Below are positions 1 through 64,000 of a DNA stretch of 64,000 bases, piece by piece. Position 1 is the stretch's first letter. The number at the start of each line of letters is the position of its first letter. The translations under genes were made by a program, and so were the position numbers. Source of the DNA: Vulcanisaeta distributa JCM 11217 (GTDB lineage: Archaea; Thermoproteota; Thermoprotei; Thermoproteales; Thermocladiaceae); contig NZ_BBBJ01000001.1 in assembly GCF_001316005.1 (NCBI RefSeq), positions 1-64,000 on the forward strand, in the 5' to 3' direction. The notes beneath the pieces were generated by a model. It was not told the origin of the DNA, did no database searches, and worked only from the letters and a program-made list of their open reading frames with translations.

Positions 1-6
1 CAGTGA

Positions 7-629
7 TCACGGGTGTTTAACCTCGGTGGTTAATAAGGCAATGCCAATCATCAACCAGGCAATTAGTAGCAGTACTAGCCCAATTATTATCGGCGTCAGT
101 ACGGCACCCACTATATAGAGTGAACCGCCAATTCTGACGTAATCACTACCCGTATATGTATAGGTCCTCCTGGCAATACGGTACATGAACACCGACGAAG
201 CAATTAGTGGTATAGACGCGAAGATGCCCACGGCCATTATCAACTCCATAAACTGTAGAAACTCAGTGAACGGAGTATACACAAACCCAGACACACCATT
301 ACGCCCATAATACACACCAGGCACGCCAATGGCGTGGGTTATAATCATAACAAGCATGGAGAAGGTGGGGGTTATGAATGAGGAAGAGCAGGAAAAAGCT
401 AAATTATGAATACGGCGAATGCCACAACGGTTAATATGAACCAGATAATCGCATTATTCCTTAATGAATTATCATGAAGATTATTGGCGACCTCAATAAT
501 TCCCACCAGGAATATAACCATACCAACAACACCCAACACGCCATAGCCAAGAAAACCAACACAAGCAAGTATCGCACCAACTCCTGCCATAACCCTGGCA
601 CTACCCAAGTCCATGACCATTAATGACAC
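7..629 (-). CDS. DUF996-like membrane protein, interrupted
   Basis: Multi-pass membrane protein of unknown function. The first part (629 down to 399) opens with LGSARVMAGVGAILACVG and two hydrophobic segments, the usual start of the archaeal DUF996 family. The second part (357 down to 7) has two more membrane segments at about its residues 36-58 and 80-108 with a basic loop (MYRIARRTYTYTG). Together they reach the roughly 200 residues expected, so I read one gene. The frame is lost between 360 and 415, where a run of five G (plus strand 367-371) lies; at least one more shift there is unresolved. It could instead be two small proteins. Confidence 0.5.
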
Positions 630-945
630 AGCGAGCCATTATTTAAGCAATGCATTAATCATATATTTGATAAGGCTAAAATACATGAAATGCTAAGTAA
701 TTAAAATATGGCAATAATAGCTATGCCTAATTGAGATTGCGCGTAGTCCTATCTATATGTAATTGAAATAAAGCCCTGTGTGAGTAGGTGCGGGCGCGCG
801 CATTGGGCTATGGCATAAATACTATATGTATAATTATTGATTAATTAAATAGATTATTTATTGATTAACTAATCGAGAGCCTGAACTGTAATTTCCACGG
901 GATATATAGACCGCAGCCAGATAGAGCGGTTTAGTCGCTCTTAGC
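630..945. other. AT-rich intergenic region without a gene
   Basis: No credible coding frame on either strand. It is AT-rich apart from a short alternating GC stretch near 790-801. It separates the divergent-looking block around the DUF996-like gene from the PaREP1 gene. I see no RNA gene in it. Confidence 0.5.
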
Positions 946-1466
946 TTACTTACACTGTGCTAGGTCTATGAATTCCTCCTTAACTAGTTCCCGGTATATG
1001 GTTGCCATGTCACTTAGAAATTTACAGATGAATTCCTTAGCATCATCATCGCTTCTAAATACGCTGAATATACCCTCCCTATCAGGCCCATTATACTGAT
1101 ACCTATGTAATTCAAGGGACGCCAGGGTTAGGTATGGCATCAAGGGATTGAGGGCGCTGAGTATCTTTGATACTTCAAACATCCTAATCGTTGGCATGAA
1201 GGCAGCAACATACAGTGCCTCATTAATCCTTTCCCTCAATCCCCCCTAACCTTAACCCTACGCCTATACACCTTGCTCAATTCATTAATTTCGCCTGCAG
1301 ATATTGCCGCGAGAAATGATTTCCATGCCTGAAATGCCTTACCGGCGGCGTTTCTGACCAATCCCTCTCTAAGCATGCTAATCGCTATCTCAGCCTCGTA
1401 CTTAGTCTCAAGAAGTCTCGTCCTCCTATAACCATCAACGTCAAACCAGGGCTTTGGAAGCTCCAT
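946..1466 (-). CDS. PaREP1 family protein, interrupted
   Basis: PaREP1 proteins are an expanded Thermoproteales family of unknown function. The N-terminal part (1466-1236) begins MELPKPWFDVDGYRRTR and holds the family signature GLVRNAAGKAFQAWKSFL. The C-terminal part (1239-946) has the second signature, ELHRYQYNGPDREG. The two parts are out of frame at a run of six C (1241-1246). Seven or four would give a continuous protein reading RVRG(G)LRERINEAL. First of three PaREP1 copies here (others at 20163 and 58553). Confidence 0.8.
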
Positions 1467-1590
1467 GGCTAAGCATTAATTAGTCTCATGAACTAATAAA
1501 CTCTATGCAATGCCAGCAATAGCTAGCACCAGTTATAGTGTCTGATCACTCAATCCGCGTTTATAACCAGGTCCGTAGAAGCCATGAATA

Positions 1591-2543
1591 ATGCACTATA
1601 GAGTCCTGGGTCGTACCGGCATTAAGGTTTCGGAGGTTAGCTTTGGCGCCTGGGTCATTGGTACGGGCATGTATGGAGTGCATGACCGCAATCATGACAT
1701 GTCCCTAATAAGGATGGCCCTAGACCTCGGCATTAATACCTTTGATACCGCGGACATGTACGGCGATGGACTTAGCGAGAAGATACTCGGCGAGGCTCTT
1801 AGGGTTATGACGTTAATGTATTCACAAAGGTTGGTTATGAGGTTGGTAAAATAATTAATGGTAGGCACATCCAGAACTTCAGCGTTAATTACATAATCAA
1901 CGCTGTCAGGGAATCCTTCAATAGGCTGGGTAGGAGGATAACACTCCTTCAACTCCATAACCCACCGATCAATGTAATTAGGGATAGGGAGTTGCATAGG
2001 GCTTTGCTAAAGCTTGTGGAGGATGGGTACGTTGAGCACGTGGGCATCGCCCTCGGCCCTGAAACGAACATACTCGATGAAGGCTTGGCAGCTATTGATG
2101 AGGGTTATGAATCAATAATGTTCGTATTCAATATTCTGGAGCAGGAACCCGGCAGGACATTGATAAGGCGTGGTGCTGAGAGATCTATTGGCTTAATAAC
2201 TAGGGTTCCGCATGCCTCAAACGTATTAACGAGTAGGCAGGACATAAACTTCAGGCCAAATGACCATAGAAACCTAAGGGATAGGGGGGGCTGGTTAATT
2301 AAGGCACTTAATTTCACGAATACGAGGATTAAGCCCATAGCCCAGTCCCTGGGCATGGACCTGGAGACCCTAGCCATTAAGTACGTGCTTTCTTACCCAA
2401 TAAGCACGGTAATGATTACAGCAACAAGCATTGAGGAATTGATGAAGTACGTGGGCGCCGCCGACGGCAATTACCTAAATGATGATGCTGTAAGGGCCCT
2501 AGAAAGCCTTTACGCGGAATTCACGAAATCGCTCAATGAGTGA
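1591..2543 (+). CDS. aldo/keto reductase, one frameshift
   Basis: NAD(P)H-dependent aldo/keto reductase with a TIM barrel. The start MHYRVLGRTGIKVSEVSFG is typical of the group related to voltage-gated potassium-channel beta subunits. The catalytic tetrad can be followed across the break: Asp and Tyr in NTFDTADMYG, Lys in VFTKVG, His in LLQLHNPP. The frame is lost near 1802-1804, where three G stand and four restore EALRGYDVNVFTKVGYE; it is then open to 2543. About 317 residues, normal for the family. Physiological substrate not predictable. Confidence 0.85.
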
Positions 2544-2645
2544 GGCATCAAGAACCCAAGTTCCTCATCACTCGCCATCAGTCATGGCGGTCATCTTCAC
2601 ACGGTATATAACCACCGCAGCATTTATATCCATTTCTAGCTGGGA

Positions 2646-3067
2646 TCACGCATTACCACGTATTACGGCATCAACGAATTCCCTAAAGCTAATGGCGTTA
2701 CTCGTTGACTTAAGCATCTGCTATCCTCAGTCACCAATACCAAGCCCATGCTCTCCGCGGCATATACATAGCTCGCATCGTAAAAAGTCAAACCTCTACT
2801 TACTGACAACCTTAGCACCTCGGCAATTGGCGGATCGGCAAGTATGTTAATCTGTCCTAAAATCTCCTGAATCAACTCAGCGGCTTTATCAAGGTCCTTA
2901 ATGCGCTTGAATATATATGCCTCCTTCCATAGCACATTACCTATTTCATATATTGTTAAGTGCAGTATGTAAATATTCTTAATTATCCCTCCCTGAGAAA
3001 TAATATCGCCCCCCCGTTGAATCAATAGGAATAAGGCTGAGGCATCGAGTAAGTATTTACCTTGCAT
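2646..3067 (-). CDS. vapC: PIN-domain VapC-like toxin, C-terminal frameshift
   Basis: Probable PIN-domain ribonuclease, the toxin of a VapBC pair. Acidic residues expected for Mg binding are in LLDASALFLL near the N-terminus, in the conserved Glu of TIYEIGNVLWKE, and in LTFYDASYVYAAE and LVTEDSR. In the written frame it ends in an atypical tail. Adding one base near 2718 restores the usual family ending (...STSNAISFREFVDAV) and moves the stop to 2646. It overlaps the antitoxin gene upstream by 11 bases. Confidence 0.75.
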
Positions 3068-3308
3068 CCCTATCCTCCCTTATTAACCTAACAACCTCCT
3101 CCTCACTAATACCACTAAGCAATTCCCTAAGCTCATCAGCCATTCTCCTCAACCTCTCCCTCTCCTTCTCCTCAATCGCTTCCTCAAGCGCTCTCTCGAC
3201 AACCTCCCTAATATTTATACCAAGCCTCTCAGCTCTCTCCTTCAACTCTCTCCTAACCCTAACGGTGAGAATAACGGTAGAGCCCACGTATGTAATACCG
3301 AATACCAT
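3057..3308 (-). CDS. vapB: VapB-like antitoxin
   Basis: Small basic-acidic protein of 83 residues preceding the PIN toxin and overlapping it. The N-terminus (STVILTVRVRRELKERAERLG) forms the beta strand and helix of a ribbon-helix-helix DNA-binding fold. It is followed by a highly charged helical tail (EEAIEEKERERLRRMADELRELL) that should bind the toxin. The start is less certain; an internal Val or Ile could be used. Expected to repress its own operon. Confidence 0.7.
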   Translation of the reverse strand: MVFGITYVGSTVILTVRVRRELKERAERLGINIREVVERALEEAIEEKERERLRRMADELRELLSGISEEEVVRLIREDRDAR

Positions 3309-3356
3309 AATATAAATCTTTCGTAATATTAAATTCGTAATACGAAAACCAACATA

Positions 3357-3647
3357 TTAATCCTCCTCTGAACCACAGATCTCGTCAATCACCTCATTAA
3401 TGTCACCATTAGTCTCAAAGTCAATAATCTCAGGCTTATCACCACCAAGCAGCGCATAAGCCATGCCGTCACTACTCAGTAACACGTATGTGCAGGACTT
3501 AATGAGTATGTAATCACCAAGCTCTACATAACCCATTGTGTAGAGAGCCTTCCTATAATTATCCTCAACAAACCTAATCAACTTCATGAAGGACTCCACA
3601 TCACCATCCTCAACACCAACCAACAAATCCTCAATCGAGTCCTCCAC
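3357..3647 (-). CDS. small acidic hypothetical protein
   Basis: 96-residue strongly acidic protein (MEDSIEDLLVGVEDGDVESF at the start, CGSEED at the end) with a hydrophobic middle (YILIKSCTYVLLSSDGMAYALL). I do not recognise a family. It lies upstream of the VapBC pair on the same strand with a 48-base gap. It could be an accessory or unrelated gene. Confidence 0.5.
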   Translation of the reverse strand: MEDSIEDLLVGVEDGDVESFMKLIRFVEDNYRKALYTMGYVELGDYILIKSCTYVLLSSDGMAYALLGGDKPEIIDFETNGDINEVIDEICGSEED

Positions 3648-3718
3648 AGGCTAGGAAACCCAAAACAAAATATAAAACTCACTCTAGAGTCGATGACCAA
3701 ACATTTAAAGGAAACTAA

Positions 3719-4535
3719 ATGATGAAGGAATTCTAGTAATCATTATCGTATCAATACTCATAGGCATAAACTACGTATTTGCGACGTCGGCTATGTATGT
3801 AGGGAAGGGTCCATGGTCACTGAGGGCACGCTTTGGACACCAATTGCATTACTGAATTCCCCCCCATACAATGGATATGCAAGCGTGCAAGGCGCCTACA
3901 CGGCCACCTACGTATTTAGCTCAGGTCCCCCCCTAATCCTAACAAGTCAGGTCTTGTCTCAATCATTTACGGTTATTTACGCAAGTAATGGTTCAGCAGT
4001 TGGTCTCTTCAGGCTGGATAAGTGGGCCATCCATAGTACGAGGATGGTCCCAGTTATTGGTGGTTGGTACGAACCATGCACGTAACAATATGTCGCTCAA
4101 GACCTAGGCCCTGTCTTAATAAACAATGCACCATATTATAAAATCATTCCGGTATTACCGCCTGGAACAATCTCAGACCAAAATGAATCACGTCAGGTAT
4201 ATGCAATGATCCTAAACGGAACCGGTTATTACTCGGTGATCTTCAATAATGGCTTCAGTAATAGCAGCGTAATTGATGTAAGGTACATGTGCAATGCCTC
4301 ATCACAAATAGGTTACTATACGGTAAATTACTACATTAAGTCGCCGATACTATTGATTACGAATATCACAGTACCGATAAATGGGTATGTAAGTAATGGC
4401 CTCGCTATAATATGGACGAGCTATACAAAGATCACACTTAATTACACGTTATTACCTGGGTACGTATATGTAATATCGAGGGCAGGTGGTCAGGGGCCGG
4501 CATACGCCTTTGCGGCAAAGCCCTGCTCAGGATAA
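3719..4535 (+). CDS. secreted protein, interrupted (frameshifts and an in-frame TAA)
   Basis: Probable exported, N-glycosylated surface protein. Near 3730-3790 a signal peptide can be read (LVIIIVSILIGINYVFATS). It is followed by a Ser/Thr/Asn-rich beta-type domain containing NXS/T sequons (NASSQ, NGTGYY, NITVP). Two single-base gaps at G runs (near 3726 and at 3809-3811) separate the signal peptide from the body. The body is open in one frame from 3813 to 4535 except for a single TAA at 4083-4085. Function unknown; it may be a decaying gene. Confidence 0.5.
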
Positions 4536-4575
4536 GTGATTACTAGCTATTACTGGGTCATAAAGTTGAGCCGCA

Positions 4576-5193
4576 ATGCTAAATAAGATCAAAGGCTTCA
4601 TTATCTTGTTCATGGATTCCTCAAGGTTCATAGGGCTTGTGCTGGACTTGCATAATAGGTACGGTAGTGCATTGGGCATTAGTGATGTCTATGCCTACAG
4701 CGCCCTGGGCAGGGTGATTAAGGCGGTGGGCACGGTAATAATATCCCCCCCAAACTCACCGATACTCCTCACTAAGACCCCCCCAAGGACGATATCAATG
4801 TACCTACTGGGCAATGGCTCAATCCTCGCGTTGGCCGACCTACCAATAAGTGTGGAGGTGCTCAAGAATTGCGTGGGCGAGAGGGTTGAGGTTACGAACG
4901 ACCTGTATAAACCACCAAGCACCTTAACAGCCATCAACGTTACTAAGTGCCAGGACGCCATATACAGGGCTGTTAAGGATGTTGGTAGGAAGTACGGCAT
5001 CAACCTAGAGGTTTGGATTACGAGTGAGTTGGGGGGGATGGAGGGCATTAAGGTGGTTTATAGAGGTGGTATCAAGGATTTAAAGCACTTGGTTAGGCTC
5101 ATCATTTTAATGGCTGCCTTAACGAATGTGAAGAGTGACGGTGATATTGAACCCGTGACTAAGTTAATAGGTGATTTAATGAGGAAGTACTGA
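4576..5193 (+). CDS. hypothetical protein
   Basis: Intact 205-residue protein. It begins MLNKIKGFIILFMDSSRFIG and has mixed alpha/beta character with a helical C-terminus (KHLVRLIILMAALTNVKSDG). No family recognised. Three C7/G7 runs at 4745, 4778 and 5031 encode Pro-Pro (ISPPNSP, TKTPPRT) and Gly-Gly (ELGGMEG). It converges with korB, the stops being one base apart. Confidence 0.55.
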   Translation: MLNKIKGFIILFMDSSRFIGLVLDLHNRYGSALGISDVYAYSALGRVIKAVGTVIISPPNSPILLTKTPPRTISMYLLGNGSILALADLPISVEVLKNCVGERVEVTNDLYKPPSTLTAINVTKCQDAIYRAVKDVGRKYGINLEVWITSELGGMEGIKVVYRGGIKDLKHLVRLIILMAALTNVKSDGDIEPVTKLIGDLMRKY

Positions 5194-5194
5194 A

Positions 5195-6166
<972 letters not shown>

Positions 6167-6187
6167 CGATACAAATGTCAAATGAAC

Positions 6188-6204
6188 CAGCTTATAAAGC
6201 TTTT
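6188..6204 (-). promoter_or_regulatory. TATA box for korB
   Basis: On the minus strand this reads aaagctttataagctgg, a good archaeal box A with a purine-rich element before it. It is centred about 30 bases upstream of the GTG at 6166, the spacing of a leaderless or near-leaderless transcript. Confidence 0.55.
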
Positions 6205-6471
6205 GTGAGGCGCGTAAGATATAGGCTAATTAGTCCTAAACCTGACACTTCCGCTCACCCCCCCACAATACGCAGACCCACCAGACTTTCCACAACCATG
6301 CCATACCAATACACCCACTTAGTCATACTGCAATCTTCACCCCCCCCATGCTCTCACCCTTCCCCCCCTAATAATTAACTAAAAACTAAGTGGGTAATCA
6401 CCCACATATGCATCATTATTTCAACAATAACGCTGCGAAAAGCATTAGATTATTACCCAGTGGGTTAATCC
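6205..6471. other. intergenic region with C7/C8 runs
   Basis: No coding frame that I trust. It carries a C7 at about 6258, a C8 at 6340-6347 and a C7 at 6362-6368, all outside genes. They show that the seven-base preference is not limited to reading frames. It separates divergently transcribed korB and thpR. Confidence 0.45.
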
Positions 6472-7023
6472 GTGGGTTACTTCTACGGAGTATTCGTTAA
6501 GGATTTAGACATAACGCCACTGATTAAGGCATTACCCGTGATACCCATAGAGAGGGATAACATGCACATAACCATTGCATACATTGGCGATAGGAGACCA
6601 AGCCAAGAGGTTGATGATAGGGTTGGGATAAGCCTAAGCTCAATACCGTGCTTTCGGGTTAAGCTCGGGCAATTAATGCTGCTGCCAAGCACCCTCAAGC
6701 CCAGGTACTGGCTGTGAAGGTGATTAGCAATGGGCAATTGTGTAGGCTTAGGTCGATCATAATTAGCATACTGAGGGATTCAAGCGTCACAATGAGTGAC
6801 AAGTACTCAGGTGAGTTTAAGCCACACATAACGATAGCCTACATAAAAACAAAGAAGGTGAATCCCCCAGGAAATACTTGAGACGGCCCGTGAAATGGGG
6901 GGGATTGAAAGAGAGCTTCAGGATAGGCCACTGCTAATCAACAACGTATCCCTAATACTGGCTAGGGAAAATAATTATAGGGAAATCTCAAGACATGAAT
7001 TACAGTGCCCATTCCAATATTAA
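6472..7023 (+). CDS. thpR: RNA 2',3'-cyclic phosphodiesterase (2H family), interrupted
   Basis: 2H phosphoesterase of the LigT/ThpR type, which opens 2',3'-cyclic phosphates on tRNA ends. Both catalytic HxT motifs are present at the expected distance: NMHITIAYIG in the first half and KPHITIAYIK in the second. The gene is split twice at C runs: three C near 6701 where four give LKPQVLAVKVISNG, and five C near 6867 where four give NPQEILETAREM. With both corrected it is one frame from the GTG at 6472 to the TAA at 7021, about 183 residues, normal for the family. Confidence 0.85.
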
Positions 7024-7024
7024 G

Positions 7025-7393
7025 TCATGAAAGCCTAATCACAGGATCAGCATTGCGAAACCCCACAACCCTAACCACAAGGCGCGTATTAGCCAGTGGA
7101 CCCAATAAATAACGGCAGTCCTTGAAGGGACAAACACTGGACTTATGCCTCCTCAATTTATCATCACCATAACTCTCAGTCCTAATAAGCAATAAATCCC
7201 CCCCATCACGCGTATAAATAACCCTATACGGGTAATGAATAAAGACACCACTCACTGAATCCCTAATCACCAACTCCACGTAGTCAGCCATGGATAAATC
7301 AACAAATAACGAAGTATTACTACCCTTAACCTCATCCACGCGGTGCTCCCTAATCACCAGGTTACAATTATTGGCTCCCCTGACCAACCGCAT
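7025..7393 (-). CDS. hypothetical protein
   Basis: 122-residue protein rich in beta-strand patterns (DYVELVIRDSVSGVFIHYPY, NTRLVVRVVGFRN) with two Cys (VCPFKDC). It overlaps the end of the upstream gene by 26 bases, so the two are co-transcribed. No family recognised. Probably part of the accessory block that also contains the ATPase and the TnpB-like gene. Confidence 0.5.
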   Translation of the reverse strand: MRLVRGANNCNLVIREHRVDEVKGSNTSLFVDLSMADYVELVIRDSVSGVFIHYPYRVIYTRDGGDLLLIRTESYGDDKLRRHKSSVCPFKDCRYLLGPLANTRLVVRVVGFRNADPVIRLS

Positions 7394-8087
7394 GATTACT
7401 CACCAGGGAGACCCTAAATGATTCCCAACCCCCCCTCAACAACTCATTGAATTCTGCGATCAAATTCCTAAGTCTAGCCCTTCGATAAGCCCTCAACTCA
7501 TACCTCAAATCCTCACTTAGGTAATTTATCCTAGCCCTTATCGAATTAATTATCGAATCCACAATACGCAGAGCATCATTAACGTTCACATATATTGGGT
7601 AAACACGAATGAAGGCATTGCCATACCTCGAAAAGACCTCCCTCCACCTATCCACGTTAAAGCACACCTCACGACCAATCCACGCATGGCCATACTTCGC
7701 AAAGCACCTCCTAACCTCCCTATGAAACTTCACGGATATACCCACGTCATTAGGAACCCTAAACTCAAGGATATACAACACAACACTACCACCATTACCA
7801 GGAGACACCCTACTAATTAATTGGTTAAATAAGGCGGGCAAGAATCTGGCGCCGTCACCACCAATATTAACGTCCACGATGTACGGCCTAGAATTAACGA
7901 AGTAACCCTTAACAACGGCATAATCACCACCCATCACCTGAGCTCTAACAACATTACCACCCTCGATAACCCTGACACCTTTGACATCATAAATCGCGAT
8001 AAACGGCTTGTAAGAACTAAGATAGGGCAGGACAAACTCTACATACTGACCACTCCCCCCCGAACCAACGAGCCCCCCCAACTCCAT
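7368..8087 (-). CDS. hypothetical protein of the accessory block
   Basis: The frame is open to 8258, but I place the start at the ATG at 8087 (MELGGLVGSGG). A TATA box lies about 28 bases upstream, and the longer N-terminus is Cys/Phe-rich and unlike a protein. The product has 239 residues: a Gly-rich start, a beta-rich middle (KPFIAIYDVKGVRVIEGGNVV) and a helical, Arg-rich end (YLSEDLRYELRAYRRARLRNL). Not recognised. It may be a nuclease-like or DNA-binding partner of the divergent ATPase; that is inference from position only. Confidence 0.55.
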   Translation of the reverse strand: MELGGLVGSGGSGQYVEFVLPYLSSYKPFIAIYDVKGVRVIEGGNVVRAQVMGGDYAVVKGYFVNSRPYIVDVNIGGDGARFLPALFNQLISRVSPGNGGSVVLYILEFRVPNDVGISVKFHREVRRCFAKYGHAWIGREVCFNVDRWREVFSRYGNAFIRVYPIYVNVNDALRIVDSIINSIRARINYLSEDLRYELRAYRRARLRNLIAEFNELLRGGWESFRVSLVSNHAVGQGSQ

Positions 8088-8106
8088 AGTAAACACAAAG
8101 GAAAGG

Positions 8107-8120
8107 AATAATTTAAGCAT
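8107..8120 (-). promoter_or_regulatory. TATA box for the 8087 gene
   Basis: Minus-strand reading tgcttaaattattc, centred about 28 bases before the ATG at 8087. This is why I prefer that start. A pair of 9-bp direct repeats lies immediately upstream. Confidence 0.5.
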
Positions 8121-8126
8121 AACAAA

Positions 8127-8157
8127 CCGTGCGCACACACGCAAAATACCGTGCGCA
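8127..8157. repeat. 9-bp direct repeat pair upstream of a TATA box
   Basis: ccgtgcgca occurs at 8127-8135 and again at 8149-8157, a period of 22 bp, or two helical turns. Position just upstream of the TATA box suggests a dimeric regulator binding site. No second pair was seen elsewhere in the window. Confidence 0.45.
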
Positions 8158-8335
8158 GAAAATGCACTAAAAAAGGCGCAATAACAATCCATAAGGGGGG
8201 GAGAACCATGATAAGAGCACCAAACACGGTGCATTGAGAAATTAACGAGAACCACCACTTAAAGAGGTTTTAGGCATAATTAATAACGGTGATTGAGCAT
8301 GTAGCCCTAACATGGCTTAACCGATGCATGAACCG

Positions 8336-8378
8336 CGAGGGAAATCCCCCCCAGGGTTAAGCCCTGGGGAAACCCTCG
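8336..8378. repeat. long hairpin in the divergent intergenic region
   Basis: cgaggg at 8336-8341 pairs with ccctcg at 8373-8378, and cccagggtt pairs with aagccctggg inside, giving a strong stem-loop. It abuts a copy of the sequence found at the 3' end of the TnpB-like gene (8388-8420, inverted). Probably the end of a transposon-related element or a structured RNA. Confidence 0.45.
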
Positions 8379-8387
8379 TAGGCGATT

Positions 8388-8420
8388 TAGGCGGTGAGCG
8401 ACCCCCCCTGAAGTCGGGAG
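8388..8420 (-). mobile_element. orphan copy of the TnpB-associated right-end motif
   Basis: Read on the minus strand, cccgacttca, a G run, then tcgctcaccgcct. It closely matches the end of the TnpB-like gene at 10338-10371 (cccgagaacttc, a G run, tcggctcaccgcct). In IS605-type elements this region forms the 3' scaffold of the guide RNA. No tnpB is attached to this copy. Confidence 0.45.
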
Positions 8421-8476
8421 TTGAGTATCGATAAGAAACTAATGAAAATATTACTCGATCTAGGCGATAAGCATTA

Positions 8477-9288
8477 ATGGTGATTGGCCCGCCAAGCTCT
8501 GGAAAAACCACGATAATCACTACATTGGGTTTAATGAGGCGTAAGCTCATGGGTTCATCAATAACCTACATGACTCATAAATTATCTGATGCCATTGGGG
8601 CTATGGCGAAGCCGCAAATACCCTGGAAATGCGTACGTGACAACCTATTCCTAATACTTGACTCATATGAGGAGCTAAGCACGAGACCTGGAATCTCGCT
8701 GTTAGTATCCACAGCATACAGGTTTAGAACCTATAGCAATTACGTTAGGTACCTTAGGTACCTCGCTAGAAACCCACGTAACGCCCACGCACTATGGCTT
8801 TTAGAACGAATAGCACTGCTACGCGACATCGTAACCGATCAAGACACTAACAATGAAGTTAGTAAGGTAACCACAATACTAAGTAGTAGGGATATTAAGG
8901 GGGGGACATACTTAGCAACTGCTCTAATAATCAACAGCATGTGCCAACAAGGAACAAATAACCTATTAATATTAGACGACATAACAATATTACCCATAAG
9001 AGAGGACGTACTACTAAGGGTTACTAGAATGGCGAGAGGCTTTACGAACATTTGGATGGCAATGCACAGCATAGGTAAGCTGAACCTTGAAGACCTAAAC
9101 ACACCAACGATAATAACAAGCCACAGCGGCCCCCCGCTAAATTATTATCGAGATTAAAAGACGTATTAAGCCGAATAAAACCAGGCGAAGCGCTTTACAT
9201 GGGCGTTAACGAAGAACTGAAAATAAAAATAAACGAAACAAGAGAACTACGCAATAAACTACTTAACGAAAGCAATAACGGCACATAA
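8477..9288 (+). CDS. P-loop ATPase, interrupted near the C-terminus
   Basis: Walker A is GPPSSGKTT at the N-terminus and Walker B is NNLLILDDITIL. A following RGFTNIWMAMHS suggests the sensor region of HerA/VirB4-like or viral packaging ATPases. C6 at 9130-9135 breaks the frame; seven or four continues it as SGP(P)AKLLSRLKDVLSRIKPGEALYMG to a stop at 9288. An upstream extension from TTG near 8427 (KLMKILLDLGDKH) would need one added T before 8477. Substrate unknown; probably DNA. Confidence 0.65.
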
Positions 9289-9593
9289 CCGTCACATCCA
9301 CGGCAGGCGAACCCGTTAAAATCCCCCCCCTTCCTCTTTTCAATCCCCCCCCTATGCAGGGGGGAGGAGGAAGGGAGGATGATGGGCACGAGAAACCGAG
9401 CCGTTGGTTCGGTCCTCGGACGCCCTGAGTTCATAATGATGAATCCCCATAAAATGATTAATGATTAAATCGGAGAAGCTGATTAAGCCCATCACCTGGG
9501 TACCCGCGGGGGGGCGGGCCGCCCCGCCATCGAACTTAAACGAGGGGGGGCGGTGACTGTGGAAATCCACAGTCCCGCCCCGTGGGTATCTAG
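9289..9593. other. structured GC-rich region before the TnpB-like gene
   Basis: No coding frame. It contains two C8 runs (near 9332 and 9347), the hairpin gactgtgg-aaat-ccacagtc at 9555-9574 and the long inverted repeat annotated below. It resembles a transposon left end or a structured RNA leader rather than ordinary spacer. Confidence 0.45.
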
Positions 9594-9601
9594 GTGATGG
9601 G
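9488..9601. repeat. imperfect inverted repeat enclosing a hairpin
   Basis: The left arm (9488-9508) reads cccatcacctgggtacccgc. The right arm (about 9581-9601), read in reverse, is cccatcacctagatacccac, about 17 of 20 matching. Between them is a nested perfect stem at 9555-9574. The right arm overlaps the start of the TnpB-like gene. Confidence 0.5.
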
Positions 9602-10376
9602 TATGGGTAGGGATGGGGGGGGAAATAAGGATGGGCATGTGCCTGCCGTGGATGTGACGGTTGTCGGTGTTGATGTTGGTGCTAGGCGTTCTGTTGTGGC
9701 TTTTGTTGGTGTATGGGCTAAGTTGCTTAATGATTTAGCTGTGGTGTATGCTAGGCAAAATGGTGTTTCGTTAGTGCCGTTGGGTATTTATGATGCCATG
9801 ACTAGGGCATACGTGGTTGAGGTTAATTATCCCGGAGTTGATAGATATAGAGGCAATGAACTAACAAGCAGCATAATTAGTAAGGCATTGGGTGCCGTGG
9901 TTAGGGCTGTCCATAGTGTTCAAAGGGTTCATAATGCGTTGGTTGGCTTGGCGTTTGAGGACCTTAGGTTGTTTAATGAGCGTAAGCGTGACTTGGCTAA
10001 GGCTAGGGTGGTTTGGGAATTGATTGTTAATAGGTTTGGTGAGGTTGTGAGTAAATGCCCTGCCGTTAAAACCTCCTGGTTCTGGATAAGCTATAGGGGG
10101 GGTGAGGTGGTAGTACCAGTTAGGGATTTCATACCTATAGTGCTTGTTGAGCCTGAGTACACAAGTAGTATGTGCCCACGATGCGGCGCCTATTTAGGTA
10201 GGGCTAGGGGGGGTAAAGTGACGTGTAGTTACTGTGGTTTTGAGGGCGATAGGGATGTTATTGGTGCTATGAATGTGGCGTTACGTGGTTTCTTAATACT
10301 CGTGAAGTGCGTTAGGGAGGGCGTGATTGGGGTGGCCCGAGAACTTCGGGGGTCGGCTCACCGCCTCTTTAGTTGA
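9594..10376 (+). CDS. miniature TnpB-like RuvC/zinc-ribbon protein
   Basis: RuvC-fold nuclease related to IS605 OrfB/TnpB. RuvC-I Asp is in VVGVDVGARRSVVAFV, RuvC-II Glu in VGLAFEDLR, the zinc ribbon is CPRCG...CSYCG, and RuvC-III Asp is in GDRDVIGAMNVA. All three acidic residues are present. At 260 residues it lacks the roughly 150-200 residues (REC/WED) that precede RuvC-I in ordinary TnpB. Nothing coding stands before it, so it is either truncated or a naturally small branch. Its 3' end (ARELRGSAHRLFS) overlaps the guide-RNA-like motif. No TnpA is present. Confidence 0.75.
   Translation: MMGMGRDGGGNKDGHVPAVDVTVVGVDVGARRSVVAFVGVWAKLLNDLAVVYARQNGVSLVPLGIYDAMTRAYVVEVNYPGVDRYRGNELTSSIISKALGAVVRAVHSVQRVHNALVGLAFEDLRLFNERKRDLAKARVVWELIVNRFGEVVSKCPAVKTSWFWISYRGGEVVVPVRDFIPIVLVEPEYTSSMCPRCGAYLGRARGGKVTCSYCGFEGDRDVIGAMNVALRGFLILVKCVREGVIGVARELRGSAHRLFS
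10318..10376 (+). ncRNA. possible guide-RNA scaffold overlapping the TnpB-like 3' end
   Basis: The stretch gtggcccgagaacttcgggg forms a short stem (cccgaga/cttcggg) and is followed by tcggctcaccgcct. It recurs in inverted orientation at 8388-8420. In TnpB systems the guide RNA is processed from exactly this position, with the guide just beyond the end. Transcription is not shown by the sequence. Confidence 0.35.
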
Positions 10377-10381
10377 TCTCC

Positions 10382-11113
10382 TTACTGGTTTTGTGTGGTG
10401 TAGGTTTTGTATGCCCTTGTTAATGCTTCATGTACTGCGTGGGTTATGGCTTTGCCTATCGTTGTTGCCAGCCCTGCATATGGTTCCTTATTGCCGCTGG
10501 TTGGCGTTATTATTGCCACCGCGTCTGATGTTGTTCCGTGCATTCTATTTCCAGTTAGCTCTGCCAACGTTAACGCCTTTACCTGCGAGCTTAGTGCAAT
10601 GGCGTCTATCATTACCTGTAACGTCAATGGCTTACTTATGATTATCGCCATGTTTATTGTTGATTCGTGAAGGCCCCACGTCTCTATATTACCCCCTGTC
10701 TATCTTATATGGATTCGTCAATCCTATAGTTATTGATACCTCGATTTCTATGCCGTAAATTGTCTCTCTGTGTATTGTGTGGTTTCTTGGTAACTCTGTG
10801 GCTGTTAGGAAGGTTATTGCTTCATTATCGCTTATCAGTAGTTCCCTGTGCGTTTTAATTGCTTCCTTAATTGGGTCGTTATTGAAGTTCCTGGGGGACT
10901 TGGTGGTGTATTATGTATTTGATGCCGTTTCTTAGTCCTCCGTCTACGGTGTTGGCTAGTGCCGTTGTTTCCTGGTTTATTGTGATTATTATGTTTCCGT
11001 TTAGGTACTTTATGTCCTGTATCATATTATTTGGGAGGGTTTCATAGATTATAATTATTTTTGATTTTGTTACTATTATTGATAATTGTGGATATTTAGG
11101 GGGGGCGTGTCAT
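10382..11113 (-). CDS. cbiZ: adenosylcobinamide amidohydrolase, interrupted
   Basis: CbiZ cleaves the amide bond of adenosylcobinamide to salvage cobyric acid for B12 synthesis. The conserved C-terminal half is clear: ALTLAELTGNRMHGTTSDAV, IITPTSG and YAGLATTIGKAITHAVHEAL. The upstream parts are in other frames: NYDPIKEAIKTHRELLISD, then NTVDGGLRNGIKYIIHHQV, typical of the family's start. Shifts occur at G5 runs at 10690-10694 and 10913-10917, where four would restore the frame. About 240 residues. The extreme N-terminus at the G7 (11099-11105) is uncertain. Confidence 0.75.
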
Positions 11114-11437
11114 GGTTGTAGACGTTGAGTGTGTTAAGGGTGAATAGGTCTCCATGGTTAATACGGATGCCAATGAGGTCGTTGCTGGGCGTGGTGAGTC
11201 TGTGAACTGTGGCATAAATGGGCTTGTTTATGAGGAGTTTTATAGGGCTGTGAACGCGGGCATAAAGGGCGTAAGTAGGAGGTAGGTTTGAAGGGGGGGC
11301 GTGAGGTTAAACCTGGTTTCCTAGGCATTATCTGCTCATGAATGGGTCATCACTTCCTCAGCTAACTCTGACCTCTTCACTCGTTTTGTTGCCGGGGGGG
11401 CACTTCTTTAAAGGGGGGGTTTTGCCATTAGCGCTTT
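11114..11437. other. intergenic region with several G7 runs
   Basis: A 43-codon frame at 11154-11285 (starting MVNTDANEVVAGRG) is open but has no recognisable family, and I do not call it. G7 runs stand near 11291, 11393 and 11412 outside any credible gene. Confidence 0.35.
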
Positions 11438-12406
11438 GTGCTATTAATTAGGGAGTTTGAGATTAATGAGTTGGTTTCGTTTGATGATGCCATAGGGGGG
11501 GCTGTGGAGGATGGCTTTAGGTTGTTGGGTAGTGGTGGTGCGGTTAACCTGCCTAGCGTAGGGCCATCGTTAGTGGCGCCGTGCTTCACGTACTTCAGGG
11601 CATGGTTCTTGGGAATTATAGGGTTGCTGGGCTTAAGACGTACCTGAGTACGAGGCATGGTACTAGGTTTGTGGTTGTCTTGTTTAGCTCGATAGTGGTG
11701 AGTTGTTGGCTGTCATTGAGGCTGATAGGCTTGGACAGCTTAGGACTGGGGCTGCGTCTGCCGTGGCCACCAAGTACATGGCCAGGAGGGGGGGCTCGTC
11801 CGTGCTCGGCATCGTCGGCGCTGGTACCCAGGCTAGGGCCCAGTTTGAGGCCTTGAGTAGGGTCTTGAACCTTAAATTGGTTAAGGTCTTTAGTAGGACT
11901 CGTGGGCATGCCGAGGAGTTCGCCAGGTTCATAATGTCTAGGGGCTTCGACGCAGTGGTTGCCAGTGATTATGAGGAGGTTTGTAGGGATGTCGATGTCT
12001 TGGTCACGGCCACTAATTCGAGGGACCCATTCATACGTGGTTCGTACCTGAGACCTGGGATGCACATTAACGCTATCGGTAGTAATTGGGCTAATAGGCT
12101 GAGTTGGCGCCTGATGCGGTGCTTAGGGCAGACGTTATTGCGGTTGATGACGTGAGCCAGGCCAGGGAGGAGGCTGGGGGGGACTTGATAATGGCTGGCG
12201 ATGCCGCTTGGTCCAGGGTTGTCCCGCTGGCCGACATCGTGGTTGGTAAGATTAAGGGCAGGCGGGGGGGTGATGACTCAGTAACCATCTTCAAGTCCCT
12301 GGGCATTGCTGTGGAGGATTTGGTGCTCGCCAAGTTGATCTATGATAGGGCTGTTAGGGAGAGGAGGGGGGGCGTTGAGGTTGAGTTTAGAGGCGTTTTT
12401 AGGTAG
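11438..12406 (+). CDS. ornithine cyclodeaminase/mu-crystallin family protein, interrupted
   Basis: NAD-dependent deaminase or dehydrogenase of the ornithine cyclodeaminase/alanine dehydrogenase family. Landmarks in order: FDDAIGGAVEDGF near the start, RTGAASAVATKYMARR, the nucleotide-binding SVLGIVGAGTQARAQ, GMHINAIGSNW, and FKSLGIAVEDL. Frames change near 11560 (G3, four fits), near 11690 and near 12098 (G2, three fits). G7 runs at 11495, 11786 and 12264 each add a Gly to a family motif. Substrate cannot be assigned. Confidence 0.82.
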
Positions 12407-12936
12407 GAGTGGTTATGTGGTTCATGAGCACTTGCTGGTGCCATATATAGCGTTATACGTACTACCTAAGGGGGGGTAGTTAATTGATAGTTTTGACGGT
12501 CCAAGGCGTGCCCAGTTGGTACTCGAGTATGAAGTAAACGACGCTACTAAAAGTACTCTCATGGAGGCCGTAGCATTTAATGCTTTAAACCGCAGCTATG
12601 GCTTTCTCGAGCATGAATGTTTTATATGAATTTTCGCTGATTATGATCACTAGGTCGTTCTTACCCGTTGGAGTCTTTAGCGTCCTTGCTTGTTCATTAC
12701 GACTCATGCATAGCGTCTTATTTGCATAGTTTTAATCAATTGTTATAGTCGAACCATTAGGCGTAGAGGATAGTTCGTTAGGATTAACGAGATTGATCTT
12801 ACTTGACGGCACTTTCTGTTCTATCAGGTTGTTAATTAATGATTGAGGGCCTATCGTAAAGACGTGAGTGCCTGATAGTAGTGAGAGGCAGGCTGATTAG
12901 TACTAGGGATTCGCTATGTCTAAATGTAGGTATGTA
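12407..12936. other. long intergenic region, no confident gene
   Basis: The minus strand has a short open stretch at about 12590-12710 (TGKNDLVIIISENSYK) that may be the remnant of a gene. Otherwise nothing codes. A G7 lies at 12470-12476. AT content rises toward 12720-12860. Confidence 0.35.
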
Positions 12937-13296
12937 TTAAAGTAGGTAGCCTCCCTCTGGCCCTATTTCCTCGAGCTCTCCAGTCCTTGGATTCACCTTA
13001 AATCCAAGTGATTCTAGGGCGTATACGCCGAGTAATGGTGTTGGCGTCTTTAAGGCGGCTATCATCACCGGCCCTCTTCTGCCCTTGACCTCGGCTTCGC
13101 CCACGTATATTCTCGCCTCCTCTCTAGTGCCATTGGCCATTATTAATTCCACGGTGTATGGCGTTTCAACTAGGCCGAGTTCCCTGGCTAGGTCTGGGTC
13201 TAGGACTATGTACGTTGAGCCTGTGTCTACGATCATCCTAAGGGTCCTTGAGCCTGCCCTACCCTTGATTGTTACGTCAACGTATACGTGGCCCAT
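12937..13296 (-). CDS. retropepsin-like aspartic protease
   Basis: 119-residue protein of the clan AA (retroviral-type) aspartic protease fold. The active-site motif is MIVDTGSTYIVLD, followed by the flap region, ELIMANGTREEARIYVGE, and the hydrophobic LLGVYALESLGF that completes the psi loop. It has a paralogue at 19008 starting with the same residues, MGHV. The equivalent loop reads KGRRGPV here but EGRRGGPV there, the extra Gly coinciding with a G7. Cellular target unknown. Confidence 0.75.
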   Translation of the reverse strand: MGHVYVDVTIKGRAGSRTLRMIVDTGSTYIVLDPDLARELGLVETPYTVELIMANGTREEARIYVGEAEVKGRRGPVMIAALKTPTPLLGVYALESLGFKVNPRTGELEEIGPEGGYLL

Positions 13297-13401
13297 ATCA
13301 AATGTTATTGGTGTAAGTTAAATATAAGTCTTCATGTTGTTGTCTTTCTTTGGCTTTTTCTATTCCCTATGCTTTTTAACCCGGCGCAGGTAATTATTGT
13401 T

Positions 13402-13885
13402 ATGCTTAACCGTGGACTTATTAGGTTTGGGCTTATTCTGGAGTTCATAGCTGAGTTCCTGTACTTCATACTCATCCTGTTCCCGAGGTACTTTGGTCTT
13501 ACTTTCACCCTGTTGATCATGCTGACTTACCTATTGTCGTCAATAATGATGTACCTGGGCTTCAATGAGTATTTCCCCCCCTCGCCGGGTGTTGGGTCTA
13601 TTGGCGCTGCCTTGTTAATGCTTGGTTCATTAGTAATATTGTTAACGCACGTAGTGTCAACGCCATACTTAATCTCCATGGTTGGTATGGGCATCGCCTT
13701 CCTTGGGGGACATCTCTATTTCCCTATTCTTCTGGAGAGCTACGCAGCGAGGGTTCCTCATTAGGGTTGGTGCCGTGCTTAATGCAATCCCAATCATAAC
13801 GTTCATTGGAAGCCTATTACTGGCTATTGGTATTGACCATGTTGAGGATCCTGGCCAGGTCACTCGCCGTGTCTATGTCGATTAG
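13402..13885 (+). CDS. four-helix membrane protein, one frameshift
   Basis: Hydrophobic protein with segments near LILEFIAEFLYFILIL, FTLLIMLTYLLSSIMMY, IGAALLMLGSLVILL and NAIPIITFIGSLLLAIGI. G5 at 13706-13710 breaks the frame. Four G gives GIAFLGDISISLFFWRATQ and joins both parts into about 160 residues. The start ATG at 13402 is preferred over longer frames. The corrected gene overlaps the end of the convergent MocA-like gene by 69 bases. Function unknown. Confidence 0.6.
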
Positions 13886-14396
13886 GACCTCGGGACCACA
13901 CTCCACAGTGCACACGTCAGCCCTACCCCTCAATATCTCCCTTGCACCAACATCACCGCTTAACCTCATTAATTCCGGGAATAGGGTCCTATGAATCAGC
14001 ACTGGATTCCCCCTGACGCCATTGTGCGTTGGCACAACGGCACTGCATCCATCGCGGTACGCACTCACTATCTTTGATACCACCTCGTTGGTTATTAGGG
14101 GGCATGTCCGCGAGCACTATGAGTACCGCGTCGTAGTCCTGAAAGAAGCGTAGGCCGAGCCTTATTGATGTGCTCATTCCATCTTTATAATGTGGATTAT
14201 AGATGACGACCTCATTGGATAGGTGGGGGGGCATTAACTCACTGGCGTAGGCTCCAACAACGACGACCCTCTCAAACCCACTTAACGCCCTCAAAACCCT
14301 CAGTATAACTGGCTCACCACCGACCCTAACCAATAATTTATTACCACCAAATCTCCTGCCCTCGCCGGCGGCAAGCACTATGGCGCCAATCCTCAT
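13817..14396 (-). CDS. MocA/MobA-like nucleotidyltransferase, one frameshift
   Basis: NTP transferase of the molybdopterin cytidylyl/guanylyltransferase type (GT-A fold). The N-terminal signature is IVLAAGEGRRFGGNKLLV and the metal-binding motif is LIVLADMP. C5 on the coding strand at 14097-14101 shifts the frame after ADMP; four C gives ADMPLITNEVVSKIVSAY and continues to GVRGNPVLIHRTLF and a final DIDTASDL. About 193 residues. It would serve molybdenum or tungsten cofactor maturation, but a sugar-nucleotide role is possible. Confidence 0.8.
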
Positions 14397-14706
14397 TATT
14401 CAATCAATATCATTAATGAGTAAGCAAAATATTGATTTCGCCGTAATTCATGTTCATGAGTTCATTATTTACATCAAAAGCGCCATGATTAACTATGGTG
14501 GTTATGATTAGTGAGGCATCGCCGTACTGCTACCGTGCCGTTACTGCCATGATTAGTACCGTGGACGTAATTATATACTTACTGATCCTACATCAGACAT
14601 TGTGCATGTGGATATGTTAGTTGGCTTAATTGGAACATTGTACGCTTGAATAATACACAGCATACTCCGCACAACCCTTATTAGGGCCTTGCCAGTCTCG
14701 TCAACG
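14397..14706. other. intergenic region, nothing recognised
   Basis: No coding frame or RNA identified between the divergent MocA-like and DedA genes. A TATA-like attatatactt lies near 14571-14581. Confidence 0.35.
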
Positions 14707-15314
14707 ATGCTTGAGTACGCGTTTAAGGGACATACGGTTATGCCCTGGTGTTTACACTGATGGTTCTTGAGGGTATGTCGCTACCAATACCCAGCGAGGT
14801 CGTTATGCCATTGGTTGGTTATTACGCGTCGCTGGGCTTCATAGATCCCGTGCTCGGCGTGTTGATCAGCACGTTTGGAAGTTTGATTGGTTCATTAATT
14901 GATTATTACATTGCTTACTACCTCGGGATACCGTTCCTACTTAGGTATGGCAGGTTATTCGGCCTTGATAAGAGGAGACTTAATTCATTGAATAGGTGGT
15001 TCAGTAGGTATGGTGCAGCGGCCGTGTTTGGCTTTAGGTTTCTGCCTGGCTTTAGGGCGCTCATATCATTCCCGGCGGGCCTAGCTGGTATGAGGGTTGT
15101 GAGTTTCATTGCCGTTACATTCCTCGGGCATTTGATCTGGGACTCAATCCTCGTGTATATTGGTTATGAATTTGCAACTCAGTGGTCGTTAATTATAGGA
15201 TTAATCGATAAGTATTTGTACGTCGTTGCCATTATGGTGGCGATTATAATAGTAGCGTACATAGCGCTGAAGCTTCGTACAAAGCCAGGGTATAGTGATT
15301 CAGCCGAGGTATAA
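14707..15314 (+). CDS. DedA family membrane protein, one frameshift near the start
   Basis: DedA/SNARE-associated family: polytopic membrane proteins implicated in lipid flipping. Family motifs are LPIPSEVVMPLVG near the N-terminus and GFRFLPGFRALISFPAG in the middle, plus FLGHLIWDSILVYIGY. The obvious frame starts at 14748, but ATG at 14707 gives MLEYAFKGTYGYALVF if the three G at about 14727-14729 are read as four, and this supplies the expected first helix. About 202 residues. Confidence 0.85.
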
Positions 15315-15330
15315 CTTGTTATTACAGCCG

Positions 15331-15705
15331 TTACTCGCCTGACGTTCCAATACTTTCCTCCCTGCCGTGTCTCACAATCCTTATCCTGGTCCTCAATGGC
15401 ACGTGGAGTCCAACCCTCTCGAGTATTTGGTAGAGTTCGTAATCCTGAAGCTCACTCAACCGGCCATTTAAGTAAAGCTCAACCAACTGCTTGAATACCT
15501 GGACCGCGGTGTCACCATATAGTTGCAGGGCGTTGTCTATTATCTCGCCAGCTCTATCACCCTTCGTTATCTCCCTAATCACTTGGATGATTTCATCACG
15601 GGTAAGCTCACGCTTGGCAACTTTCTGCTGTGTTTTATTCATTAATTCCATCATCATCTTCATCATTATCCTCCTCCTCTCTGCTTCATCAATATCAATG
15701 CTCAT
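15331..15705 (-). CDS. PDCD5-like DNA-binding protein
   Basis: Small basic helical protein resembling archaeal PDCD5/TFAR19 proteins. It has an Arg/Met-rich N-terminal helix (DEAERRRIMMKMMMELMNK), a central three-helix bundle with QVFKQLVELYLNGRLSELQD, and a C-terminal basic strand (RTRIRIVRHGR) matching the family's end. I start at the ATG at 15705 because a TATA-like ctttttaagcc lies about 33 bases upstream; a longer frame reaches 15756. Role probably DNA or chromatin binding. Moderately sure of the family. Confidence 0.5.
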   Translation of the reverse strand: MSIDIDEAERRRIMMKMMMELMNKTQQKVAKRELTRDEIIQVIREITKGDRAGEIIDNALQLYGDTAVQVFKQLVELYLNGRLSELQDYELYQILERVGLHVPLRTRIRIVRHGREESIGTSGE

Positions 15706-15796
15706 CGCGGTCACTAAATTACTTATTGGGCTTAAAAAGCTTGGTTCCTTGCTCATTATCGATAGTTTTATTAATTAATCCTGCATTATCGATGTT

Positions 15797-16558
15797 GTGG
15801 AGCTACTCATTAGTGTTAAGCCCATTAGGGACCTACCCAAATTGAATACGCAGGCGGAGCTCGACATTAGGGGCTTCCCAGACGTTGATAAGTTCCTGCC
15901 AGCCCTAGCGGTGGAGCTTGAGGATCTTGGGCTTAGGATTAGCCAGGTTAGGGTTGGTTACCTAAGGAGGAGGGGTGATGCGGAGAGGTTTATGGCATTG
16001 CTTGATTACCTTAACGTGGATTCCATGGTAGCCAGGCCCGGCATTAATGATGTCAATACCCTAGCGGAATTACTTGATGAGGCTTCAATGTACGGTGTCA
16101 GGGTTATCTGGGAGTTTGGTGTTGGGGGGGACTTCCTGAGGAGTCCCGGTGAGGTCACTGAGCTTGCTAATGAGGTTTCACCACATAGGCTTAGCCTTGC
16201 CCTTCACGTGGCTAGGGAGAGGGGGGGTTTGAGGGATTTCGTTAGGAGGTTTGTTGAGTTGAGTGGTTATGTTAAGGCTATTTACTTTAGTAATAAGCGG
16301 GGGGGTGGTTCCTTTGGTTTGCCCATATTCGAGGGCTCGATAGACTTCCTGAAGCTAATGAAGGTTCTCCAGGTGCTTAGGTATGACGAGAACGTAGTCC
16401 TTCACTACCTACCGAGTTATTACGGCAGGTATGGCGTGGACCTTGAGGTTCTGAACTCCTTCATTAACTCCCTGGGTGGTGGCGGTGCTGATAGGAGGTT
16501 GGTCAAGTCGATAGAGAGGATAGTTAGTGAGGTGCTTGGTCAGGGGGGGCAGGAGTAA
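15797..16558 (+). CDS. TIM-barrel protein (xylose isomerase-like), unknown substrate
   Basis: 253 residues with alternating strands and helices of a TIM barrel: LDIRGFPDVDKFLPALAVEL, RVIWEFGVGG, LSLALHVARE and ENVVLHYLPSYYG. It resembles AP-endonuclease-2/sugar-isomerase barrels but lacks a metal-ligand pattern I can assign. Four G7 runs encode Gly pairs (GVGGDF, RERGGL, NKRGGGS, GQGGQE). GTG start. Confidence 0.55.
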   Translation: MELLISVKPIRDLPKLNTQAELDIRGFPDVDKFLPALAVELEDLGLRISQVRVGYLRRRGDAERFMALLDYLNVDSMVARPGINDVNTLAELLDEASMYGVRVIWEFGVGGDFLRSPGEVTELANEVSPHRLSLALHVARERGGLRDFVRRFVELSGYVKAIYFSNKRGGGSFGLPIFEGSIDFLKLMKVLQVLRYDENVVLHYLPSYYGRYGVDLEVLNSFINSLGGGGADRRLVKSIERIVSEVLGQGGQE

Positions 16559-16664
16559 TTCTATCCTCGCTGCTATGACATGAGCGCCTTAACCTGCGCG
16601 TTGCGCTTAATTGTTCCTTAACTTATTCTTACTCATTACCGCTTGATTAAAGGCTTAATAACTA

Positions 16665-16704
16665 ACCCGGGGGGGGTTAGTAACTAATGGGGGGGGAGTT
16701 AGTC
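16665..16704 (+). promoter_or_regulatory. tandem G-run leader of ATPase 1
   Basis: Two G8 runs at 16669-16676 and 16689-16696 are separated by ttagtaactaat. The second sits just before agttagtc and the ATG at 16705. The paralogous ATPase gene has the same arrangement (17845-17880), so this is a conserved leader and not chance. It may provide ribosome binding (G-rich) or bind a regulator. Confidence 0.4.
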
Positions 16705-17825
16705 ATGCTATTCAGCGTGGAGCCTAAGACAACTAGAAGGGATCTTTATGATAGGGAGGTTGAACTCGATGAACTAAGGAATAGCGTGCTTAGGGGGGGT
16801 GATAAGCTCATCGCTGTTTATGGTATTAGGAGGATTGGTAAGACGAGCCTGGTCAGGGCTTTCTTAAGTGATCTCCTTCAACCATACGTACTTGTTGATG
16901 TGAGACAGATATACTTCATTGATGGTAATGTTAATGTTGGTAACCTAGTTAGGCATATCCTCAACGGATTTAGGGAATTCATAGAAAGAGGCGAAAGGCT
17001 TTGGGAGAGCCTTAAAGACGCGTTGAGGGGCATAAGCTGGGTTAGGGTTGGCGCAGGTGGTATTGAGGTTAGGCTTACCAGGAGGTCGAGAATAGATCTG
17101 GCGGGGCTGTTTAACGCAATTGATGAGTGGTGTTGGCGTAATTCCACGAGGTTTATACTGGTGTTTGATGAAGCTCAGTACATGAGGTTTTCAAACGTTA
17201 GGTATGATGGTGTGTTGGCGTGGGCTTATGATAACTTAAGTAATATCACTTTTATAGTGACTGGGAGCGAGGTTGGTGTTTTGAGGGATTTCCTGAGAAT
17301 CGATGATCCGGAGGCACCACTTTATGGTAGGTACATCAGGGAGATTTACGTGGACAGGTTTAGTAGAGAGGTGAGCCTGGACTTCCTAAGGAGAGGCTTT
17401 ACTGAGTTGGGAATTAACGTTAATGTGGGTGAGTTGGATGAGGTTTATGATAAGTTGGACGGTATTGTTGGTTGGTTGACGTTATACGGTTACTTAAGGG
17501 GGGGTATCGATAAGTTGAGCACAGGGAGGCCTTGGACAAGGTATTCAGTGATGGTGTTAAGCTGGTAATCAGTGAGCTTGATGCCGTTGTTAAGCCATCA
17601 AGGGCTAGGTACCTGGCCATACTTAATGCTGTGGCTCGTGGGTTAAATACGTGGAGTGAGATTAGGAGGTATGTTGAGGTTAGGACGGGTGAAGTCTCTG
17701 ATGCAGTGTTTAATAGGCTTGTGAAGAATCTCACTAGGTATGGCTACCTGAGTAAGATCAACGATACGTACGTCATACCTGACCCAGTCGTTGCTAGGGC
17801 CGTTATGGAGGTTCGCATCGGTTAG
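16705..17825 (+). CDS. archaeal AAA ATPase with C-terminal winged helix, copy 1, one frameshift
   Basis: Archaeal STAND-like ATPase (ATPase_2 family). Walker A is GIRRIGKTS, Walker B is FILVFDEAQ, and the sensor is IVTGSEVGVL. A winged-helix region follows (ARGLNTWSEIRRYVEVRTG, NRLVKNLTRYGYL). The frame breaks near 17521-17524 at three G; four gives LSTGEALDKVFSDGVK. About 373 residues. The start is placed at 16705, matching the paralogue's MLLDERPKTSRADLYDR. Function of the family is unknown; often near toxin and mobile genes. Confidence 0.8.
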
Positions 17826-17844
17826 AAGGGTTTTTATGGCTGGA

Positions 17845-17880
17845 GGGGGGGTTGTAGTTAACTAAAGGGGGGGTTGTAGT
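17845..17880 (+). promoter_or_regulatory. tandem G7 leader repeat of ATPase 2
   Basis: gggggggttgtagt occurs at 17845-17858 and exactly again at 17867-17880, a 22-bp period, ending one base before the ATG at 17882. The spacer taactaaa resembles the taactaat of the ATPase 1 leader. A duplicated ribosome-binding or operator motif is likely. Confidence 0.5.
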
Positions 17881-17881
17881 C

Positions 17882-18962
17882 ATGCTCCTTGATGAGAGGC
17901 CGAAGACGAGTAGGGCTGATCTCTATGATAGGGACGAGGAATTGAATGATATCCTAAGCAACATTGATAAGCCCTTGATTGTGGTTACCGGCATTAGGAG
18001 GATTGGCAAGACGTCAGTGATTAATGTGGCGTTGAATGAAGTTGGCGTACCCTATGTATTAATTGATTGTAGATCATTGAGGGATAACTATGGCAGATCT
18101 GATCTTTATCGATTAATATCCAATGCCCTATCATCGAGTCTTGATAAACTTATTGATATTCTAAGAAGGATCAGGGGGGGTATTTCAATCATGGGTAATG
18201 CCGTCGAGATTAGGTGGAGGGGGGGTAGGGAGCAGATCAACCTCGCTGAGTTATTTGATAGGCTTAATGAGAGGAGGATTGTGATAGCATTTGATGAGGC
18301 TCAGAGGTTAAGGGGGGGTCCGTTGTCGGGTGAGGTGCTTAATGCCCTAGCCCACGCCTATGACTTTGATAGGAACATAACGTTTATACTCACGGGTTCC
18401 GAGGTTGGCTTGCTTTATGACTTCATCGGTGTTGAGGATCCAAACTCACCATTGTTTGGTAGGTATTTCCATGAGGTGAGGATTGATAGGTTCACCCGTG
18501 ATGAGTCTATAGACTTCCTGAGGAGGGGATTTAGGGAGTTGAACATCGATGTTCCTATGAGTATTATTGAGGAAATCGTGAATGCGTTTGACGGTATACC
18601 CGGTTGGCTTGTTTATGCAGCCAACGCCTACATTAGGGGGTGTTGGGGATCTATCCATGATTAGGGAGGCAGCAATTAATGAGGCCTTAAACGAGCTTGA
18701 GAGACTCATAAGGGCTAGGGCGAATTATTCAGTCATTAACGCTAGGAGAACGGCCCTGGTACTTAGGTGCATCGCTAATGGTAGCAATACGTGGTCTAGG
18801 GTGACCAAGTGCGTGGAGGATGTTGAGGGTGTAACGGTGTCACCGACATCACTGAGTAATGTAATAAGGACCCTAGAGAGATTAGGCGTAATCAGGGATT
18901 ACGAATTCCTTGACCCAATGTATAGGGAGGCGGCCATGAGATTAAGCGTCCCTAATTACTAA
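17882..18962 (+). CDS. archaeal AAA ATPase with winged helix, copy 2, one frameshift
   Basis: Paralogue of the preceding gene. Walker A is GIRRIGKTS, Walker B is IVIAFDEAQRL, and the sensor is FILTGSEVGLLYDF, followed by the same RRGFRELNIDV region and a C-terminal winged helix (NGSNTWSRVTKCVEDVEGV). G5 at 18636-18640 breaks the frame; four gives YIRGVGDLSMIREAAIN. G7 runs at 18174, 18220 and 18310 encode Gly pairs absent from copy 1. The pair probably arose by tandem duplication; each ends just before a separate unit. Confidence 0.8.
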
Positions 18963-19007
18963 GGGTTTATTTTTAAATTCGCAATGATGTGAGTGAGTGA
19001 GTAGCGG

Positions 19008-19367
19008 GTGGGTCACGTATTTGTTAGCATTCGCTTTAGGGGGGGTAGGGATGAGTTCACAATGGAGAGGGTGCTAGTGGATACAGGAGCCTCATTCACG
19101 GTAATGCCCCTGGAATTGGCTAAGGAACACTTCATAGAGACTCCCTTCGAGGTTGAGGTTAGGCTGGGTGATGATAGGATGGTGAAGGCTAGGGTGTTCA
19201 TTGCTGAGGCTGAGATTGAGGGTAGGAGGGGGGGCCCGGTCAGGATACTCGCGTTCAGTGGCGCAATGCCCGTGATCGGCGTTGATACCTTGGAGACCCT
19301 TGGGCTCAGGGTCGACCCAGTGACTGGTAAAATTGAGAAGACGGAGTACTACATGCTATTTGTATGA
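19008..19367 (+). CDS. retropepsin-like aspartic protease, second copy
   Basis: Same family as the 12937 gene: MGHVFVSIRFRGG at the start, active site VLVDTGASFTVMP, flap VRLGDDRMVKARVFI, and MPVIGVDTLETLGLRVDP near the end. It follows ATPase 2 by 45 bases. Compared with its paralogue it has one extra Gly in IEGRRGGPVRI, exactly at a G7 (19228-19234). GTG start at 19008. Substrate unknown. Confidence 0.75.
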   Translation: MGHVFVSIRFRGGRDEFTMERVLVDTGASFTVMPLELAKEHFIETPFEVEVRLGDDRMVKARVFIAEAEIEGRRGGPVRILAFSGAMPVIGVDTLETLGLRVDPVTGKIEKTEYYMLFV

Positions 19368-19403
19368 TGATTTACGTGAGTGCTAGGGTCATCACCATCT
19401 AAT

Positions 19404-19869
19404 TTAGGCATTACTTAGGAAGTCCTCCTCGGAGAGAACGTTATTGATTGGTTCACCCTCACGCATTAGGAATTGTATGAGACTTTTATCCCTGGTTAAT
19501 AACTTTAAATCCCTGGTGACGGCTGTGGCATATAGAAGCAAGTCTATCAAGTCATTGAATCCCCCCCTGCGCTTAAGCTTGAGGGCCTTAATGTAACCAT
19601 CAATTGTTGGTTCAGTAAGTATGAATTCATCACTTATGATTTTTAACCCTCCTCACCACGGTATCCTAATCATAATTAAGTCTGGAGAGCTTACCCAGGA
19701 TCTCAATAATGCTGTACTGCGTATAATAAAACTCAGCCCTAAACCTCTTCCTAACCCTTGATAGTGCAATTAATACCTCATCCACACCCTTAACATTAAC
19801 ACCCACAATAGGTAAGAGATAAGTCGTATCAAGAAGTATCCGAATCCCCCCCGCCCCCCCAATACTCAT
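19404..19869 (-). CDS. PIN-domain toxin, interrupted
   Basis: PIN ribonuclease paired with the AbrB-type antitoxin upstream. The N-terminal part reads RILLDTTYLLPIVG, then QYSIIEILGKLSR. The C-terminal part (19404-19655) reads FNDLIDLLLYATAVTRDLKLLTRDKSL, with the expected acidic residues. Between them are an in-frame TAG (19666-19668) and a one-base shift at GGG near 19650. Two G7 runs at the start (coding strand, 19845-19859) add two Gly. It may be a decayed toxin. Confidence 0.6.
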
Positions 19870-20095
19870 TCTGCAACTCCTCGGACTCCCTTTCAAACTC
19901 CTCAAAGGTCACCTCAGCGAACTTTTTAAACTTCAATGCATACTCAAATGGATCCTCAACACGCTCAATGATTATCCTACCACCATCAACCCTTAAAACA
20001 ACGTAATCACCCTCAGAAATACCCACCGCCTCAGAAATTGCCTTGGGTATGTAAATAGTATTCTTCCTAGAAACCCTAACCCTAACCTCCAGCAT
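19829..20095 (-). CDS. AbrB/MazE-type antitoxin
   Basis: Swapped-hairpin AbrB domain in MLEVRVRVSRKNTIYIPKAISEAVGISEGDYVVLRVDGGRII, followed by a toxin-binding helical tail (VEDPFEYALKFKKFAEVTFEEF). It overlaps the PIN gene by about 40 bases and should form a toxin-antitoxin operon that represses itself. The tail contains two adjacent G7 runs giving WGGGGD. Confidence 0.8.
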   Translation of the reverse strand: MLEVRVRVSRKNTIYIPKAISEAVGISEGDYVVLRVDGGRIIIERVEDPFEYALKFKKFAEVTFEEFERESEELQNEYWGGGGDSDTS

Positions 20096-20162
20096 ACCTT
20101 AGCTATTAATAACTTAAGCCTTAAATTATTTCTCACAGAAATAATTAAGTCTCAGGTACTTA

Positions 20163-20698
20163 TTAAGCCCTGTACTGCCCAAGCAACCTCCTTAACTCAC
20201 TAACCTCCTGTTCTAGCCTCTCGTCCCAGACGTCTAGGAATAACTCCTTAATCGTTAAGACCCAGTTAACGATCTCGGTGATGTCATCCTTAACCTCATC
20301 AGGGTCCCTATAATCGACTAAGTTCGGGTCGAAGCCGTTGTAGGAGAATCTATGAAGCATCAATGCGGTTTTTACTATGACTTCCACTTCTATGCCCAGT
20401 CTCTTCAGGTCCTTAGAAATACCTACTAACCCAGTGGTTGGTGCCGAGTAACCCACGTCCTCATACCAAGCCCTCCTCCTCTCATCAACCCCCCCCTCTA
20501 TGATCTTGACGAAATTCTTAACAACCAATGCACTGACTATAGACTTAACGCTCATGAACGCCTTAGCCGAAGCATTCTGAATCATGCCCCTACCCAGCAT
20601 CTCCAGCGCTAGTCTAGCCTCGGTTAAGCCGTCAAGGACCTTGGCATAGACATATGCCCTGGGGGGTCCCTCTTATAATCTAAGTAACCAACCTCCAC
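20163..20698 (-). CDS. PaREP1 family protein, second copy, one frameshift
   Basis: N-terminal part from GTG at 20698 (VEVGYLDYKRDP); the frame changes at a six-base run (20661-20666), where seven or four restores AYVYAKVLDGLTEARLALEM. The body contains GMIQNASAKAFMSVKSIVSAL and the second family signature LMLHRFSYNGFDPNLVDYR. About 178 residues. It is a more divergent subgroup than the copies at 946 and 58553. It sits inside the toxin-antitoxin cluster. Function unknown. Confidence 0.72.
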
Positions 20699-20719
20699 AT
20701 TGAAAACACCGCAAATTAC

Positions 20720-21199
20720 TTAATAACGCTTTTTAGAAATTCTATCCCTAAACACCCTATAATACACATGATCCAAGTCGGACTCACCCAGAATCCTCAC
20801 GTACATGTGGGCGATCAACCTACGTGCTAGCTCCCAATCAATGGCGTAAATGGGCACGCCATCCCTTAAAACCACGTACACCAACTCATTGGGTGCCCTG
20901 CCTAGGTCTACGAGGTCCACCTTATCCACAGGTACACCGAGCGCGTCAGCTAAATCCTTGACCAAGCCAACAACCTCCTCATGGTTAAGCGGGTTCTTTG
21001 CGAGAACCGCAATATCGTAATCACTATCCTCCCTAGCGCTACCCCCCCTGGCGCGACTACCAAAGAGAATCGCCAACACCACGCCATACTTAACGAAGAC
21101 CCTATTAAGTAACTCATTAAGTGTTGGCGGGTCAATACCACTCCTATCAATTAACGATAACAACTGATTCACCAAAGTGGGTATATTCCTAAGAACCAA
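20720..21199 (-). CDS. mntA: MntA-type nucleotidyltransferase
   Basis: Minimal nucleotidyltransferase, the antitoxin of HepT/MntA modules, which AMPylates the HEPN toxin. The catalytic motif is LFGSRARGGSAREDSDYDIAV, with the third acidic residue in KVDLVDLG. A G7 (21042-21048) adds a Gly compared with the family GSRARGxxxxSDxD spacing. It is 159 residues with an added C-terminal helix. It overlaps the HEPN frame upstream; adding one G near 21200 would fuse the two proteins, as in the 45032 gene. Confidence 0.82.
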   Translation of the reverse strand: MVLRNIPTLVNQLLSLIDRSGIDPPTLNELLNRVFVKYGVVLAILFGSRARGGSAREDSDYDIAVLAKNPLNHEEVVGLVKDLADALGVPVDKVDLVDLGRAPNELVYVVLRDGVPIYAIDWELARRLIAHMYVRILGESDLDHVYYRVFRDRISKKRY

Positions 21200-21530
21200 G
21201 CCCTCAAACCCAGCAGTTCATCCCTGCTAAAGGACCTATATGCATGGGCAAGCATATTCCTATTAACGGCGACACCCTTAATTAACTCCCTAACCTCATC
21301 ACTTATTAACCCACGCTCATAAAGGACATCAGCCAAGCCAGCATAGCTAGGGGGGGCTTCCTAAGACCAAGCTCGGCAACCACCATGGCTAGCACGTCAA
21401 GCACATCCTGATGCACCGCGTAGAGCAACCACCTAATGGCATACTCCTGAAAAACATCGTTAACTTCAGCTAACCTACTCAAGTCATTCAACTCCTCAGA
21501 AATTCTGGAGATCAAAGCCCTAATCTCCAT
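21169..21530 (-). CDS. hepT: HepT-type HEPN ribonuclease, one frameshift
   Basis: HEPN toxin partner of MntA. The catalytic RX4HXY motif is RNMLAHAYR near the C-terminus, after the frame change. The N-terminal part is MEIRALISRISEELNDLSRL...YAIRWLLYAVHQDVLDVL. C7 at 21351-21357 (coding strand) is out of frame; eight or five would join LRKP(P)SYAGLADVLYERGLISDEV. Expected to cleave RNA when not modified. Confidence 0.75.
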
Positions 21531-21842
21531 GTTAGATTATTAAGCCACGGACCAGGTAATAAATACTTCATATCATAATGCTAGTTTAAGGAGTCTAAGG
21601 TTTATAGGCTATGAGTCCTAAGTCAACTCGCAGCATAATTAACTAAGGGAGATTAAGAGTATCTATGAAAACCTGTATTTTATTTTACTTAAGGTTATTG
21701 CCTCCATGGTTCTACTAAGCCAAACCTAAGGTATCTCCAAAACGCATTTGATAACATTAATTTTAAGCTTAAAATGGGAAAAATTATTTATTTTTTAAGG
21801 TAATAATCTGAGTGAGCGTTGAACAATGATGATAATCTCGAA
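21531..21842. other. AT-rich intergenic region
   Basis: Nothing coding or RNA-like recognised. Strongly AT-rich between 21640 and 21800. It separates the toxin cluster from the secreted-protein operon, whose last gene ends at 21843. Confidence 0.4.
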
Positions 21843-23194
21843 TTAGCCCTGGTAGTTAATGTAGGTGGTGGCCCAATTAGCGTAATCGCCTTTTTCTGTT
21901 TCGGCTTCAATGCCAAAGGCGTACAATTGATTTGGGGGGGTGAAGTAATAGCTCGTTAATTGATAACTGAAGTAGGATTCCTGGCCATTATTGAGGTCGA
22001 TGGCGTAACCAATAAAGGTCTTGTTGCTCGGGTAGTAAGTGACGCAGATGAGTATGTAATCACCAGGGCTGGGCTTTACAACACCGGTACCCGTTAAGAC
22101 ATGGGATTTTATGTTTCCATCCCACTCCTGGATAACGTATACAACCCATTGATGGGGATTTCCCTGGGGTGTCCATTGAATGACAACGTAGTAATTACTC
22201 ACACCGCCGATTACCGGGTTCAGCATGCCATACAGTGTTGGGCCGGTATTCCCCCCCGCTATAGTTCCTGACTTAAATGACGTATTCTTGCTTGTATAAT
22301 TAACTGGATGCCAATTCTTTGATGCCGTGTTATTTTCCATTACGAAGAAGTATGTGTAATAGCCCGTACCTGGTGGTGAAGTACCTGAACTATACGTGCC
22401 CAGTATGGTTATGGTCACGGGATTACCCGCGTAAGTTTCGTTCCAAAACATACCAGCAGCAACGTCAGGTGTTGTCGGGGGGGTTAAATCAAGCACTGGT
22501 TGAGTGATACTGCTCGTACTACCCCCCCAGTAATTACTTGTGCTCCCTGGCCCGTAATAAGTGGGGGGGTAACCCTTCGTATTAGTCACGTAATAATGCG
22601 TGACGTGCCAAGTCTGCTGTCCATTTAGTAGGTTCATTACGTTTGATGTGGGTGGGTTTATGGTTTCTGTGAATCTGTAGTAATAAGTAACCCCACTGGT
22701 TGGTGAGTAGCTGTATTGACCGTTGAGTGTGATGGTGCTCGTTACCGGACTACTTAGCACGAGCTTCTGTATTAGCAGGTTTTGACCAGTCCTTAGGTTT
22801 ATGCTTCCCTGGCCTGGGTATATCTGTGTGCCATTAATGTAGTCGTAGCTCACAATGGTGTTTGTGCTGAGGGTCATGGTTATGTTACCTGCCGTGCTCG
22901 CATTTAGTACCACAAGTGGTGTGGTCAATACGTAACCACTCGTTGTGCTCATGGTATACGCGGTTATTGTGGAGGAAAATCCGCTTGAAGTTGGGCCCCC
23001 CATGACACACTACCACATGGATTTGAGCTGCTCAATGCAGTTATTGGGGATTTTATGGGAGTTGCACGTACGGAGTTATTGTATAATACTATTACGTCGG
23101 CGAGTACTGACATACTCAGTATAAGTGATAGTAATATTATTACTAAGGTCAATGGCACTTTCGTGGAAAGGGCGTTATTCCTCCTCATACTCAC
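21843..23194 (-). CDS. secreted surface protein, one frameshift
   Basis: The N-terminus from 23194 is a signal peptide (PLTLVIILLSLILSMSVLA) followed by DVIVLYNNSVRATPIKSPI. A six-base run at 22995-23000 breaks the frame; four gives SWGPTSSGFSSTITAY. The rest (to 21843) is a Thr/Ser/Gly/Tyr-rich beta protein with many sequons and a lectin-like stretch (GTGVVKPSPGDYILICV, YAFGIEAETEKGDYANW). About 450 residues. The mature start resembles that of the small protein at 24762, so both may be subunits of one surface structure. Confidence 0.65.
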
Positions 23195-23945
23195 TCGCCT
23201 GAGACATTATTGGTGAATTCCTCAACCCGGTCCTAACCAACTCCGCGATAGCATCCTCAATGCTAACCTCCCTCCTCTCTATCGACTTACCATTAGTCTT
23301 TATCAGGACTAACTTACCATCATCCATAAGTACCCGTGCATTACCAACGCTTAAGCTACTATCTTCCTCAACGTAATAAACACCGACGCTCCTCAATATA
23401 GCCTTAACCGTGATTAATGGATTCTCATTAAGTGCATGCCTATGCCTCACCATAATTACTACCTGTAGATCGAGCCAATGGGCCCTAGTTACCGCGTTCA
23501 TGATTGTTAATGCCATAAATATTAACAGTAAGTATAGCGGAGGTCCCCATATAACCCTGTATGGTATTAAGACGTAGTCATAGCCATTTGGCGTCGGAAT
23601 TATCATGTACCCACGAAACACTAAGTATCTCTCCTGGAACATAAATGTGGCAATTAGGAGGGTAATCACGATAACCAGGAATACCAGGGATAAATAAAGG
23701 GAATACACAGTCCTTCTATGAATAATGGGGGGTGACCGTGCTTGCGAGCGTGAACGCTACCACACCCCCCAAGTTAGCGGCAGCGGAATTAATGAAGATT
23801 CGCCGAATAAAGTTGTTACGAAACCCCCCCAGGGCATTAATCTCATTGAGTAATTAAGACCCTTCAGTGCCCAAATCGGTGTGAAAAACCACAGGGCGAT
23901 GAAGGCAATCCCAAGCACCAGTGTTATTAGGACCTCAAGTCTCAT
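23175..23945 (-). CDS. membrane protein of the surface operon, two frameshifts
   Basis: The N-terminal part (from 23945) has helices LEVLITLVLGIAFIALWFF and, after a shift at C6 23765-23770, LTWGVVAFTLASTVTP. After a second six-base run at 23727-23732 it continues as YSLYLSLVFLVIVITLLIA, then LYLLLIFMALTIMNAV, and ends in a cytoplasmic domain with SIEDAIAELVRTGL. About 257 residues if joined. It overlaps its neighbours at both ends. Likely an export or assembly partner; no family recognised. Confidence 0.5.
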
Positions 23946-24749
23946 TAACCATCACCCTGCATAATCGCATTACCTAATTGCACGTATTGCGTGATATTTC
24001 CACTTGGAAATACGTAAGTTAAGATGCTGGGCATGTAAAGCACGTAAATAAATCCCTGCTTAAGGTTACAGGAATGTACTTGATTTGTGTATTTCCTAAT
24101 TGGTATCGTAATGTTGATGGTGCCGATACCCTGAGGTATGTAGATGGTAATGTTTGGATTTACGGCATCGAACACTAGGTAGCCAGGTATGGTATTTTTT
24201 GTGAACATGGAAATTGATTGAGGTTTGATTATGGCTGGGGGTCAATGTTGAGTAATTAATACCTATTGTTAAGTTGCAATCCTCATAATGTGCATAGGCA
24301 ATAGTTACATTATTAACAACGTGGATCGGTGTAACGTCAAAGAACGCGATGTAGGCAGGATTACCATTGAGGTATCCCCTGATTAAACCCCTAACACCCG
24401 TACCCGATAAGGATAGGTACTGTGGGATTAATGGGAATTGAATAATTATTGTTCCATTATTGGCTATTGTCAAATTACCCACCTGCCCGGTACCGAGTAG
24501 TTCCACCCAACCATTAATTGGTGTGAAGTCCCAATTGCCAGGATCAATAATTTTAATGATCACCGTCACACCACTCGCCTGCGCATTTATTGATTCAACC
24601 TTAGCATATGGGGGGGCATCCTCCAACGTCCTATAATGCACTAGGGATGGGGCTAGCTGAGACGTGCCCCCCCAAATTAGGATTAGGGCAAGGATGATAG
24701 AGAGTATGGAGATAAGGAGGAAGATTTTAAAGGGTGATTTTAAAGCCAC
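23945..24749 (-). CDS. membrane-anchored extracellular protein, one frameshift
   Basis: One N-terminal helix (IFLLISILSIILALILIWGG), then an extracellular beta-rich domain with sequons (NLTIANNGTI, NVTIAYAH, NITIYIP). G5 at 24237-24241 (plus strand) shifts the frame; four gives LTPAIIKPQSISMFTKNTIPG and the protein ends at 23945. About 268 residues. It touches the start of the next gene. Unknown function within the surface operon. Confidence 0.6.
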
Positions 24750-24761
24750 AACATGATCACC

Positions 24762-25441
24762 TTACGGTACCGGTACGGTGGCGTTGGATATTACGTTGTA
24801 ACCAAGTAACACGTTAACAGTCTCGCTTGTTGTGCTTGTTATTGGGGCGTTGGGTATTACGTACATACTAATGCCATAGTTAGTATTAGCGCTTAATGAG
24901 CATGGAGCATTACTACTTGGCGTGCTGCCTGGCGCCACGTAACCATTGTAGTAATACGCTGTCCAGGTACCAGTGCTTGTTGAGTACGTAAGTACTATGG
25001 TACAGACTATGGCGCTGCTGCTCGTGATGTCCGTGTTATTTAGGTATATGTATAGCGAACTTATTGCTGAGGAGCCCGTGCTCGATACTGCATTACCACT
25101 AAGTGTTGATGGAACGTATAAGTACCCACTTGCAAGTGCTTTAGTACGCCAATATTCACGAAGTACGCACCACTTGAGTTGGTGAGCTTTATGTTAACCT
25201 GAAAACCCGCATAGTACGGGCTACTACCTGACGTTAATGGTAGGTCATTACCCGTGAAGGTTACGTAGGAGTTATTACCGTTAGGTCCTGTCAGGAATTT
25301 CAGTGGCACAGTTTGTGAGACATTTATCTGGCCCTGATAAACAAACACAACATCAGCCAGCGCCACGCCTGTCACTATGGCGAACGCTATTATTGCTAGC
25401 ATTGCTATTCTCCTCTTCTGCATTCTACTCCCTAACTTCAT
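24762..25441 (-). CDS. secreted small surface protein (possible filament subunit), one frameshift
   Basis: Signal peptide IAMLAIIAFAIVTGVALA, then DVVFVYQGQINVSQTVPLKF and a Ser/Thr/Asn-rich beta domain. The frame is lost near 25147 at an A run (three A; four gives VLKALASGYLYVPSTLSG) and then runs to 24762 with ETVNVLLGYNVISNATVPVP. About 226 residues. First gene of the operon. Size and composition resemble secreted pilus/filament subunits of Thermoproteales (TasA/camelysin-like bundling pili), but this is inference. Confidence 0.6.
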
Positions 25442-25621
25442 ACCTTTCTCTATTTTTTAATTCTGTTTAAAAGCCTTTCTTTCAATCTAAAATAATAACC
25501 CACACGAATTATTTTATCAATGAGGAAAGAATTAATGAGGTAATTAACCAATTATCTAAGAAATGCCGTGTAAATCCTCGTAATGAAGATCGTTAGGTTA
25601 TCCAAGTTATAGGTGTACTTT

Positions 25622-25640
25622 AAGACAAAGCTTAAAATGC
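25622..25640 (+). promoter_or_regulatory. TATA box for the NuoI-like gene
   Basis: aagacaaagcttaaaatgc, with the box centred near 25633, about 27 bases before GTG 25660. This favours that codon as a leaderless start. Confidence 0.45.
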
Positions 25641-25650
25641 CCAGGTTGTA

Positions 25651-26247
25651 GTGGGTCCTGTGGTCATAAAGATTAAGCCACCAAGGGGGGGAACGCTTGC
25701 CGAGGACATTATTTATCATGCGAAGGCATTAATCACGGGTTTTAAGGAGGCTGTGGAACCGAATAGATTGACGATACAATACCCGCGCGAGATTAGGTGG
25801 GTTCCTGAGAGGTTTAGGGGTTGGATAATGCTGGATATTAAGAAGTGCATAAGCTGCTTCCAGTGCGCCTGGGCCTGTCCCGTGAACGCAATCCAAATGT
25901 ATAGAGCTCCTAACGGTAAGTTTTACCCAGGTATTAGGTATACGGAGTGCATACTGTGTCACTTCTGTGTTGATGCGTGCCCAGTCGGTGCCCTGATCCC
26001 CCCCACGCCTATTCATGACATTGCCTACGTCGACTTTGATGAGGTTAAGTTTAAGCCCGAGGATATGTCTAGGCCTCCTGAGTATGTCTTTGATGAGTCT
26101 GAGAGGATTATTAAGTATGAGATTAAGAATGGCAAGTTGCTAAAGATAGCCCTTCCCAAGGATGAGATTAAGAAGAGACTTGAAGAGCTTGATAAGGTTA
26201 TTGAGCAGTCTGGCGGTGCTACCGCCGCGGCTGAGTCATCAGCGTGA
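25651..26247 (+). CDS. NuoI-like 4Fe-4S ferredoxin
   Basis: Two [4Fe-4S] motifs, CISCFQCAWACP and CILCHFCVDACP, in the arrangement of the complex I 23-kDa subunit (NuoI), with the family's upstream KALITGFKEAVEP and YPREIRW. A long charged C-terminal tail ends in an Ala/Ser-rich stretch. GTG at 25651 or, better placed for leaderless transcription from the box at 25626-25638, GTG at 25660. No other complex I genes are adjacent. G7 at 25685-25691 encodes RGG. Confidence 0.85.
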   Translation: MGPVVIKIKPPRGGTLAEDIIYHAKALITGFKEAVEPNRLTIQYPREIRWVPERFRGWIMLDIKKCISCFQCAWACPVNAIQMYRAPNGKFYPGIRYTECILCHFCVDACPVGALIPPTPIHDIAYVDFDEVKFKPEDMSRPPEYVFDESERIIKYEIKNGKLLKIALPKDEIKKRLEELDKVIEQSGGATAAAESSA

Positions 26248-26311
26248 TCAATGCATCGCCCCCAGTTTAGAGAGTAATTAGTTAATACCTTGTTTTTTAT
26301 TTTCTCAATTA

Positions 26312-26910
26312 ATGAGTATTAAGGTTAGGGTTGGTATTAGGGTTCCCAAGTTCCCCCAGCGTCATTAGTGGTGGTATTCGTATACTCAGTGAGTATAACT
26401 TTGACTTTGGTGTTCAGCTTGATAGGGCTAAGCTCCTCAAGCTCATTGCCTTTGGTGTGGCTAGCCCTACGGAGCTTATTAGGAGGTTGAACATGCCCAG
26501 GGCCAGGGTTTTCAGGTACTTAAACGCCCTCATTAGGCGTGGTTGGTTGGTTAGGAAGGATGGTGGTTATTACCTGGCGGCCACGATATTCCTAGTCTAC
26601 AGGGTTAAGGAGCTTGGTGATTACGCGGTTCTCGAGGTTCTCAATGATAAGGGGGGCAATTGTTGATCAGAGGGCTGGGCTTGTAATTATTAATGGTAAG
26701 GAGTCACCAAGGGCCTGCCCAAGGTGCCCATTACTCCAGGAATGCACCAATAATATTAAGAGTATTAGCAGGTCGTTGGGCGTTACCATCAAGTCCATAA
26801 CGCCTGCCGATGCGTACCTCGAGTTAATTAGTACAATAATTAATGAGGGTCTTGTTAAGATTCTTCTGAATGATTATATTGATCTTCACGTTAATAGTGA
26901 TTCAACGTAG
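26312..26910 (+). CDS. winged-helix regulator with cysteine cluster, two frameshifts
   Basis: The N-terminal half is a winged helix: LLKLIAFGVASPTELIRRLNMPRARVFRYLNALIRRGWLVRKD. The C-terminal half has a Cys cluster, ACPRCPLLQEC, and further helices. Shifts: C5 near 26353 (four gives VPKFPSVISGG) and G6 at 26651-26656 (five gives LNDKGAIVDQRAG). Joined, it has about 199 residues from ATG 26312. The cysteines could bind zinc or an Fe-S cluster, suggesting a redox- or metal-sensing transcription factor. Confidence 0.65.
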
Positions 26911-26944
26911 TTTTTATTTGATAAATATGGTAACTTAGTGTGTT

Positions 26945-27832
26945 TTAACGTATGTACTGCTTGATTAGTTTAACGACTTCGGTGGGCGTCTTGGCAACGG
27001 GGACGTTAACCTCCTGGAATGCCTTAACCTTGCTTTCGTAGGACCCCCCCATTCCCATGCTAACGATGGCTCCAGCATGCCCCCCCATCCTCTTACCTGG
27101 TGGTGCTGTCCTGCCCGATATGTAGGCCACCACAGGCTTCGTGACCTTCCCAGACCCTATGTACTGAGCGAGTCTCTCCTCCATTGTCCCGCCTATCTCG
27201 CCAATGACCACTATGTACTTCGTCTCCGGGTCCTCCTCGAACATCTTCACGACTTCAAGCATGTCCGTGCCAATTATTGGGTCTCCGCCGATACCGACGA
27301 CAGTTGACTGCCCAATCCCCGCCTGGGTTAGGTGGTAGGATATCTCGTAGGTTAGGGTGCCGCTCCTCGATACGATACCGACGGGCCCAGACTTCGTGTA
27401 TATGTGGTTTGGTAGTATCCCAACCTTAGACCTTAGTGGGCTTACAACTCCTGGGCAGTTGGGCCCTATTATCGTGACTCCCTTCCTTTTTGCGTAGTTT
27501 ACGAATTTCAAGGCATCATGTATTGGTATGTGCTCTGTAATAATCACTATTAGCTTAATTCCAGCGTCAATTGCCTCATAGACGGAGTCAGCCGCGAATT
27601 GTGCTGGTACGAAGATTATTGACGTGTTTATGTCGGGGGGGAACTTCCTCAGTGCCTCCTCAACTGTGTCGAAAACAGGTACTCCGTGGACCGTCTGACC
27701 ACCCTTACCTGGTGTGACTCCAGCCACAACCTTAGTGCCATACTGAAGCATGTACTGCGTATGTCTTGAGCCCTCCCTACCTGTTATTCCCTGGACCAGT
27801 ACCTTCGTATTCTCATTCACGAGTATTGCCAT
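26945..27832 (-). CDS. sucD: succinate-CoA ligase (ADP-forming) subunit alpha
   Basis: CoA-binding subunit that carries the phosphohistidine. Motifs: [40 protein letters not shown], and the active-site region [11 protein letters not shown]. In the family this region is KRMGHAGAI; the extra Gly coincides with C7 at 27080-27086, and another at 27044-27050 lengthens GMGSYES to GMGGSYES. Start at 27832 ([14 protein letters not shown]). It overlaps the sucC stop region closely. TCA cycle or reductive/dicarboxylate pathways. Confidence 0.95.
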
Positions 27833-27837
27833 GCCCA

Positions 27838-28975
27838 TCACCTCGCCAGCGCCTTTGATAATGCATCCATCGCCTCCTCAGCGGTTTCATAGGTTTTAAG
27901 CCCTATCTCAGCCAGTATCCTCCTGCCCTCCTCCTCATTAGTGCCCTTTAGCCTAATGAATATTGGCTTGTTAGTCTTAACTTCATTCAATGCCTCAACA
28001 ACTCCCCCTGGCAACCTCGTCGCACCTAGTTATTCCGCCAAATATGTTTATTAAAACGGCCTTTATCCTGTCGTCAGTTAATAGCATCTTCAACCCCTCC
28101 CTAACCGAGTCCTTACTAGCTCCACCACCAACATCAAGGAAGTCGGCTGGTTCATGGCCGAACTCCTTAACTAGGTCCATGGTTGCCATCGTTAAGCCAG
28201 CGCCATTGGCCATGATCCCCCCCACGTAGCCTGTCAACTCCACGTAGTGTAACCCGTACTTCCTTGCCTCAAGCTCCTCCGTCGTGTAGTCACTATCTTC
28301 AACGCTAATGTCCGGATGCCTATAGAGTGAGTTATCATCGATCATGACCTTAACATCTAAAGCCACTAGCTGGCCATCGGTTGTTAGTGCGAGTGGGTTT
28401 ATCTCCACGAGCTCAGCATCGTATTCCGTAAATACCCTGTACATGGCCTTAGCTACTGTTACAAAGTCTTGGGCGGCGGAACCCTCCAAACCAAGCTTCT
28501 GAGCTACTCCCCTGATCATGTAGTCCCTAAGTCCCTCGTAATCATCTATGTAAAGCCTAATTATCTTCTCAGGGCTTCTCCTGGCCACCTCCTCAATATC
28601 AATACCACCCTCTGTGGACGCAAGCATTAGATAGCCCCCCCTATTCTCCCTGTCCAGGGTTATGGATACGTAGAGTTCCTTGGCCACGTTAACCCCCCCC
28701 TCCTCAAACAAGACCTTCCTAATTGGGTAGTCTTGAATCACCTTACCCAGGTAATCCCTGGCGGCGTTCTCCGCATCCTTAATTGTATCAACTCTCCTCA
28801 CTAAACCCATCTTGGCTCTTCCTGCAAAGGGTACCTGGGCCTTGGCGAATAATGGGAATTTAAGGGTATTGAGTATGTCTATATCGTCAAGGCTCCTAAC
28901 TATAGCACCCCCCCTGGGTATCTTAACGCCGTATTTATTCAGTAATTCCTTACCCTTATACTCAAGGAGTCTCAC
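27838..28975 (-). CDS. sucC: succinate-CoA ligase (ADP-forming) subunit beta, one frameshift
   Basis: ATP-grasp subunit. Motifs: [66 protein letters not shown] and [15 protein letters not shown]. At 28004-28008 five C stand where four gives [14 protein letters not shown], continuing to a stop at 27838. C7/C8 runs at 28217, 28635, 28693 and 28908 each insert one Gly ([28 protein letters not shown]) relative to the family. GTG start at 28975 fits a TATA box 28 bases upstream. Confidence 0.95.
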
Positions 28976-28993
28976 GTTAAACTACGCAAAATA

Positions 28994-29010
28994 GCCTTAA
29001 TTTAAGCATT
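28994..29010 (-). promoter_or_regulatory. TATA box for sucCD
   Basis: Minus-strand reading atgcttaaattaaggct, centred about 28 bases before the GTG of sucC, typical of leaderless archaeal genes. Confidence 0.5.
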
Positions 29011-29037
29011 TACATTATTTATAAACGTGACTGAGAA

Positions 29038-29277
29038 TTATGATTTCCTAATTAATTTCATAAACCTCGTGAACGCCTCATCAACCTCATCCCTCTTAGG
29101 TACGGCAATCACAATGGAAATTCCAGGCATTGAAAGGGCGGCATTCCTTGCCTTACTTAGATCCGTGAAATCAATTACATTACTGCCGTGTATTACGAAT
29201 ACCTTACCACCAAACCTGTTGGGGGGGTCCATGTATCTATTGACGTACTCCTTAATCGCGTCCTCGAGCCTACCCAT
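29038..29277 (-). CDS. small conserved-looking hypothetical protein
   Basis: 79 residues: MGRLEDAIKEYVNRYMDPPNRFGG, KVFVIHGSNVIDFTDL and SIVIAVPKRDEVDEAF. Compact alpha/beta pattern, possibly a crenarchaeal conserved protein, but I cannot name a family. C7 (G7 on the plus strand, 29221-29227) gives the Pro pair. It stands alone upstream of sucC on the same strand. Confidence 0.5.
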   Translation of the reverse strand: MGRLEDAIKEYVNRYMDPPNRFGGKVFVIHGSNVIDFTDLSKARNAALSMPGISIVIAVPKRDEVDEAFTRFMKLIRKS

Positions 29278-29337
29278 GGCTATACATCAATCATTACTAG
29301 CTTAATTTTTATTTTACCTCAAAGCTTCATTAATTTA

Positions 29338-29808
29338 ATGAGCTCAATGAATGAGTTAGTAAAGGAGTTAAGGGTTAATGAGATAATCAATGCATTAATA
29401 ATGGCGTTCAGAGCAGGCAATAGGGATTACATATCATATACCGCAGAACTCCTACATGAGGAATTCACATATACGGTCTCGGAATCAACGGAGCTGAAAG
29501 GTGATATCCTCAAACGCGCGTCCACACTTCACGCACTATACTGCTTAGGCCTTGGCCTTCTCAGGTTAATGAGCAATGAGGCCTTAACCGCAAACCCAGG
29601 TGAGTTATTGAGGGTGGCTGTGAATGACGGAGATTTAACAAGCCTAACACAGTCATTAATTACCGCGTCAGCCCTGCTCGTTAAGGGCGATACGTCATGG
29701 ATTAGGGACTTCAATGAATTAACCCAGGGAATCAATAATGAATTGTTCAGAGGCATACTCTCGTCATTTCTCGAAGTAATTAATAGCGTTAAGGCTGTAG
29801 GTCCCTGA
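29338..29808 (+). CDS. helical hypothetical protein
   Basis: 156 residues from ATG 29338 (MSSMNELVKELRVNEIINAL). Almost entirely helical (NRDYISYTAELLHEEFTY, LHALYCLGLGLLRLMSNEAL), without membrane segments or Cys clusters. It overlaps the end of the convergent regulator gene by 20 bases. No G/C run longer than four. Not recognised. Confidence 0.5.
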   Translation: MSSMNELVKELRVNEIINALIMAFRAGNRDYISYTAELLHEEFTYTVSESTELKGDILKRASTLHALYCLGLGLLRLMSNEALTANPGELLRVAVNDGDLTSLTQSLITASALLVKGDTSWIRDFNELTQGINNELFRGILSSFLEVINSVKAVGP

Positions 29809-30590
29809 TCAACGTGACCATGTTCTTACCCTCAACCTTAGTGATCCTGACAAGGCCTAAGTCCTCAAGTCTTCTGACGCTCCTCCACACGGTAGTCCTT
29901 GGCATGCTAGTCCCTGGAAATGTCAATCTCAAATGCAGAGCCGCCCCCCCTGGACTTTAAGTACTCTAATATTGATAATTCGTAATCATTAAGATTTAGT
30001 GCCATTTGAGGTGTGGGTCCCTTCTTCGTAATCCTTCTTCGCCCCATCACTAATACGTATGATGCGGATGCAATTATGATAATGGCAATGATAATTGCCG
30101 TAATGACTTCGAAATTAACAGCATGAGTCGTCACGGTCATCATATGCTTTGTCGCGGGCATCGGCATTATTGTATATAGGAATTCGCCTGGTCCCCTAGC
30201 CGTTATTATTAATTCATTATCCACCATACTCATGCTAATTAACGACAATGTTATGTTGGCTATGAGTATGTTGCTAGGTATGACTATCTCAACCGTGGAG
30301 TTGCCCACGCTCATTCCGACAAAGTTGTTTTTCACGAATACCTTGGGTACATAAACTATGGACACATTCGCAGTGCCTAGGACTGGTATTATGATTGACG
30401 TACCATTAATCATGTACGCAGTTATGGAACCATTAACGAGAACCTCGACGTATGATTGAGGTTGCACGGGTAGTTGTAGTGTTACGAATTCGCCGGTTAA
30501 CGTGGTATTTAGGCTAACGGTTGATGTACCATTGCTATACAGCGTTATTATCCAGATTAGCATTAATGGTGTTACTACCATTTTAATCAA
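29789..30590 (-). CDS. membrane-anchored winged-helix regulator, one frameshift
   Basis: Archaeal one-component regulator: signal sequence (VVTPLMLIWIITLY), extracellular beta domain with many sequons (NTTLTG, NGSITA, NVSIVYV), one membrane helix (VITAIIIAIIIIASASYVLV), then a cytoplasmic winged helix (LNDYELSILEYLKSRGG). The helix-turn-helix continues in another frame after GGG near 29916; two G gives ISRTSMPRTTVWRSVRRLEDLGLV and a stop at 29789. It probably senses a surface or envelope signal. Confidence 0.65.
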
Positions 30591-30631
30591 CGGTTTGATT
30601 AATACCCTATAAAAGTTTTTTCCTTATTAGC

Positions 30632-31957
30632 CTATGTACCGAGACCCCAACTACTTATGTAGCGCCTCTGCTCCTCGGTTAATTGGTCAATCCTTATGCC
30701 CATGGTCTCAAGCTTAAGCCTTGCAACCTCCATGTCGAGTTCGTCGGGTAACTTATGAACACCAAGCTGCAGCTTACCCCCCCTATTCTTGACTATATAC
30801 TCAACGGCGAGCGCCTGATTACTGAAGGACATGTCCATGACCTCGCTTGGGTGCCCCCCCTCCGCAGCAACCAGATTGACGAGCCTACCCTCAGCGAGTA
30901 AGTAAACGCGCTTACCGTTTGGTAACCTATACTCAACCACGTAATCCCTAATCCTCCTCTTCTCGGCTGCAACCCTCTCGAGACCCGCTACGTCGATCTC
31001 CACATTGAAGTGACCGGCGTTGGCTAGGACAGCCCCATCCTTCATCTTAAGTATGTGATCCAGGGTTATTGCATTTATGTCGCCGGTGGCCGTTATGAAT
31101 ATGTCACCTATCTCGGCAGCCTCGCCCATCGGCATTACCTCAAACCCGTCAAAGACGGCCTCAAGCGCCCTTACGGGATTTACCTCAGTGACTATGACCC
31201 TACGTGCACCAAGCCCCCCCTTAGCCCTCATGGCTATTCCACGGCCAACCCAGCCATAACCCGCGACGACTACGACCTTACCCGCAACCAGGATGTTCGT
31301 AGCCCTAAGTATCCCATCCCAAGTTGATTGGCCTGTCCCATACCTATTATCGAATAGGTACTTGGTGTATGAGTCATTAACGGCAATTATTGGGTACCTA
31401 AGAGTTCCCTCTTTAGCCATTGCCCTCAACCTGATGACGCCGGTTGTCGTCTCCTCAGTACCGCCGTAAACACCGCTTATTAATTTAGCGAAGTCCCTGT
31501 CACCAGCCGTCTCCAACGCGTAACTTACCTCATTGCTCTTAACACCAAGAGCCAACTTATGTAGTGTCACTGTTAGGTCGGCACCATCATCCATTGTAAC
31601 AACAGGCTCCTGGGATATCGCAAAACCAATTGCATTATAGTACTCCTTCTCATTCATTCCCTTCCACGCATACACGTGAACACCATCCTCAGCCAATGCG
31701 GCCGCCACCTCGTCCTGAGTGGAGAGTGGGTTTGATGGCACTAGGGTTACCGTGGCCCCACCAGCAATTAATGTCCTGACTAAAACGGCGGTTTCCTTAG
31801 TCACGTGTAGGCTAGCTGATATCCTAATGCCATCGAGTGGCTTCTCCCTGGCGAACCTCTCTCTAATCTTCATCAGAACTGGCATGTGTTTCTCAGCCCA
31901 CTCAATAAGTAGGCGTCCCTTCTCGGCGAGTGATATGTCCTTAACCTTATACGTCAT
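30632..31957 (-). CDS. ahcY: adenosylhomocysteinase
   Basis: S-adenosyl-L-homocysteine hydrolase, 441 residues, intact frame. Motifs: [24 protein letters not shown], the substrate/NAD region [18 protein letters not shown], the Rossmann [34 protein letters not shown] and [17 protein letters not shown]7 runs at 30854-30860 and 31214-31220 turn the near-invariant AAEGHPSEV and RAKGLGA into [10 protein letters not shown] and RAKGGLGA. Removes the product inhibitor of methyl transfer. A TATA-like aaaattttaata lies about 33 bases upstream. Confidence 0.97.
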
Positions 31958-32007
31958 TCAGGTCAATACGTTGACTCACTGAAGTATTAAAATTTTAACA
32001 AAAGTTA

Positions 32008-33116
32008 TTAACCATATAGTAACTTCTCTGTTTGCTTATCGAATATCTTCATCTTACGTGAATTGAAGTATACATGCACTGGCTCACCAAGCTCGAAGCT
32101 CGTTGACGAGACCACCTTAATCTCAGTACTTTGCAGCTTAACCATCACGTTGAACTTACCACCAGCAAACTCCGAGATCTCCACAATACCCTTGCCAACA
32201 TAGGTAAGGTCATTATTGTTAATGACCTCCTTAGATAGCACTACATCCTCAGGCCTTATACCGAGAATTACACTCTCATTACCCTGTATGCCAATGTTCT
32301 GTGGTAATTGAACCTTCACATCACCCCCCCCATCGAAGTAGGTCTCATTACCCTTACCAACTATTGAGCCATCGAATAGGTTTATGTCACCTATGAAGTT
32401 CGCCACAAATACGTTGGCTGGCTTATCATAAATCTCATTGGGTAAGCCTATCTGCTGAATAACGCCTCTTCTAAGCACGGCAATCCTATCGGCTAGTGTC
32501 AATGCGTCGGCTGGATCGTGGGTCACGAGTATCGTGGTTATCCCGAGCTTCCTCTGGATGTCCTTCACAAACGCCCTAGCCGTAACCCTAATCCTAGCGT
32601 CTAAGTTACTGAATGGCTCATCCATGAGGAGCACCTGCGGCTCCTTAACCAACGCTCTCGCAATAGCAACTCTCTGTTGTTGGCCTCCGGATAGTTGCCT
32701 TGGATACCTATCCAGCGTTTCAGCAATGCCAAGGACCTCGGCTATCTCCCTAACCTTCTTCTCAATCTCGTTCTTCGGCATCTTCTTAATCCTGAGTGGA
32801 AAGGCTATATTATCAAAGACCTTCATGTGCGGGTAAAGGGCCCAGTTCTGGAATACCATGCCAACATTCCTATCCTTTGGGGGGGTATGAAGATGCCCTT
32901 CCTTGGCGATGCAACGAGGGTATCGCCAATCCAGACCTCACCATCCGTCGGCTCCTCAAGGCCAGCCACGACTCTAAGTAGCGTTGTTTTTCCATGGCCT
33001 GATGGACCCATTACAACCATGAACTCGCCAGACCTTACCTCAAGCTCCACCTTATCCAATGCCACTACACTCTTTCCGAATATCTTCGTAACCTCATGCA
33101 GGTAAACCCTCACCAT
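32008..33116 (-). CDS. sugar-type ABC transporter ATP-binding protein, one frameshift
   Basis: MalK/UgpC-like ATPase. Walker A is GPSGHGKTT, the signature is [16 protein letters not shown], Walker B is [12 protein letters not shown], the H-loop is VTHDP, followed by a C-terminal OB-type regulatory domain ([28 protein letters not shown]). At 32879-32885 seven bases stand where five or eight would join [11 protein letters not shown] to [12 protein letters not shown]. No permease or binding-protein gene is adjacent, so it may serve several importers. Confidence 0.88.
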
Positions 33117-33272
33117 GCCCCCTACAGTATTACTGGACTATTTAAGCAAAAATAAATTTTTCCAATAAGGCCGGGTATAACGGGTGCTAACTTCAATAAT
33201 GGGTTGACTCATCATTACTTATTGTCAAGAGAACTTATTAAAAATGCTCAAATGAGTATGCCCTGAGCTGGG

Positions 33273-35575
33273 ATGAGTCACGTTAGTAAACGATTTGAGC
33301 ATGCGGCTAAGATGTGGGGGGGTAGGGATGTGGATAAGTTCGTTGAGTCGGCAATTAATGGGTTTGGGAGTTCCATGTTCATAATGGGTCTGTATTACAG
33401 GAGGCCTAATTGGGCCTGGCCGAGGTGGTTAAGACAACAGCTAGAGCCCGTGGGTAGGGGGGGCTTTGAACCTGCCCAGTTAATGCCGTTTAGGAACATT
33501 CACTTTAAGGATTGGGGGATGATTGGTACTGTTCAGGGTGTTAATGAGGCCGTAATAGACCCTGCCATGTTATTCGTTACGAGGAGAAATACGGCATTTG
33601 AGGTGTGGATTTACGATGGATCGAGATTATACACTCCAGGCCTGCACGGATCGTTTAGGCAATACCTCGAAAGACCTGGCTACCCAGTGATAATTAATGA
33701 GTGGGATTTAGGCGCTGTAAGGGTTGTTACTAGGTCGGTGGTCGCCAGTAAATCGGGGGGTTGACGTGTTAGTTACTGATCTCAGGCTGGTTGGATTACC
33801 AGGTAGTTACATTGTTTACCTTGTTACGAGGCCCTACAATGTTGATCACATGGTTGAGGTGAGAAACGCGGGTGTTGAGGGTGATGGATGGTTCATAACG
33901 GTAGATGGTGAATTGGCCCTAACTACAGATAGGGAGCCGACACAGTTTGGTTCGTACGATGCAAATAAGGATGCGAGTGAGGATGCGGCCCTTGGTAGGC
34001 TTAACGGCGAGCTTTACGTCAATGATGAATTGGGCTGGGCCCATGCAGCCCTTGGTTTTAATGCCATTATTAATGAGAGTAATGAGTGGAGACTCAGGAT
34101 TAAGGCACCGATGGACCCCCTCAGGAATACCCCCGCATAATAGGGCCTTAGTCAAGGCCGTCAGCGATGATGACGTAGTTGCGGAATTACGTAATTGGGA
34201 CTCAATAAATGGGAGGTCATTCTCGGTATTAATAAACGGTAGTGTCATTGGCGATATTCTCCGCCAATCAATCGCGAACCTGGTAATGCTTTGGGATGGG
34301 GGGTAAGATAACGCCGGGTCCATTGATATATCACCTCTTCTGGATAAGGGATGGTTCGTACATGGCCACAGCCCTCGCAATGTCGAACCTAGCAGACATG
34401 GGCAAAGCGTTATCGAGGAATTACTAAGGAGAGTTGACGCAAGTGGTTATTTCAGGGCTGTGGATTTCGAGGTGAGGGAGTATGATGCCAACGGGCAGGT
34501 CTTATGGGCTGCGAGTAAGTATGTACAGCTAACGAAGGATTACGATGCATTGAGGAGGTGGTACCCAGTGATTAGGCGTGGGGGGGTTGAGTGGTTGGAG
34601 ACGAATAGGGAGATGGCTGGCGATGATTCGATAAGGGGGGGCTTGTTACCGCCATCCTGGTCTGCTGAGGACACAGGGCCCATGGACCACCATTACTGGG
34701 ATGATATGTGGGCCATAGCTGGGTTGAGGGAGTTGGGCAGGGTGCTTAGGGATGCGGGGTCATGAGGATTATGAGTGGGTTGAGAAGTTGCATAGGGAGT
34801 TCGTGGATGCATTGATTAATTCGATAAATGTTGTTAGGGCGAGGCTCGGCGTTGATTACGTAGTGCCTGCGCCAGAGAGGGTTGCTGATTCGGCAATGAC
34901 TAGGGTTATAGCGGTTGTGTGGCCAACAATGGCATTACCACTCGATAACCCATTGGTCAGGAGAACGCTTGAGGTCACTGAGGAGTTGTATGGGCTAAAT
35001 GGTGGTCTAGTGAATACCCACCAGTGGGGGGGTACCTACGGTAGTTACCTAACGATGAACCTAGCGCACTCCTGGGCAATATTTGGTGATAGGGAGCGGG
35101 TGGGTAAGTACTTAACATGGATTGTTAATCATGCATCACCAACCTACGGCTGGGCTGAGGGAATATCAATAATAACCGAGAGGGGGGTGGGCAGGGCGAT
35201 GCACCACATGGCTGGGCTGCGGCGGACTTCATAATGCTAATCAGGGACTTAATAATAAATGACTTGTTTGAAGCACCAATACTACTCAGGGGCATGCCCG
35301 CGGATTTACTAAGGCGTGGAGTTACGGCTAGCAATATATTGACAATACATGGGTTGGTTAAGAACGTGAGTGCATTAATGAAGGGTAAGGAGTTCGTAAT
35401 TAATTACGAAGGACCAGGTAAGCCCATTGGGAATGGGCAGTACGAATTATTAATTGATTCACCAATTACACCCAGGGAGGTTCAATGCGGTGACTGTAGG
35501 TATGAAATGATATCAAGCAACACTATTAGGGTTATGCATAGTGGTAAATTCACCATTAAAGTAATAGGTCCATAG
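33273..35575 (+). CDS. (alpha/alpha)6-type glycoside hydrolase-like protein, about six frameshifts
   Basis: Large protein of about 765 residues recoverable only across frames: a beta-rich N-terminal half (33273 on) and an alpha-barrel half with FWIRDGSYMATALAMSNL, HHYWDDMWAIAGLREL, and GDAPHGWAAADFIM if read across the break at 35182. These patterns suit the GH15/GH78-like alpha-barrel glycosidases; the exact family is unsure. Shifts: G6 at 33755, C5 near 34117, G6 at 34298, near 34404, G4 at 34757, G6 at 35182. Essentially every break is at a G or C run. Cytosolic; no signal peptide. Confidence 0.6.
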
Positions 35576-35629
35576 CGGTATTTCGCTCACTTTTTCGAAG
35601 AAACCTTTATTAAATTAGCTGTTGACGTC

Positions 35630-37047
<1,418 letters not shown>

Positions 37048-37051
<4 letters not shown>

Positions 37052-37677
37052 TGGCGATGCCAAGCGATGAATTGGCAATAGGTCTTTACAGGATAGGCGC
37101 AATCAAGTTCGGGCGATTCAAATTAACCAGCGGTATTGAGAGCCCATTCTATATTGACTTAAGGCTTGCAATAACCCACCCAGGCATTTATAAGCAGTTG
37201 GTTAGGTCTATGGCTAATTTACTATCGGGCTTCAACATTGATGCTGTGGCGGGTATAGAAACGGCGGGTATACCCTGGGCCTCGATGGTTGCTTATGAGC
37301 TTGGTAAGGGCGTGATATACGTTAGGAAGGAGGCTAAGGAGCATGGTATGGCGAGGCTTGTTGAGGGCGATTTGAGGCAGGGTATGAGGGTTGCCGTAAT
37401 CGATGACGTAGTGACCACGGGAGGCTCGATAATTAGGGCTATTAGGGCTGTTAGGAGTCACGGTGGTGATGTGGTTGTGGCGGCAGCCTTCATTGATAGG
37501 GAGCAGGGCGGGCTTGATGCAATCAGGAGAGAGGGTGTTAACGCTGTTGCCCTACTTCGGATTACAGAGGTGATTGACATCCTCGTTAAGAATGGACTAA
37601 TCAGTGATGAGTTACGTAATTCAATAATCAATTACCTGGTGAGCACGCGTGTTAATCCGGGTACTCAAACTACTTAA
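37048..37677 (+). CDS. pyrE: orotate phosphoribosyltransferase
   Basis: Intact, 209 residues (starts [14 protein letters not shown]; the second or later Met may be used). Substrate loop [23 protein letters not shown]-binding motif [14 protein letters not shown]. No G/C run longer than four in the gene, and it is unbroken, unlike its neighbours. Overlaps pyrI by 4 and pyrD by about 29 bases. Confidence 0.95.
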
Positions 37678-38618
37678 TTACCTGCCTCCTGAGCTCACTT
37701 ACGAGACCTCACATGCACTCATTAGGAGTGGTATTGTTAATTACCGTGGTTATGAACTTGAAATGCCCGTTGAGGTTAATGGTAAGTCCATTAAGAATCC
37801 GCTAGGGCTTGGTGCGGGTATTGACAAGGATGGATTTCTAGCTCCATGGATTGCGCGGGTAGGTATTGGCTTCATAACCATTGGCTCAATCACGCTTAAG
37901 CCACGCCCTGGTAATCCCAAGCCGCGCATCGTTAAGTACCCTAGTTTTAAGGCAATGGTTAATGCCATGGGTTTACCATCGAGGGGCTTCATAGACTTCA
38001 TAAGTCGATTACCGAGTATTCTCAATAGGCTGCGCGGACTCGGTACTTACGTAATTATTAGCCTGGCGGGATTCTCAATTGGTGAGTTTATGTACATGCT
38101 TAACAATTTGAGGGGGGTATGGTGTTGACGCCGTGGAATTAAATATTAGTAGCCCTACTTACCGTGGCTCATGGATATCGGATAGGGAGTACCTAGGTGA
38201 ATTGCTTAGGGGTGTTGAGGCATTTCCAGGTACGTTGTTCATAAAACTGCCCCCCCTTGGGGTTAATATTGAGTTTTACAGGTGGATTGTGAACATGGCT
38301 GGTAAGCGTGGGTTTGGATTAACGATAGCCAATACCCTGCCAACTAAGGAGCCTGGGATTTCCGTTGGCTATGGCGGATTAAGTGGCTATCCAATCTACC
38401 CAATTGTTAAGTCATTGATTGTTAAGGTTAGGAGGTGGGGGGGCTTTAGGAACCCGATCATTGGGCTTGGCGGCGTCTTTCATGGGTGGCAAGTGATCGA
38501 TTTAATGAGGAGTGGTGCGAACATTGTTGGTGTGGTTACGGCATTTGCGTACGAGGGTCCCTTCGTGTTTAATAGATTGTTTAAAGAGGTATTGATGGGT
38601 CTGAGTGAAAGACTTTAA
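37649..38618 (+). CDS. pyrD: dihydroorotate dehydrogenase, one frameshift
   Basis: FMN enzyme oxidising dihydroorotate. NPLGLGAGIDKDGFLAPW, FITIGSITLKPRPGNPKPR, NAMGLPS, then across the break ELNISSPTYRGS, IKLPPLG, ANTLP and the FMN phosphate loop IIGLGGVFHGWQ. G6 at 38112-38117 breaks it; five gives LRGYGVDAVELNISSP. About 322 residues, class 2-like in its N-terminus. Last pyr gene. Confidence 0.92.
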
Positions 38619-38642
38619 TAATTATTTAGTCAGTACGTTTCG

Positions 38643-39284
38643 ATGGGCCTTAATTACTATTGGGGGGGTGGTGGTTATGGAGTGCCGTTTAGGCCGTATA
38701 GACATGAGGTTAGGGATATCGTGGTTGCCTTAGTTGCAATGACGATAGCATTCGCACTACTCTTTAATACGTTACTTAGTATTGGCGGTTTAGTGGCGAC
38801 ATTTATCGCAGTGTTGACTGGATTCCTCGGCCATGAGCTAATGCATAGGGAGGTGGCGAGGAGGTTGGGTTACATAGCCTATTTCAGGGCTTGGTGGATA
38901 GGCTTATTGCTGGCTCTCGTTACGGCTTTAACGAGGTTCTTCATAATAGCCACGCCTGGCGCCACGGTAATAGGCCCAAAGGTTTGGGGGGGTTACCCAT
39001 CAAGGAGTGATGAGTTGAAGATAGCCCTTGCCGGTCCAGCCACAAACATAGCCTTCGCAGTGGTATTCCTGCCACTTTGGTTATTACTACCCAGCCCCCC
39101 CTTCTCCTTCTATGCCAACATAATATACGCGACTAATGCATGGCTCGGCTTCTTTAACATGCTACCGCTCGCGCTACCGGGTATTATGCTTGATGGTTTT
39201 AGGGTGTTTAGGAGGGACATTAGGGTTTGGGTCATAGCCTTTATAATATCTGTTGCGTTATTGATACCCAGCTTTATCCTGTAA
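38643..39284 (+). CDS. M50-type (site-2 protease-like) membrane metalloprotease
   Basis: Zinc motif GHELMHREVA inside a membrane helix and the third ligand region NMLPLALPGIMLDGFRVF. About five membrane segments; ALAGPATNIAFAVVFLPLWL is typical of the M50B minimal family. 213 residues, intact. G7 runs give YWGGGGYG at the start and KVWGGYP. Likely intramembrane processing of regulators or surface proteins. Confidence 0.85.
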   Translation: MGLNYYWGGGGYGVPFRPYRHEVRDIVVALVAMTIAFALLFNTLLSIGGLVATFIAVLTGFLGHELMHREVARRLGYIAYFRAWWIGLLLALVTALTRFFIIATPGATVIGPKVWGGYPSRSDELKIALAGPATNIAFAVVFLPLWLLLPSPPFSFYANIIYATNAWLGFFNMLPLALPGIMLDGFRVFRRDIRVWVIAFIISVALLIPSFIL

Positions 39285-39326
39285 TGCCATGGCAAGGATT
39301 ATACCTAGCTCACTGTTGCGGTAACT

Positions 39327-40577
39327 GTGAAGTTTAATTATGAAGTAATTAATGAGGAATCCAACATAGCCATCGTAACCCTCTGGAGCAGTGTAAACCA
39401 GGTTAAGGGGCTTCTCGGTGATTCAATAAGCCTTGTTGGTGTTATAGGCAATCTATACACGCCAGTCGGCATCAATTACATGATAGCCACCCTAGCCAGG
39501 ATGAATTGGATCGATACGTTGATAGTCTATGGCCTTGATTATAATGGCGTTGGTGATTTATTAATTCGTTTCTTTAGGGATGGTGCATTAGACGTACTGC
39601 TTGTGAGTAAGGATGTTGCGGATAGTGTTAGGTCTACGGTGAGGGTGATAGACCTTAGGGAGGCATTTAAGGTGCGTAACGCCGACTTATTAATAAGGAT
39701 CGTCCATGAAAACTATAGGTCTGGGCGTAGGCCTGTTAGACCATTGATGAACGTGGAGGTTCGTGAAAATGAGCATGGTGGTGGTTGGGTGTTACCGTTG
39801 GTCGGCGGTTTCATTTATGAGAGGGACACCTATAGGTCCTGGGTTAAGCTCGTTGATTTAGTATTAAATTATGGCTTTGATAAGGGTGATTATAGGGAGT
39901 TGATAACGCCGCTCGTGGTCATAGATTCGATGGGTAAGCCGCACCCATTCAGGAGACTCAACGAGGCTGGGCTTAGGGGGGGTTTTGAGCCTCCTGCCGA
40001 GGTGGTTGATGCCATGGTCAGGGAGTTGAGGATTAATCCGTATTCGATCAACGCTGTTTATTACGGAAGTGATTACTTGGTTCAGGGTGTTATAAGTGGC
40101 GACTATTATAATCAAGTGGTTTATTTGAGGAGTGTGGACGTGCTCAATGACTGGTGCAGGCAGTTATATAGGTGGTGGTCTCTTGCGAGGAGAATCGTCG
40201 AGACCCTGAATAGCGAGTTCAATGCCTGGTATAGCGTGGGTTCCATAGCCGTAATGCCGTTCTCAGCCAGGATATACGCCAAAGACCTAAGTAGGGCTGA
40301 GGAGTTCGTGAGGAGAAACGCCAATGTGTTCAGCGAGTTCGTCGAGGATCCAAGGGGTAACTTCCTGGTTATGAGGGAGGGCGAGTCCGTGGTTGTTGAA
40401 CATAGGTTGCCAATCACTAACTCACTACATAGGAGATTCTCGTTTAAATCCCTTGAGGAGGCATATAACACGCTCAAGAACAGCAATCACTTCACTAATT
40501 ACTCACACGCAATGTACCTCGGCAAGGAGTTGGCGAGGGCGTTCCTTCTCAGGAATTATGAGCAGGATAAGTTATGA
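39327..40577 (+). CDS. thymidylate-synthase-like protein with N-terminal DUF4346-like domain
   Basis: 416 residues, intact, GTG start. The first 130 residues (TPVGINYMIATLARMNWIDTLIVYGLDYNGVGDLLIRFF) resemble the MtrA/DUF4346 fold. The C-terminal part (LYRWWSLARRIVETLN, GSIAVMPFSARIYAKDLSRAEEFV) resembles archaeal thymidylate-synthase-like proteins. A catalytic Cys may be the one in VLNDWCRQLY, but this is not secure. Overlaps the next gene by 20 bases. Family call is tentative. Confidence 0.45.
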   Translation: MKFNYEVINEESNIAIVTLWSSVNQVKGLLGDSISLVGVIGNLYTPVGINYMIATLARMNWIDTLIVYGLDYNGVGDLLIRFFRDGALDVLLVSKDVADSVRSTVRVIDLREAFKVRNADLLIRIVHENYRSGRRPVRPLMNVEVRENEHGGGWVLPLVGGFIYERDTYRSWVKLVDLVLNYGFDKGDYRELITPLVVIDSMGKPHPFRRLNEAGLRGGFEPPAEVVDAMVRELRINPYSINAVYYGSDYLVQGVISGDYYNQVVYLRSVDVLNDWCRQLYRWWSLARRIVETLNSEFNAWYSVGSIAVMPFSARIYAKDLSRAEEFVRRNANVFSEFVEDPRGNFLVMREGESVVVEHRLPITNSLHRRFSFKSLEEAYNTLKNSNHFTNYSHAMYLGKELARAFLLRNYEQDKL

Positions 40578-40872
40578 GAGAAAAGTTAATCCGTACCTAT
40601 GCAACGATGAGAATATGGTTAGGAAGAAGCCATACCCGCATAACAATGACATACTAAATGCAATGCTTAGGGTGTTTTCCAGGGAACCCTTCGTAAAGCC
40701 GATAGACTTTCCGGACAAGGTCCGTGAGGAACTTGAGAAGGAGGGCTTCTACGTAGGCCTTGTTTCTACAAAACGCATCTGGAGGATTTATGAGGAGGCG
40801 GTCAGGAGGGGGGGCTTAATCTATGACTATCTAGGCGTGGTAATTGGCTATGGTGAGTACTGGGAGGAATAG
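40558..40872 (+). CDS. small conserved-looking hypothetical protein
   Basis: 104 residues from ATG 40558, overlapping the end of the thymidylate-synthase-like gene. Basic N-terminus (SYERKVNPYLCNDENMVRKKPYPHNN), then FPDKVREELEKEGFYVGLVSTKRIWRIYEEAVRR and a hydrophobic end. Translational coupling suggests a joint role with its neighbour. No family recognised. Confidence 0.55.
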   Translation: MSRISYERKVNPYLCNDENMVRKKPYPHNNDILNAMLRVFSREPFVKPIDFPDKVREELEKEGFYVGLVSTKRIWRIYEEAVRRGGLIYDYLGVVIGYGEYWEE

Positions 40873-40955
40873 GTATTACGGTGATGCCGTGTTAATAGCC
40901 ATGGTTAGAAATTTCTAAGTGAGGGCTAGGCGATGTGTTGTTTCATGGGCGTGAT

Positions 40956-41940
40956 TTAAACGTAATCATCTCTATTGACCTTATTCATGGGCGTCTCTCC
41001 CCCCCTAAGGTACCTAATTACGTTCTCCACGGCCCTAATCATCGCGTACTCAGCAATCTCCCTCTGAGCCCCCCCACCAGCTATGTGTGGTGTACCCAGG
41101 AAATTAGGTAATGCCGTCAATGGCGTCCTCGGTGGTATTTCCTCATGCCCATCATGTACCCACCAAACATCAGTGCCAAACCTAATGTCCTGCCTCTCCT
41201 TAAGAACCCTGTATAGGTCCTCCTCCTTAACCACGTCACCGCGGCCGACATTCACAACAATGGCGCCACGCTTTAATGCCCTAAGCTCCCTCTCGCCTAT
41301 TAAGCCTTCGTATGCTTATTCAGTGGTAACGCTATTGCACTATGTCAGCTCTTGGCAGTACATCGAGTAATTTACTCGTTGGGTAGACCTCATCAAAGTA
41401 TTCGGCTGGTCTACCGCTTCTATTAATTCCGATATTGTAGGTCCTGAACCCCCCCTCCTTACCGATCCTCGCAATCTCCCTACCAATACCGCCAGTGCCG
41501 AGGACGAGCAGTGTTGACTCAATGATTTTGCGCGGGCTCGTTAATTCATTACTTAGGTACTCCCTGGCATTTAGTACGGGCTTGTGCAATCCCTTGGCAA
41601 GCGTTAGTATCATGGCCCATGCATGCTCAGCAACGGGCACCGAGTAAGCCCCCCCTGCGTTGCTATAGATCTCTACATTGCTTGGTATTGCGGTGAATGG
41701 TAGGTGGTCAACACCTGCTGAGAACGTCTGTATCACCCTTAGCCTAGGCATGGATTTAATGTTACTAGTCAGGTCAAACTCCCTACCGCACCAGCACATT
41801 AGTATCTCGGCGCTGGATAACGCGCTTGATTGTTCGTCCTTACCCAACTTCGGTAGTTCGTAGAGGTTGACATTATAACTCCTTAGCATTTCCCTAGCCT
41901 TTTCAGGTAATTCCACCGTACTGACTATCGTTGTTGTCAT
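40956..41940 (-). CDS. D-isomer-specific 2-hydroxyacid dehydrogenase, two frameshifts
   Basis: NAD-dependent dehydrogenase. VAEHAWAMILTLAKG, Rossmann LLVLGTGGIGREIAR, then across the break ALPLNKHTKGLIGERELRALKRGAIVVNVGRG, the catalytic region EIPPRTPLTALPNFLGTPHIAGG. Missing single G's near 41337 and 41306 restore PRADIVAIALPLNKHTKG. C7 runs add Gly in SNAGGAYS and GKEGGFRT. About 328 residues. Substrate (glyoxylate, phosphoglycerate or another) not predictable. Confidence 0.85.
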
Positions 41941-42020
41941 TTAAATTGAGGCAGATTGCTAACTATTTAATTTTTCACGGGCAAAAATACTTTTAACTGG
42001 GCTTTCTTCCGGTAACGCGA

Positions 42021-42185
42021 ATGGCGAAGATAAAGCCACCTAAGGAGCGTAAGTATGGGAGGGCCGTAATTAGGTGTCAAAGATGTGGTACTCATGAGGC
42101 TGTCATTAGGAAGTACGGGCTTTACTTATGCAGGAGGTGCTTCAGGGAGGTGGCACCGCAACTAGGGTTTAAGAAGTATTACTGA
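42021..42185 (+). CDS. rps14: 30S ribosomal protein S14 (uS14), zinc-binding type
   Basis: 54 residues: [19 protein letters not shown] at the start, zinc cysteines CQRCG and CRRCF, and the family end [14 protein letters not shown]. No G/C run longer than three; frame intact. Stands alone, downstream of the divergent dehydrogenase. A TATA-like actatttaattt lies near 41961. Confidence 0.95.
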
Positions 42186-42243
42186 GTATTCATACTCATT
42201 ACGATTGCTTAGGGATTATAAGCACCAATGCGACTAATTAACT

Positions 42244-43173
42244 ATGGCTAGGATACCCGCAACACTTAACCTGGACAAAATTATCGAAGTAGCCAAGGCA
42301 CTGGCATCGCTGGACCTGCGCAGGTCCAACGCCTTCGATCCAAGGTTTTACCCGCCTAAGGATGCGGATATTGAGGCCACGTACAATTACTTCCTGGCGA
42401 TGGTGGCGATCGACCATAGGACGAATATTGGAGATTGGCAATTCATTAGGCGAGTTGGCGATGAGGTTTTCACGGGCTCCGACCTACTTTGGAGGTTGGG
42501 TATGGAGATGTTTAGTAGGGATAGTTCCTTCTTCAGCCCAGCCAGCCTAAGGAGGCTTGATCCCACGGTGGTTAAGGACTGGCTCGTTGGTGATTATGGA
42601 CCCGTTTGGGATTATGGTGTTAGGGCTTACCTACTTAGGGATGTGGGTTCTTACGTGCTTAGGAATTATGGTACAACGATTAGGCTTTTCCATGTCTCAA
42701 ACGTTGAGGAGTTGATTGATAGGTTATCCGGTATGGCAGCCTATGAGGACCCCCCCGTAAAGAAGAAGGCTTACCTATTGATTAAGTTCTTGGTGCTACG
42801 TGGGTTGCTGAAGGCCAAGCCGCAGGAAATTAAGCTACCAATTGATAATCACCTCACGAGGATTGCCTATAGGCTCGGCATCGTAAGGCTTGAGGATTGG
42901 GTTCTCGAGTTAATGAGACGTGATGTGCACTTTAGTAGGGAGCTTGACGTTGAACTTAGGTTGACAGTTCGTGATGCTTGGGACGCGGTGATTAGGATTG
43001 GTAAGCTAGACCCAATAGCGTTGGATGACTTCCTATGGAGGTTTGGAAGGACTGTATGCATTAGGGACAAGCCGCAGTGCGATAAGTGCCCATTGAAGGA
43101 TGTTTGTAATGCGTATGCAAGGGGGGGTTCGTTTATTAACGAGCACAATCACTACCTAACATATTATTACTAA
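42244..43173 (+). CDS. Fe-S loop protein of HhH-GPD glycosylase type
   Basis: 309 residues, intact. The C-terminus has CIRDKPQCDKCPLKDVC, the C-X6-C-X2-C-X5-C [4Fe-4S] loop of EndoIII/MutY glycosylases. The preceding DNHLTRIAYRLGIVRL and FLWRFGRTVC fit the helix-hairpin-helix fold. The N-terminal half (DADIEATYNYFLAMVAIDHRT) is specific to archaeal proteins of this kind. It may be a DNA glycosylase or a structural relative; the catalytic Lys/Asp are not assigned. Confidence 0.6.
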   Translation: MARIPATLNLDKIIEVAKALASLDLRRSNAFDPRFYPPKDADIEATYNYFLAMVAIDHRTNIGDWQFIRRVGDEVFTGSDLLWRLGMEMFSRDSSFFSPASLRRLDPTVVKDWLVGDYGPVWDYGVRAYLLRDVGSYVLRNYGTTIRLFHVSNVEELIDRLSGMAAYEDPPVKKKAYLLIKFLVLRGLLKAKPQEIKLPIDNHLTRIAYRLGIVRLEDWVLELMRRDVHFSRELDVELRLTVRDAWDAVIRIGKLDPIALDDFLWRFGRTVCIRDKPQCDKCPLKDVCNAYARGGSFINEHNHYLTYYY

Positions 43174-43215
43174 TTAATGACAATACTTAAATGAGAATAG
43201 GCCACTGCTAAGTTA

Positions 43216-44307
43216 ATGATTATTCGCGCAGTTACGTTGTTTTATCCCGTGGAGAATGGCAGGGTTAATGCCGATGAGCTTAGGCAGGAACTGGTTAAGC
43301 TACGTAATGTGGTAAGCAATGTTAGTGGCAGGAGGGGGGATTGAGATAAGGACCTGGAGGGTTACACTACCCTTCACCGAGCCGTCCTGGGACTTCGAGG
43401 AATTATCAACAATAATGCATAAGGTAAGTGCCGACCTTGGGTACATTCATGCATCGCTAAATATAGCCATGGAGTCAAGGTTCGAGTTAAATAAGTTGGT
43501 TAATGCATTCATTGAGTCGGGGAGTTACCTGAGTATTTGGGTTGGTAATTTCAATGAATTGAATGAGTACAACACTGAGTTATTTACGAACGTGCTTAAG
43601 AAACTTGTGGAGCTAAATCAATGGGCTCTATCCAGAAGGATCGCCGCATTAATCGGCGATGCGATACTCACGCCGTACTACCCAGACTCAATAAACCTCG
43701 GCAATAACCATGGTATAGCCCTATCAATACTATACCCGAGCGAATTAAGTAATGAGCGTAATCTACGCAATGACCTCACCAGGGTATTTAGGACTGCCGA
43801 GGACATTGGTAAGGAAATTGCAAGTGAATTGGGCATTGATTACCTGGGTATCGACGTCTCACTATCACCCTGGGGGGGTGAGGAGTCCGTTGTCAATGCC
43901 ATTGAGAGGATTTATGGGATTAGGTTCGGCGGGCCTGGCACGTTAAGTGCCATTTATAAATTGAACAAGGCCATTTGGGAAGCATCCAATCAATTTAAGG
44001 TAACAGGATTTAACGAGGTGATGCTGCCGCTTGCTGAGGATGAGCAGTTGAAGGCGAGGGCTAGGGAGGGCTTAATCACATTCTCCAAGCTTGTTAAGTA
44101 CACGATGACCTGCGTAGCCGGTGTTGACATGGTACCAATACCAAGCAGTCAATTATCGCTCATTAAGGCTTAATCAATGATTTACATGCGATAGTCAGTA
44201 TTAAGCGCAGGTCGATTGGGCTTAGGTTAATACCATACCCAGGCAGTGAGGCTGAGGTTGACCTTGGAGACTTCGGTAAGACACCGGTACTTGACATGGT
44301 GAGGTGA
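43216..44307 (+). CDS. DUF711 family protein, two frameshifts
   Basis: Start MIIRAVTLFYPVENGRVNADEL, then across G6 43334-43339 (five gives SGRRGIEIRTWRVTLPFTEPSW) the main body: YHLGYI-like SADLGYIHASLNIA, EIASELGIDYLGIDVSLSPWG. After a one-G gap near 44169 the end RSIGLRLIPYPGSEAEVDLGD follows. About 363 residues; this family is of unknown function, related by fold to pyruvate-formate-lyase-like barrels. Ends just before the phosphorylase gene. Confidence 0.82.
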
Positions 44308-44312
44308 TTTTC

Positions 44313-45042
44313 ATGCCAATACACCTAAGGGTTAATCCTGGGGGGGATATTGCCGAGAGGGTGGTAATAGTCGGTGACCCAGAGAGGGCGAGACAATTAA
44401 GTGAGTTACTCGTTGGTGCGAGGCTCGTTAATGAGAATAGGGGGGTTAATAACGTACACAGGCAAGTACAATGGTGTCGACATCACGGTGGCGACCCACG
44501 GAATCGGAGCCCCCATCGGCCGCCATAGTGATTGAGGAGTTGATAAGCATGGGCGCCAGATTCATTGTTCGCCTTGGAACCGCAGGGGGGGCGCTTAGGA
44601 GGGAGATAGGCATTGGCGATGTGGTTGTACCCACAGGCTCTGCATACAACTACGGAGGAATATACACGCAGTACCTGGGCAGTTTCATAGCTACCCAGCA
44701 ATACCTGATTACCACCTAATGAGTGAGTTAGTGAGAAGTCTCGAATCGATGAATATAAAGCCCTGGGTTGGTCCGGTGTATAGTAGCGACGCATTCTATG
44801 CGGAGGAGGATCTAGTCAACGTACTTGGTTCGAGGGGCTTCCTGGGCGTTGAAATGGAGACCGCAATACTATTCCTACTGGGCCTTATGAGGGGGGGCGT
44901 AAAGACGGCGGCCGTGCTCATAGTAAGTAACAACCTGACCGAGGGCAGGGCTGGAAGGTTCTTAATAGCGAGTGAGTTAAGGGATGCCGTGCTCAGGGTT
45001 GGTAGGGCTGTGTTAAATGCGTTAATTATGGTTAAGGATTAA
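44313..45042 (+). CDS. purine nucleoside phosphorylase (PNP/UDP family), three frameshifts
   Basis: Hexameric nucleoside phosphorylase. PIHLRVNPGGDIAERVVIVGDPERA at the start, ATHGIG and SAAIVIEELISMGARFIVRLGTAGG in the middle, GVEMETAILFLLG and VSNNLTEG at the end. Breaks: G6 44440-44445 (five gives NENRGLITYTG), C5 44510-44514 (four gives GIGAPSAA), C3 at 44694-44696 (four gives PAIPDYHLMSELVRS). G7 at 44340 makes PGDIAE into PGGDIAE. About 240 residues. Inosine/guanosine or methylthioadenosine substrate. Confidence 0.9.
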
Positions 45043-45874
45043 GCACGGTATCATAGTACTGAGTAAGTCTTGGCTTAAAGTCCAGGAACTCCCTAATAGT
45101 CTTAACTTCAAAGTCAACCCTTCTTTCTGGATCCCTATCAAAGATCAAGACACCCTTGCTCACAACTTCATACGCCAGTAACAACGGCGCTTTATTAAGA
45201 TGTACGAGATCAACTCTCAACCCTAACGAGTCCTCTAGGTCCATTGCCATGCTCACGAGTTCCTTCCAACTTAATTCCCTGCTAGTGAATATGGCGATAT
45301 CCACGTCACTCCCTGGGGGGGACGGCTTACCAATTACCCATGAACCAAATACGTAGGCGAATAGCACAGAGTTAGATCTCTCTAGTACCTGCCTAGCCCT
45401 ATTAATTATGTTAATAAATCCTCTATCGCTGGTAATAAATTGATTATTATCGGGATCTATTGACCTATCCCTGACAAAATTACTAATCTCATTAATTACC
45501 CTATCTAACTCATCGATTTCATTTAAAGCCTCAATCAATCTCTCGGGATCTATCACGGCATAGCCGTGGACAAGCACATTCCTAAAGCTAATCCACAACT
45601 CGAATAACTTACCAGTTTCATCACTAAGGACATTGGCGCTCACCAATATTCTCGCAACATCCCTATACCTCTCGGGTTTACTAAGATTAAGAATTGAGCA
45701 CAGTCTCATACCAACATCAATGAGGGATTCAACGGCTAAGTGTAGGTAACGCTCAACGGCACCCCTAAGCACCAAATCCCTACTTAAATCATCAACAGTC
45801 CTCGCTCTATCCCTAATCGACCTTAGAATATTTACATAACTCCTAGCCATCGCCAATTTATCATTAATTATCAC
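45032..45874 (-). CDS. fused HepT-MntA (HEPN toxin plus nucleotidyltransferase antitoxin)
   Basis: One intact frame joins both halves of a HepT/MntA module. Residues 1-150 are the HEPN domain (SRDLVLRGAVERYLHLAVES) with catalytic SFRNVLVHGYA. From about residue 165 comes the nucleotidyltransferase with YVFGSWVIGKPSPPGSDVDIAIF and LRVDLVHLN. The family spacing between GSxxxG and SDxD is one shorter; the extra Pro coincides with G7 at 45315-45321. It overlaps the convergent phosphorylase gene by 11 bases. Confidence 0.85.
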   Translation of the reverse strand: MIINDKLAMARSYVNILRSIRDRARTVDDLSRDLVLRGAVERYLHLAVESLIDVGMRLCSILNLSKPERYRDVARILVSANVLSDETGKLFELWISFRNVLVHGYAVIDPERLIEALNEIDELDRVINEISNFVRDRSIDPDNNQFITSDRGFINIINRARQVLERSNSVLFAYVFGSWVIGKPSPPGSDVDIAIFTSRELSWKELVSMAMDLEDSLGLRVDLVHLNKAPLLLAYEVVSKGVLIFDRDPERRVDFEVKTIREFLDFKPRLTQYYDTVLNP

Positions 45875-46200
45875 ACTACCACGCCAAAATTGTACACTCC
45901 TTACCCAAACTAAAAACCTTGCACATATTACCTACAAGGACTTAACGAAGACGCATCAGCGCGCAGGTCTTGGGTCCTCACCCATCAGATCCGTCCCCCC
46001 CGCTTAACATCATCAAAGCATGGTCTACTAACTTGTTAATAACCCTTAACATGTAATAGGAAACCGCGGGTTAGGGCTACAAGCCCTTTTCATTGGGCCA
46101 ACCAGCCATTTTCATTACATGCTGTGCCTTATCGCTAGCCGTACACATACTATGGCGGTTCTTAGGGACTTAATTTTATAATGGCTTCTGTAATTAAACC
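45875..46200. other. intergenic region, nothing recognised
   Basis: No gene or RNA recognised. A C7 at 45995-46001 is in non-coding DNA. Divergent promoters are expected at the two ends. Confidence 0.35.
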
Positions 46201-46209
46201 GTGAACATA

Positions 46210-46932
46210 ATGAACAATTCCAGCGTCATTGACCTACTGATTAGCGCTAATCCCGTGGAGTTAGAGAAGGATTTCGACTCCAGGGTAATTACTAACATTG
46301 TTAAGCCGCCGATAGTCGTTAGGCTTGATGGGGGGGCCGGCTTTGGTAAGGCACTTAGGGACTTTAACTGGCCCAGGGATGAGAGGGTTCATAGGGCATT
46401 GATTAAGGCTGCCGTTGAGTTAATGAGGGTCTTCTCCGGTGAGTACGCGCTCGTGATTAGCGATGAGATTAATGTCTTCCTCCTTAGTTATGTGCCGTTT
46501 AATGGGCGTGAGTATAAGCTAATTAGTTCAATGGCTGGCCTCGCATCGGCCATTGTTAGTAATGCCCTTGGTAGAGTCCTCTACTTTGATGCCAGGGTTA
46601 TTCCGCTTAATGATGATTGCCGTGATGTTGCCAGGTACATGCTTTACCGCGTTAGGGTTGGTTTCAATAATTATCACGTTGAGGTAGCCCAAAGGAGTAG
46701 GGTGGTCCCGCCAGAGAGTACTCCGCACATAGGTGACGTAATAAAGGCCTTGGGCGGTCCAAGGCTTACCTGGGAATCCCTTGGTACATGCCTGGTTAGG
46801 ACTAGGGTTGAGCTTGAGGGCATTGACAGGAGGAGTGGTGAAAGGATTAAGTATGTTAGGAAGAGGATTGTTGAGAGGAACCCAATCGATGTCATTAACG
46901 AACTTAGCAGGTGCGGTCCTAATGCTCAATAA
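46210..46932 (+). CDS. thg1: tRNA(His) guanylyltransferase-like protein (Thg1)
   Basis: 3'-5' polymerase family. VVRLDGGAGFGKALRDFNW corresponds to the DGxGF catalytic motif, lengthened by one Gly at the G7 46330-46336. ALVISDEINVFLL holds the conserved Ser-Asp-Glu and GREYKLISSMAGLASA the following motif; LYFDARV and NDDCRDVARYMLYRV follow. 241-244 residues, depending on GTG 46201 or ATG 46210. Archaeal members repair tRNA 5' ends or add G-1. Confidence 0.85.
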   Translation: MNNSSVIDLLISANPVELEKDFDSRVITNIVKPPIVVRLDGGAGFGKALRDFNWPRDERVHRALIKAAVELMRVFSGEYALVISDEINVFLLSYVPFNGREYKLISSMAGLASAIVSNALGRVLYFDARVIPLNDDCRDVARYMLYRVRVGFNNYHVEVAQRSRVVPPESTPHIGDVIKALGGPRLTWESLGTCLVRTRVELEGIDRRSGERIKYVRKRIVERNPIDVINELSRCGPNAQ

Positions 46933-46978
46933 ACTTGTTAATAATATTTAATAACCAGATAATTGCGAAATTAAGCAT

Positions 46979-47621
46979 ATGGTCAATACCCACGAGAAGC
47001 TCAGGGAATTAGTGGGTGACTTATGGAGTAAATATACTAGGCATGAATTCGTTGAGAGGCTCAGATGGTTCATTACCAATGGACGTCTTTAGGTATTACC
47101 TAATTCAGGACACGAAGTACGTGAGAGAAATGCAGAAGGCCGTGATTGAGGCTGCGAGTAAGGCTCCGCTTAATGAGGCCATTGACGTGTTAACAGCGGT
47201 ATTCAGCAATGTGGAGAGGGGTGCGGAAGTTCATGAGAGGTTATTCCGTGACTTATCAATAACGGAGGAGGAAGTTAACAATACAGGGTTCAACCTAGTT
47301 AATTACGCGTACACTAGGCATCTACATTACTACGCATCATTGGGCTGGCCCCAGTTCCTCGCGGCATGGGCACCATGCATGTGGGGGGGCTACCACGAGA
47401 TTGGTAAGTACGTTGTTGGTACTGGCAACGCCATATTCAATGCATGGGCCGAGTTCTACGCATCGAGCGATTACTGGTCTAGGGTTGAGGCCATCCTAAG
47501 GACGCTGGATAAGTACGGGGGGGTAACGCCTGATATGGAGAGGGCATTTAAGGACAGCGTTAATTTCGAGATAATGTTCTGGGAAGCCTCGCTCAGGAAG
47601 GACCCAACAATACTTTACTAA
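46979..47621 (+). CDS. tenA: TenA/thiaminase II-like protein, one frameshift
   Basis: Helical TenA fold. The N-terminus (VNTHEKLRELVGDLWSKYTRHEFVERL) is out of frame with the rest. Near 47068 one extra or two missing bases separate it from DGSLPMDVFRYYLIQDTKYV. FLAAWAPCMWGGYHEIG holds the usual PCxWxY region, with a Gly added at G7. Salvages pyrimidine moieties for thiamine synthesis, or a related amine hydrolysis; some archaeal members have lost the Cys. About 214 residues. Confidence 0.8.
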
Positions 47622-47630
47622 ATGCCCACG

Positions 47631-48069
47631 TCACGGGGCATAATCAATTACGTGCTTCACATATTGATTACCACCTAACGATTTCACTAATGTATCATCA
47701 GCCGTGTACATAACTGTGTTAAGTCTCATGGCTAAGTCCACGTATATTGGCGTCGTATATCGAAATGCCGTACTTAATGGATAGTTCGCTTGCACTAATT
47801 ATGGATTCCCACGTAATGCCATAGATATTTAATAGGCTATCCTTCAGTAGGTTTAATGCCCTCCTTAAGTAATCCTCACTTATCAACCCACGTAGGTAAT
47901 ACTTCCTTAGGGCATCAGCCACTTCGGCAATCGCTATTGATGGAATAACAACCGTAATACGACCATTGAGGCAATCAATACGTATTCTCTCAGCGTAGTC
48001 GCTGTAATCCTCCTTAATAACCCACTTAACTATAACGCTTACGTCACATACGATCTGCCTACCTGGCAT
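47631..48069 (-). CDS. vapC: PIN-domain VapC toxin, one frameshift
   Basis: RQIVCDVSVIVKWVIKEDYSD at the start, IAIAEVADALRK, and GISIYDANI before the break. Removing one A near 47758 gives SIYDAIYVDLAMRLNTVMYTAD and a stop at 47631, restoring the family's end. Overlaps the antitoxin gene by 11 bases. Ribonuclease of a VapBC pair. Confidence 0.8.
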
Positions 48070-48286
48070 TCCTATTCTCCCTAATGAATTCTACGGCAAG
48101 GTTACCCCCCCTTATCAGCGGTGAATCCCTTAAAAGCTCCTCATACCTAGCCTCAAGCCTCTTCGCCAATTCCTCACGAACCCTCCTCTCAAGGAATTCT
48201 CTAATCTCCCTCGAGTAGTCAATACCAAGCCTGTCCAACTCCTCCTTCAACCACCTGGGTATCCTAACGGACAGTACTACGCTCAT
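48059..48286 (-). CDS. vapB: VapB-like antitoxin
   Basis: 75 residues. MSVVLSVRIPRWLKEELDRLGIDYSREIREFLERRVREEL is a ribbon-helix-helix type DNA-binding region, with a toxin-binding tail ending VEFIRENRNAR. Same layout as the 3057 antitoxin (both end in RxAR). C7 (48105-48111) gives IRGGNLA. Confidence 0.78.
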   Translation of the reverse strand: MSVVLSVRIPRWLKEELDRLGIDYSREIREFLERRVREELAKRLEARYEELLRDSPLIRGGNLAVEFIRENRNAR

Positions 48287-48402
48287 TGTAAACTATTAAT
48301 CGAATACAATTATAAGCTTACTGTAAATAAATACTGCAGATATATTCGTTATTCAAAACGCACTAAAAATAAGGTTTAAAATTAAAGCTTAAGGCCAACT
48401 TA

Positions 48403-48744
48403 ATGAGTATGGACCTAAGCGAGTTAATGAGCCTACTCCTCAGTAAGGGTGTGGACTACGTTATTGCTCAATTACCCAATTGGATTAGTAGGAAGGAGGT
48501 CTCGAGGGAGGATGCGGAGTTAATACTCATGTATGCAATGATGAATAAGCTTGACGAAATGAGTAAGAAAATTGATGATTTACGCAAAGAAGTAGATAGT
48601 ATGCATAAAGAGATGATTGATAGGCTCGACTTCATAAGTAATCAGTTGAGGGTCCTGAACTCAAACATAGCCGCAACATACGAATTGACGTCAAAGGTAA
48701 TGACCAAGTTAATGGAGAGCAGTATCGCACCTGCACGTACATAA
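48403..48744 (+). CDS. coiled-coil protein
   Basis: 113 residues. N-terminal helical domain (LSELMSLLLSKGVDYVIAQLPNW), then a heptad-patterned coiled coil (LDEMSKKIDDLRKEVDSMHKEMIDRLDFISNQL). Similar in style to the coiled-coil proteins at 60068 and 63106. Unknown function; such proteins are frequent in Thermoproteales near toxin genes. Confidence 0.55.
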   Translation: MSMDLSELMSLLLSKGVDYVIAQLPNWISRKEVSREDAELILMYAMMNKLDEMSKKIDDLRKEVDSMHKEMIDRLDFISNQLRVLNSNIAATYELTSKVMTKLMESSIAPART

Positions 48745-48821
48745 TGCATAAGACGAGTATTAACCACCGTAGAGCTGGTTCACGTATTGGTTCTTAAAGC
48801 CCATTACCTGGACTCCGGAGC

Positions 48822-49073
48822 TTAGGAAACCGCTGGGATGTTTTGTGTTGGTTGTTTATTGTTGTTTTTGAGTGTGGGTTTCGTGGTTATTGCGTAGGCT
48901 GTGTGGTTAAGTAAGGATAAACTTGTTGGTGAGGTTTGTTCGTTGAAGTTATTGTTGTAAAGGGCTATGCTATGCACAGAGACACGGCCAGATCCATGAT
49001 TACCAAACACCCTCACTGAAACGTGAAAACCTACTAATGTATTAAACCTAAACAAAGCAACTAACATGAACAT
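48822..49073 (-). CDS. possible extracellular domain of a pilin-like protein
   Basis: 83 residues with a beta-rich, Asn-rich stretch (GFHVSVRVFGNHGSGRVSVHS, IALYNNNFNEQ). It follows the small pilin-like gene at 49085 on the same strand, and the two may be one gene with an indel between. On its own the call is weak. Confidence 0.35.
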   Translation of the reverse strand: MFMLVALFRFNTLVGFHVSVRVFGNHGSGRVSVHSIALYNNNFNEQTSPTSLSLLNHTAYAITTKPTLKNNNKQPTQNIPAVS

Positions 49074-49084
49074 TGATTAAATAA

Positions 49085-49213
49085 TTATTGTTCAATACTA
49101 ATCCATAAACCTGTTGAAAATGATGCGCTTTGCATATTCAGTAAAGCGATCAACGTTATTATTAGGACCATGCCGATGGCAACGAGTACCGCGGTTAGGT
49201 CCTTAATGCTCAT
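49085..49213 (-). CDS. very small pilin-like membrane protein
   Basis: 42 residues: MSIKDLTAVLVAIGMVLIITLIALLNMQSASFSTG. A short polar N-terminus followed by a hydrophobic helix of about 20 residues, as in class III signal peptides of archaeal type IV pilins. Its position opposite the pilin-like gene at 49364 supports this. Confidence 0.4.
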   Translation of the reverse strand: MSIKDLTAVLVAIGMVLIITLIALLNMQSASFSTGLWISIEQ

Positions 49214-49363
49214 ATCAACTTGTAGTTTATGGTTAAACTTGGTATAAGTTTATTTCTTGCTGACTATATCCTTATTAACGTTAACGTTTTTATTGTTGGT
49301 CGTGACTTAATTTTATTAAGAATAATGTTTATTAAGGGGGGGAATTGAAACTTAATAAACACG

Positions 49364-49819
49364 ATGAGTGAGGGGTTGAGCGATACAATAACGACAATAA
49401 TACTCGTGGTAGTGGCAATAACATTAACCATAGCAATAGTAATTTGGGTATTTGGGATAGCCGGCAATGCATCAAGGTCATTTGGCGTTAGAGTAATGAT
49501 AGAAGGCCCAAGCATGTCACAGAATAACGCGACATTTATAATCATTAATTCAGGCACGGAGTACGTAGAACTGGCGTACATAGTAATCAACAATGCCGAG
49601 TTCACGCCAAACAATAGATGCGTCATACCGCCTGGGAACTCAGCGTTATTAACCATAATTAGTAATGGGACGCATTACGTAGGTGCGGTGCTGAGGGTTG
49701 GGAATTGTACCGTGAATTACAACGGCGATTCGAGGATCTACGGTATAAATACTGCAGAGGTTGTATTCACAAACGGTCAGCGGGTTCTTTACGAAACACT
49801 GAACTTACAGGGTCAATAA
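49364..49819 (+). CDS. archaellin/type IV pilin-like protein
   Basis: 151 residues. MSEGLSDTITTIILVVVAITLTIAIVIWVFGIAG has the short N-terminal peptide and long hydrophobic helix of archaeal type IV pilins or archaellins, to be cut by a PibD-type peptidase. A beta-rich domain follows with sequons (NATFII, NGTHYV, NCTVNY) and a possible disulfide (CVIPP...CTVNY). A G7 sits just upstream (49336-49342). Confidence 0.7.
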   Translation: MSEGLSDTITTIILVVVAITLTIAIVIWVFGIAGNASRSFGVRVMIEGPSMSQNNATFIIINSGTEYVELAYIVINNAEFTPNNRCVIPPGNSALLTIISNGTHYVGAVLRVGNCTVNYNGDSRIYGINTAEVVFTNGQRVLYETLNLQGQ

Positions 49820-49825
49820 GGCTCG

Positions 49826-50661
49826 CTAGGCCCTTAACTGCGATATTAAGACGCCAGTGAGCGTTATCGCCGAGCCTATTACCTCCATCTCCGTGGGTAC
49901 CTTACCAAGTATTAATAAGGCGAATAAGTATGCAGATGCGGGTACAAGTATTGATATTGAGCTCGCCGTTACGGGACCGAGGTCCCTAACACCTAGGAAC
50001 CAAAGTAGGAAGCCCATCACCTGGGCCACCAACGCGACGGTTATGCCCCCCACGCAACGGCATTCAATGTTAATTCCATGTGTGGGTTTATGATGAGTGT
50101 TGGTGCTGCTATTAGAGTCGATATTACTGCCATGGAGGCATTCAACTTAATGAGATCCTCATGAACAAGGTTCCTCCTGTAGTAATGAGTGCCTAACGCC
50201 CAAATGAAACCACCAAGTATCGCAATGGCATCACCAACGTCAAAGCTGTACACGCCAACCGCAATCAGCAATCCGATAAATGCCATTGCGATACCAATTA
50301 CCTGCAAAATGGTTGGTTTCTCACCGTAAAGCACTATCGAGAGTATTAGTACAAAGATTGGTTGTGTATAGACGAGTACGGAGACCAGGGCTGGGTTTGA
50401 ACTATACTTAATGGCGAGGTTTAGGAAGACCACGAATAAGGTCCCATTAAGTAATGCGTTTATTACGTACTTACGATTTATCACTAAGCCCCCCCTACCG
50501 ATTAGGTACAGCAGTAAACCGCCAAAGCCGAACCTATACATCGTGAGTACGAAGGGGGGGGACATGTAATACATGGCAACCTTAGAGATGGAGTAGGATG
50601 AGCCCCCCCAGGCGGCTAGGACGCCAATCATTGCTAGGTAACCGCGGAGTTTACTATTCAT
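49826..50661 (-). CDS. EamA/DMT family transporter, one frameshift
   Basis: Ten-helix drug/metabolite transporter made of two EamA repeats: LAMIGVLAAWGGSSYSISKVA and RNLVHEDLIKLNASMAVIST...LGPVTASSISILVPASAYLFALLIL. C6 at 50045-50050 breaks the frame; seven or four gives NAVAWG(G)ITVALVAQVMGFLLW. About 277 residues. Exporter of amino acids or metabolites; substrate unknown. Confidence 0.85.
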
Positions 50662-50703
50662 AACCTGCCACGTGGTTAAGTATGGAGTGTTATAAGGATT
50701 ACT

Positions 50704-51345
50704 ATGTGCAACTTATTTAATTTAAGGAATTTAAGTATGCCTCAGGGGTGCATTTGTAGTATGGATGTGGATACGAAGATGCTTAATAGGCTTGTTTGGT
50801 TTTATGTTGGTTTTGTTATCGTGAATTTTGCGTCATTGCTATGGCTTTTCATAACTAGTTACCTAACCATATACACGGACATACCGCTGCCATACTTCAT
50901 GCTATACATACCCAGCAACATAGCCATACTAGCCCTAATAACCCTGGCATTAATACTGGGCCTATACACTTACCTAGGTATTGTACTCATACGCGACGGC
51001 CTTGAGAGGGGGGGCTACGTACCTGCAGCTTTTGTAGCCGCGATAATCATCGGCATAGTCCTACTATTCACTAAGCAGTTTATGGCCTCAGTGATATTCC
51101 TAATAATTGCCCTGGCACTCATGGTCGGCGTATACGCAGTGCTAACGAGCATTGCAACGCATAGGGCATCGAGGTACATGTGGTTAGCAAGTGCCTTGCT
51201 CATCATAGTGGCCGTGATATTGGCATTTGTAAGTAGGCTGGTCGTAAACTACGTGGGAGCTACAATACAGTCACTGTCAATACTCGCCTGCGCAATTGAG
51301 GTGTGGTCAATAATGGGTAAGCCAAGCAAAGGGCAGGGATCCTAA
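50704..51345 (+). CDS. polytopic membrane protein
   Basis: About six hydrophobic segments (LVWFYVGFVIVNFASLLWLF, NIAILALITLALILGLYTYLG, FVAAIIIGIVLLF, ASVIFLIIALALMVGVYAVL, WLASALLIIVAVILAFV, SLSILACAIEVW). ATG at 50704 or more likely 50762 (MDVDTKMLNRLVWF). Its stop overlaps the start of the next gene (taatg), so they are co-translated. No family recognised. Confidence 0.6.
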   Translation: MCNLFNLRNLSMPQGCICSMDVDTKMLNRLVWFYVGFVIVNFASLLWLFITSYLTIYTDIPLPYFMLYIPSNIAILALITLALILGLYTYLGIVLIRDGLERGGYVPAAFVAAIIIGIVLLFTKQFMASVIFLIIALALMVGVYAVLTSIATHRASRYMWLASALLIIVAVILAFVSRLVVNYVGATIQSLSILACAIEVWSIMGKPSKGQGS

Positions 51346-52002
51346 TGCCCACCGTGGAGGTAATAGTCGTTGGGCCTCTTGAAACCAACTGCTACCTTGT
51401 ATGCAATGGTGACTCCTGCGTAATAATTGACCCTGGGGGGATGAGGCTAAGACCATACTAAATGCCCTAGGCAGTAGGAGGGCCTTAGCCGTAGTTGCAA
51501 CGCACCTACACTTTGATCATGTGGGCGCAGTTAAGGAGTTAACCGAGCACTTAGGCGTTCCATTCATGGCGCATAAGCTTGATTGGGAATTGAAGGAATT
51601 ATTTAATGAATTAGCCTCAGGGTGGGGGGGATTCGCGAAACCGGAGTTGCCGGAGCCCGTGTTCGTTGATGAGGGGGGGTCACAATTACCGCTTAACCTG
51701 AGGGTTATGCACACTCCAGGGCATACGCCGGGCTCAATATCGATAATCGGTGACGGCTTTGTAATCACGGGAGATACGCTCTTCGCGGGTAGCGTCGGTA
51801 GGACAGACCTACCTGGAGGTGACATGGATAGGCTCAGGGATTCCGTGTGCAGGCTATACAGGGAACTACCCGATAACTTCATTGTCTATCCAGCCATGGG
51901 CCATCAACCACGATTGGCGAAGAGAAGATAAGCAACGTAGTGATTCCAATGGAGGCTTGCCCGAATGAGGCAGGGCGCATTAGTTATGAAAAGCCGAAGT
52001 AA
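51345..52002 (+). CDS. metallo-beta-lactamase-fold hydrolase (glyoxalase II-like), two frameshifts
   Basis: Start MPTVEVIVVGPLETNCYLV, metal motif ATHLHFDHVGA, then MHTPGHTPGSISI and GDTLFAGSVGRTDLPGGD. Shifts: G6 at 51435-51440 (seven or four gives DPG(G)DEAKTILNALG) and a missing G near 51895 (gives VYPGHGPSTTIGEEKISN). About 219 residues. Thiolester hydrolase of the glyoxalase II/persulfide dioxygenase group by motif; substrate unknown. Confidence 0.87.
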
Positions 52003-52028
52003 AAAAGCCCATGATTAAGGTAACCACT

Positions 52029-53786
52029 ATGCCCAGGCAGGTAGGCAGAGCACGCATAATCACCCTGGCAATACTCTCAATAGCGGTCCTCTCAATAGCC
52101 CTAGCAGTCCTAGCCCAAACACAGGCCCAGCCAAAGCCATTCATGACAATCACGGGCGAGGGATCACGCATAGATTACTACAACGTGAGTAGCACCACAG
52201 CACCGGCACTAGTAATACGCGCATACCTAAATAACACGCCCGTACCAGTGACGGTGAGCCTATTCGCATTCGCACCAACGAAGATATACACCGTGGGTTA
52301 TTACTACGGAATAGGCATGGTAAGTATAAACCTAACAAGCCCCTTAATCAAGGAAATAGCCGGAGAATGGCAAGTGACTGGACTATGGCCATCACTACTG
52401 GCATTCATCACGTACACGTCCAATGAGACGCGCACGATTAGGTTCATAATACTGGCAATACCCTACAACCCAAGGTGGATAACAAGCAATGAGCACATAG
52501 CGATAATAGCAACAGTAAACCTAACAATGGCAAGGCAACTACCAATACCGAGAAACCTAACGAAATCAACAACCACACAAATAACCAATACTAAGATAAA
52601 CGTAACAGATCTATACGGATACACCTATGTGGGTTCATGTATGGGAAATAATGTTGTTCTAAATAATCCGCCGGGACTACCTGGTGCATCATCGTGGCAA
52701 TTAGAGAGTTGTTATGAATTTAATGGACCGGTACCATTTTTCTTCATAAGTTGGGGCTCGGGAGTGTGGAATAATGGCGTTACTAGTATCGGCTTTGTTA
52801 TTGAAAATGCCATAGCTCAGGCAAATAGCGGACTTTACGCGACGTACGCAATATATAATTACTCAAATGATAACTATATAACTACGATAACATCCGCATC
52901 GCCTACAATTATATTCTCAAATCAAATAAACATGGTACTTAGTAATTCATACTGTGGCGTGGTAGGTGGAGTTGAGGTTAAGTATGGTTCATCATTAAGT
53001 ATTGGTTGTTCCTCTAACGATATTATATATTACGTACCTGGTAGTTCTGGTACAGTGTTTGTAGGGCCCGTTGATAATATTGCTGCTGTTACATTTTACG
53101 ACTGCTTATATCAAAGTGGTTCTTGTATACCAATTTATGTGGCTAATGGTACTATGGTACTAAGTCTAAGTGGATTATCGTCAAGTTCCTTAGTTATTTA
53201 TCCGTTCATTGATTTAGGTAATGGCTCAATAACAAATACATTAACATTACTAATAAATCAAGGTTTAGCAGGTGAAGCATTCACAGTACTCGATGGCCAA
53301 TATTTTTCGTATAATCCATCCACCGGGTCAGTGTCATATTCATCTGCTTGTAGTAATTCACCAACCCCCCCAGCAAGTGTGGAACCTTATAGGGTAGCTT
53401 ATTATCTCAGTAATGTAATTACAACTTATAAAGCCGTCTTACCTGGTTGGGCACCAGATGTTGGTAGTGCAATTGCTGAGATAATAGCTGATTTTATCAC
53501 TGATGATCCGATAATCTCACACTTCATTGGTTTTGGCATATCCTATTTGCTTCAACAATATGCCTCAAGCAGTAGTATTTACCAGTCATACATAGTGGGA
53601 ATTGAAACTAATGATAACGTTGCATGGCAACTCTACACAACATTTGTGGGTACACCAGCTATAGAAACTACACAAGATGTTGAATCTTACTGGCCAATGG
53701 GTATTGTGATTAATGGTAGTGGTTATTACCTGGATTATCTGCCCTATCTATATCCATGGCCTGGTGCTACCGTGTGCCAGGGCTGA
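52029..53786 (+). CDS. large secreted protein
   Basis: Intact, about 585 residues from ATG 52029. Signal peptide ARIITLAILSIAVLSIALAVLA, then beta-rich, Asn/Ser/Tyr-rich extracellular sequence with many sequons and at least eight Cys (GSCMGNN, LESCYEF, NSYCGVVGG, GCSSND, YDCLYQSGSCIP). About the first 600 bases use C/A-rich codons; from about 52625 base use becomes clearly richer in T, so the gene may be a fusion of an older N-terminal part with a recently acquired domain. Function unknown. Confidence 0.7.
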   Translation: MPRQVGRARIITLAILSIAVLSIALAVLAQTQAQPKPFMTITGEGSRIDYYNVSSTTAPALVIRAYLNNTPVPVTVSLFAFAPTKIYTVGYYYGIGMVSINLTSPLIKEIAGEWQVTGLWPSLLAFITYTSNETRTIRFIILAIPYNPRWITSNEHIAIIATVNLTMARQLPIPRNLTKSTTTQITNTKINVTDLYGYTYVGSCMGNNVVLNNPPGLPGASSWQLESCYEFNGPVPFFFISWGSGVWNNGVTSIGFVIENAIAQANSGLYATYAIYNYSNDNYITTITSASPTIIFSNQINMVLSNSYCGVVGGVEVKYGSSLSIGCSSNDIIYYVPGSSGTVFVGPVDNIAAVTFYDCLYQSGSCIPIYVANGTMVLSLSGLSSSSLVIYPFIDLGNGSITNTLTLLINQGLAGEAFTVLDGQYFSYNPSTGSVSYSSACSNSPTPPASVEPYRVAYYLSNVITTYKAVLPGWAPDVGSAIAEIIADFITDDPIISHFIGFGISYLLQQYASSSSIYQSYIVGIETNDNVAWQLYTTFVGTPAIETTQDVESYWPMGIVINGSGYYLDYLPYLYPWPGATVCQG

Positions 53787-53814
53787 GCATTACTGAGTAG
53801 GTTCATTGTCTGAT

Positions 53815-54135
53815 TAAAACGTTCTGAGTAATTCCTTAACCTTACTTATTACCTCTTCAATGTTGGTTACTGAGCCCTGGCTTAGGATTAGCCATAACTC
53901 CTTCACCATCGGTAGTTTATCTGATAACCGCATTACGGCGCTCGTCACTAACCGACCTGTTCAACGACCTATCCTCACTGCATCCTAAACCTCAGGTAGC
54001 CCTCCCCTAATTGCCAATGCCTTAACTGCATAGTTGAATGCACTCCTTAAATTATCAATTGAATAGGCGCTAGTCCTCGCCATGTCCAGCTCGTGCTTCG
54101 CATTGAGTATTAGCGCGTCTGCGTCGCTGCTGCGC
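53815..54135 (-). pseudogene. HEPN-like gene remnant
   Basis: Read in two frames of the minus strand: ALILNAKHELDMARTSAYSI and NLRSAFNYAVKALAIRGG (about 54110-53990), then MRLSDKLPMVKELWLIL and NIEEVISKVKELLRTF to about 53815. Helical, HEPN-type pattern. Several frame changes (near 53990 and 53960) and no clear start, so probably decayed. It precedes an MntA-HepT pair. Confidence 0.4.
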
Positions 54136-54234
54136 TGAGATACTTTGTGGTTGAGCTGTAAGCGAGTAGTAACCTATAGACATTGGGTAAACGTAAATAC
54201 TTTAAGTATGTATATAATCCTTAGATTGAGTTTA

Positions 54235-54654
54235 ATGCTTGATAAATCAATAATTGGCAAGTTGAGGATGTTTTCATGGGGGGGTAGCTACGGTATTTAC
54301 TATGCGGTTCTCTTTGGTTCCATAGTTAGGAGGGGGGGTTTTGGTGAGGATGTTGATATTGCGGTGGAGTTCATGGGAGGCCTTGACCTAGGTAGGTATT
54401 CACGGTTACTCTTTGACCTGTTTGATTACCTGGGTACGGATAAGGTGGATTTGGTGCCCATTGGTGACAATACTGATTGTTACCTGATTCATGAGGTTTT
54501 TAGTGATGGTGTGATACTGTACATGGCCGGTGATGATGCTTGGTTGAGGATGCATAGGAGGGCTTCTATTTGTGAGGACTTCCTTATTGATGCCAGGAAG
54601 TTGGACCTAGTGGTTAATGCGGGTAAGGCGTTGGTGATGAGATGGCGATCCTAA
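54235..54654 (+). CDS. mntA: MntA-type nucleotidyltransferase
   Basis: Antitoxin nucleotidyltransferase: AVLFGSIVRRGGFGEDVDIAVEF with the GSx..DxD motif (one Gly longer than the family pattern at G7 54332-54338) and KVDLVPIGD for the third acid. About 139 residues from ATG 54235; a TATA-like gtatgtatataatc lies just upstream. It overlaps the HepT gene by 13 bases. Confidence 0.78.
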   Translation: MLDKSIIGKLRMFSWGGSYGIYYAVLFGSIVRRGGFGEDVDIAVEFMGGLDLGRYSRLLFDLFDYLGTDKVDLVPIGDNTDCYLIHEVFSDGVILYMAGDDAWLRMHRRASICEDFLIDARKLDLVVNAGKALVMRWRS

Positions 54655-55056
54655 ATAAGTTGCTTAGCATTATTGAGGATATGACTAGGAAGCTCGATGA
54701 ATTGGTCGACCATGGCTATGACCTAAACAATTGGCGAGACCAACTGGCATCAATACATGCACTCCAGGTTCAGGCCCAGGCCTTCATTGACCTGTGCCAG
54801 CGATTATTATCAAACATGGGTATTGCAGTTGAAGCTACTCGGGAATTGCCAAGAAGTTAAGGGAGAAGGGCTTAGTGACGGGTGAGGAAGAGGCCCTAGT
54901 TAAGTCGTTGGTGGCTTTAGGAACGTGGTGGTTCACGGTTACGCCAACTTAGACCTCAACGTGGTCGATAAGATACTCAAGTCGAGGGATTATAGGAAGG
55001 TCCTCGAACTAGCCCTGGCACTTAGGGATAGGGCTAGGCAGTACTGGGACCCTTAA
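54642..55056 (+). CDS. hepT: HepT-type HEPN toxin, two frameshifts
   Basis: N-terminal HEPN helices (NKLLSIIEDMTRKLDELVDHG, IHALQVQAQAFIDLCQRLL). After missing single G's near 54848 and 54914 it continues ELAKKLREKGLVTGEEEALVKSL and the catalytic GFRNVVVHGYANLD, ending RDRARQYWDP at 55056. About 139 residues. Partner of the upstream MntA. Confidence 0.78.
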
Positions 55057-55098
55057 CCTCAGGGTATTGCATTTAAGGCATTGCCAAATCACTGATTA

Positions 55099-55835
55099 AT
55101 GCGTTGGTGGGAACTCACCTGGCCTGAGTTCGAGAAGGTGGATAAAACAGTGGCCTTACTACCGACGGGTATTGTCGAGGCTCACGGACCACACCTACCA
55201 CTGGGCACTGACGCGTTAATGGCTACCTACATAGCCGAGGAAGCCGCCAAGAGGGCCAACGCACTCCTACTACCCACTGTTTGGTATGGGAATACGTACG
55301 TACTCGATAAGTTCCCCGGCACAATATCCATAAGCAATGAAACACTCTATATGCTATACAGGGATATATTCAGGGAAGTTGCCAGAAACGGCATTAAGTA
55401 CCTAGTCGTCATTAACGGGCATGGAGGAAACACGGACGCCCTAAACATGGCGGCTAAGGACGTGGCTAAGGAGACGAACCTAGTCATAATAATCATAAAC
55501 TGGTGGATAGACCTGGCCAAGGAAGCCAGGAAAAAGGTTTTGGAAACGCCGGAAGGCCACGCTGCCGAGGATGAGACAAGCGAGGTCTGGGCAGCATACC
55601 CAGACCTAGTCAAGTGGATACCCAGGGATGGCTCTGCTGATGAGTGGGTTGAGGCGAGGTTCAGGGTATATGGTAAGGAGCCTACGCAATGGAGTACACG
55701 AAGGCCGTACAGGGATACCCATCAAGAGCAAGCCAGGAAAAGGGCAGGACAATACTGGAGGCAGCAATAAGCGAGGTCGTTCAATTGATAAATGACCTAA
55801 GGAATGGGAAACTACCAATAACAAAGATTAAGTGA
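55099..55835 (+). CDS. creatininase family amidohydrolase, one frameshift
   Basis: Metal-dependent amidohydrolase. LLPTGIVEAHGPHLPLGTDAL supplies Glu, His and Asp metal ligands; VVINGHGGNTDALN and EGHAAEDETSEVWA are the later motifs. One missing G near 55677 gives YGKGAYAMEYTKAVQGYPSRAS and extends to 55835. About 244 residues. Family members act on creatinine, formamides of riboflavin/F420 synthesis (ArfB/MftE type) or mycofactocin; the archaeal member may belong to flavin biosynthesis. Confidence 0.88.
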
Positions 55836-56035
55836 AGGTAACTTACGAATAGTATCGATTGCCTTTAAACCAATCATCCTGACCGTGAAATGAATACCAC
55901 GCTTTTAGTTAGTAAGTCATTAATTAATCAATGGCCTATAAGCGTTAAACCGTGAAGGTAACCCTACCTGCTCGTTTCACTCCTCTTAATACCCAAAGAA
56001 AGAAAAATCTGTGGATAAGAGGTTATGTGAGGATT

Positions 56036-56875
56036 ATGGGTCTGGGTTTGAGGTGGTTGGTGGCTGTGTTGGTTGTGGCGGCTCTGGTTGTTTCTTTCCT
56101 TGTTATTAAGTTTGTCCTTATTGGGCATAGCCACGCGTCTGTTGGTGCAAGCTCTTCGAGGCATTTACCCGCACTTCCCGTTCCTCAGTTCATTTATTAT
56201 GGTGGGTTAGCGTGTAATGGTGGTGTTGTAATTCCAGGCAACTCACTCATTGTGCTTGTTTATCATGTTCATGGAAACATGATTATCAATTACGTAAACA
56301 TACCCATTGATGTACCACTCACAGTAATCAACTACTCACTGCCAGGCCCGTCACAGCCTGGCATGGTTATGGGTATGGGTGTTTACTTAAACGGCACCTT
56401 AATAGCCACGAGCACAGCCTCGCCAACACTGACAATAGCCACCATCGTAAACACGGCATACCCACTCGGCAATAAGACCCTAACCTTCTGGCAGTATGCC
56501 AAGGCTATGAATTGGTCGGTAGTGCACACAGGCTTTGTGGCTGTGTTCCCACCAATTAATGCCACGCCAAGCGACGTGATAGAGGTCGCCATATACTCAT
56601 CAATACCATACATCCTACCATCATGCAACGTGAGCAGTGAGGGTGAGGAGGTTGGGTTAATGGTTAATAATGATTGGATTGGGTTCGTACCCCCCAAACC
56701 GAATGCAACGCCAACCGCGGAACAGCTTTACATGGAGGGTACTTACATAACCGAGGAGCCAATAATCTACATAGCCATGGCCCAGGGGGGGCTACCCAGG
56801 GTTATAAACATGAACAACTTAACAATATTCATGAAAAACACAGCACCAGACTACATAATATCACGCTACTGGTAA
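56036..56875 (+). CDS. membrane-anchored extracellular protein
   Basis: 279 residues from ATG 56036. One N-terminal helix (LVAVLVVAALVVSFLVIKFVLIG), then an extracellular beta-rich domain with sequons (NGTLIAT, NKTLTF, NATPSD, NVSSE) and few Cys. A longer frame reaches 55952, but the positively charged MGLGLRW start before the helix is more natural. Intact. Function unknown. Confidence 0.6.
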   Translation: MGLGLRWLVAVLVVAALVVSFLVIKFVLIGHSHASVGASSSRHLPALPVPQFIYYGGLACNGGVVIPGNSLIVLVYHVHGNMIINYVNIPIDVPLTVINYSLPGPSQPGMVMGMGVYLNGTLIATSTASPTLTIATIVNTAYPLGNKTLTFWQYAKAMNWSVVHTGFVAVFPPINATPSDVIEVAIYSSIPYILPSCNVSSEGEEVGLMVNNDWIGFVPPKPNATPTAEQLYMEGTYITEEPIIYIAMAQGGLPRVINMNNLTIFMKNTAPDYIISRYW

Positions 56876-57087
56876 TTAACGTAGTGATTAGGGACCTGAA
56901 AGTAGCAATAGTGAACCAAAACCTCAAGCCCTGAACAAAAATCCCAAACATCCAGGAAACAGAAAGCACTATAATTCACTACCGAAGCAATCATAAATTA
57001 ATCCCAAGCCAACGATCATGCAAAGAGACAAAACCCACAAAACAAACCCCCCCAAATCATAACAAGGATCAATACCCTGATGGTGCC
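56876..57087. other. intergenic region 3' of tRNA-Phe
   Basis: A-rich on the plus strand. A C7 stands near 57048-57054. No gene seen. It would contain the 3' trailer and terminator of the tRNA transcript, read leftward. Confidence 0.35.
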
Positions 57088-57161
57088 CCCCCGGCCGGGA
57101 TTTGAACCCGGGACCTACCGGTCTTCAGCCGGTCGCTCTCCCAGAGCTGAGCTACCGGGGG
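57088..57161 (-). tRNA. tRNA-Phe (GAA)
   Basis: Minus-strand cloverleaf: acceptor CCCCCGG/CCGGGGG, D arm GCTC...GAGC, anticodon arm ACCGG-CTGAAGA-CCGGT with anticodon GAA, T arm CCGGG-TTCAAAT-CCCGG. No intron. The 3' end lies in a G7 (plus-strand C7 57086-57092). With four G instead it would read CCGGGGC-A-CCA, i.e. a normal C72, discriminator A73 and encoded CCA. As written, position 73 is G and CCA is displaced by three bases. The 5' side has a six-base run at 57157-57162. Confidence 0.9.
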
Positions 57162-57184
57162 GTCGTTTTTTGTTCTTCTTGTCG

Positions 57185-57200
57185 GGGGGGGATTTAAGTT
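57185..57200 (-). promoter_or_regulatory. TATA box for tRNA-Phe
   Basis: Minus-strand aaaaaacttaaatccc, about 28-35 bases before the tRNA 5' end, a usual spacing for archaeal tRNA promoters. A non-coding G7 (plus strand 57184-57190) overlaps it. Confidence 0.45.
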
Positions 57201-57395
57201 TTTTGTCCTGCTTTATGATTTTGGTAGATCGTTGATTTTTCTTGGGTTGGTTTTGGTTGTTATTGATATGTTTGCGTATTTTTGTTACGTGTCTGTGCTT
57301 ATTTGTGTCATGTTAATATTAGATTAATGACCATTATCTTCTATCTAGCATATTTCTTAAGAATATTATATTATTAATAGAGATTCTGAGGAAAG

Positions 57396-57779
57396 CTAAG
57401 GAGAGTGGTTATCTGTAAGTGAATTGATCTCAGCTTCAGCAGCAAGTCTCTTAAGCCTTTGCCACTTTTCAAAAGAAAGTATATCCAATAAATCTTTCAT
57501 TAATGGTGGTATCGCTTCAATAATTCTTTTAGTGAGAATTGCTGCATTACCTCTAAATACTATTGTGTCGCCCTCTTCCTTCCAGCCATTCAGCTCTTTT
57601 AGTACACTTACCCACCACTTACGTTTAGATTTTGCGACAAGGTATATCGTTTTTTCCTTTTCTATTTTCTTAACAGTACCATCGCCTAAGATTCCACCGA
57701 ATAACGTTAAAAGAATGGTCTTCTCATCATTCGTGTTAAGGACGGCATCTTTTAATGAGCAATACTGCGTCGTGTGTAA
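57396..57779 (-). CDS. open frame after an in-frame TGA, possible LAGLIDADG-like remnant
   Basis: Continues in the same frame as the 58436-57780 gene after its TGA. Readable protein: LKDAVLNTNDEKTILLTLFGGILGDGTV, IYLVAKSKRKWWVSVLKELNGW, NAAILTKRIIEAIPPLMKDLLD. GGILGDG resembles the core of LAGLIDADG endonucleases, but only weakly. No start codon of its own is evident. Strongly AT-rich. Confidence 0.4.
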   Translation of the reverse strand, partial: LHTTQYCSLKDAVLNTNDEKTILLTLFGGILGDGTVKKIEKEKTIYLVAKSKRKWWVSVLKELNGWKEEGDTIVFRGNAAILTKRIIEAIPPLMKDLLDILSFEKWQRLKRLAAEAEINSLTDNHSP

Positions 57780-58436
57780 TCACATAGTTAATGTGATATT
57801 CGTTTTATTTAAGTTAATACTTTGTAATGTTATGTGTATTGAACCAGGATATAACAGAGACCATATTAACCACTGCCAAGGTTGTGTACTTGCCATATAT
57901 GGGTAGCATTTAATCCTTCCTTCATCAGAATGCGCAAAACCATACCTAATTGGTATTATTTCATTATCATTGAATAGTGCTGGCACACTAAGATCAACTC
58001 CTCCAAATCCTCTAAATGAAATCTTTAATATACTGCCTTTTCTTAGTTTTTGCTCTCTGAAAACAAAGTTTTCGGTATAGATTGATACTACGGTATTGCT
58101 ATATTTTATTTGCAATATATTAGAACGCTCTTCGATATGCTTTATAAGGAAATTCATCCCATCATTAAGATATTGTAAAATATCATTGATTATTTCACTA
58201 ACCTGCTGTAATTGTGAATTTCTAGCATTGATATTAAGTCTATATCTCCAAAGTTCATTTTTATATTTATTAAATGTATTAATAATATTATCAAGGTTTA
58301 AATTTAATCTTTTGATGATTTCTTCTGTTATCTTTTCTTCGTTTAAAGTAACAATCGTATTATTAAATGGCTTAATCAACATCTTACTAGCCTTGTTATT
58401 CTCTGGGCTATATAGGCTTCCCGTTATCGAAATCAA
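57780..58436 (-). CDS. hypothetical protein in an AT-rich block
   Basis: 218 residues: MISITGSLYSPENNKASKMLIK, a helical middle (IKRLNLNLDNIINTFNKYKNEL) and a beta-rich end (LKISFRGFGGVDLSVPALF). Asn/Ile-rich codon use unlike the neighbours and no long G/C run, suggesting recent acquisition. It lies 600 bases upstream of tRNA-Phe. Not recognised. Confidence 0.5.
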   Translation of the reverse strand: MISITGSLYSPENNKASKMLIKPFNNTIVTLNEEKITEEIIKRLNLNLDNIINTFNKYKNELWRYRLNINARNSQLQQVSEIINDILQYLNDGMNFLIKHIEERSNILQIKYSNTVVSIYTENFVFREQKLRKGSILKISFRGFGGVDLSVPALFNDNEIIPIRYGFAHSDEGRIKCYPYMASTQPWQWLIWSLLYPGSIHITLQSINLNKTNITLTM

Positions 58437-58552
58437 ATACTAAGGTCATATTACATTATGGTGTATGTTAATTTAGTTCTTAATTTCAGTTGTCTAATCT
58501 TAAGGTGAGAAGGTTAATGGGTTCCTACTATTTAACGTATTGTATGTTTTAG

Positions 58553-59042
58553 CTAGACAATGTTTTTAATAATCATTTTGCTTATCCTTGTCCTTATTGC
58601 TTCAATCAGTTTCCTAATGTCTATTAGTGCGTCTTCATCGTTTCTGTATATGGATGGTGCTTCCTCTGGGTCTGGTCCGTTGTGCTGATACCTATGGAGT
58701 TCCAGCGCCAGTAACGTGTTTGTGTATGTGCCGGGGGGGTGCCTTGTTTCGATTATTCTGGCTATTTCCCTCATCCTAGTGGTTGATATTAGGGCTATTA
58801 CATAATCGACCTCCTTAATTACCCTATTCTCAAGCTCGACATCTCTATTAAACACCTTGGCCAGTTCATCCCTAGTATCAACGGCTAGGGCCCAAGCAGC
58901 GCCTTCCATGCTTGGAACGCCTTACCTGCGGCATTCCTTATGAGCCCAATTCCATGAATTTCTCAGCCAGTTCGACCTCGGCGGTTGCCTCCTTGATCCT
59001 GACCTCCCTGTACCTGTTTAAGTCGATCCAGGGCTTAGCCAC
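58553..59042 (-). CDS. PaREP1 family protein, third copy, two frameshifts
   Basis: From GTG 59042: AKPWIDLNRYREVRIKEATAEVELAEKF, then with four G near 58953 GLIRNAAGKAFQAWKALL, and with four G near 58895 ALAVDTRDELAKVF, followed by DYVIALISTTRMREIA and the second signature ALELHRYQHNGPDPEEA. About 163 residues. Closely similar to the 946 copy (both contain IRNAAGKAFQAWK or VRNAAGKAFQAWK). Function unknown. Confidence 0.78.
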
Positions 59043-59150
59043 CGGATTTAATACCTCATCAAGCCTTAAATACTTGCCTTAACTCATTAATTTGGTGATT
59101 TGGATCTCGAGTGCTGAGTGCCGTGATGATGGCTCGCAAAGATGATCTCC

Positions 59151-59873
59151 TCATACCCTGCTGGTTACGTAGCCGTATTGCAGCGCCTTCCTGTTTATCC
59201 ACACGGCGAGCATGGTCAGTGGCACCAGGCTTATCTTTACCGAGAGCTGTGAAGCCATCAATAGTAGCAGTACGTTGTTTGGCACAACGCCGTAGAAGGC
59301 GATTGGTATGAATACCAGGGTGTCGATGGTCATCGCCACCGGGTCCGAGTAACCAACCCTCCTAAGCACACCACCCCCTAGCCTACTCACGAGGAATACG
59401 TCGTAGGTTTCCGAGATTAGGAAGGCAGTTATTGAGGCTATGGCAATCCTCGCTGACTGACCCATTATGCTCGTGAAGGCACCCTGCAAGTTCCAGAATG
59501 GGGGGGCTGGTGGGTACACTATGACCAGCCAGTTTATGATGAATACCAACGCCTGCAGGTAGGCAGCGAGCCTCACAATCCAATAACCAACCCTCCTACC
59601 GAACCTAAGCGTTAGGAAGTCGAGCATGGCAACGCTGGCGCTGTATGTGAAGACGCCCATGGGTATCACCAATGGCCCCACGAACGCGCCGATCTTCGAT
59701 GCCGTGTATTGGCTAATTGTGAGGAGGAGCATATAATTCATTGCAGCAACAGGGAGTAGCAAGTCATCCCTACCAAACCTATGCAGCAACCACAGCACAC
59801 CGGCGATGGCTATGTACGTTAATAGGGCATAGCCATAAAGCTCAGGCATGCCTGTCAGGTTATTCAGAATCAT
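59151..59873 (-). CDS. VUT family (YhhQ-like) transporter
   Basis: Six or seven membrane helices; ISQYTASKIGAFVGPLVIPMGVFTYSASVAMLDFLTLRFG and ARIAIASITAFLISETYDVFL are the family landmarks. YhhQ imports queuosine precursors in bacteria; the archaeal substrate may be an archaeosine-type deazapurine or other vitamin. Start at ATG 59873. C7 makes YPPAPPFWN one Pro longer. Intact, about 240 residues. Confidence 0.8.
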   Translation of the reverse strand: MILNNLTGMPELYGYALLTYIAIAGVLWLLHRFGRDDLLLPVAAMNYMLLLTISQYTASKIGAFVGPLVIPMGVFTYSASVAMLDFLTLRFGRRVGYWIVRLAAYLQALVFIINWLVIVYPPAPPFWNLQGAFTSIMGQSARIAIASITAFLISETYDVFLVSRLGGGVLRRVGYSDPVAMTIDTLVFIPIAFYGVVPNNVLLLLMASQLSVKISLVPLTMLAVWINRKALQYGYVTSRV

Positions 59874-60067
59874 ACAGGTTATTCCTGACTGGCAGGTATT
59901 AAAGCAATACCACAATGCACCAAATTAAGTGCGTTGCCGGGTTTGATTTATTGGGGGGGGATTGATCGGTTGACCTCATCATGATTAATACGGCACTACC
60001 CAACGTTGTTTAGATAAACACTTTTATATCCGTGCGGAGGTTAGTTTACTGTTGAGTAACGGGGTCT

Positions 60068-60673
60068 GTGATTGGTCCAGTCATTGATAGGGCTTTAGAT
60101 GCTGTAATGAAGAAGGTGGAGAGTGGTAAGAAGTTAACGACTGAGGACTTAGTGGTGCTGATGCTAGGCATGTTCAGGGAGACCAACAAGAGGATTGATG
60201 ACTTAAATAGGAGGGTTGACACATTATTCGAAGCGCTCAGTAAGAGGATCGATGTGCTGGAGAATGAGATTAATGAGAGGTTCAATGCGTATGATGAGAA
60301 AATAGTGGCACTCGATAAGAAGATTGATGATAGATTCGCAATACTTGATAAGAAGATAGACGAGAAATTTGCAATATTAGATAATAGAATTAATGAATTG
60401 AATAAAAAGGTTTATGAGAAGGTTAGTGAGCTGATGAGGAGGATTGATGAGATGGATGGTAAGGCTGAGTCACGTAGTAACTCATTAAGTGCTAGGATTG
60501 ACTCAGTAAATGCCAGGATTGACGCAATATATAGTGAGTTGAGTAGACGCATGAACGAGTTGAGTGATAAGATGGATGCCGGCAATAAGGCGTTAGGCGA
60601 GAGAATCGATAGGCTTTATGAGTTGTTGGGCAAGATATACGAGACCCCAATTAAGCAGGCAAGTAATGCATAA
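60068..60673 (+). CDS. long coiled-coil protein
   Basis: 201 residues, GTG start. After a short helical head (DRALDAVMKKVESGKKLTTEDLVVLML) it is a continuous coiled coil with heptads RIDDLNRRVDTLFEALSKRID, KKIDDRFAILDKKIDEKFAIL and NELSDKMDAG. No membrane segment. The head resembles the start of the coiled-coil protein at 48403. No long G/C runs. Unknown function. Confidence 0.6.
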   Translation: MIGPVIDRALDAVMKKVESGKKLTTEDLVVLMLGMFRETNKRIDDLNRRVDTLFEALSKRIDVLENEINERFNAYDEKIVALDKKIDDRFAILDKKIDEKFAILDNRINELNKKVYEKVSELMRRIDEMDGKAESRSNSLSARIDSVNARIDAIYSELSRRMNELSDKMDAGNKALGERIDRLYELLGKIYETPIKQASNA

Positions 60674-60703
60674 AGTCAATACAGCATCTCCCGTGGATCA
60701 CAA

Positions 60704-61449
60704 TTACTTCTTGCTGTTGAGTCGAGCCTTTAGCTCGCTAAGTAGTGGTATTTCCCTGAGCATTTCGTTCGTGACGAAATCCCAGTAAATACCGCGTGGC
60801 TTGGGATCAACCCTCTTAACCCTAATCACCCTACCTGGAGTGACTATTACGTCTACAGGTAGGTCAAAGGGTTCCTTAGGTATCTCATCACTCACCAATT
60901 GTAGTTCGTGAACGGTGGTTACCACCGGTGTATCCTCATTAACCTTACCCAGGGCGCTGGCTATTCCCCACTCAATCTCCGCATAACCATGTGACTTACC
61001 CAGCCTACGCCCATTGCTTGGGTTGACGGCTACCGAACCTATTATGACAAGGTCTATGTTAGGCATATCCCAGGCTTAATCGGCAAACCCCCCCACTTAA
61101 ACGCGCCTCTTATGGTCGAAGCCTCGCCATAGTACTGCCTCGGTATTCTACTCGGATCAAGCATTAGGAAGCCCTCCTTAATCCTAGGCGTGGGCATTAT
61201 CAGTAACTTCCCATTGATCAACGTTAACTCCCTACACCGGCGTTGTGGGCTGTCAGGGTTTATCTTTACTACGCGGGCCTTAACGAACTCAGTAAGCGCT
61301 GTCATTAACTCGCAGGCCTTATCCGCACCTACGAAGTTAGGTATCCTGCCATAGACAGGCCTTGGGAATGACGCTATGTTCTTCTCCTCAAGCAATCTCC
61401 AGATTCGCTCCCTAATTAATTGCTTTGTATCCTTAATGCTCTTGTTCAT
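60704..61449 (-). CDS. 5-formyltetrahydrofolate cyclo-ligase-like protein, one frameshift
   Basis: MTHFS/MTHFSD-type protein. RERIWRLLEEKNIASFPRPVYGRIPNFVGADKA at the N-terminus, then across the break IDLVIIGSVAVNPSNGRRLGKSHGYAEIEWG and TTVHELQLVSDEIPKEPFDLPVDVIVTP. Three G (plus strand C run) near 61071 where four gives KPGDMPNIDLVIIG. About 248 residues. Would act in C1/folate or methanopterin metabolism; some archaeal relatives have other roles. Confidence 0.82.
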
Positions 61450-61506
61450 AATTATTGTTATTTGTTTTCGGGGGGTGTTTTATTTATTTAAGCAATAAGG
61501 TTATTT

Positions 61507-61821
61507 ATGAACAATACCATGAGTAGGCAGTATCTGCATTATAACTATGTATTCGTGATTTATGTCAACGGCACGGCTATTTTAATGAGCTATTTAATCA
61601 GTGGTACATTCATTGTGGCTCATCATGTCAATGGCGTCTTCGGTTTTATAGACAATATTTACTATGATAATTGCCTAGGCATTACGCCACTTGGTTTTAA
61701 TAACGATAGTGTCGTCCTAACGAGCCCATTAATTGGTTCATTGCTTAGAGTGAGTAAGTATGTTGGTTTGAATAATTCAATTGTTCAATTAATGAATGAG
61801 GTTGTTTCTGAGTATCGTTAA
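61507..61821 (+). CDS. hypothetical protein
   Basis: 104 residues, no recognised family: MNNTMSRQYLHYNYVFVIYVNG, then FIVAHHVNGVFGFIDNIYYDN. Beta-rich, Asn/Val-rich, no signal peptide or membrane helix. It precedes the MFS gene on the same strand by about 50 bases. Confidence 0.45.
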   Translation: MNNTMSRQYLHYNYVFVIYVNGTAILMSYLISGTFIVAHHVNGVFGFIDNIYYDNCLGITPLGFNNDSVVLTSPLIGSLLRVSKYVGLNNSIVQLMNEVVSEYR

Positions 61822-61872
61822 GTATATGGGGGGGAATTTGGTTTTTATAGGGATTTGTTTTTGATATCGATT

Positions 61873-63102
61873 GTGCCTAATTGGGATAGGGATGTTTGGT
61901 TGCTTCTTGTCTCTAGGGGGGGATTGAGGAGTGTGGCTGGTGGTGCGCTTGGTGTGGTGACGGGCTTTACCTGTATTATTACCTGCACCTAACATTAACT
62001 GATGTTGGCGTTTTCTTCGGTGTTGGTGCATTCACGGCACCCCCCCTTCTTTCGCTATTGTTTGGTAGGTTGGGTGATAAGTATAGTAGGAAGGCGGTTC
62101 TATTACTGACGCTTGCCTTTCTGCCGATAGCCACGGCAATACTCCTAATCACTAAGTATTACCCATTGCTCCTACTTGCAGCCGCATTAGGCGGTTTCGG
62201 TACCGCTGGGACGTTAGCCAGTGGTAGTGTTGGTGCTGTGGCTGCACCAGTCCAAACGGCGATATTGGCTGATAAGACGGAGGACATGGATAGTCCATAG
62301 TATACGCAATATTCAACTTGGTATCTGGAACGGCATCGGCAATCGGGGCATTACTGGCTAACCTCAGCTATCGAGACGCATTCTACGCGGCCCTTGCATT
62401 ATCAGCGGTTAGCCTATTCGTGGTATTACCAATTAGGGAGGAGCATAGACCCAAACAACGCGTTAATGATGATCCAAACACTAATTCTAAGGCCATAGCC
62501 CAAAAGGTAAGGAGGGATTTAACGTACATAAAGAGGTTCGCGATTGTTGGTGCATTAAATGGCACAGCCCAGGGATTAATAACGCCATTTCTACCTATAA
62601 TATTTAAGATGGTCCTCCACGTGAGTAATGGCGTTGTTGGCGACATATTCTTCATCGGCGGTCTTGCAGCAGCCTTCGCATCGCTCACGGCGCCAGTCCT
62701 CTCGAGGATTTTCGGGCTTAGGGATGCCATAATTATTCCAAGGGTAATATCGACGATCGCCTTAATCCTCATACCATTCTCAACAACCCTTTACCTAGCC
62801 GCAATAACGTATGTTGTTTACGTGATGTTTAGGGTATCATCACTGGCTCCACAGCAAGCCTTAATGATGGAGCTCGTGGGCAGGGGGCAGTAGGTCAACG
62901 GTCTCTGGGGGTTAACCAAGCGGCGCGATTGTTGCCATCGGCAACGGCGACGATGGCGGCAGGCCCAATGCTCGACTACCTACCAATCCCCCCCGTACCG
63001 TTTACCATAGCCTTCATCGTGAATGTTATAAACATAGCCCTTTACAGGAGGTTCTTCCCTAACCCAAAGCCAACGCGTGGAGGAGTAACGGTAATTGAGT
63101 AA
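61873..63102 (+). CDS. MFS transporter, about three frameshifts
   Basis: Twelve-helix major facilitator. The loop 2-3 signature is LFGRLGDKYSRKAVLLL. Parts in order: VPNWDRDVWLLLVSRGG, LTDVGVFFGVGAF, VYAIFNLVSGTASAIGALLANL, FIGGLAAAFASLTAPVLSRIFG, VNQAARLLPSATATMAAG. Breaks: GGG near 61972 (four gives VVTGLYLYYYLHL), a missing G near 62295, and G5 at 62883-62887 (four gives VGRGSRSTVSG). About 410 residues from GTG 61873. Drug or metabolite exporter. Confidence 0.8.
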
Positions 63103-63105
63103 TGA

Positions 63106-63798
63106 CTAAACAACTTCAGAAGCCCTAACCTCAACACCCAACTCCCTAGCCAACTCAAGAGCCCTCCTCCTAATTACCGGACCAACAATGAGCAACCTCG
63201 GCTTCACCTTATTAACCCTCTCGTAGAGGACTCCCTCCCTATATAGTTCAGCCACGTCACCACGGTCAATACTCGCCTTATACTCAACGAGTACGTGCTC
63301 ATTATCCCTAACGAGAACATCTACATCAATAACCGAGGGGTGACCGAGTACTACGCCGTCATTGTCGTAGTACGTCCAACGCCTAACCTCATAAACCTTA
63401 AGCAGGTCACTGACGAGGTACTTAATGGACTCCCTGAAGGCTTTTTCCGCGAAAAGCCCATACCTATAGCCCAACGCCGTTACTGAGGATGTTAACTTCT
63501 CAATGCTGGTCTGCATAACGATTATGACCTCACCATGCCTCCTAACGTCTTCACTCAACGTCTCTACAATCTTCTTAAGCTCATCATGAGATTTAACAAG
63601 TGCCTCCACGGCTTTCCTTAATTCGCCTATCTCCTCGCCCTGCCTGGCAACGATATTCTTCAAATCAGATATGGCCTTAACTAGGTTGTCCACTGAGGAC
63701 TTAAGGTCGCTAATGCCCAATAGTCCCATTACCGCATACCTGAATTCCTCATCCTCCTTAAGTAACCTCAAGAGTTCCTTCCTTAGATCAAGGCCCAT
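63106..63798 (-). CDS. DUF3782-like coiled-coil protein with nuclease-fold C-terminus
   Basis: 230 residues. Helical head (LRKELLRLLKEDEEFRYAVMGLLG), coiled coil (DNLVKAISDLKNIVARQGEEI), then a PD-(D/E)XK-like domain with SVIDVDVLVRDNEHVLVEYKASI, where Asp, Glu and Lys could form the active site. Such proteins are common and multi-copy in Thermoproteales. Intact, no long G/C run. Possible DNase of unknown role. Confidence 0.65.
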   Translation of the reverse strand: MGLDLRKELLRLLKEDEEFRYAVMGLLGISDLKSSVDNLVKAISDLKNIVARQGEEIGELRKAVEALVKSHDELKKIVETLSEDVRRHGEVIIVMQTSIEKLTSSVTALGYRYGLFAEKAFRESIKYLVSDLLKVYEVRRWTYYDNDGVVLGHPSVIDVDVLVRDNEHVLVEYKASIDRGDVAELYREGVLYERVNKVKPRLLIVGPVIRRRALELARELGVEVRASEVV

Positions 63799-63879
63799 AA
63801 CCTATTTGAAGTTCGCACCTAATTATTTAAATCCACCCATGGCAATGCTTTATTAGGGGGTTTGAAGCTTATCCTTAGG

Positions 63880-64000
63880 ATGGTTTCGTGGGAACTCGTG
63901 TTTAGAGCCTCGGTGTTTATTGCTGAGGAGATGGGCGTTGCTCTGCGTAGGTCGGCCTTCTCACCAAACATACGTGAGAGGATGGATCACAGCTGTGCGA
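63880..64000 (+). CDS. hydantoinase B/oxoprolinase family protein, start only
   Basis: Cut by the window end. [40 protein letters not shown] matches the conserved N-terminus of the HyuB/oxoprolinase B subunit (EEMGxxLRRxAxSxNIxERxDxSCA). ATP-dependent hydrolysis of oxoproline or hydantoins; a HyuA partner would be expected nearby outside the window. Confidence 0.85.

What the first reader, a model, noticed from the sequence alone, without database searches (positions are those of the whole stretch)
8336..8425. Orphan guide-RNA/right-end motif in inverse orientation with its own hairpin
The 8388-8420 sequence repeats the scaffold-like end of the TnpB-like gene (cccga..cttc, G run, tcg-ctcaccgcct) on the opposite strand. 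No tnpB is attached, and a strong hairpin (8336-8378) stands where the guide segment would begin. It lies in the divergent promoter region of the ATPase and the 8087 gene. It may be a solo guide RNA acting with the TnpB-like protein in trans, or a transposon scar used as a regulator.
Basis: partly seen in the sequence, partly recalled or inferred. Interest (0 to 1): 0.6.

Follow-up and report, generated by a model that had tools for sequence, protein, structure and literature searches.

The report
RNA leader pairing with domesticated TnpB gene
In the hot-spring archaeon Vulcanisaeta, this spot is the start of a messenger RNA: it carries a hairpin also found in front of ribosomal RNA genes, followed by a stretch that base-pairs with the far end of the same gene pair, which includes a tamed transposon gene, and the two stretches have changed in step in seven species.

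Summary
The hairpin (8336-8378) is real, and the segment behind it (8389-8418) is an inverted match to the 3' end of the TnpB-like gene (10336-10366). It is neither a solo guide RNA nor an IS scar. The region is the 5' leader of an ATPase-RuvC(TnpB-like) operon fixed at one chromosomal site in seven Vulcanisaeta species (KorB-ThpR-p120-p259-[leader]-ATPase-RuvC-CbiZ). Two things were found. (1) The leader hairpin covaries and belongs to a structured RNA family absent from Rfam: 57 copies in 16 genomes. It sits behind TATA boxes, including just upstream of 16S rRNA. (2) The segment behind the hairpin is complementary to the 3' end of the same genome's RuvC gene, and both ends change together between species. 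The true pairing is the single best of 5,040 permutations and beats every background window in all five loci tested. In an unbiased scan it is one of only three stems found in all seven genomes. The other two form a large structured domain between ATPase and RuvC. The layout copies that of pre-16S rRNA. An RNA closing/processing stem that also covers the ATPase start is the likeliest mechanism. There are no RNA data.

The parts
8256..8264 (+). TATA-like box CACTTAAAG of the ATPase-RuvC operon, about 70 nt before the hairpin
   Evidence: Seen at about the same place in 6 of 7 species; no transcript data
8287..8420 (+). Inferred 5' leader RNA of the operon (CGGTGA... to the ATPase start)
   Evidence: Conserved blocks in the 7-species alignment; about 26 nt after the TATA-like box
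8326..8390 (+). Leader hairpin, member of a multicopy structured RNA family (model R3)
   Evidence: 57 copies, 16 genomes; covariation; no Rfam family
8336..8378 (+). The two-stem hairpin named in the finding; C7 at 8346-8352 is probably C4
8389..8418 (+). P1 5' strand: pairs with the 3' end of the TnpB-like gene; the TCGGG at its end abuts the ATPase start codon
8421..9288 (+). P-loop ATPase gene (TTG start; the window copy has frame breaks near 8472 and 9133)
9287..9308 (+). P2 5' strand, at the ATPase stop
9433..9483 (+). C/D-box-like sRNA segment inside the central structured RNA (sR5-like, 28 bits, below Rfam's cut-off of 40)
9488..9601 (+). P3 stem-loop domain of the central structured RNA (arms 9488-9518 and 9574-9601)
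9641..9662 (+). P2 3' strand, covering the likely RuvC start codon (GTG 9648)
9648..10376 (+). RuvC/TnpB-like protein: RuvC motifs D-E-D and TNB zinc domain only, no WED/REC
   Evidence: PF07282; homologues
10336..10366 (+). P1 3' strand at the end of the RuvC gene (CCCGA, 3-nt bulge, variable strand)
7371..8087 (-). p259: divergent gene of unknown family, probably leaderless
   Evidence: fold model too weak for a match
7028..7393 (-). p120: gene of unknown family, next to p259

Best explanation
8287-8420 is the 5' leader of the mRNA of a domesticated, chromosomally fixed ATPase-RuvC (TnpB-derived) operon. It holds a hairpin of a multicopy leader-RNA family of Vulcanisaeta and a sister genus that also heads 16S rRNA operons. 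Behind it lies the 5' strand of a long-range helix (P1) whose 3' strand is the end of the RuvC gene. In the transcript the two ends pair in cis and close the RNA into a loop. Two further stems (P2, P3) form a large structured domain between the two reading frames. This copies the pre-16S rRNA plan of leader hairpin, leader-trailer processing stem and body. Shown by sequence: the hairpin, its family, the co-varying P1/P2/P3 pairings, and the same layout at a 16S gene. Inferred: transcription from the TATA-like box at 8256; that the pairing is RNA-RNA in cis; that it serves end-protection or endonucleolytic processing and hides the ATPase start codon, so that ATPase and RuvC translation depend on the fold.
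For: Hairpin: 92.4% of pair cells paired and 5 pairs with two-sided changes, neither reached in 500 shuffles. Family of 57 copies at E<=1e-3 in 16 of 61 genomes, with 9 of 16 pairs showing two-sided changes in the model alignment, located behind promoters and directly before 16S rRNA. P1: the own-genome pairing is the row maximum in 7/7 genomes (one tie), the best of 5,040 permutations, and beats all 254-1,268 background windows in 5/5 loci. An unbiased all-against-all stem scan of the 3.5-kb locus finds only P1, P2 and P3 in 7/7 species. Departures from Watson-Crick lean to G.U over A.C on the plus strand: P1 12:5, P2 46:24, P3 27:12, so the plus-strand RNA is the likely functional form. P1 folds at -33 to -60 kcal/mol, against -57 for the 16S leader-trailer stem of G005. 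In G010 the 3' strand lies behind the RuvC stop, so protein coding does not explain its conservation.
Against: No transcript data. Only seven loci; four are draft genomes with frame errors, and the window itself has inflated G/C runs. G.U excess for P1 alone is weak (p = 0.07). The G002 pairing has two A.C mismatches. No clear bulge-helix-bulge motif was found in P1 by eye. The leader hairpin also heads protein-coding operons where no closing stem was tested. G003 and G011 keep RuvC without leader or ATPase.
Confidence: 0.6

Rival explanations
1. RNA-guided autoregulation: an RNA from the 3' end of the TnpB-like gene (or from the leader) is bound by the RuvC protein and its 15-22 nt variable part recognises the other site as DNA, controlling the divergent promoter, as TldR proteins do at target promoters.
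For: The variable part has guide length (16-24 nt), lies at the 3' end of a TnpB-derived gene, and its only genomic partner in G008 is the operon's own leader. The protein keeps the RuvC D-E-D residues.
Against: The protein lacks the N-terminal WED/REC part that binds guide RNA and target-adjacent motif in TnpB (established knowledge). An omega-RNA model finds neither site. No conserved AT-rich flank was seen. RuvC motifs are intact, unlike in TldR. P2 and P3 show the same kind of pairing where no guide could act.
Confidence: 0.15
2. DNA inverted repeat: P1 is the terminal inverted repeat of a former mobile unit carrying ATPase and RuvC, kept alike by gene conversion or used by a recombinase.
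For: P1 is an inverted repeat flanking exactly ATPase plus RuvC; the RuvC protein is transposon-derived.
Against: The unit sits at the same site in all species with the same neighbours. No second copy in complete G008 and no viral copy. Departures favour G.U over A.C. The leader side continues without break into an RNA hairpin family.
Confidence: 0.1
3. One reading: a solo omega/guide RNA or an IS right-end scar on the minus strand.
For: Local likeness to the gene end; hairpin next to it.
Against: Hairpin and pairing are conserved on the plus strand in seven species at a fixed locus. The omega-RNA model does not match.
Confidence: 0.03
4. Chance resemblance of two GC-rich stretches.
For: The 10-mer alone is not significant.
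Confidence: 0.01

Closest known systems
Archaeal pre-16S rRNA leader-trailer processing stem
   Same: Leader hairpin of the same RNA family, then a strand that pairs over about 2 kb with the transcript's far end; stem of similar stability
   Different: The body is two protein genes plus a structured RNA, not rRNA; no clear bulge-helix-bulge motif in P1; processing unproven
TnpB omega-RNA of IS200/IS605 elements
   Same: Partner strand is the 3' end of a TnpB-derived gene; CCCGA motif resembles the ACCCGA core of canonical archaeal omega-RNAs by eye
   Different: No match to an omega-RNA model; fixed locus; protein without WED/REC; second strand is an mRNA leader
TldR, TnpB-like nuclease-dead repressors (PMC13418256)
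   Same: Domesticated TnpB relative tied to a promoter region by base pairing
   Different: RuvC residues intact, no guide scaffold found, partner is the operon's own leader
Box C/D sRNA (Rfam sR5)
   Same: C/D-like boxes inside the central structured RNA
   Different: Below Rfam's score; embedded in a larger stem; guides not conserved by eye

Membership tests
TnpB omega-RNA / solo guide RNA | Matches the conserved scaffold of archaeal omega-RNAs | tested here: not met
   Model R1 hits canonical ends in L073 and L072 (E 5e-8, 1e-7) but neither the leader nor the RuvC end
TnpB omega-RNA / solo guide RNA | Bound by a TnpB protein and directs it to DNA | not testable with these tools
   Needs RNA immunoprecipitation and cleavage assays
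IS200/IS605 right-end scar | Mobile: varied sites or several copies | tested here: not met
   Same neighbours in all species; one RuvC gene in G000; one partner site in G008
Active TnpB protein | RuvC D-E-D residues and zinc domain | tested here: met
   PF07282; motifs GVDVG, AFEDL, DRDVIGA read in the sequences
Active TnpB protein | N-terminal WED/REC region | tested here: not met
   The conserved protein starts at the first RuvC strand; only the C-terminal zinc part aligns to solved TnpB/Cas12f
TldR | Inactivated RuvC residues | tested here: not met
   D, E, D present
Leader-hairpin RNA family (R3, this work) | Score of the family model and position behind a promoter | tested here: met
   E 1.8e-15 in the window genome; the model alignment included its orthologues, so the extra copies found with the leader-only model are the independent test
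rRNA-type closing/processing stem | Long-range pairing of leader and transcript end, co-varying | tested here: met
rRNA-type closing/processing stem | Bulge-helix-bulge motif cut by splicing endonuclease | tested here: inconclusive
   P1 shows a recurrent 3-nt bulge (GAA in three species) on one strand only; cutting not testable
Any Rfam family | Match to a curated RNA family | tested here: not met
   None for the leader or its copies

The most novel reading that the evidence does not exclude
A TnpB-derived RuvC protein stripped of its guide-binding half, together with an ATPase and two unknown proteins, forms a ribonucleoprotein built on a roughly 2-kb transcript that folds around its own reading frames. 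P1 closes it, P2/P3 and a C/D-like segment form its core, and it is matured like rRNA.
Probability: 0.15. Interest if true: 0.9.

Novelty: new variant of a known kind. Interest (0 to 1): 0.7.

Why it matters
It links three things not seen together in the papers searched: a multicopy leader RNA family shared by rRNA and protein operons in hyperthermophilic archaea, an rRNA-like closing stem on a protein-coding transcript, and a domesticated TnpB fragment whose gene end is conserved as RNA rather than protein. If true, rRNA-type maturation or leader control reaches beyond rRNA in these archaea. It also gives a clear, testable case of what a tamed TnpB does without its guide-binding half.

Tried and rejected
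An omega-RNA model on leader and gene end gave no match. Rfam found nothing for the leader or its copies. Viral contigs hold no ATPase relative, and the genome-contig scan gave only Vulcanisaeta sp. JCM 14467. Fold models of p259 and ATPase were too weak (mean pLDDT 58 and 52) and the p259 fold search had no match at E<=0.001. PADLOC, PHROGs and NCBIfam name only the RuvC protein. Whole-region RNAduplex energies without local trimming were uninformative. A first hairpin pair count was two columns off register and was redone. An early alignment used wrong G010 coordinates and was redone. An alignment with wrong G010/G002/G007 coordinates was replaced. A loop-to-upstream pseudoknot in the leader, seen in G000 and G008, did not hold in other species (by eye). 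A K-turn reading of AUGA/GUGA in the leader family stays open. PaRep2-like naming of neighbours of the extra copies was not supported by Pfam.

Full report
What is there. The hairpin at 8336-8378 and the inverted likeness of 8389-8418 to the end of the TnpB-like gene (10336-10366) are both in the sequence. The window comes from a 67% complete archaeal genome. A relative with the same locus is Vulcanisaeta sp. JCM 14467. The assembly has a marked artefact: G/C runs of seven are about six times as common as runs of six or of five, and G008 shows C4 where the window has C7. The hairpin is therefore tighter than it looks. Several genes here are frame-broken, among them the ATPase, KorB and ornithine cyclodeaminase.

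The locus is fixed, not mobile. ATPase and TnpB-like gene occur together in seven of twelve genomes of the genus. They stand between the same neighbours: KorB, ThpR, p120, p259 on one side, CbiZ and an ornithine-cyclodeaminase-like gene on the other. In G003 and G011 the ATPase, p259 and the leader are gone but a RuvC gene remains. The TnpB-like protein has the RuvC motifs and zinc domain but starts at the first RuvC strand, so it lacks WED/REC.

Leader hairpin. Aligning seven species shows a conserved TATA-like box, a conserved CGGTGA block and the hairpin, which covaries (92.4% of cells paired, 5 two-sided changes, 0 of 500 shuffles). A covariance model of the leader finds weaker full-length copies elsewhere. 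A second model built with them finds 57 copies in 16 of 61 genomes. Many stand just behind TATA boxes. In G005 and in another genus of the family they stand just before 16S rRNA. No Rfam family matches. The second model included the window's orthologues, so only the extra copies are independent evidence.

P1. The segment behind the hairpin, up to the ATPase start codon, is complementary to the end of the RuvC gene. The sequence itself differs greatly between species, but both strands change together. The own-genome pairing is the row maximum in every genome (one tie), the best of 5,040 assignments, and stronger than every background window in the five loci tested. An unbiased scan for stems at homologous places in all seven species returns three: P1, P2 and P3. 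Departures from Watson-Crick pairs are 85 G.U against 41 A.C over the three, which points to plus-strand RNA; for P1 alone the excess is not significant (p = 0.07). In complete G008 the gene-end strand has one genomic partner. In G010 the 3' strand lies behind the stop codon, so protein coding does not explain it.

Central RNA. P2 joins the ATPase stop to the RuvC start and encloses P3 and a C/D-box-like segment. The whole operon transcript would thus be closed by P1 and folded around both reading frames.

How it may work. In G005 the 16S operon has the same family hairpin followed by a strand that pairs with the 16S trailer (-57 kcal/mol). In archaea such stems are typically cut at bulge-helix-bulge motifs by the splicing endonuclease (PMC8339473). 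By analogy P1 would close the ATPase-RuvC transcript, protect or process its ends and cover the ATPase start. This is inference; no RNA data were available. Guide-RNA and inverted-repeat readings remain possible but less likely, for the reasons given in the rivals.

Limits. Seven loci, several of them drafts; no metagenome scan; weak fold models; functions of p259, p120 and the ATPase unknown.

Noticed in passing
window, whole: G/C homopolymer artefact: 127 runs of exactly 7 G or C against 19 of 6 and 23 of 5; many frames are broken. G003 shows long G/C runs too.
   Followed up: partly
window 9287-9662: Large structured RNA between ATPase and RuvC with co-varying stems P2 and P3 and a C/D-box-like segment at 9433-9483.
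   Followed up: partly
G000:C1:204022-204086 (L113) and orthologues L114, L115, L134, L137: Apparently stand-alone copy of the leader hairpin family next to a radical-SAM-like gene, conserved between species; may be an independent small RNA.
   Followed up: partly
L148 (G005:C13:48561 onward); L155; L129; L141: The same hairpin family directly upstream of 16S rRNA in Vulcanisaeta and a sister genus.
   Followed up: partly
L146, L147, L148, L149, L150, L112: The hairpin family repeatedly heads a gene family MVNxWNESVRLAxxLLRRLRD.. and small ORFs in clusters that look like mobile elements; no Pfam match.
   Followed up: partly
L072:6426-6488 (G008): A canonical TnpB omega-RNA end with no tnpB recognised next to it: a true solo right-end candidate.
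   Followed up: no
L079:9500-9760 (G011): Two long perfect-looking hairpins between an ATPase remnant and a diverged RuvC gene, where ATPase and p259 were deleted.
   Followed up: no
window 8120-8250: Repeated CCGTGCGCA / GGTGCATTG-like motifs in the divergent promoter, partly conserved; possible operator sites.
   Followed up: no
L010 (G040): Distant ATPase relative (37% over 115 aa) with a divergently oriented upstream gene in another family of the order; possible cousin of the locus.
   Followed up: no

Follow-up and report, generated by a model that had tools for sequence, protein, structure and literature searches.

The gene at positions 57081 to 57164 (minus strand) of the window, by which we mean the whole 64,000-nucleotide stretch of Vulcanisaeta distributa JCM 11217 analyzed here, is almost certainly an ordinary archaeal tRNA-Phe whose seven-base acceptor-arm tract results from a systematic miscalling of homopolymer lengths in the draft. 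The tract is technical and has no biological meaning. Runs of G or C of four or more bases are overcalled, mostly from four to seven, while A/T runs, and G/C runs of one to three bases, are intact. The observation carries no weight as biology and matters for data quality: three public archaeal drafts contain thousands of such tracts each, with inserted residues, some broken reading frames, and malformed tRNAs and rRNAs as the consequences. No biological reading should be given to insertions of one residue at G/C tracts, to odd tRNAs or divergent rRNA, or to low completeness in these drafts.

The tRNA-Phe gene and its counterparts in relatives

We compared the window's genome (G000) with its sister draft (G003) and with other relatives, coded G002 to G072. 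ARAGORN places a tRNA-Phe with the anticodon GAA at 57085-57162 on the minus strand, and RF00005 matches there with 63.3 bits, i.e., the GAA anticodon lies in a cloverleaf that scores as a tRNA, as in an archaeal tRNA-Phe. Comparison with G003, G004, and G005 gives the wider ends stated above, with the encoded CCA at 57081-57083, the discriminator A at 57084, and a probable first base G at 57164. On the plus strand, C7 occupies 57086-57092 and G6 occupies 57157-57162; the minus-strand sequence of the gene is ...ACGA-CCCCCC-GGTAGCTC...CCCGG-CC-GGGGGGG-C-A-CCA. As written, a G follows the 7-bp acceptor stem and CCA lies three bases further on; only when the tract is read as four does the stem lead directly into A73 and CCA (CCGGGGC, A, CCA). 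An earlier note on this DNA had described this displaced CCA and G discriminator, together with the archaeal form obtained at four bases, and the letters of the window confirm its description.

The tRNA-Phe loci of the relatives were located with ARAGORN around matches and then read directly. Seven G at the 3' end were found in none of the 11 relatives read. The end is CCGGGGC-A-CCA in G002, G003, G004, G005, G008, and G017, CCGGGGC-A-TCA in G010 and G014, and CGGCCGC-A-CCA in G025, and the gene has the form GCCCCCG...CGGGGGC-A-CCA in G013 and G016. This comparison, which the earlier note had proposed as a check, shows a four-base tract in the relatives and upholds the reading as four; likewise, the CCGGGGC-A-CCA end bears out the view of a normal archaeal tRNA-Phe with an encoded CCA. 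The G tract at 57086-57092 (minus strand) is thus a 3' acceptor-arm tract written as seven that has four bases in the closest relatives (G002, G003, G004, G005, and G008), a miscall of +3.

On the 5' side, G002, G004, G005, and G008 read GCCCCGG. The sister draft, whose flanks are much like those of the window, reads ACG-CCCCCCC-GG, with four G in its 3' arm. The window's ACGA-CCCCCC-GG is as long as this C7 arm and differs from it in one base. Because of the equal length, the 5' arm of the window (A+C6, 57157-57163, minus strand; C7 in G003 and C4 in G002, G004, G005, G008, and G010) is a +3 miscall as well, with its first C written as A. This accounts for the six-base run that the earlier note had left unexplained. 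The 5' arm is expanded in both G000 and G003 and the 3' arm in G000 only; since G003 combines a 5' arm of seven with a 3' arm of four, the acceptor arms do not change together. Near the gene, a C7 tract of the same class lies downstream (57047-57053, plus strand), and a G8 tract upstream (57184-57191, plus strand) has seven bases in G003 and five at the matching place in G010.

In its anticodon, arms, A73, and encoded CCA, the window's gene agrees with the Vulcanisaeta tRNA-Phe (GAA), and it differs in acceptor arms with miscalled tract lengths. The D-loop reads AGCTCTGGG in the window and G003 versus AGCCTGGG in G002, G004, G005, G008, and G010; the one extra T shared by the first two is probably real. 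G003 has an insert, probably an intron, in the anticodon loop, and G002 and G008 each have one close to the T arm; the window, G004, G005, and G010 have none.

Run lengths across the genome and across assemblies

The window has 1293 G/C runs of three bases; at greater lengths, the counts are 65 (four bases), 23 (five), 19 (six), 127 (seven), and 12 (eight), and no run is longer. A/T runs drop smoothly, from 186 of four to 52 of five and 10 of six. When the count is extended beyond the window to a total of 184 kb of this genome, seven-runs of G or C (363) again outnumber four-runs (183), and HGGGGGGGH matches the whole genome 3857 times, both strands counted. This genome-wide excess bears out the suspicion that the tRNA-Phe tract shares its defect with other G/C tracts. 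The same motif occurs 0 to 5 times in each of ten other genomes of the genus and 4803 times in the eleventh, G003. The latter is V. distributa JCM 11216 (a 6673-base slice is identical to NZ_BBBI01000008.1), and its draft (NZ_BBBI01) shows the same genome-wide seven-run excess and the same miscalls in 16S; it differs in that we take it to be another species and in that its expanded tracts are partly different.

When 81 genomes of the class were screened for G/C seven-runs by HGGGGGGGH matches on both strands, the excess appeared in three, from two genera: G000 (3857), G003 (4803), and G072 (7958), the next highest count being 310. In a second screen of 398 genomes drawn from the phylum, a draw from which G072 is absent, only G000 and G003 stand out, all others having at most 340 matches. 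G072 belongs to the same family as the window's genome and to another genus, whose members G014 (43 matches) and G017 (119) are without the excess. The excess is thus confined to particular assemblies, other members of both genera being free of it, and it follows batch, not clade; for the close relatives G000 and G003, clade and batch are confounded, and G072, from the other genus, breaks this confounding. Reported completeness is 67 for G000, 67 for G003, and 47 for G072; because it is low also in G002 (63) and G007 (54), both without the excess, low completeness is not specific to it. A motif choosing which tracts expand was considered and rejected, as the bases flanking four- and seven-runs, judged by eye, are much alike for kept and expanded tracts in G000, G003, and G072.

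Conserved RNAs, reading frames, and inheritance of tracts

The 23S rRNA of the window's genome is partial (C10, 456-2166, 1100 bits over about half of the model, plus two short pieces), and whole 23S genes in seven relatives score 2693-2787 bits; searches for 16S in the window's genome and for 23S in G003 and G072 gave no match. We aligned the partial 23S with the seven relatives and compared runs in homopolymer-compressed form. Relative to G008, 45 four-runs are written as seven (23), four (12), five (8), eight (1), or three (1), 19 five-runs as seven (8), eight (7), five (3), or six (1), and 5 six-runs as eight (4) or seven (1), with 512 of 513 A/T runs unchanged. The four-runs of the control genomes, likewise read against G008, are unchanged in 66 of 68 cases in G002, 62 of 63 in G004, 68 of 69 in G005, and 58 of 58 in G010. 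The pattern extends to G/C runs that are identical in all seven relatives: 18 four-runs become seven (11), five (4), eight (1), four (1), or three (1), 6 five-runs become seven (3), eight (2), or five (1), and 2 six-runs become seven and eight, whereas 411 of the 412 runs with one to three bases are unchanged. In 16S, 20 four-runs common to at least six of eight relatives are written in G003 as seven (12), five (3), or four (5), and 17 four-runs shared among relatives are written in G072 as seven (9), four (7), or three (1). One of the 23S insertions falls within the CTGGGGCGG stretch, which we take to lie at the peptidyl-transferase centre. Functionally invariant RNA positions are thus affected, and a working ribosome with all of these 23S insertions, that in CTGGGGCGG included, is not believable.

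Tracts in other tRNAs and elsewhere in the window change likewise. For 29 of the genome's 37 tRNA matches, we made a comparison with tRNA loci of relatives (30 from G008 and G010, one from G004). The 25 aligned four-runs are written as seven (9, one of them in tRNA-Phe), eight (1), six (1), five (2), four (5), three (4), or one (3). Some of the best matches, with compressed identity as low as 0.70, are not truly orthologous, which makes the shorter values unreliable, along with some long runs that were aligned to runs of one to three bases. Over 31.5 kb of window sequence, 49 four-runs of G002 are written as seven (26), four (14), three (4), two (2), one (2), or five (1). The overcalled share of four-runs therefore amounts to about half to three quarters (27/49 in the window, 32/45 in 23S), and +3 is the commonest change, not the sole one.

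For the protein genes, G008 ORFs of at least 90 residues from 14 kb were compared with the window at 37,000-47,000 and read if they reached at least 60% identity. The matches stay in frame across seven-tracts, at about one extra residue per tract: 38115-38615, 38682-39281, 42238-43170, 41940-41338, and 41306-40959 have two tracts and two gap residues each, 39315-40574 and 43337-44167 one tract and one gap residue each, and 40615-40869 has a single tract with three gap residues. Each of the three G6 tracts in this region, all on the plus strand, coincides with a frame break: at 38112-38117, in a conserved ORF, where the miscall is other than +3; at 43334-43339; and at 44440-44445, where G002 has five bases. 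Three more breaks in conserved ORFs, near 41303, 41338, and 44167, lie away from G/C six-runs and may reflect further indel errors besides those of G/C tracts.

Selection for an intact frame was rejected as the source of the +3 change, since rRNA and tRNA show it too and frames break at the G6 tracts. The earlier note had reasoned from the tRNA gene, which has no frame, that the expansion step itself adds three bases. Its rejection of frame selection holds, but the step is not strictly +3, as the 23S lengths vary, and the change resembles a leap to an upper limit of seven to eight. Nor is the step an act of the cell; it belongs to sequencing or consensus building instead.

Site by site, G000 and G003 show no sign of inheritance. 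We collected 38 orthologous tracts that have four bases in G002 and set aside 7 in which one of the two drafts had neither a four-run nor a run of six or more. Among the 31 usable sites, 14 are expanded in both drafts, 7 only in G000, 6 only in G003, and 4 in neither (Fisher p = 1.0), i.e., no association is detectable in this small sample. A looser set formed without G002 (65 of 75 sites usable) gave 34, 14, 9, and 8, respectively (odds ratio 2.2, p = 0.24). Strong agreement would be expected of inherited tracts, and in these small samples no inheritance site by site is detectable between these close species. A biological expansion should spare conserved rRNA tracts and share its expanded sites by descent, and neither is seen.

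Probable cause and competing explanations

A real genomic expansion, in which archaeal replication or repair would lengthen G/C runs of at least four to seven, mostly by three, would account for a pattern that is sharp, genome-wide, present in two close species, and independent of reading frame. However, it would have to expand many rRNA runs at once that are invariant in the relatives, the CTGGGGCGG stretch among them, which a working ribosome would hardly tolerate. Moreover, the expanded sites of G000 and G003 are not associated, frames break at G6 tracts, and the excess is seen in another genus yet absent from ten genomes of the same genus and from two congeners of G072. We regard such an expansion as very improbable and reject it on the grounds of the rRNA runs and the lack of site association. 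Still less credible is a true lineage-specific tRNA-Phe with a longer acceptor arm and a matching synthetase change; the one observation in its favor is the greater length of both arms in the window's gene, and it is contradicted by the uncoupled arms of G003 (seven and four) and by the other tRNA loci, where 8 of the 25 aligned four-runs become seven outside tRNA-Phe. At the far end of the scale, we place a genuine, stochastic, genome-wide lengthening of G/C runs of at least four bases to seven in some cultures of the family, with RNA-level correction keeping rRNA, tRNA, and proteins normal.

An error made when a long-read assembly was polished or its consensus was built, in place of a flow miscall, is a more serious contender, although an unlikely one. 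The jump from four to seven with few fives and sixes resembles a model-based decision on length, and the 23S alignment also shows short runs that lack a single base. On the other hand, A/T runs are intact, although homopolymer errors of long reads in general should affect them as well, and the affected JCM 11216 draft (BBBI) has a prefix neighboring BBBK, for which Ion Torrent PGM is stated (PMC9872577).

We therefore favor a flow-sequencing homopolymer overcall as the most likely cause, on a platform, the Ion Torrent PGM, that we infer from a draft with a neighboring prefix: this instrument produced BBBK, the draft of V. souniana JCM 11219 (PMC9872577), and BBBI and the window's draft were presumably made in the same way. 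In flow sequencing, each run gives a single signal, from whose size its length is called, and poor calibration of the G and C flows, beginning at runs of four, would yield a threshold, a base preference, strand symmetry, and a ceiling at eight. Presumably, the base caller of the vendor recalibrates lengths from runs of four onward, and JCM drafts with these prefixes originate from RIKEN. Platform or collection alone would not explain the peak, because G002 (JCM 16159) and G005 (JCM 14467), from the same culture collection, have no seven-run peak. Against a flow cause stands the gap at five and six between four and seven, which is unusual for flow noise that mostly errs by one. According to two papers on Ion Torrent sequencing, the signal varies with nucleotide type, run length, and read position (PMC5001236), and the PGM makes many homopolymer indel errors, which depth is suggested not to remove (PMC3446914). 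Our literature search found no paper on a mostly +3, G/C-only, consensus-fixed artefact; the shift in the window resembles the errors described in those two papers in being tied to homopolymers and differs from them in being mostly +3, restricted to G/C runs of at least four bases, and present in the consensus itself.

A separate observation concerns G002, which has a small excess of A/T seven-runs (9 in 60 kb versus 5 six-runs) and single-base deletions in its 23S, together a different homopolymer error in another draft.
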